Source: a virus. From it: DNA of 20,077 nt. Positions 1-20,077 of the stretch are shown piece by piece; within the stretch, counting starts at the first letter, position 1; each line of letters opens with the position of its first letter. The stretch spans positions 1 through 20,077 of the IMG/VR virus record IMGVR_UViG_3300034980_000340; one strand, given 5' to 3'. The notes below the pieces were generated by a model. That model was not told the DNA's origin and searched no databases. It saw only the letters and a list, made by a program, of their open reading frames with translations. A program made the position numbers and the translations under genes.

Positions 1-369
1 GATATAAAGTGGGAGTTACTGGAAAATTGCGAAGAGAGTGTAATGCACGATAAGGAAAATTATTATATTGAAAAATTTGACTCTATAAAAAACGGTTATA
101 ACTCTGGATTTGGATCACAAGGGTGCTCAGGTAGGATTATCTCCAGTGAAGAAAATAAAAAAAAACTAAAAACCAGGGCTGATAATATGCCGTTTTTTAT
201 GGTTTCATATAAAAATCAACCATCTGTTAATATTGTTACGAATAACTACAAAAGAGCTTCCGATTTTACAGGATTATCTATAGGCAGTGTTCGTAAAAAA
301 TTGAGAAACAATAGGAAGTGCAACATGTTTAATTATCAATATCTGGACGGGGGTGATTTATCTCAGTAA
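1..369 (+). CDS. GIY-YIG homing endonuclease, C-terminal part (5' end outside window)
   Basis: The frame is open from the first base, so the gene starts upstream and only its last 122 residues are visible. They begin with the end of a GIY-YIG nuclease domain: the block KENYYIEKFDS followed by GYN carries the conserved metal-binding glutamate and the late asparagine of that fold. A linker and a small DNA-binding repeat of the NUMOD/IENR1 type follow, with the pattern A-x-x-F-T-G-L-S-x-G-S-V-R-K-x-L and ending FNYQYLD. Such enzymes cut a target site and spread by copying into it. The last ten bases overlap the proposed start of the tail fibre gene, and the coding sequence also supplies that gene's ribosome binding site. 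The GIY-YIG motif itself is not in view, so the call rests on the C-terminal half. Confidence 0.75.
   Translation, partial: DIKWELLENCEESVMHDKENYYIEKFDSIKNGYNSGFGSQGCSGRIISSEENKKKLKTRADNMPFFMVSYKNQPSVNIVTNNYKRASDFTGLSIGSVRKKLRNNRKCNMFNYQYLDGGDLSQ
349..362 (+). promoter_or_regulatory. Ribosome binding site and ATC start of the tail fibre gene
   Basis: GGGGGTGAT at 349-357 can pair along its whole length with the 3' end of 16S rRNA (one G-U wobble), then ATC follows at 360, six bases after GGGGG. No ATG, GTG or TTG exists in this frame between the stop at 354-356 and position 909, although the sequence in between is clearly coding. Confidence 0.55.
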
Positions 370-1508
370 ACAGTGGACAACCGGCCGATGAAAACACGTT
401 TAACAACGCCTACCTTTCTAGGTTAAGCGATTCTGATACTATAGGAAAAATTGACCTAGCCAATGCCGATACGGCTACAGTTACAGACGTTCAAGGAACT
501 ATTAATACTCAAAGAGCGGATATAGATCAAAATAGAACTGATATTGATTCAAACGATGTTGAATTAGCCGATCATGAATCAAGAATATCAACCAATGAAA
601 CTGATATAGCAGCAATCCAAGGTGATTATGTAGACCTTGATACAAACCAGACAATCGCTGGTGAAAAAACATTCAGTGATGATGCCGTTTTTAATGGTGA
701 CCTAACCGTTAACGGAACAACTACAACTGTAAACTCTGCAACATTAGACGTTGCCGATAAAAATATCACCGTTAATGATGGTGGTAGTGATGCGACCTCT
801 GAGGGTGCTGGTTTAACAGTAGAAAGAGTTGGGACAGATGGCTCTCTCGTTTATGAGGATGCTTTAGATAATAAATTTAAACTAGGTGCGCTTGGTTCTG
901 AGGAAGAGGTGGGATGTGTTATTAAAGACACATTGGTAAATCTGCAAACGATAGTTTCACCATCTACTTCTAACCTATATTTTGCCACAGATACCCTCGA
1001 TCTTTATAGGTCAGACGGGACAAGTTTACAGATAATAGACTCTGGTGGTGGTTCCACTGTAGAGATTGCCTATATAAAAGATATTAAACCTAGCGGTACT
1101 AACGGTGGAACATTTACCGGTGGAGCCACATGGCAAACCAGAGATTTAAATACAGTCGAGGGCGACACGGCAATAGTGAGCCTTTCTTTAAATCAATTCA
1201 CACTAGGGTCGGGAAAATATATAATTGATTCCAGTTCTCCGGCTAGAAGTGTTAATAATCACAAGGCAAAGATAAGAAATATAACTGATTCAACAGACAC
1301 TATAATAGGACAAAGTGCTTATTCTGATAGCGCCAGTGCAACTACTAAAGATGCTATAGTGGGCGGGGTTATAACACTAGTTTCGTCTAAAACTTATGAG
1401 CTTCAGCATAGATCAGCTTCAACACAGTCTAATACCGGATTCGGTCAACCATCTTCAATGGGCGTAGATGAAGTTTACTCGCATGTTAAAATAACAAAAA
1501 TAGGATAA
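360..1508 (+). CDS. Tail fibre / receptor-binding protein, apparent ATC start
   Basis: The protein has 382 residues if translation starts at ATC 360. The opening residues SVNSGQPADENTFNNAYLSR resemble the N-terminus of phage tail appendage proteins. A polar coiled-coil-like stretch follows (about residues 60-95, repeats such as RADIDQNRTDIDSN), then a shaft motif (about 115-150, with LTVNGTTTTVNSATLDVADK) typical of phage fibres. The C-terminal 145 residues look like a beta-sandwich head domain that would contact the receptor. The first conventional start in this frame is GTG at 909, which would delete the shaft, so it is rejected as the true start. An alternative is that the gene was split by the upstream endonuclease and begins outside the window. 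The product would sit at the tail tip of the virion. The fibre identity is fairly secure; the start is inferred. Confidence 0.72.
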   Translation: MSVNSGQPADENTFNNAYLSRLSDSDTIGKIDLANADTATVTDVQGTINTQRADIDQNRTDIDSNDVELADHESRISTNETDIAAIQGDYVDLDTNQTIAGEKTFSDDAVFNGDLTVNGTTTTVNSATLDVADKNITVNDGGSDATSEGAGLTVERVGTDGSLVYEDALDNKFKLGALGSEEEVGCVIKDTLVNLQTIVSPSTSNLYFATDTLDLYRSDGTSLQIIDSGGGSTVEIAYIKDIKPSGTNGGTFTGGATWQTRDLNTVEGDTAIVSLSLNQFTLGSGKYIIDSSSPARSVNNHKAKIRNITDSTDTIIGQSAYSDSASATTKDAIVGGVITLVSSKTYELQHRSASTQSNTGFGQPSSMGVDEVYSHVKITKIG

Positions 1509-1512
1509 CTGA

Positions 1513-1899
1513 ATGAGCGATGAAAATATTGAATTACTAAGAAAACAGGATATAGAAAACCGCTTTAGAAGTCTTAAAGATATGAGAAAGGCTTTTCATT
1601 CGTTGCACGATGAAGCTAATCCAGAATTATGGCTTAAAAACATCCTTGAATCTCAAAAGGATCATGCCGAAACCGAAATATCAGCGTTAGAGGTTAGGGA
1701 TAATGAACTAGATCAAGATCCTGTTAAAAAACAAAAGGAATTTATCCAATCTAGGTTAGATGAATATATGAAAGAGGGTTTAACCTATGCTGCTGTAATC
1801 GAAGCCCTATGGGAAAAGGTTATGGAGAATAGGCCTGAAAAAGCAGAGGCTATGATACCTATCAGAGAAAGAGTTAAAAACAAGGTGCCTAAGAAATGA
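1513..1899 (+). CDS. Hypothetical protein of the tail module
   Basis: This is a 128-residue, highly charged, probably all-helical protein without membrane segments, signal peptide or recognisable catalytic motif. It begins four bases after the tail fibre gene and ends in an ATGA overlap with the next gene, so it is translated as part of the tail operon. Residues 60-85 are rich in Glu, Asp and Lys and could form a coiled coil. A position directly after a fibre gene would suit a fibre assembly chaperone, but nothing in the sequence proves this and I do not recognise the family. Confidence 0.7.
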   Translation: MSDENIELLRKQDIENRFRSLKDMRKAFHSLHDEANPELWLKNILESQKDHAETEISALEVRDNELDQDPVKKQKEFIQSRLDEYMKEGLTYAAVIEALWEKVMENRPEKAEAMIPIRERVKNKVPKK

Positions 1900-2099
1900 T
1901 GAAACTAATGGCGGGAGCAATTTTATCTGTAATGGTTGGTGGACTTGGTTGGGCCGGATCGAATATGTTTGACTACTCGAAAAGGATAGCTGTTTTAGAA
2001 ACCAGAGAGCTTAGTCATAAAGAATTGATAATTAGAGTAGATAAAAAAGTCGATAAGGTTGGAAGCAAGCTCGATAAGCTACTAGAAAGGATTAAGTAG
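1896..2099 (+). CDS. Small membrane-anchored coiled-coil protein
   Basis: This 67-residue protein has one N-terminal hydrophobic segment (about residues 4-21, LMAGAILSVMVGGLGWAG). A charged helical stretch with leucine and valine heptads follows (about 30-66). The start overlaps the previous stop (ATGA at 1896-1899) and the next gene begins one base after the stop. The topology of one membrane anchor plus a coiled coil resembles small lysis-associated or tail-associated membrane proteins of phages, but the family is not recognised. The probable location is the inner membrane. Confidence 0.65.
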   Translation: MMKLMAGAILSVMVGGLGWAGSNMFDYSKRIAVLETRELSHKELIIRVDKKVDKVGSKLDKLLERIK

Positions 2100-2100
2100 A

Positions 2101-4590
2101 ATGGCTCAAGAGTTATCAGCTAAAGCCGAATTAATTTCCCAAGAAACTAATATTGGTCAAAATATAATACTGGAGATAGACGGCGTTCCTTTAATATTTG
2201 GAGCGCAGCCTGTTTTTAGAGTTTGGCAAATTGGTGATGACGGCGTCACGATTGGTCAATCTGGATTAACCATTGGCGGTTTGCTTGAGATAGCCGAGAG
2301 TCGCGCTTATGTGATGGTAGATGGCACAACTAGTATGATTAACCAGCAGCTAGAATTAGATTCTGGCGGTGCTGGATCTATAACAAAGTTTTCAATTAAG
2401 TTGGTCGATAAAAACCAAGAATTAACAAGATTGTTTTCTCCGGGTCAAACATTAACTGATATATTAGGTAGAGAAGCAACCGTGTCTCTTGGATTTAAAG
2501 GTGGCTCGCATCCAAAGGACTCCATTAGGTTGTTCGAGGGGATAATCGACGCTCAAGAAACCGGAGCCGGTTGGTGGACACTAACTGTTGCTCATGCACA
2601 GCATTTAACAAGATCGAAAATCATTCAACAGGTAAGCACAACCATAACTAGTGCTATAGACGATACAGTAACGACAATCCCTTTAGAGTCGGTTGATGGA
2701 TTACTAGAACCAGTTGATACAATGAGGACACTTATTCGTATCGAAGATGAATTAATAGAATATACAGGTATTAGCGGCAATGATCTTACCGGTGCTACCC
2801 GTGGTGTCGAAACGACCCTAGCCGTTTCTCATGACATAGATACCGAATTACAATCGTATTTTATATTTGAAGATAATCCAATTGATTTAGCCTTAAAACT
2901 AATGCTCTCTAGAGGTGGTACACCGTCTTATGAGGGATATAGTATAGATAGATTTGTTCAAACTATTGGTTTAGAGGAAATTGAAAACGCTGTTATATTT
3001 TCATCCTCCACATTACAGGATGATTTAGGTTTGGTGGTAGGTGATCTATTTACAATCACTGGTGCAACAAACGCTGCCAACAACGTAACCGATCAGGCCA
3101 TAACTGGCTTTACAACCGGATCTTATGGAACCGCTGTGATACTAGGTGGTGCTGGTTTAGTTTCGGAAACCACTACTTCGGCGGTTGTTGATATCAGCTC
3201 ACAATATGATGTTTTTCCGGTTACTAACGGTGGCGTTAGCGCCGGTGCCAACATGAAACCGAAACACGTTGACGTTGCAAGGCATTTGAATCTTAAAGAG
3301 TTGTTGATAGCTCAAATCCCCACTATGAAAATTCACAGTGAAGGGGATGAAAATCTAAAAGAGTTTATAGTAAACGAACTTTTTAAACCTATTGGGTTTT
3401 ACCAGATACCCAAATCTAGATACTCTGTTTCTGCTGTTATCCCCCCGTTAGTGGTAGATACATTAAAGAAATTCGACTCTAATGCGGTTAAAAACCCTGA
3501 TAGATTAAAAATAGGAAGAACAGTAAATAAGAATTTTTACAATGCTATAGCGTTTAAATTTAATCCCGACCCTATTAATTTATCTAAATTCAACTCTGGC
3601 GAAGTGGTTTTCTCTCAGAGGTCGGTTAATAGAATAGATACATACACAAGAACCCTTGAAATTAAATCTAGGGGATTAAAGGGTGATGCCGCCACTAGAA
3701 ATATTGTTAAATCATTAGCTAGAAGATTAGAGGACAGGTATCAATTCGCACCAGAAACAATAACCGTCGAGACTAATTATAAAACAGGGTTCAATGTTGA
3801 GGTTTCCGATATCGTATTGTTTGGTGACTCTGAATTACAGTTAACAGATATAAACGATGCTACAAGAAACTTTGTTCCGAGGTTGATGGAAGTAATTAAT
3901 AGAAAGCTAAATCTAAAAACCGGTAAACTCGCTTATGAATTACTAGATACTGCTGCCGGTGCCGATGGTAGATACTCGGTTGTTTCCCCTAACTCATATA
4001 TAGACAGCGGGTCAAGCACTACTAAAATAGTTCTAAAAACATCGTTCGGAACTGGAGAGTTTGAATTAGAGAGGCTCAAATGGGAAAACTTTATCGGAGA
4101 AGAAATATTAATCAGATCACAGGATTGGAGCTTTCAAGAGGTTGTTACGCTTATTGGTTTTAGCGATGATTCATTAAAAGCTCTAGATATAACCGCTCTT
4201 AGTGTTTCCCCTAGTGAAGATTATCTCGTAGATCTACCTTATTATCCCGATAACGATAATATTGACGATAGAAGGCTTATGAAATCTATTCATGCTTTCT
4301 GGACCCCGAGGGTTACGATAACCGCCAATAGTATAAACGCCTTTAGGTTCACAGTGGCACCAGGGGATATTGATAAATTTTTAGTTGATGCCTTTGTTAG
4401 GGTTCACTCGTCTGACTTTTCAGATGACAGTGTTGAGTCAGCACTTGATGACGATGCTCAGATAATAGAAGTTGATACAGGTACAAATACGATTATTGTG
4501 GACAGAGATTTGACATTTACGCCACAATTAAATGACCAGGTTGATTTGATAGGATTCAAGGATGGGGGATTACCCTATCGCCTCCTATAA
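2101..4590 (+). CDS. Large tail protein, probable tail hub / tip (baseplate-like) protein
   Basis: At 829 residues this is the largest gene in the window. It lacks signal peptides and membrane segments and is rich in beta-strand-like, Gly/Thr/Asp-rich sequence. Residues about 195-255 contain a pattern seen in phage tail-tip proteins: a hydrophobic strand, RIEDELIEYTGISG, then LTGATRGVETT and a histidine. Charged, probably alpha/beta segments follow (about 390-620), then a C-terminal Asp/Ser-rich region. Its length and its place between fibre and small structural genes fit a central hub or tip protein that links the tail tube to fibres. I cannot identify a catalytic motif. The exact role is an inference from context and general resemblance. 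Confidence 0.65.
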   Translation: MAQELSAKAELISQETNIGQNIILEIDGVPLIFGAQPVFRVWQIGDDGVTIGQSGLTIGGLLEIAESRAYVMVDGTTSMINQQLELDSGGAGSITKFSIKLVDKNQELTRLFSPGQTLTDILGREATVSLGFKGGSHPKDSIRLFEGIIDAQETGAGWWTLTVAHAQHLTRSKIIQQVSTTITSAIDDTVTTIPLESVDGLLEPVDTMRTLIRIEDELIEYTGISGNDLTGATRGVETTLAVSHDIDTELQSYFIFEDNPIDLALKLMLSRGGTPSYEGYSIDRFVQTIGLEEIENAVIFSSSTLQDDLGLVVGDLFTITGATNAANNVTDQAITGFTTGSYGTAVILGGAGLVSETTTSAVVDISSQYDVFPVTNGGVSAGANMKPKHVDVARHLNLKELLIAQIPTMKIHSEGDENLKEFIVNELFKPIGFYQIPKSRYSVSAVIPPLVVDTLKKFDSNAVKNPDRLKIGRTVNKNFYNAIAFKFNPDPINLSKFNSGEVVFSQRSVNRIDTYTRTLEIKSRGLKGDAATRNIVKSLARRLEDRYQFAPETITVETNYKTGFNVEVSDIVLFGDSELQLTDINDATRNFVPRLMEVINRKLNLKTGKLAYELLDTAAGADGRYSVVSPNSYIDSGSSTTKIVLKTSFGTGEFELERLKWENFIGEEILIRSQDWSFQEVVTLIGFSDDSLKALDITALSVSPSEDYLVDLPYYPDNDNIDDRRLMKSIHAFWTPRVTITANSINAFRFTVAPGDIDKFLVDAFVRVHSSDFSDDSVESALDDDAQIIEVDTGTNTIIVDRDLTFTPQLNDQVDLIGFKDGGLPYRLL

Positions 4591-4599
4591 AGGAATATT

Positions 4600-5139
4600 A
4601 TGGCAGACATATCACCAGCAAGATCGAATATATTAACAGAGGAAACTCAATATCGTTCGGCCGTAAGCGAGGCTCTTTTAACTAAGACCGGTGGGTCTAT
4701 TAATTTTATCAACAACAAACAGTATGACCAAAGATCATTCCAATTAAATGGCTCTTATGCTTTAGGCGTAGGACAACTTGGTGCTGATCAAATTATCCCA
4801 CTTCTTTTTGATTGTGAGATTGTTGGCTTCTCTTATTGGAATGGAGCCACGGGAACAAGTGGATCATCTATTTTTGATATCCATAGATTAACGGGTGGGG
4901 ATACCGATTCGGGAACTATTTTCTCGACTAAGCCAGAGTTTGATTCTACAGCGGCAAATAATACTTATACAGTTAGGGATGTTTTAAATTCAACAACTGT
5001 GGCGCTTCCAACGGGTCACACTTTAGCTGTTTTATCGACTACAGAATTCAATGCGGGTGACGCTTTAAGATTAGATATTGATTCAGCAATGCCAGGCGCT
5101 TCAAACGCTGGTGTTTATATATTTTTAAGACCGAGGTAA
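4600..5139 (+). CDS. Small tail-associated structural protein
   Basis: This 179-residue soluble protein is rich in Ser, Thr, Gly and Asn and appears beta-structured. After a polar N-terminus (residues 1-35) it reads as one compact beta-sandwich-like domain, ending in the strand YIFLRPR. It starts nine bases after the large tail gene, with AAGGA upstream. Its composition and position suggest a virion accessory or receptor-contact protein. No family is recognised with certainty, and no enzyme motif is visible. Confidence 0.62.
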   Translation: MADISPARSNILTEETQYRSAVSEALLTKTGGSINFINNKQYDQRSFQLNGSYALGVGQLGADQIIPLLFDCEIVGFSYWNGATGTSGSSIFDIHRLTGGDTDSGTIFSTKPEFDSTAANNTYTVRDVLNSTTVALPTGHTLAVLSTTEFNAGDALRLDIDSAMPGASNAGVYIFLRPR

Positions 5140-5142
5140 TTT

Positions 5143-5490
5143 ATGAGTACATATACAGGTGATGCCACAATAGTGGATATTATTTCAGCTAGTGCAAGCG
5201 CCACTAACCAAGTTTCGGTTAATGCTTACACTGTCCCCGTGGGGAAATTTGCAGAAGTTCAATTGGTTAACTGTAGTGGAAACTGTACCAACGGTGGAAC
5301 AATTAATGGCGGAAGAATAGGCGGTGTTGCAATAGTTAACGACACGCTAGACGATGCCACTAGTATTTCAAAAAGTTTCGAGGATTTTCAGGGCGCAATA
5401 TGGTTAAACGAAGGCGAGACAGTAGACGCTTTAGCTCAATCCGGGACAGGTTCTATAAGTGTCACAATTAAAGAATATAACAAACCTTAA
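5143..5490 (+). CDS. Small beta-rich structural protein
   Basis: This 115-residue protein is almost entirely short beta-strand-like segments separated by Gly, Asn and Thr turns, and it begins three bases after the preceding stop. It has a pair of cysteines (NCSGNC, about residues 43-48). The pattern of a small Gly/Val-rich single domain with a central YTVPVGKFAEVQLV strand is common among phage appendage or decoration proteins. It ends just before the lysis genes, so it closes the structural module. Function unproven. Confidence 0.62.
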   Translation: MSTYTGDATIVDIISASASATNQVSVNAYTVPVGKFAEVQLVNCSGNCTNGGTINGGRIGGVAIVNDTLDDATSISKSFEDFQGAIWLNEGETVDALAQSGTGSISVTIKEYNKP

Positions 5491-5500
5491 GGAGGTTTAT

Positions 5501-5683
5501 ATGAAAAAGGGATTTTTAAAATCAAAAACATTTTGGTTCGGTGCACTTACATTTGTAGGTTCTTTCGTTCCTTCGGTTTCATCTTTTATCGCGGAAAACC
5601 CTGCGACTTTCGGAACTATTTGGGGGTTGGTATCAATCTTACTTAGATCTGTAACAAAAGATAAATTGGTTCTTACTGAGTAA
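5501..5683 (+). CDS. Small holin
   Basis: This 60-residue protein has a short basic N-terminus (MKKGFLKSKTFWFG), two hydrophobic segments (about residues 11-27 and 33-48) and a charged tail (RSVTKDKLVLTE). That layout, with the SKTFWFGALT entry and a polar loop between the segments, matches small phage holins that permeabilise the inner membrane and time lysis. The start is ATG 5501, preceded by a strong AAGGAGGT (5489-5496); longer in-frame starts inside the previous gene lack such a site. The next gene overlaps by one base (TAATG), and it and the gene nested in it look like spanins, which supports the lysis role. Confidence 0.72.
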   Translation: MKKGFLKSKTFWFGALTFVGSFVPSVSSFIAENPATFGTIWGLVSILLRSVTKDKLVLTE

Positions 5684-5895
5684 TGGTAAGTTCAATCTTA
5701 GGACTCCTAGGTAGTATCTTTACTATCTGGGAGCATAAAGAAAAAAATAAATACAAAGAAAAGTATATGAGGCTCGAAAGGGAATATTATGAAGAAAGTA
5801 AAAAAGAAAACCCTAGCGATGCTGTTCTTGATAATATTGAATTCGAGTTGCTCCTCCTCGTTGATAGCCTCGGTTCCGAAATTAAAAGATCGTAG
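5683..5895 (+). CDS. Inner-membrane spanin subunit (Rz-like)
   Basis: The protein has 70 residues. A hydrophobic N-terminal segment (MVSSILGLLGSIFTIW) is followed by a highly charged helix (about residues 18-42, EHKEKNKYKEKYMRLEREYY) that would extend into the periplasm. A conserved-looking tail (DAVLDNIEFELLLLVDSLGS) completes it. It overlaps the holin stop by one base and contains most of the start of the next gene in another frame, which is the classic Rz/Rz1 layout. Spanins join inner and outer membranes and fuse them in the last step of lysis of Gram-negative hosts. It is shorter than most i-spanins, so the call rests mainly on topology and nesting. Confidence 0.6.
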   Translation: MVSSILGLLGSIFTIWEHKEKNKYKEKYMRLEREYYEESKKENPSDAVLDNIEFELLLLVDSLGSEIKRS

Positions 5896-6088
5896 AATTA
5901 AATTATGCCCACAGGGTATTTGTTACCGTTATGAAAAATGCACCTCTTGGAAGAAAACCATATTTGGTAATAAGAAATGCAAAAAGCGTGAGTATGTAAC
6001 CGAGCTTTATAATCACGGCACCCCCAACTATATTAAAATCCAAACTCTAGGATTCACCTGTACATCCCCAGCAAGATTTAAGAAATAA
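5789..6088 (+). CDS. Outer-membrane spanin subunit (Rz1-like lipoprotein), embedded gene
   Basis: This 99-residue gene starts inside the i-spanin gene in a different frame and runs about 190 bases past it. It begins with a lipoprotein-like signal: basic MKKVKKK, hydrophobic LAMLFLIIL, then NSSC. The lipobox is imperfect, with Asn at -3 where Leu is usual. The mature part is basic and cysteine-rich (LCPQGICYRYEKC and a further KKC), which may form disulfides in the periplasm. An AGGGAATATT site precedes the ATG. With the overlapping i-spanin it would form the complex that disrupts the outer membrane. Without the lipid the alternative is a small secreted protein. Confidence 0.6.
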   Translation: MKKVKKKTLAMLFLIILNSSCSSSLIASVPKLKDRRIKLCPQGICYRYEKCTSWKKTIFGNKKCKKREYVTELYNHGTPNYIKIQTLGFTCTSPARFKK

Positions 6089-6119
6089 GCCTAATTTCAC
6101 ATATTTACAATTAATTATT

Positions 6120-6151
6120 GTGTACACATAAGTAACACATCGTGGTATATT
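6120..6151 (+). promoter_or_regulatory. Probable promoter with extended -10 element
   Basis: TGGTATATT at 6143-6151 is an extended -10 box (TGn then TATATT). A weak -35 (TACACA, 6123-6128) lies 17 bases upstream and overlaps the perfect palindrome GTGTACAC (6120-6127), a possible operator. It lies in the gap of about 100 bases between the lysis genes and a run of small genes, and would transcribe from about 6158. Confidence 0.4.
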
Positions 6152-6191
6152 GTACCCACTCAATAGGAATGGAATTTACATAGGGAGTTTT

Positions 6192-6434
6192 ATGTCGGTA
6201 AAAATGCAAACATTGTTCGATTACCTAGAAGCTATCACACCCGTTTTAAGTGACAACCAAAAAAGGCATATAAAAATGCTCGTGGATGATATGGTAGGCA
6301 ACGCGGCGATGATAGAGAAGGGCGTTGGTTGGAAAGAGGGTTTACTCGCGGGCCGTAAATTAGAGAGAGCTAATTGGTCTGGATGGGCACCGGATGACCT
6401 GGTTGCTAGATTTGAACCACTGGAGGATGAATGA
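6192..6434 (+). CDS. Hypothetical early protein
   Basis: The 80-residue protein is soluble and helical, with no recognised domain. The start ATG 6192 follows AGGGAG (6182-6187) at normal spacing; an in-frame TTG at 6150 falls on the promoter and is rejected. The C-terminus contains tryptophans (WKEG, NWSGWAPDDL) and ends acidic. It is the first gene of a coupled trio, its stop overlapping the next ATG as ATGA. Small genes of this sort at the start of an early operon often alter host functions, but nothing specific is visible. Confidence 0.65.
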   Translation: MSVKMQTLFDYLEAITPVLSDNQKRHIKMLVDDMVGNAAMIEKGVGWKEGLLAGRKLERANWSGWAPDDLVARFEPLEDE

Positions 6435-6670
6435 AGAAAAATGGACATTTACATATAAGAGCCTGTGACGAATTAAAAGAATATTTAGATGATAATTTCC
6501 AGACGATATCGAAAGGTGTTTACGAACTTTATTATACCCACAGGGATTTGCGGAACGCGTTAATAGATGGAGGCCTAGAGTCCCTTGAGCCATCCGATCT
6601 AGTTGGTCTTGTTCGTTGCTTAGTTAACGATAAAAAACGGCTTAAAAACAAAATCAAGGCTTCTAAATGA
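6431..6670 (+). CDS. Hypothetical early protein
   Basis: This 79-residue soluble protein overlaps its neighbours on both sides by ATGA, so it is translated by coupling. The central part is acidic and probably helical (DDNFQTISKGVYELYYTHRDL). The C-terminus is strongly basic (NDKKRLKNKIKASK), which could touch nucleic acid. No family recognised. Confidence 0.62.
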   Translation: MKKNGHLHIRACDELKEYLDDNFQTISKGVYELYYTHRDLRNALIDGGLESLEPSDLVGLVRCLVNDKKRLKNKIKASK

Positions 6671-6903
6671 GTATCTATAACGACGTTAAAGAATCCTTAG
6701 AACACGGGGTTTTCAACGAGATAGAACCGGATAAATATTACACTCTACACGGTCTTTGGTTGCCAAAAACAACACCGGTGGTAAATAAGAAAAACTGCAT
6801 AGATAAAGCATTAAAGAAAATATACGGCAAAGATGGGTTGAAACCATTTAGCCTATCTAAAAACGGCAGGACTGAGTTTAAACGATTAGGGAAATATAAA
6901 TAA
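6667..6903 (+). CDS. Hypothetical early protein
   Basis: The 78-residue protein is the third of the ATGA-coupled trio. It has a short acidic N-terminus, a hydrophobic stretch YTLHGLWLPKTTPVV and a basic C-terminal half (KKNCIDKALKKIYG, then FSLSKNGRTEFKRLGKYK) that ends in a beta-turn-like motif. No signal peptide, membrane helix or known domain. An HNH endonuclease gene follows after eight bases. Confidence 0.6.
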   Translation: MSIYNDVKESLEHGVFNEIEPDKYYTLHGLWLPKTTPVVNKKNCIDKALKKIYGKDGLKPFSLSKNGRTEFKRLGKYK

Positions 6904-6911
6904 GAGAGATT

Positions 6912-7382
6912 ATGAAGAAAGTTAAACATATTCCGGTTTCCGAAATTAAAAATAAATACCATGTTTCACACATGGGGACGATTCACAATATCAAAACAAA
7001 GAGAAAGTTAAATGGGTGGGTTTCAAAATCCGGCTATCAATATTTTGACTTATACCTAGGTAAAGAAGATCGTTATTCAGCCCATAGGCTTATCGCTACC
7101 TTTTTTATACCAAATCCTTTTAATTACCCGTGCGTGAATCATATCGATGGCGATAAATCAAACAATATTGTTGATAATTTAGAATGGTGCACGCATCAAG
7201 AAAACACCATTCATGCCTATAAAAAAAATTTAATAAAAAATAGAAGGGTCGGGAGATTCACCAGTAAGAAACTCGATATGGTTAGGTATTTATATAAAAA
7301 ATACTCACAAGATGATATAGCGGAATTGCTAGGTGTTACTCAGGCAAACATAAGCGTTGTTTTGAAAATATTTGAAAAATAG
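6912..7382 (+). CDS. HNH homing endonuclease with C-terminal helix-turn-helix
   Basis: This 156-residue enzyme begins with a divergent NUMOD4-like segment (residues 5-50). An HNH_3 nuclease core follows (57-102): HRLIATFF, then VNHIDGDKSNN with catalytic His77 and Asn84, then NLEWCT and the closing HA. A helix-turn-helix (about 118-154, DDIAELLGVTQANISVV) should give target recognition. Such genes are free-standing mobile elements that cut related phage genomes lacking them and are copied in. GAGAG precedes the ATG. The stop lies within the first of two dyad repeats, so insertion may have carried or landed on that repeat. It is one of three HNH genes here, each of distinct sequence. Confidence 0.85.
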   Translation: MKKVKHIPVSEIKNKYHVSHMGTIHNIKTKRKLNGWVSKSGYQYFDLYLGKEDRYSAHRLIATFFIPNPFNYPCVNHIDGDKSNNIVDNLEWCTHQENTIHAYKKNLIKNRRVGRFTSKKLDMVRYLYKKYSQDDIAELLGVTQANISVVLKIFEK

Positions 7383-7405
7383 ATAACCCTAACTTATCTA
7401 TCAAA
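7379..7405 (+). repeat. Dyad repeat copy 1 (8-base arms, 7-base centre)
   Basis: ATAGATAA (7379-7386) and its exact complement TTATCTAT (7394-7401) flank a 7-base centre, CCCTAAC. CAAA follows. Copy 2 at 7563 has the same arms and tail but a different centre. It could be a binding site for a dimeric protein or an RNA hairpin; it lies directly upstream of the 47-residue gene's ribosome binding site. Confidence 0.6.
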
Positions 7406-7416
7406 AGGAGTTAAGC

Positions 7417-7560
7417 GTGGAAGATTTAGAGAGTGCGGAGAAGAGATTAGAAAATTTACGGTATAACGATTACAACCAATCTATTGAAGATAAACTCGAT
7501 GAACTTGTTTACGGTATGTTAGCAATTATTAAACATTTAAAAGGAATTGAAGAAGAGTAA
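7417..7560 (+). CDS. Small acidic helical protein, GTG start
   Basis: A 47-residue ORF starts at GTG 7417, six bases after AAGGAG (7405-7410). It encodes an acidic, fully helical peptide (starting MEDLESAEKRLENL and ending GIEEE), with leucines spaced as in a short coiled coil. It sits between two copies of a dyad repeat, so it may be the regulated gene or even the regulator of those sites, though no DNA-binding motif is visible. No family recognised. Confidence 0.55.
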   Translation: MEDLESAEKRLENLRYNDYNQSIEDKLDELVYGMLAIIKHLKGIEEE

Positions 7561-7562
7561 TT

Positions 7563-7589
7563 ATAGATAATGTAATGTTATCTATCAAA
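7563..7589 (+). repeat. Dyad repeat copy 2
   Basis: ATAGATAA (7563-7570), centre TGTAATG, TTATCTAT (7578-7585), then CAAA. Arms and tail match copy 1 exactly while the centre differs. It follows the stop of the 47-residue gene by two bases. The rest of the gap to 7659 is A+T-rich, with no clear promoter. Confidence 0.6.
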
Positions 7590-7659
7590 TAATATATAGC
7601 GTTAAACCCGCCTAATATAGTGCGTTGATATTCTAGAGATAGTCTTAGATGATTATCTC

Positions 7660-7965
7660 ATGAAAAACTTTCCTAAAAAATTCACACTTACTATTCTCGG
7701 TCAAAAGGTTCCAGTTAAAACTACCAAGGAACTACCAGATCACTTGGCTGGGTTTTATAATACCAAAGATAAAGAGATACAGATATCCGAAGGGCAAACC
7801 AAGCCCGATGCAGTAATGACCCTGATTCACGAGGCTTTCCATGCGCTTTCTCATAGGGCGGGATTGAGCCAGGTTATATCCCCAGAGATGGATGAAATAA
7901 TTGCTGAACAAGTTTCGATTATGATCCATGAAAACTTCAACCTCTCTCTTAAAAAGAGAAAGTAG
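7660..7965 (+). CDS. Small HExxH zinc metallopeptidase-like protein
   Basis: The protein has 101 residues with a zinc-peptidase motif HEAFH at 57-61. The sequence around it (AVMTLIHEAFHALSHRAGL), and Glu83 in DEIIAEQ about 22 residues later as a possible third ligand, fit a gluzincin-like arrangement. The first 50 residues form short strands (TLTILGQKVPVK) leading to a KEIQIS strand, as in minimal phage and ImmA/SprT-like peptidase domains. No signal peptide, so it should act in the cytoplasm. The substrate is unknown; phage proteins of this type may cut a host regulator or be inactive relatives. No strong ribosome binding site precedes the ATG. Confidence 0.6.
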   Translation: MKNFPKKFTLTILGQKVPVKTTKELPDHLAGFYNTKDKEIQISEGQTKPDAVMTLIHEAFHALSHRAGLSQVISPEMDEIIAEQVSIMIHENFNLSLKKRK

Positions 7966-7971
7966 TTTTCT

Positions 7972-8211
7972 ATGAATATCTGTGAACATGGAAACGAAGT
8001 ATTTATCAATGAAACCTACACTAAGGTTTATACCGAGTGCAAGGACTGTAAACGCGAGGCTGAACGATATAGAGCGCTAGAGCGATTAATGAAGCTATAT
8101 CCCCATAATTATTTATATTGCTCGAATCATGATTGTAACAATATATTTAATAGGGTGAGCCAGCACTGTAAACGCTGTGGTTCGGAACCTGATCGGGAAG
8201 CTGTATATTGA
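7972..8211 (+). CDS. Small zinc-ribbon-like protein
   Basis: This 79-residue protein carries cysteine pairs that could bind two zinc ions: an early C4/H6 with CKDC at about 23-26, and CSNHDC with CKRC in the last third. The middle is a charged helix (REAERYRALERLMKL). It begins seven bases after the peptidase-like gene. Zinc-ribbon proteins of this size often bind nucleic acid or host polymerases, but the specific role cannot be read here. Its stop overlaps a possible TTG-started hydrophobic peptide. Confidence 0.62.
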   Translation: MNICEHGNEVFINETYTKVYTECKDCKREAERYRALERLMKLYPHNYLYCSNHDCNNIFNRVSQHCKRCGSEPDREAVY

Positions 8212-8270
8212 AATTATTACTTATTTACTTATCTTTCGTTTTATTAATACTATTATTTACAGGGGTGTGA
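8208..8270 (+). CDS. Possible 20-residue hydrophobic peptide
   Basis: A TTG at 8208, overlapping the previous TGA, opens a 20-residue frame reading MKLLLIYLSFVLLILLFTGV, a single membrane segment with a signal-like start. Translation would depend on coupling. The composition may be chance in A+T-rich DNA, hence low confidence. Confidence 0.25.
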   Translation: MKLLLIYLSFVLLILLFTGV

Positions 8271-8322
8271 TTCGATTTACATAATGTTCATAAATGTGTA
8301 ATAGAGGGTATTCCTTTTTGAG

Positions 8323-8362
8323 AGTAGGGTGTCACCCTCCCGTGCCCCTACTTTCTTCTTTA
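8323..8362 (+). terminator. Possible Rho-independent terminator
   Basis: AGTAGGG (8323-8329) pairs with CCCTACT (8346-8352) and is followed by a pyrimidine-rich TTCTTCTTT tract. The upstream arm also takes part in an odd palindrome, GGGTG-T-CACCC (8327-8337), so two exclusive folds are possible. It lies in the leader between the small early genes and the replication genes. Confidence 0.35.
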
Positions 8363-8422
8363 CAATACAAATCCATCAAGCTAATTACTTACTCGGACTT
8401 TCCAAATCCAAAAAATACACAC

Positions 8423-8451
8423 CTGTTAAAATGTATTGCCGTACATATAAC
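8423..8451 (+). promoter_or_regulatory. Possible promoter for the replication operon
   Basis: TATAAC (8446-8451) is a good -10 match, with a weak -35 (CTGTTA, 8423-8428) 17 bases upstream. Transcription would start near 8458, so the RNA would begin with the hairpin at 8455-8494. Only the -10 is convincing. Confidence 0.28.
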
Positions 8452-8454
8452 AGT

Positions 8455-8494
8455 AACCCCGTTCATGATCTCGGAAAGTCTCATGAACGGGGTT
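8455..8494 (+). promoter_or_regulatory. 14-bp perfect inverted repeat in the replication leader
   Basis: AACCCCGTTCATGA (8455-8468) is exactly complementary to TCATGAACGGGGTT (8481-8494), with a 12-base loop. Only TTT follows before ATATA, so it is a weak terminator at best. It ends eight bases before the GGAGG of the replication initiator, so it may be a 5' stabilising hairpin, an attenuator or an operator. The rest of the 242-base leader (8271-8512) holds no gene I can support. Confidence 0.55.
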
Positions 8495-8512
8495 TATATA
8501 TCGGAGGCTTAA

Positions 8513-9307
8513 TTGAAATGGTTTAAACATTATGCGAACGCAAATGAATCAGTGGGACTATCTTTGATAATCGAAAAAATGGGTAACGAAGGTTATGGTA
8601 TTTATTGGCGACTATTAGAAATGTTATGCAGTAATTATGATGGTGAAAGTACCTTGTTTGAGTTCACAACGGGTAGAGTAAAGGCACAGATAGGGTGTAG
8701 AACGACCACTAAACTAGCACTCATAGCAGACATAATGACCACACAATGTAGTATAAGTGTTACTTTAAAAAAAGATACCGTAGTCTTTGATGCCCCTATC
8801 TTATCGAATTTAAAGGATAGAGACTTTAAAAAGTCGCGCAAAGATCGCGCAAAATATGCGCTAGATAAGAATAGAATAGATAAGAATAGAATAGAAGAGA
8901 ATAGAATAGATAAGAGTGTTACCAAATCCGGCGCGAAAACCGCACCGAAAATTGATTATCAATTTTATATGGACAACTGGAATAATTATCTAGGTGAATT
9001 ATTGACGCCTATCAAAATGTTAACACCCAAAAGAAAAACAATGATACGCACATTGTTAAAAAATTACCCTGATTTTAATTTACTAGAGTATTTTGAGATA
9101 ATAAAGGGTTCGGATTTTTTAATGGGATCTAATTCAGATTGGCGCGCTGGGTTCGATTGGGTTTTTAAACACTCAAATTACCTAAAGGTTATTGAGGGTA
9201 AATATAACAACAACACGAATAGAAAAAGCACAGCGCAGATTAAACAGGATAATATGCTTAATATTTTAAAGGAGTATGAGAATGAAGATCGAGCAAGCAA
9301 TAACTAA
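8513..9307 (+). CDS. Phage replication initiator-like protein (Lin1244/DUF4373-type N-terminus), TTG start
   Basis: The protein has 264 residues. The first 95 match the N-terminal domain found in many phage replication or DnaD-like proteins: WFKHYANANES, then a helix with GYGIYWRLLEML and a winged-helix-like basic region (to KDRDFKKSRKDRAKY). A repeated linker (DKNRIDKNRIEENRIDK, 118-134) follows, encoded by 15-base tandem DNA repeats. The C-terminal half is aromatic and basic (YQFYMDNWNNYLGELL, KRKTMIRTLL, WRAGFDWVFKHSNYLKVIEGKY), a pattern common at the end of such proteins. The start is TTG 8513, five bases after GGAGG (8503-8507). It likely binds the origin and recruits the replisome, with the next gene as a possible loader. 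The domain call is firm; origin binding is inferred. Confidence 0.68.
   Translation: MKWFKHYANANESVGLSLIIEKMGNEGYGIYWRLLEMLCSNYDGESTLFEFTTGRVKAQIGCRTTTKLALIADIMTTQCSISVTLKKDTVVFDAPILSNLKDRDFKKSRKDRAKYALDKNRIDKNRIEENRIDKSVTKSGAKTAPKIDYQFYMDNWNNYLGELLTPIKMLTPKRKTMIRTLLKNYPDFNLLEYFEIIKGSDFLMGSNSDWRAGFDWVFKHSNYLKVIEGKYNNNTNRKSTAQIKQDNMLNILKEYENEDRASNN
8834..8916 (+). repeat. Iteron-like direct repeats, candidate replication origin
   Basis: Inside the initiator gene are two copies of TCGCGCAAA (8834-8842 and 8845-8853) and a further GCGC. Tandem 15-base units TAGATAAGAATAGAA follow (8862-8876 exact, 8877-8891 exact, 8892-8906 with 13 of 15 matches, and a partial unit to 8916). Direct repeats plus a purine-rich, easily melted tract inside an initiator gene recall the lambda O origin layout. 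The repeats also encode a linker, so protein-level selection is an alternative. Confidence 0.45.
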
Positions 9308-9791
9308 ATTTTGCGTAGCCAAAGGAATTGAGGTTACGAAAGAACGTGTTGATATCCATTCGGGATACCTAAAGAAATCTGGTTTCTCAGATGGTGAAAT
9401 AGTTAGTGCATTAGGAGAATTGTTCGGTGAGACTGAGTTTTTCCCAGACGCCAGCTTGGTTCTAAAGAAATTAAAACCTAGCGGTGCTGATAATACAGCT
9501 CATGCTCAAGCAATGGTTGATAAAATAATGGAAGCTAACTCGATGTTTGGAAGCCCGTTAGAGGTTAAAGAGTTTATAGGGCCAGAGGCATGGAATATAG
9601 TGGAAAGATTTGGAGGTTGGAGCTGTATAACAAATTTAACATATTCAGATCTTGGCACGGCCCGCGCTCAATTAAGGCGAATTGCGGAGAGTCAGGTAAT
9701 TGTAAAAAATACAAATAAAAGAATTGAGCAATCGGATAATTCTAGTTCAAGTTTAGAGCGTGTGGACTTTAGAAATTTAATAGAGAAATAA
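9282..9791 (+). CDS. Replication accessory protein, possible helicase loader
   Basis: This 169-residue soluble protein starts at ATG 9282, seven bases after AAAGGAG; an in-frame ATG at 9276 is too close to that site. The start overlaps the initiator gene. The N-terminal 70 residues are helical, with GYLKKSGFSDGEIVSALGEL and FFPDASLVLKKL, resembling the small helical domain of phage proteins that load or inhibit replicative helicases. The middle has WNIVERFGGWSCITNLT, and the C-terminus ends in a polar Ser-rich tail (RIEQSDNSSSSLERVDF). Position between an initiator and SSB supports replication. No Walker motif, so it is not an AAA+ loader. The family is not recognised with certainty. Confidence 0.55.
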   Translation: MKIEQAITKFCVAKGIEVTKERVDIHSGYLKKSGFSDGEIVSALGELFGETEFFPDASLVLKKLKPSGADNTAHAQAMVDKIMEANSMFGSPLEVKEFIGPEAWNIVERFGGWSCITNLTYSDLGTARAQLRRIAESQVIVKNTNKRIEQSDNSSSSLERVDFRNLIEK

Positions 9792-9819
9792 TTTTACATC
9801 ATGCTCAATAGATTATAGA
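9792..9819 (+). promoter_or_regulatory. Possible promoter or shared motif before SSB
   Basis: TTTACA (9793-9798) and TATAGA (9814-9819) resemble -35 and -10 boxes, but with a short 15-base spacer. The sequence TTTTACATCATGCTC (9792-9806) matches TTTGACATCATGTTC at 15356-15370 in 13 of 15 positions, so it may be a shared regulatory site. Confidence 0.3.
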
Positions 9820-9850
9820 ACAACGATTCAATAAACAACGGGAGGATGAT

Positions 9851-10246
9851 ATGTCATCAGTAAATAAAGTAATTTTATTAGGAAGATTAGGAAGCGATCC
9901 AGAACTTAAATACACACCATCGAGTACAGCGGTTTGTAATTTCACCATGGCAACATCGGAGAGTTATACCGACAAACAGGGTGAGAAGAAACAAAACACC
10001 GAATGGCATAGAATTGTTATTTGGAGTAAATTAGCCGAGTTGTGTAATCAATACTTATCTAAAGGGAGCCAGGTATTCTTAGAGGGTTCTTTACAAACTA
10101 GGTCTTGGGAAAATAAGCAAGGTGTGAAAATGTACACCACCGAGATAGTTGCTAGATCGGTTCAGTTTTTAGATGCGAAATCGGATAATAAGAAACCCGA
10201 GGATAGTAGCGCGCAAGAGTTTACTACTGACGATATTCCTTTCTAA
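9851..10246 (+). CDS. ssb: Single-stranded DNA-binding protein
   Basis: The protein has 131 residues and is a complete bacterial-type SSB. The OB fold runs from about residue 3 to 108: NKVILLGRLGSDPELKYTP, then FTMATSES, TEWHRIVIWSKLAE, then YLSKGSQVFLEGSLQTRSW and TEIVARSVQFLD. A short polar linker leads to the acidic tip TTDDIPF, the peptide that docks partner enzymes such as primase, exonucleases and polymerase clamp loaders. GGGAGG lies seven bases before the ATG. It would coat single strands during phage replication and assist the ERF annealing protein two genes downstream. An HNH endonuclease gene follows by a TAATG overlap. Confidence 0.95.
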   Translation: MSSVNKVILLGRLGSDPELKYTPSSTAVCNFTMATSESYTDKQGEKKQNTEWHRIVIWSKLAELCNQYLSKGSQVFLEGSLQTRSWENKQGVKMYTTEIVARSVQFLDAKSDNKKPEDSSAQEFTTDDIPF

Positions 10247-10767
10247 TGAAAGAGAAATGGAAACTTATAAACAGTTCATATAACTATATGGTGAGCAATA
10301 AAGGCAGGGTTAGGTCGTTAGATAAAAAAGGTAAGAATGGGAGATTTTTTAAAGGAAAACTCTTAAACCTTGTCGACTCTAAAGGTTATAGAGTTGTGAA
10401 TATTTGCTCCGAGGGTAAGCGGAAAATAAACAAGGTGCACAGACTGGTTGCCGAGGCTTTTATAGACAACCCAGTAAATAAACCATGTGTTAACCATATC
10501 AACGGAATTAAGCATGATAATCGAGTAGAGAATCTTGAATGGTGTACAGTCTTAGAGAATAATGTTCATTGTTATAATATGGGGCTAAACAAAGGGAGAT
10601 CGTTATTTGATGAAATACAACTATTGACGATATACACGTTTATAAACAAAAGAAAAACTAGAGAGCTGTGTGAATTGTATGGTAGACCCAGGGTTACAAT
10701 ACAAAAAATAAAACAAGGTAAAAGTTATAAACATTTTTTCGGGAGGATTTTTAATGAATGTGTATGA
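10246..10767 (+). CDS. HNH homing endonuclease (NUMOD4-HNH-HTH)
   Basis: This 173-residue enzyme has three parts. A NUMOD4 segment (residues 3-55: EKWKLINSSYNYMVSNKGRV) comes first. Then the HNH core (65-108: HRLVAEAFIDNPVNKP, VNHINGIKHDN with His84 and Asn92, NLEWCT). A helix-turn-helix-like end follows (about 122-160, RELCELYGRPRVTIQKI). It is a free-standing mobile endonuclease placed between ssb and the ERF gene. It starts on the last base of the ssb stop and ends 14 bases inside the ERF gene. Its own coding sequence holds GGGAGG (10741-10746), the ribosome binding site of ERF. So precise a fit suggests the element now expresses the downstream gene by coupling. Confidence 0.88.
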   Translation: MKEKWKLINSSYNYMVSNKGRVRSLDKKGKNGRFFKGKLLNLVDSKGYRVVNICSEGKRKINKVHRLVAEAFIDNPVNKPCVNHINGIKHDNRVENLEWCTVLENNVHCYNMGLNKGRSLFDEIQLLTIYTFINKRKTRELCELYGRPRVTIQKIKQGKSYKHFFGRIFNECV

Positions 10768-11374
10768 TAAATTACTACAGGTTCAATCAGAACTTAAGGC
10801 AGAGAAAGGGCAGTTAAATAAATTTGGTAATTATAAATACAGGTCACTAGAGGATATATTCGAGGCTCTTAAACCACATCTTAGGCTTCATGGACTTCTT
10901 TTAAAGTTGGATAATGAAATGGAGGTTTTTAATGGGGCTTTATTTAGGAAGTCAATAGCCACCGTTACCGATATAGACAGCTTAGAAAAAATAACATCGC
11001 AGACTTACACACAGGAGTCCATCACCAAAAAAGGAATGTCCGCGGAGCAGTGCTCTGGGTCCACCGCGTCATACGGGGATAAATATGTTTGTAATAAATT
11101 ATTCCTGATCGACGACACCAAGGATGATGATGCTACCAACACCCATGATAGTAATACGAATTCTAAGGCACCTAAAGGGTCCGCAGAGCCTTCGCAAAAA
11201 GATTTACTTGAAAGTATAAAGGCAGAATTAAATCGCCTTACAGATGATTTTAAGGATACGGATTCTTTAGTTGATATTTATAAGATGCTAGGTGTCGAGA
11301 ACTTTAATCAAATTGTAAACAATACCAAGGAAACGAAAAAGATGGCTCTAGAAGAGTTAAGGGGTATGAAATGA
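10754..11374 (+). CDS. erf: ERF-family single-strand annealing recombinase
   Basis: The protein has 206 residues. The N-terminal 135 match the ERF superfamily: LNKFGNYKYRSLEDIFEALK, a hydrophobic strand LHGLLLKLDNE, a treatment of tyrosines and strands around VTDIDSLEKIT, then GMSAEQCSGSTASYGDKYVC and LFLIDDTKDDDATN. These are the hallmark glycine/serine helix and acidic end of the family. A disordered polar linker and a short helical C-terminus follow. ERF proteins anneal complementary single strands during phage recombination and genome circularisation, acting with SSB. ATG 10754 follows GGGAGG by seven bases. The gene ends in an ATGA overlap. Confidence 0.85.
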   Translation: MNVYDKLLQVQSELKAEKGQLNKFGNYKYRSLEDIFEALKPHLRLHGLLLKLDNEMEVFNGALFRKSIATVTDIDSLEKITSQTYTQESITKKGMSAEQCSGSTASYGDKYVCNKLFLIDDTKDDDATNTHDSNTNSKAPKGSAEPSQKDLLESIKAELNRLTDDFKDTDSLVDIYKMLGVENFNQIVNNTKETKKMALEELRGMK

Positions 11375-11622
11375 AGATAGAGTTATTAAGCGATGGATAC
11401 TTTCCGCTTATAACCGGTGATAAAATAGATGCCGCCATATCTCCAGATTCAACCCAAGCGTTTTTCTTTGATTCTAATGGTATGGGTTGGTATGTGCCTA
11501 GTTGTGATTTCGTAAAAGTACCCGAGGAGGATTATAGTAAGTCCGTCGTTTCTAATGGTGACACGGCTCTAGCTCAACTCCAAAGGGTTTCAAAGAACAT
11601 GACTATCGAATTTAAAGAATGA
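11371..11622 (+). CDS. Hypothetical protein of the recombination operon
   Basis: This 83-residue soluble protein is mostly short strands: LLSDGYFPLITGDKIDAAI, then AFFFDSNGMGWYVPSCDFVKV. That suggests a small beta-barrel or SH3-like fold, followed by a helical tail. It overlaps ERF by ATGA and the next gene by ATGA, so all three are coupled. No catalytic motif. Its role is unknown, but small proteins here often modulate the recombinase or exonuclease. Confidence 0.62.
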   Translation: MKIELLSDGYFPLITGDKIDAAISPDSTQAFFFDSNGMGWYVPSCDFVKVPEEDYSKSVVSNGDTALAQLQRVSKNMTIEFKE

Positions 11623-11825
11623 AAACCCATTTAATTAAAAACACCTCAACCTATTGTGGATTACCCGTCACAATTGGTTGGGGATTACAAACAACCACCG
11701 ATAAAGATTTAGTAACCTGTAAAATATGTACAGCGTTTACTAGTCATAAGAAATGGGACGAGGTTTTTTATGCTAGAAATAATGTTGATAATAAAACTAC
11801 TGCACCGCGTTCCAGAAATAGATAG
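11619..11825 (+). CDS. Small CxxC zinc-binding protein
   Basis: The 68-residue protein has a cysteine at residue 13 (TYCG) and the pair CKIC (34-37) in the context DKDLVTCKIC. This resembles a widespread small phage protein family with the pattern T-x-C-G then D-x-x-x-V-T-C-x-x-C. The zinc site probably stabilises a minimal fold. The C-terminus is basic (TTAPRSRNR). It overlaps its upstream neighbour by ATGA. Confidence 0.6.
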   Translation: MKTHLIKNTSTYCGLPVTIGWGLQTTTDKDLVTCKICTAFTSHKKWDEVFYARNNVDNKTTAPRSRNR

Positions 11826-11881
11826 AGAAAGAGTGAGTACTTGTATATTCTTTAATAAACCCAAAGGGAGCGTTGATTTAT

Positions 11882-12127
11882 ATGAGAGATACAAGTTTTG
11901 CAAAAGCGTTCAAAACCCTAATCGTAAAAAGAATCGAAGAGTTGGTAAGTGATGCTCAGGATATAGCAGATAGCTCGAACACCAGGGATTATAAAATAGA
12001 GAAGTTAGATGAAAAACTAGGAATGGTCAAACATAATTTCAAATGCTACGCTATGTTTTTCAAAGTTCCTTATGGTCAAAAAGAAAGCATACTAGAGAGC
12101 TTGGAAACACTATATAGAATACATTAG
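11882..12127 (+). CDS. Hypothetical helical protein
   Basis: This 81-residue charged, helical soluble protein has no known domain. The start ATG 11882 lies 11 bases after AGGGAG (11865-11870); an in-frame TTG at 11873 is only two bases from that site. Residues 4-60 are rich in Lys, Glu and Asp, with a hydrophobic patch near KCYAMFFKVPYG. It precedes the exonuclease gene, whose ribosome binding site begins ten bases after this stop. Confidence 0.62.
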   Translation: MRDTSFAKAFKTLIVKRIEELVSDAQDIADSSNTRDYKIEKLDEKLGMVKHNFKCYAMFFKVPYGQKESILESLETLYRIH

Positions 12128-12137
12128 CTAATAGATC

Positions 12138-12151
12138 GGGAGGGGTTTATT
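12138..12151 (+). promoter_or_regulatory. Ribosome binding site and ATT start of the exonuclease gene
   Basis: GGGAGGGG (12138-12145) is a strong Shine-Dalgarno sequence and ATT follows at 12149, five bases after GGAGG. No ATG, GTG or TTG occurs in frame between the stop at 12125 and position 12212, which lies beyond the catalytic D-F-E motif. Confidence 0.65.
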
Positions 12152-12679
12152 AAAGCAATAATAGATTTTGAAGTTTCTTCATTAAAAGACCGCCACCCTA
12201 TTCAGGTTGGTGTGATAATAACCACCGACGACTTAAAAATAGAACACGAGTTTGAATCCCTAATAGCTTTAAACGGCAATAGTGATTGGTGTAACAATGC
12301 CTATGCCGTTCATAAGATAACTAAATCACAATTAAAAAATGCCCCATCCTCTGAGGATGTAGCCCTCATGCTAGCTGGACTTTTTAAGGTTTACGAAACA
12401 ACCATAGGTAAAAACGAATTGGTTTATCATGCTAATGGTGAGTTCGATATCAAGATCCTAAGTGATCTAATGATTAGAGGCGGTTTAATGGGTCGAGGTA
12501 TGCCGATTAATTGGTGTACATACAATACTTTAAAAAAGGCTAGAGATAATAAGTTGTTTAATAGTTATAAATTAACCGAGATATCTAAATCGCTTGGGTT
12601 TGAATACTTAGCCCACGATGCACTTAGCGATGCTCACGCCACTTTAAATTTAATGAAGGAGCTTAAGAAATATGAATAG
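12149..12679 (+). CDS. DnaQ-like 3'-5' exonuclease (DEDDh), apparent ATT start
   Basis: The protein has 176 residues if it starts at ATT 12149, beginning M-KAIIDFEVSSL. The catalytic set is complete: Asp6 and Glu8 (DFE, ExoI), Asp100 in HANGEFDIKIL (ExoII), and His156/Asp161 in HDALSDAHAT (ExoIII), the DEDDh signature of proofreading-type exonucleases. The first conventional start, GTG 12212, would remove the ExoI motif and leave an inactive protein, so the ATT start is strongly favoured. Stand-alone phage exonucleases of this family trim DNA 3' ends in replication, recombination or host DNA degradation. It sits between ERF and RusA and overlaps the next gene by eight bases. Confidence 0.85.
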   Translation: MKAIIDFEVSSLKDRHPIQVGVIITTDDLKIEHEFESLIALNGNSDWCNNAYAVHKITKSQLKNAPSSEDVALMLAGLFKVYETTIGKNELVYHANGEFDIKILSDLMIRGGLMGRGMPINWCTYNTLKKARDNKLFNSYKLTEISKSLGFEYLAHDALSDAHATLNLMKELKKYE

Positions 12680-12914
12680 TAAAAAATCTCGTGCATATTT
12701 CAAGTGTCTCAAGGTGATCAAATCCACAACATACAACACTTGTGAATTATGGAACTGGTTGTTTAAACTCAGAAACAATAACATAATAACTTATGAGCAA
12801 TTTTTAATACTAGCGGAAGTGTATAATGAAGAAATTTATATTCAACGTGGAGCCGTGTGCAAAGCCCCGTATGACCCAAAGAGACAGGTGGGCGAAAAGG
12901 AAATGCGTACTTAA
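12672..12914 (+). CDS. Hypothetical protein overlapping RusA
   Basis: This 80-residue ORF begins ten bases after AAGGAG (12656-12661) and overlaps the exonuclease end. Residues 1-50 look like a genuine small helical domain with tryptophans (YNTCELWNWLFKLRNN and YEQFLILAEVYNEEIYI). The last 30 residues overlap the RusA gene in another frame, and their sequence is probably dictated by RusA. The unusually long 89-base overlap may mean the functional part is only the N-terminal domain. Family not recognised. Confidence 0.55.
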   Translation: MNSKKSRAYFKCLKVIKSTTYNTCELWNWLFKLRNNNIITYEQFLILAEVYNEEIYIQRGAVCKAPYDPKRQVGEKEMRT

Positions 12915-13194
12915 ATATTTTGGGTTTAAAGACCAGATAAATATGGAAGCGACTAAACAGGGTTATAGTGTAAAAATTCCACTATCTATAACATTTATAA
13001 TAACCATGCCAAAGTCATGGAGTAAAAGAAAGAAAGAGGATATGAACGGTAAGCCCCATAAATCAAAACCAGATCTAGATAATCTCATAAAAGCATTTAA
13101 AGATGGTTTATTAAAAGAAGATTCAATGGTTTGGCAGTATGGAAAAATGGAAAAGCGCTGGGGTTACGAAGGGAGGATAGAAGTTTATGATTGA
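12826..13194 (+). CDS. rusA: RusA-family Holliday junction resolvase
   Basis: The protein has 122 residues. It carries the RusA signature: an N-terminal strand with CAKPRMTQRDRW, a hydrophobic strand PLSITFIITMPKSW, a basic helix KRKKEDMNGKPH and the catalytic block KPDLDNLIKAFKDGL (81-95, Asp83 and Asp85), with a further acidic residue in KEDSMVWQ (Asp99). RusA dimers cut four-way DNA junctions to resolve recombination intermediates before packaging. It works downstream of ERF and SSB in the same operon. ATG 12826 lies within the previous gene. The next ATG (13187) overlaps its end. Confidence 0.88.
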   Translation: MKKFIFNVEPCAKPRMTQRDRWAKRKCVLKYFGFKDQINMEATKQGYSVKIPLSITFIITMPKSWSKRKKEDMNGKPHKSKPDLDNLIKAFKDGLLKEDSMVWQYGKMEKRWGYEGRIEVYD

Positions 13195-13354
13195 TGATAA
13201 AGACAAAGAAAACCTCGATTTACCAAGTGCTCATAAGGATTTACTGGAGAAATATAAAGAGGCTATAGAAGTGCTAAGGAATATTGATAAATTACCATTA
13301 GTGAGCTATCACTTAGAGAGATTTAAACACAAATACAGAGAAGAATTCAAATAA
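13187..13354 (+). CDS. Small charged helical protein
   Basis: This 55-residue ORF starts at ATG 13187, inside the end of RusA, ten bases after GGGAGG (13171-13176). It encodes a Lys/Glu/Asp-rich, wholly helical peptide (MIDDKDKENLDLPSAHKDLL) ending YREEFK. Nothing is recognised. The ribosome binding site, coupling to RusA and continuous charged composition support translation. Confidence 0.55.
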   Translation: MIDDKDKENLDLPSAHKDLLEKYKEAIEVLRNIDKLPLVSYHLERFKHKYREEFK

Positions 13355-13370
13355 TCGCATATCGGGAGGG

Positions 13371-13574
13371 ATGATGACGATACCAATGAGAAATACTGGT
13401 TCCGCCTTCGGTAAGGAAGGGAGAGCCGCCTTACCTAATAAGAAAATCAAATGGTGTAGTAAATGCAAAGAAAATCACCCGTCTACTTGGTTTAGGCCTG
13501 ATCTAGAGCGCCCAGATGGGCTTGATAATAGGTGTAGTGTAAAACTTAGGATGTGCTATGAAGAAATAGATTGA
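13371..13574 (+). CDS. Small zinc-finger-like protein
   Basis: The 67-residue protein contains WCSKCKENHPSTWF (CxxC at about 29-32), followed by a PDGLDNRC element. This is the pattern of a small phage and bacterial zinc-binding motif usually ending in a second CxxC. Here the second pair is loosened, with cysteines at about 54 and 62, so metal binding is likely but not certain. GGGAGGG directly precedes two tandem ATGs (13371, 13374), and a third in-frame ATG lies at 13386. The exact start is therefore uncertain. Confidence 0.6.
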   Translation: MMTIPMRNTGSAFGKEGRAALPNKKIKWCSKCKENHPSTWFRPDLERPDGLDNRCSVKLRMCYEEID

Positions 13575-13616
13575 GGCTTGGGTTGTGGGTTACTGATAAA
13601 TTATTCGGAGAAGAAA

Positions 13617-13949
13617 ATGAGTGATAAGAAAGCGGAGGGGTTTAAGGAGTGGTTTTTGGAACACTCTGAACATCTGTTACATCTAAGTAAAACGAGTGGA
13701 CTTGAATACCTATATTGTAACCTAACTAATAAACATGAGAAGGCTATATCGTTCTGGCAATTATGCGCAGATAGTAATGGAGAGAAACTCCAAGCCGCCA
13801 ATAAGAAGCTAGAGTTGCTTACTAAGTGTAGCTGTAAAAAATATTGGAAGCGTATGAATGGTGAAACTCGTTTGGCAACATTAAAATGCCAAGGCTGTAA
13901 GAACAAACAACGTGTTGATAATGAATTTAGTGGGAGTGGGGAATGTTAG
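13617..13949 (+). CDS. Hypothetical cysteine-rich protein
   Basis: This 110-residue protein starts at ATG 13617 after CGGAG (13606-13610); an upstream in-frame start at 13578 has no such site. The first 75 residues are helical and aromatic (EGFKEWFLEHSEHLLHL and AISFWQLCADSNGEKLQ). The last third holds two cysteine clusters (KCSCKKYWKR and KCQGCKN), a likely zinc ribbon. The end NEFSGSGEC is encoded by a 25-base element repeated at the end of the next gene. Function unknown. Confidence 0.6.
   Translation: MSDKKAEGFKEWFLEHSEHLLHLSKTSGLEYLYCNLTNKHEKAISFWQLCADSNGEKLQAANKKLELLTKCSCKKYWKRMNGETRLATLKCQGCKNKQRVDNEFSGSGEC
13921..13945 (+). repeat. 25-base translation-junction repeat, copy 1
   Basis: This 25-base element runs from ATGAATTTAGTGGG to the ATG at 13943. 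It encodes the C-terminal NEFSGSGE and supplies the ribosome binding site and start codon of the next gene. It matches 14052-14076 at 22 of 25 positions. Confidence 0.6.
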
Positions 13950-14077
13950 TTAAGATATTTTTAATAATACTTATTAATTGGCTCCTATGTTTTGGGGTAA
14001 AGGTTGAAACTAGGTTTATATCTTTCTACCTTAACGGACTATTTGCGACTTATGAATTTAGTGGGGGTGGAGAGTGA
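13943..14077 (+). CDS. Small membrane protein
   Basis: The 44-residue protein has an N-terminal hydrophobic segment (MLVKIFLIILINWLLCFGV) and a short polar, aromatic tail ending YEFSGGGE. The ATG at 13943 overlaps the previous gene, and the stop overlaps the next start as GTGA. It is probably inserted in the inner membrane by its single segment. Role unknown; small membrane proteins of phages may modulate lysis timing or exclude other phages. Confidence 0.5.
   Translation: MLVKIFLIILINWLLCFGVKVETRFISFYLNGLFATYEFSGGGE
14052..14076 (+). repeat. 25-base translation-junction repeat, copy 2
   Basis: The second copy of the element runs from ATGAATTTAGTGGG at 14052 to the GTG at 14074, encoding YEFSGGGE plus the ribosome binding site and start of the next gene. 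Copies lie 131 bases apart and differ at three positions. Confidence 0.6.
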
Positions 14078-14262
14078 AAGAAGAGACGCAATCGATAACA
14101 ATAGAGGAGTATATAGAATACAAATCCCTCCAAGCCCAGAATAAGTTACTACTGGAGGCGGTTGAGGCTATAGCCAATTCTCAAGAAGTTTCGCCACATG
14201 GGTTTATAGATAAAAAATTACATGAAGCTTTAAAGCAAGTTAAGGATTTAAGGGGTGAATGA
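14074..14262 (+). CDS. Small coiled-coil protein, GTG start
   Basis: This 62-residue acidic, helical protein (SITIEEYIEYKSLQAQNKLL, then AVEAIANSQ) has regular leucine spacing, so it may dimerise as a coiled coil. GTG 14074 follows GGGGGTGGAG, and the preceding stop overlaps (GTGA). It resembles many short phage proteins of unknown role. It ends in an overlap with the next gene. Confidence 0.58.
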   Translation: MKEETQSITIEEYIEYKSLQAQNKLLLEAVEAIANSQEVSPHGFIDKKLHEALKQVKDLRGE

Positions 14263-14617
14263 TTTTATGGAGCAATTTAAGGACGTTAAAATATCGTTTG
14301 ACTCCGATAGGGATTATACAAATTTAGATTCTATGATTAAATATTCTAAGAATTTAGAAGAAAAACTAAAAGCCTGTGAAGCCGAGAGGGATAAATTAAA
14401 AGGAGAGGTTAAATGGTTTAACCAGATACTATCAGGAAATAGTAAGGGTTTAAGTAAAAAATTCCAAGCCCTAGAGAAGATTGCTAGGGAGGGGTTAGAA
14501 AGAATTAGAAACTATAATCTACATGATGACGAGGGGTTTAGAATTTTAGAATGGTTAAGAGTAGACGCTAAAGATTACCTAAAGAAAATAGACGAACTAA
14601 TAAAGGGAGATAAGTAA
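14255..14617 (+). CDS. Hypothetical coiled-coil protein
   Basis: The 120-residue protein is charged and helical, with a clear coiled-coil stretch about residues 28-60 (YSKNLEEKLKACEAERDKLK). A second helical part ends KKIDELIKGDK. The start may be GTG 14255, with AAGGA eight bases upstream, or ATG 14267. Its stop overlaps the amidase start by one base (TAATG), so it is co-translated with the endolysin. No enzymatic motif or membrane segment; role unknown. Confidence 0.6.
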   Translation: MNDFMEQFKDVKISFDSDRDYTNLDSMIKYSKNLEEKLKACEAERDKLKGEVKWFNQILSGNSKGLSKKFQALEKIAREGLERIRNYNLHDDEGFRILEWLRVDAKDYLKKIDELIKGDK

Positions 14618-15336
14618 TGTTTAAAAAACTATTTAAAAGTATAAAGTATTTTTTCACTAGAGGGCGAAATAAACCTGTTTATAGATCCGAGGCTAAACCT
14701 GTAGAGAACAAGCCAGACGAAACACCCATAATAAGACTACGTGATATGTATCCAAAGGCATCACACCGAGAAGATATGAATCTATTTCACTCTCCTTATA
14801 AATTTAAATTTGATAAAGATCACTATTTTATAATTCATTTCACTGCGGGTTGGAGAAACCGAAAGTTTAAGGATTTTGCTAAAAGATTTCTAGAGAAAGG
14901 TTTAAACACCATGTATCTAGATGAGTCCGGTATTTTGTGGCAACAGGCACATGGGGACAGGTGTGGATATCACACAGGAAGCAAGTCTTATGTTAATGGT
15001 AAGAATATTAGTAAAAAATCAGCAGGGGTTGAAATCGCTTGTGGTGGTAGATTAAAGAATGGGAAAACATGGTTCAATCAAACCATCCCGACCAGTGATA
15101 AAAGAACCGTAACCACCGATCAGGGTTATGTTATTGCGGGAGATTATCAGAAATATACAGCGGCTCAAGAGAAGGAGCTTGTTAACCTATTAAAGTGGGT
15201 AGTATCTAAAGGTTTACCACCAGAGAATATATTGGGTCATGATGAAATTAGAAAACGTGGTGAAAAGAATGATCCAGGTGGTTCATTATCTATGCCTCTA
15301 AAAGAATTTATACAGAGAAAGGTTATAGGAAACTAA
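14617..15336 (+). CDS. N-acetylmuramoyl-L-alanine amidase (amidase_2 endolysin)
   Basis: This 239-residue enzyme cleaves the bond between N-acetylmuramic acid and L-alanine in peptidoglycan, releasing progeny phage. The amidase_2 fold spans about 66-235. Zinc ligands are likely His74 (FIIHFTAG), His208 (ILGHDEI) and Asp219 (NDPGG), with the supporting motif CGYHTGSKSYVNG (116-128) and SAGVEIAC. A basic N-terminal extension (residues 1-35, KKLFKSIKYFFTRGRNK) precedes it and lacks a signal peptide, so export would need the holin. It lies nine kb from holin and spanins, so the lysis genes are split. The previous gene overlaps by one base. Confidence 0.87.
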   Translation: MFKKLFKSIKYFFTRGRNKPVYRSEAKPVENKPDETPIIRLRDMYPKASHREDMNLFHSPYKFKFDKDHYFIIHFTAGWRNRKFKDFAKRFLEKGLNTMYLDESGILWQQAHGDRCGYHTGSKSYVNGKNISKKSAGVEIACGGRLKNGKTWFNQTIPTSDKRTVTTDQGYVIAGDYQKYTAAQEKELVNLLKWVVSKGLPPENILGHDEIRKRGEKNDPGGSLSMPLKEFIQRKVIGN

Positions 15337-15361
15337 TAACCAACTAAAATACTCGTTTGAC

Positions 15362-15407
15362 ATCATGTTCTATCCCTTAAACAATTAATATAAAGGGATA
15401 GCATGAT
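15362..15407 (+). promoter_or_regulatory. Hairpin burying the start site of the 53-residue ORF
   Basis: ATCATG-TT-CTATCCCTT (15362-15378) pairs with AAGGGATAG-CATGAT (15393-15407). The result is a 15-bp stem with a 2-base bulge and a 14-base A+T loop. The downstream arm contains both the ribosome binding site (AAGGGA) and the ATG at 15403, so folded RNA should block translation. A TTGACA (15357-15362) just upstream could be part of a promoter, but I see no well-spaced -10. Confidence 0.6.
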
Positions 15408-15564
15408 CAAGCATAAAGAAAAAGAGAAGGTATTTATTAGCTTCACTAAGCTAGATGCGAATAGAGAGCATTATCTTAGAAAGTTAGTAGATGGTGAGAT
15501 AGAAATCTATATCTTCACCAAGGACTTTCCGCCACTAAAGATATCCCTAGCCGAATTAAGCTAG
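15403..15564 (+). CDS. Small protein, likely under hairpin control
   Basis: The 53-residue ORF is basic at the start (MIKHKEKEKVFISFTKL) and beta-like later (GEIEIYIFTKDFPPLKISL). It starts at ATG 15403, seven bases after AAAGGGA. Both are inside the hairpin at 15362-15407, and its final codons form the upstream arm of the hairpin that covers the next gene's start. It may act partly as a leader peptide whose translation opens the phosphoesterase gene. No family recognised. Confidence 0.55.
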   Translation: MIKHKEKEKVFISFTKLDANREHYLRKLVDGEIEIYIFTKDFPPLKISLAELS

Positions 15565-15577
15565 GGGGAAATATCTT
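15538..15577 (+). promoter_or_regulatory. Hairpin burying the start site of the phosphoesterase
   Basis: AAGATATCCCTAGC (15538-15551) pairs with GCTAGGG (15560-15566) and, after a 4-base bulge, ATATCTT (15571-15577). The stem is 14 bp with an 8-base loop. It holds the GGGGG ribosome binding site and the ATC start at 15573. The stop of the 53-residue ORF (15562-15564) lies inside it, so a ribosome finishing that ORF would melt it. No U-tract follows, so it is not a typical terminator. Confidence 0.58.
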
Positions 15578-16277
15578 CAAATCAATTTTAGTAATTCCGG
15601 ATTTACATTGTCCCGTAATGCACCAAGATTCGTTTAGGTTTATTAAATGGGCTAAGGATCAATTCAAACCAGATAAGGTTGTTTGTTTGGGTGACGAGCT
15701 AGATTATCACGTCCTATCTTTTCATGAGACAGAATTAGAGTGCCCTTATAATGGCTCACAAGAATTTGAAGAGGGTAAAAAGTTCTTCTCGAATCTATAC
15801 GATATGTTCGATGAAATGGACATACTAGAATCTAATCATGGGTCTATGGTTTACCGAAAAGCTAAATCGTGCGGGATACCTAGAAGTTTTATGTATAGTT
15901 ATAAGGATGTTCTAGAGGCTCCACCTGGTTATAAATGGCACAATAGCTTAATCTTAAAAGCCTCAAACGGTCATGAGATAGAATTTCATCACGGTAACAT
16001 ATCACCCAAATGCCCTATGAGAAGATCACAACTAACTGGACGCTCTCAAGTGCAGGGGCATCATCATAATAGTTTCGAAGTTAGATGGTGGTTTAACGGG
16101 GATAGGTATATTTTCGGATGCACCAGTGGTTGTTTAATCGACGATGATAAATACGCATTTCTTTATAATAAAAACAATTTAGCTAGGCCTATGCTTGGGT
16201 TAACCTGGATACACGAAGGTATCGCCTATCCTGTACCTATGGAGCTAGATAAAAATAAGAGGTGGATTCATGCCTGA
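15573..16277 (+). CDS. Calcineurin-like metallophosphoesterase, apparent ATC start
   Basis: The protein has 234 residues from ATC 15573, beginning M-FKSILVIPDLHCPV. Metal-binding motifs are in family order: D-x-H (Asp10, His12), GDELD (40-44), SNHG (87-90, the GNH[DE]-type block), HGN (140-142) and GHHH (162-165). The first conventional start, ATG 15618, would remove the D-x-H motif, so it is rejected. The enzyme would hydrolyse a phosphate ester; phage members of this family act on nucleotides, nucleic acid ends or proteins, and the substrate here is unknown. GGGGG precedes the start by four bases, and both are in a hairpin. It overlaps the next small gene by eight bases. Confidence 0.82.
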   Translation: MFKSILVIPDLHCPVMHQDSFRFIKWAKDQFKPDKVVCLGDELDYHVLSFHETELECPYNGSQEFEEGKKFFSNLYDMFDEMDILESNHGSMVYRKAKSCGIPRSFMYSYKDVLEAPPGYKWHNSLILKASNGHEIEFHHGNISPKCPMRRSQLTGRSQVQGHHHNSFEVRWWFNGDRYIFGCTSGCLIDDDKYAFLYNKNNLARPMLGLTWIHEGIAYPVPMELDKNKRWIHA

Positions 16278-16347
16278 TTATATAATCGATTCTATTTTGG
16301 TGTTGGGGTTTTTATCCTCTTTATGGATATTAAAAGATTTTATATGA
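16270..16347 (+). CDS. Tiny membrane protein
   Basis: This 25-residue ORF is essentially one membrane segment (IIDSILVLGFLSSLWILKDF). ATG 16270 lies inside the end of the phosphoesterase gene, and its stop overlaps the next ATG (ATGA). The pairing of a tiny membrane protein and a tiny lipoprotein suggests a joint membrane function, but this is an inference. Confidence 0.45.
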   Translation: MPDYIIDSILVLGFLSSLWILKDFI

Positions 16348-16499
16348 GGGTTAAATACTTAATCCTTTTATTAACATTATCTAATTGCGTTGTGACACCG
16401 AGTAATGATGTTAAATACCATTTCGGAGAGTGTTTAGTTTTAGAGGTTGGAAATATAGAGGGGATACCCTATGAACAATGTCATTTACGATCAAACTAA
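16344..16499 (+). CDS. Small lipoprotein-like protein
   Basis: The 51-residue protein starts with a lipoprotein-type signal: MRVKYLILLLTLSNC, with cysteine at 15 and Asn at -1, so the lipobox is imperfect. The short mature region (VVTPSNDVKYHFGE) has two more cysteines. It is coupled to the previous gene by ATGA. It could be a second outer-membrane lysis or superinfection-exclusion lipoprotein (such as T5 Llp); no sequence similarity to those is claimed. Confidence 0.5.
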   Translation: MRVKYLILLLTLSNCVVTPSNDVKYHFGECLVLEVGNIEGIPYEQCHLRSN

Positions 16500-16569
16500 G
16501 TTTACACTGGTTATCTATATTGACTTTAAGAGTAGAAAGGTAAGATACTATAAATTATTGCCAAGATAA
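16471..16569 (+). CDS. Tiny hypothetical protein
   Basis: The 32-residue ORF starts at ATG 16471, seven bases after GAGGGG (16458-16463), overlapping the end of the lipoprotein gene in another frame. It encodes a basic, beta-like peptide (TLVIYIDFKSRKVRYYKLL). The ribosome binding site is the main support. Confidence 0.4.
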   Translation: MNNVIYDQTKFTLVIYIDFKSRKVRYYKLLPR

Positions 16570-16588
16570 AAATCTCTAAGGGGGATTA

Positions 16589-17083
16589 ATGGATCAGGTC
16601 CATAACGAAGAATGGCGCAAATTGCCAGAAACTATTTACTCAGTCTCGAGTAATGGTCAATTCAGAAACGATAATAACGGATATATTAAAAAACAGACTC
16701 CAACTAAAGATGGGTATTTAACCGTAAATATCCAAGGTAAAACATTTCAATCTCATAGGTTAGTTGCAAAATGTTTTCTAGATGATTTTAGTGAGAAAAA
16801 GGTGGTTAATCATAAGGATTTTAACCGGAAAAACAACGCTATGTATAATTTAAATATGTGTACGATTAAGGAAAACGCGCAACATTCCGCCAAGGTGGGT
16901 AGATATAGAAGATTCGGGGAACTCAATAATAATTGTAAAGTATCCACCGAGACAGTCTTGATGATAAACACATATTTAGAGAGTGGTCTTAATTGCGCTG
17001 AAATATCCAGGAAAACGGATATATGCAGAAGATATATAAACGATATAAAACTAAAAAAGAAGAGAGTTTTATGGAAAGATTAA
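16589..17083 (+). CDS. HNH homing endonuclease with helix-turn-helix
   Basis: This 164-residue enzyme has a NUMOD4-like start (residues 8-50: EWRKLPETIYSVSSNGQF) and an HNH core (56-99: HRLVAKCF, VNHKDFNRKNN with His75 and Asn82/83, NLNMCTIKEN, closing H99). A C-terminal helix-turn-helix follows (about 118-158, CAEISRKTDICRRYINDI). AAGGGGGAT lies just before the ATG. Its last 13 bases overlap the start of the methyltransferase gene, so like the other endonucleases here it is fitted between core genes and coupled to the one downstream. It is clearly divergent from the other two HNH genes, so they are probably independent arrivals rather than recent duplicates. Confidence 0.85.
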   Translation: MDQVHNEEWRKLPETIYSVSSNGQFRNDNNGYIKKQTPTKDGYLTVNIQGKTFQSHRLVAKCFLDDFSEKKVVNHKDFNRKNNAMYNLNMCTIKENAQHSAKVGRYRRFGELNNNCKVSTETVLMINTYLESGLNCAEISRKTDICRRYINDIKLKKKRVLWKD

Positions 17084-18336
17084 ATGTTGAGTATGTAAAT
17101 ATAGATGCACTTGTCCCGCATCCTAAAAATTGCCACGATCACAGTGATGATCAAATAGATAGGCTTTGTAGTATTATTAAGTATCAATCTTTTAGAAATC
17201 CTGTGACGGTTCAAAAGGGTACAAACTTGATTGTTTGTGGTCATGGCCGAACAATAGCAGCAAAAAAACTAGGAATGGAGAAGGTTCCAGTTATATATCA
17301 AGAATTTGAATCAGACGCTCAACTATACGCTCACCTTGTAGCCGATAACGCTATCGGTAAGGATACATGGGCCTCACTTGATTTGGGTAAAATTAATATG
17401 GATATCTTAGACTTAGGGCCTGATCTTGATATCGAAATGCTCGGCTTAAAAGATTTCGAAGTAGAACCTCTTGATAGGTTAGATCCACAAACCGATGAAG
17501 ATGCTGTTCCAGAAGTTGAGCATGCAATTACTCGAAGGGGCGACGTTTGGTTATTAGGGAACCATAGGGTTATGTGTGGTGATAGTACGATGATTGATGA
17601 TGTAGAGAGGTTAATGAATGGGGAGAAGGCTGACATGGTTTTTACTGACCCGCCTTATAGTGATGGTCATGCTGCAATGGGTGTTAATAATATTCAAAAA
17701 CAAAAAGAGATTAGAGCGAAGGGCGGTAGTTTTGACGCTAGCTTAAAAATAAAGAATGACGACAATTTAGATATAATGCCAGAGGTCGCTGCAAATCTAG
17801 ATATTATATCAAAACCAAAAGCTCCAAAAATTGTCTTTTTCAAATGGAAGAAGTGGGAAGAGATTAAAGAGCATTGGGGTGTTTTTGGAGAACCATCTTC
17901 TTGCTGTGTTTGGGATAGAGCGGAAATGGCAGCTGCTACATTTATTTTTAACCCATGCCACGAGTTTGCCTTTTTTTGGGGTTCATTAGCAGCAAAGAAA
18001 AACACCTCCGCTATGTCTAATGTTTGGCGATGTAAAAAAGAGAGAGAAAATAAAACACTTCACCCAACCGTAAAACCTATAGAAATATGCGAAAATGCTA
18101 TTGATGGGGCTTGTGAGAAAAGGGGTTTGGTTGCTGATGCTTTTCTCGGCTCAGGCTCCACTTTAATAGCTTGCGAGAAAACAAACCGTAAATGCTACGG
18201 CATGGAACTCGATGAGAAATACTGCGATGTGATTGTTAAAAGATGGGAAGAATACACAGGAAGTAAAGCGACCCTAGAATCATCAGGGCAGACATATTTA
18301 GAATTAAAAGAGGTGAGAGATGGCGCGACCTCGTAA
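17071..18336 (+). CDS. ParB-like domain fused to N6-adenine/N4-cytosine DNA methyltransferase
   Basis: The protein has 421 residues. Residues 1-100 form a ParB/Srx-type domain (IDALVPHPKNCHDHSDDQID, then IVCGHGRTIAAKKLG with GHGR 57-60). About 155-400 is a DNA methyltransferase: catalytic motif IV TDPPYSD (DPPY 193-196), then HPTVKP (331-336) and S-adenosylmethionine-binding FLGSGS (358-363). That order, DPPY before the FxGxG motif, is the beta-class arrangement. The DPPY signature indicates amino methylation of adenine or cytosine. It may protect phage DNA from host restriction or mark packaging sites; the gene is next to the terminase. The start ATG 17071 overlaps the HNH gene; an in-frame upstream start at 17023 falls entirely inside it. 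Its end overlaps the small terminase. Confidence 0.88.
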   Translation: MERLNVEYVNIDALVPHPKNCHDHSDDQIDRLCSIIKYQSFRNPVTVQKGTNLIVCGHGRTIAAKKLGMEKVPVIYQEFESDAQLYAHLVADNAIGKDTWASLDLGKINMDILDLGPDLDIEMLGLKDFEVEPLDRLDPQTDEDAVPEVEHAITRRGDVWLLGNHRVMCGDSTMIDDVERLMNGEKADMVFTDPPYSDGHAAMGVNNIQKQKEIRAKGGSFDASLKIKNDDNLDIMPEVAANLDIISKPKAPKIVFFKWKKWEEIKEHWGVFGEPSSCCVWDRAEMAAATFIFNPCHEFAFFWGSLAAKKNTSAMSNVWRCKKERENKTLHPTVKPIEICENAIDGACEKRGLVADAFLGSGSTLIACEKTNRKCYGMELDEKYCDVIVKRWEEYTGSKATLESSGQTYLELKEVRDGATS

Positions 18337-18676
18337 AGAATTAGAAGATATTAAATTCGACGGGTGGGATCAGTTAGACGCTTTAGTCGTTTGGTCAAAC
18401 GGGGAATATTGTGCCGAGCAATTAGGCATCAGCTATGACACCCTGATTGAGCGCATAAAAGGGCGCACAGGGTTAAGTTTTCCGGAGTATAAACACCAAA
18501 AGAAAGAGAAGCTGCGCATCAATCTACTAAAGAAGCAATATGATGTTGCGATGTCTGGAAATGTCTCCATGCTTATTTGGTTAGGTAAGAACGAGTTAGG
18601 TCAAACTGATAAGAACGAAGAGAAGATTGTTTCTGAAATCTCTATCAATATAGATTCGGATGACGAACAGCTTTAA
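18320..18676 (+). CDS. terS: Terminase small subunit
   Basis: This 118-residue protein resembles small terminase subunits. It has a basic N-terminus (MARPRKELED) and an early helix-turn-helix (about 30-52, YCAEQLGISYDTLIERIKG). Then come a helical stretch (SFPEYKHQKKEKLRINLLKKQ) and the conserved block VAMSGNVSMLIWLGKNELGQTDK. It binds packaging sites in the genome and regulates the large subunit. It overlaps the methyltransferase gene by 17 bases with GAGGTGAGAG upstream, and its end overlaps the large subunit by 17 bases, as usual for the pair. The C-terminal tail is acidic. Confidence 0.85.
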   Translation: MARPRKELEDIKFDGWDQLDALVVWSNGEYCAEQLGISYDTLIERIKGRTGLSFPEYKHQKKEKLRINLLKKQYDVAMSGNVSMLIWLGKNELGQTDKNEEKIVSEISINIDSDDEQL

Positions 18677-19991
18677 GAAAACCAAAATTCAAAAAGCTGC
18701 AGTAATGGTCCTATCATCTATGGCCAGATATATAATGCTGTTCGGTGGATCTAGGTCGGGTAAGACATTTATAATCATCTACGCGATTATAGTTAGGGCA
18801 GCCAAATGTCCCAACACCAGGCATTTAATAGTGAGACTGAAGTTTAACCACGCTAAAACCTCTATATGGATGGATACTATTCCAAAGGTTTTATCACTAT
18901 GCTTTCCTAACTTACCGGTAACATATAATAATACTGATTACTGTATCACCCTTCCAAATGGCTCTGAGATATGGGTTGCCGGATTAGATGATAAAATAAG
19001 AACAGAAAAGATTCTAGGTAAAGAGTATTCAACTATATTTTTTAATGAGTGCTCTCAAATATCTAGGGCGGCTGTGGATATAGCTTTAACTAGGCTGGCT
19101 CAAAAGAGCAAGTTAGCTAAAAAGGCTTATTTCGATGAAAACCCACCATCTAAAAAGCATTGGTCTTACTGGTATTTCATAAGAAAGGTTCACCCTGTAG
19201 ATGAAAGAGAATTGGATGCTGATAAATACGCATCAATGGTTATGAATCCAAAAGATAATCTTGAGAATATCGACGAAGAGTATATTACCGAGGTTCTTAG
19301 TCAATTAGGCGAGAGAGATAGATTAAGATTTGAGAAGGGCGAGTTTTTAGATAGTGATGATGGTTTAATTTACTACGCATTTAATAGAGATGACCATGTT
19401 AGAGAGTTTGAAAAGCCGAATCATGTAGTCTGGTGGGTAGGTATGGATTTTAATGTCAATCCCATGACAGCCGTTATTGGCTGGATCGAGAATGATACTC
19501 TATTTGTATGGGATGAAATATTTCAAAAACAATCAGAGATACCTAAAGGACAAACGGCTACAGAAGCCACTGGGAATAAGATAATAAAGAAATATGGGTC
19601 AGTTGACCGATCAGTTAATCAGAAAACTGGGAAAGGTATAACGGTAATACCCGATTCAACTGGTAAGAAACAAACAACAAACGCCTCCAGGTCTGATATT
19701 CAAATCCTTAAACAGCTTGGATTCACTGTAAAAGCCCTGACAAACCCATTTAGAGTGGATAGGTATGCTGCCGCCAACAGCACTTTCACTAAAATGAAGA
19801 TTGTCATTCACCCCCGATGTAAATACACTATTAAAGACTTAGAGAGTGATTTTTATAAGGAAGGATCGGATCAACCCGATACTACGGACCCTATGAGTGG
19901 ACACATTAACGATTCTTTAACATACTTGATCTATCGAACCGTAAACCCATTACTTAAAAATGGCTCTAAAATATCTACATTTCAAAGGTAA
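18660..19991 (+). CDS. terL: Terminase large subunit
   Basis: The 443-residue DNA-packaging motor has the ATPase in the N-terminal half. Walker A is GGSRSGKT (29-36), Walker B is STIFFNE (124-130), and the coupling region is AYFDENPP (157-163) before HWSYWYF. The C-terminal nuclease begins with WWVGMDFNVNPMTA, where Asp263 is a likely metal ligand; later acidic residues in LESDFY and TDPMSGHINDSLTY complete it. It translocates genome DNA into the prohead and cuts concatemers. It is complete at both ends (stop at 19989-19991) and follows the small subunit. The next gene begins three bases later. Confidence 0.94.
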   Translation: MTNSFKKTKIQKAAVMVLSSMARYIMLFGGSRSGKTFIIIYAIIVRAAKCPNTRHLIVRLKFNHAKTSIWMDTIPKVLSLCFPNLPVTYNNTDYCITLPNGSEIWVAGLDDKIRTEKILGKEYSTIFFNECSQISRAAVDIALTRLAQKSKLAKKAYFDENPPSKKHWSYWYFIRKVHPVDERELDADKYASMVMNPKDNLENIDEEYITEVLSQLGERDRLRFEKGEFLDSDDGLIYYAFNRDDHVREFEKPNHVVWWVGMDFNVNPMTAVIGWIENDTLFVWDEIFQKQSEIPKGQTATEATGNKIIKKYGSVDRSVNQKTGKGITVIPDSTGKKQTTNASRSDIQILKQLGFTVKALTNPFRVDRYAAANSTFTKMKIVIHPRCKYTIKDLESDFYKEGSDQPDTTDPMSGHINDSLTYLIYRTVNPLLKNGSKISTFQR

Positions 19992-19994
19992 CTC

Positions 19995-20077
19995 ATGGCT
20001 GACTTATCATCCCAATCTGGAAGAAAAGAACTAATTTCATCAATCGCAAGAACTGAAAACGTAAAAAGAAAGGCTCT
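19995..20077 (+). CDS. Start of a structural gene, probably portal (3' end outside window)
   Basis: A new frame opens at ATG 19995, three bases after the terminase stop, and runs open to the window edge, encoding MADLSSQSGRKELISSIART and seven further residues. AAGGTAACTC provides a weak ribosome binding site. In tailed phages the portal gene usually follows the large terminase, so portal is the likeliest product. The visible residues are too few to confirm it. Confidence 0.5.
   Translation, partial: MADLSSQSGRKELISSIARTENVKRKA

Follow-up and report, generated by a model that had tools for sequence, protein, structure and literature searches.

The hok/mok system is controlled by the antisense RNA Sok and by 3′ processing, and mok overlaps hok. 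The masked start in this system is opened via coupling to an upstream ORF (uORF), accompanied by processing and refolding of the RNA (PMC11228461). Hairpins masking the ribosome binding site have been described for genes e, soc, 49 and I-TevI of phage T4 (PMC3014915, PMC2988022), and coupling through RNA structure for MS2 coat-lysis and rpmI-rplT (PMC12548453). Starts at which initiation is restrained by IF3 include those of infC, ATT in E. coli and ATC in Streptomyces, and the GTC start of sigR (PMC5472188).

Here we analyze a locus in a virus record of 20,077 bases with 37% G+C (the window, i.e. the whole stretch of DNA studied), in which the starts of two successive genes are predicted to be masked by RNA structure. 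An earlier interpretation of the same DNA (the sequence-only reading) knew of no described element of such a layout; the absence of any precedent is not supported, as the T4 hairpins, hok/mok, MS2 and rpmI-rplT already show the component controls. Searches with terminase, amidase and DNA gave no close relatives, and the nearest records possibly lie outside the searched set. The features of the locus are as follows.

14617-15336, plus strand: amidase_2-type endolysin, the gene preceding hairpin A (Pfam Amidase_2, E 4e-10)
15356-15411, plus strand: hairpin A, masking the Shine-Dalgarno sequence (SD) AAGGGA (15393-15398) and ATG 15403; -17.2 kcal/mol, z -4.1
15357-15385, plus strand: promoter-like TTGACA-17-AACAAT spanning A's 5′ arm and loop; 10/12 consensus positions
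15403-15564, plus strand: 53-codon ORF for a small protein without known family, predicted beta fold (codon score, SD)
15426-15578, plus strand: long predicted helix (15426-15434/15570-15578) joining the ATC start to the early ORF (MFE)
15435-15489, plus strand: predicted hairpin C, within the ORF (MFE; z -3.7 against synonymous recoding)
15492-15520, plus strand: predicted hairpin D, within the ORF (MFE; z -3.7 against synonymous recoding)
15538-15577, plus strand: hairpin B, with the stop TAG 15562-15564, part of the SD AGGGGG 15563-15568 and ATC 15573-15575; -16.0 kcal/mol
15573-16277, plus strand: metallophosphoesterase with a putative ATC start (phrog_221, E 1.6e-45)

We propose that the region 15356-15578 forms a two-stage translational lock, with an internal promoter in hairpin A and translational coupling at hairpin B, and give this a probability of about 0.42. 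On mRNA arriving from the endolysin side hairpin A would fold and ribosomes would be kept off the 53-codon ORF. Transcripts starting inside A, from a promoter over its 5′ arm and loop, would lack the 5′ arm and allow the ORF to be translated. Ribosomes finishing the ORF at 15562-15564 would then clear B and the long helix, after which the same ribosome would reinitiate, or another would initiate, at the phosphoesterase's weak ATC. As judged from the folding models, the 53-codon ORF is probably silent on any transcript that does not begin within hairpin A, and translation of the phosphoesterase probably depends on prior translation of the ORF.

All structures were predicted, with a single program. 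In hairpin A residues 15356-60 pair with 15407-11, 15363-67 with 15402-06 and 15370-78 with 15393-401, and its energy was matched by 0/200 shuffles. The SD AAGGGA and ATG 15403-15405 are fully paired, in long context too (unpaired probability 0.00-0.01), as had been claimed from the sequence for a slightly short span (15362-15407, refined here to 15356-15411). As a start-region structure A ranks 1/42 (z -6.1, the next being -3.0), and when 39 gene starts of the window are compared by the energy needed to free their ribosome sites, the ORF comes first (17.4 kcal/mol, hairpin A) and the phosphoesterase second (15.6 kcal/mol, hairpin B); such ranks are descriptive only, since the start list was built from ORFs and the locus was chosen for its hairpins. 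In these models both starts are unusually occluded, hairpin A being the stronger of the two and B alone modest (z -2 to -3).

Transcription from the promoter-like site would be expected to start near 15392. The second hexamer of this site is poor and the count of such sites in the region is not above chance. Opening the ribosome site of A was computed to cost about 19 kcal/mol on read-through RNA vs 1.3-4.9 kcal/mol on RNA starting at 15386-15395, and 1.3-4.6 kcal/mol for starts near 15392; in the model A is held shut by its 5′ arm, and an internal promoter in A would be the source of lock-free mRNA. Exact TTGACA is scarce (3 vs 10.7 expected, both strands of the window together), and the pattern across 1-20077 looks as if stray promoters were avoided.

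Hairpin B, in which 15538-51 pairs with 15560-66 and 15571-77, has a z of -3.3 in a tight window and of -2.2 in the 70-nt start window, and its folding is equalled by 2% of synonymous ORF recodings. The long helix is in competition with its lower stem. The ORF stop codon sits in the 3′ arm of B. The ATC is paired with a probability of 0.95-0.99 in long context, where the long helix and B's lower stem share it; in an isolated 121-nt context it is unpaired at 0.41. The SD is partly hidden (AGGG paired, GGAA in a bulge; 0.24 unpaired), so the earlier description of B stands for the ATC and the stop codon and only in part for the GGGGG. Freeing the B site was computed to cost 11-17 kcal/mol, its opening cost exceeding that in 95% of synonymous ORF recodings, and 0.1 kcal/mol with a ribosome on the ORF stop codon; in the model a ribosome at this codon opens B, and translation of the phosphoesterase would be coupled to that of the ORF. 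Two features of a coupled pair were found by computation: the stop and the start are close (8 nt apart), and the second start is occluded when the ORF is not translated. The cascade outlined in the sequence-only reading thus agrees with the computations as to the occlusion of both starts and the release of B by a ribosome at the stop, which takes the opening cost from about 14 down to 0.1 kcal/mol; it named no trigger for A. Compared with the phosphoesterase starts of relatives, B is not exceptional (rank 4-5 of 91). A correlation of ATC starts with structure in relatives was considered and rejected, given this rank of the window and the unremarkable structure at L094, another locus with ATC.

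The same cascade could run without an internal promoter, if A were opened in trans by a protein, a small RNA or an RNase cut and the ORF ribosomes then opened B. The evidence of occlusion and coupling is identical for the two readings, and processing, refolding and uORF coupling in hok/mok provide a precedent (PMC11228461), but we consider opening in trans unlikely: no candidate trigger was seen, and A remains closed in the model across 15-37 °C, so a simple RNA thermometer was rejected. The endolysin stop codon (15334-15336) lies about 20 nt ahead of stem A (15356), and a ribosome stopping there is too distant upstream for amidase translation to serve as the trigger.

The 53-codon ORF is probably a real gene; its codon score is in the true-gene range and above that of stop-free wrong frames, and an SD followed by an ORF of such length appears in 0.2% of shuffles. 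Homologues were found neither among phage records and viral contigs nor in PHROGs. The single-sequence AlphaFold2 model of its product (pLDDT 70) has four strands and gave no significant match in fold comparison. The RNA is itself strongly folded: the predicted fold of 15340-15620 is much more stable than those of shuffled sequences (z -6.3), and against synonymous recodings z is -5.0 for the ORF interior and -4.5 for the interior plus B. Hairpins C and D and the long helix, absent from the earlier note, emerge from the present modelling. A direct repeat, ATATCTTCA at 15509/15571, was rejected as an alternative switch, its pairing probability being about zero at the positions checked. Rfam gave 0 matches in the window at gathering score, and 15250-15700 gives chance-level hits only.

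It could be argued that such folds are incidental or help to stabilize the mRNA, and that the two genes are simply weakly expressed. Strong hairpins in this phage generally exceed chance (31 vs 9-18 in shuffles) and B alone is modest. Hairpin A, however, is a z -6 outlier located exactly on the SD and ATG, and the two costliest starts of 39 adjoin each other; we regard incidental structure as quite unlikely. Among 199 stretches of 200 nt across the window, structure is strongest in 15301-15500 and in one from the 8211-8512 region. The latter region, ~300 bases in which no ORF makes a convincing gene, lies ahead of a replication-type gene; it has strong hairpins at 8301-8356 and, with a stem of 14 pairs, near 8455-8495. 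Putative NUMOD4/HNH homing endonuclease ORFs are scattered in the window at 6912-7382, 10246-10767 and 16589-17083, of which the family search covered 16589-17083.

Hairpin A has a counterpart in another group of phages.

15353-15399, strand not assigned: stretch like the Asteriusvirus gp387 start hairpin, in opposite orientation to the gene; 40/47 identical
L258:1502-1565 (Escherichia phage 121Q 177983-178046), plus seven other Asteriusvirus records: gp387 start hairpin

The match (85%, 51 bits, E 9e-5) was obtained with a 71-base query, which hit a palindrome lying between two genes in Asteriusvirus jumbo phages. Scores of this kind can be raised by palindromic sequence and by SD motifs; of 24 decoy hairpins run alongside as a control, the best reached 40 bits. 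The Asteriusvirus element lies in the gp386-gp387 gap and masks the gp387 start in 8/8 genomes read; we know of no description of this hairpin. In 121Q a TG-extended TTGACA-18-TATAAT, with 12/12 sigma-70 positions, extends across the 5′ arm of the hairpin. No second site of this quality occurs within the 3 kb scanned; the promoter is kept in the 8 genomes read, and its first hexamer is overlapped by the gp386 stop codon. The computed cost of opening the gp387 site is 13-18.6 kcal/mol when masked vs 3.6-6.4 kcal/mol on RNA from the embedded promoter, expected to start 25-27 nt ahead of the gp387 ATG.

The sense strand of the Asteriusvirus element corresponds to the minus strand of the window; the element being a palindrome, the start is masked in both. 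As the match runs opposite to gene orientation, what the two phages have in common may be a palindrome in the DNA rather than an RNA signal. Taken further, hairpin A would be a DNA element common to Asteriusvirus, an operator or a recombination/insertion palindrome, and the masking of the start a by-product of its symmetry, and the identity of the central 19 bases and the single copy in Asteriusvirus genomes are in line with this. We find it very unlikely, since in the window bulges CA and TT on one arm only shift the DNA dyad out of register, and in both phages the stem covers the next gene's SD and start codon. The outer stem is TCATG/CATGA vs TTGTG/CACAA, so that, if the alignment is right, two pairs differ on both sides and pairing is kept; these double changes hint at covariation, in two lineages only and of opposite orientation, and within Asteriusvirus no pair was changed on both sides.

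A farther-reaching form of the translational lock, which we hold to be decidedly doubtful, would make the ORF a dual element, at once a coding leader and a full-length RNA lock gating an ATC that only terminating ribosomes use, with the hairpin-promoter module moving between unrelated phages. If this were true, phosphoesterase synthesis would require that A be open, that the leader be translated to its end and that initiation be permissive.

The ATC at 15573 is the likeliest start of the phosphoesterase gene, as first suggested from the sequence and supported by comparison with relatives. The reading frame contains no ATG, GTG or TTG from its last stop to the DxH metal-binding motif, which is intact downstream of the ATC, and the ATC aligns with the ATG of short-form relatives, e.g. 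those of Pelagibacter phages. An in-frame ATG is present in 95 of 102 distinct short-form loci, only GTG in 4 and only TTG in 1; the 2 with no canonical start are this window and contig L026/L094, whose ATC takes the place of the ATG in L095, a 68%-identical relative located on the contig of L045. The latter ATC is surrounded by a long hairpin (L026:3921-4003), right after a short upstream ORF. In Pelagibacter-phage-like loci (L006, L072, L081 and others) there are small hairpins, for instance TACAAG-GATAA-CTTGTA, just ahead of the phosphoesterase ATG and ending on it; they are weaker than A and B but recurrent.

That the ORF and the phosphoesterase belong to a single gene, divided by a programmed -1 frameshift or a sequence error, with the ATC no start or a misread ATG, is highly improbable: upstream of the ATC the phosphoesterase frame has no stop for 25 codons, many relatives have N-terminal extensions and a point error in the assembly could have arisen at the ATC, but this extension scores as non-coding while the ORF is coding up to its stop, no XXXYYYZ slip site was seen by eye in the ORF frame (a programmed -1 frameshift was rejected), the ORF does not resemble the N-terminal domains of relatives, to which fusion was likewise rejected, and the ATC stands exactly at the ATG of short-form relatives, L026 independently having ATC there.

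How the proposed two-stage lock compares with described systems can now be stated. As in T4 gene e and I-TevI, the SD and AUG are predicted to be hidden on read-through RNA, and a promoter in the 5′ arm and loop would yield stem-free RNA; the T4 promoter is a late one, whereas here there is a weak sigma-70 match, and, unlike in the T4 type, a second start, probably coupled, follows. T4-type hairpin control would thereby extend to an unrelated phage. The Asteriusvirus gp386/gp387 hairpin is alike in its stem on SD and ATG, its similar loop and its predicted release by an internal promoter, and differs in its opposite orientation, perfect promoter and other downstream gene; this conserved and apparently undescribed hairpin with its embedded promoter is directly testable, since Asteriusvirus phages grow on laboratory E. 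coli, and would make a good laboratory model of T4-type hairpin control. As in hok/mok, the masked start of the second gene would be reached only by translating a short upstream ORF. Here, however, the ORF does not overlap the second gene as mok does hok, neither an antisense RNA like Sok nor 3′ processing was seen, and the product is a metallophosphoesterase and not a toxin, so that the locus falls outside the toxin-plus-antisense class. With MS2 coat-lysis and rpmI-rplT it shares an upstream ribosome that would open the structure over the next start, but here the first gene is itself locked and the second start is ATC. By alignment, this ATC occupies a conserved N-terminus, as do the ATT, ATC or ATA of the infC type, and as in infC and sigR a non-canonical start would hold initiation low, here in a phage gene. 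The use of the ATC and the timing of the lock are inferred; the gene is a candidate for non-canonical ATC initiation aided by coupling. On the whole the controls resemble those of phage T4 and hok/mok, and the locus combines known kinds of control and is no new type of switch.
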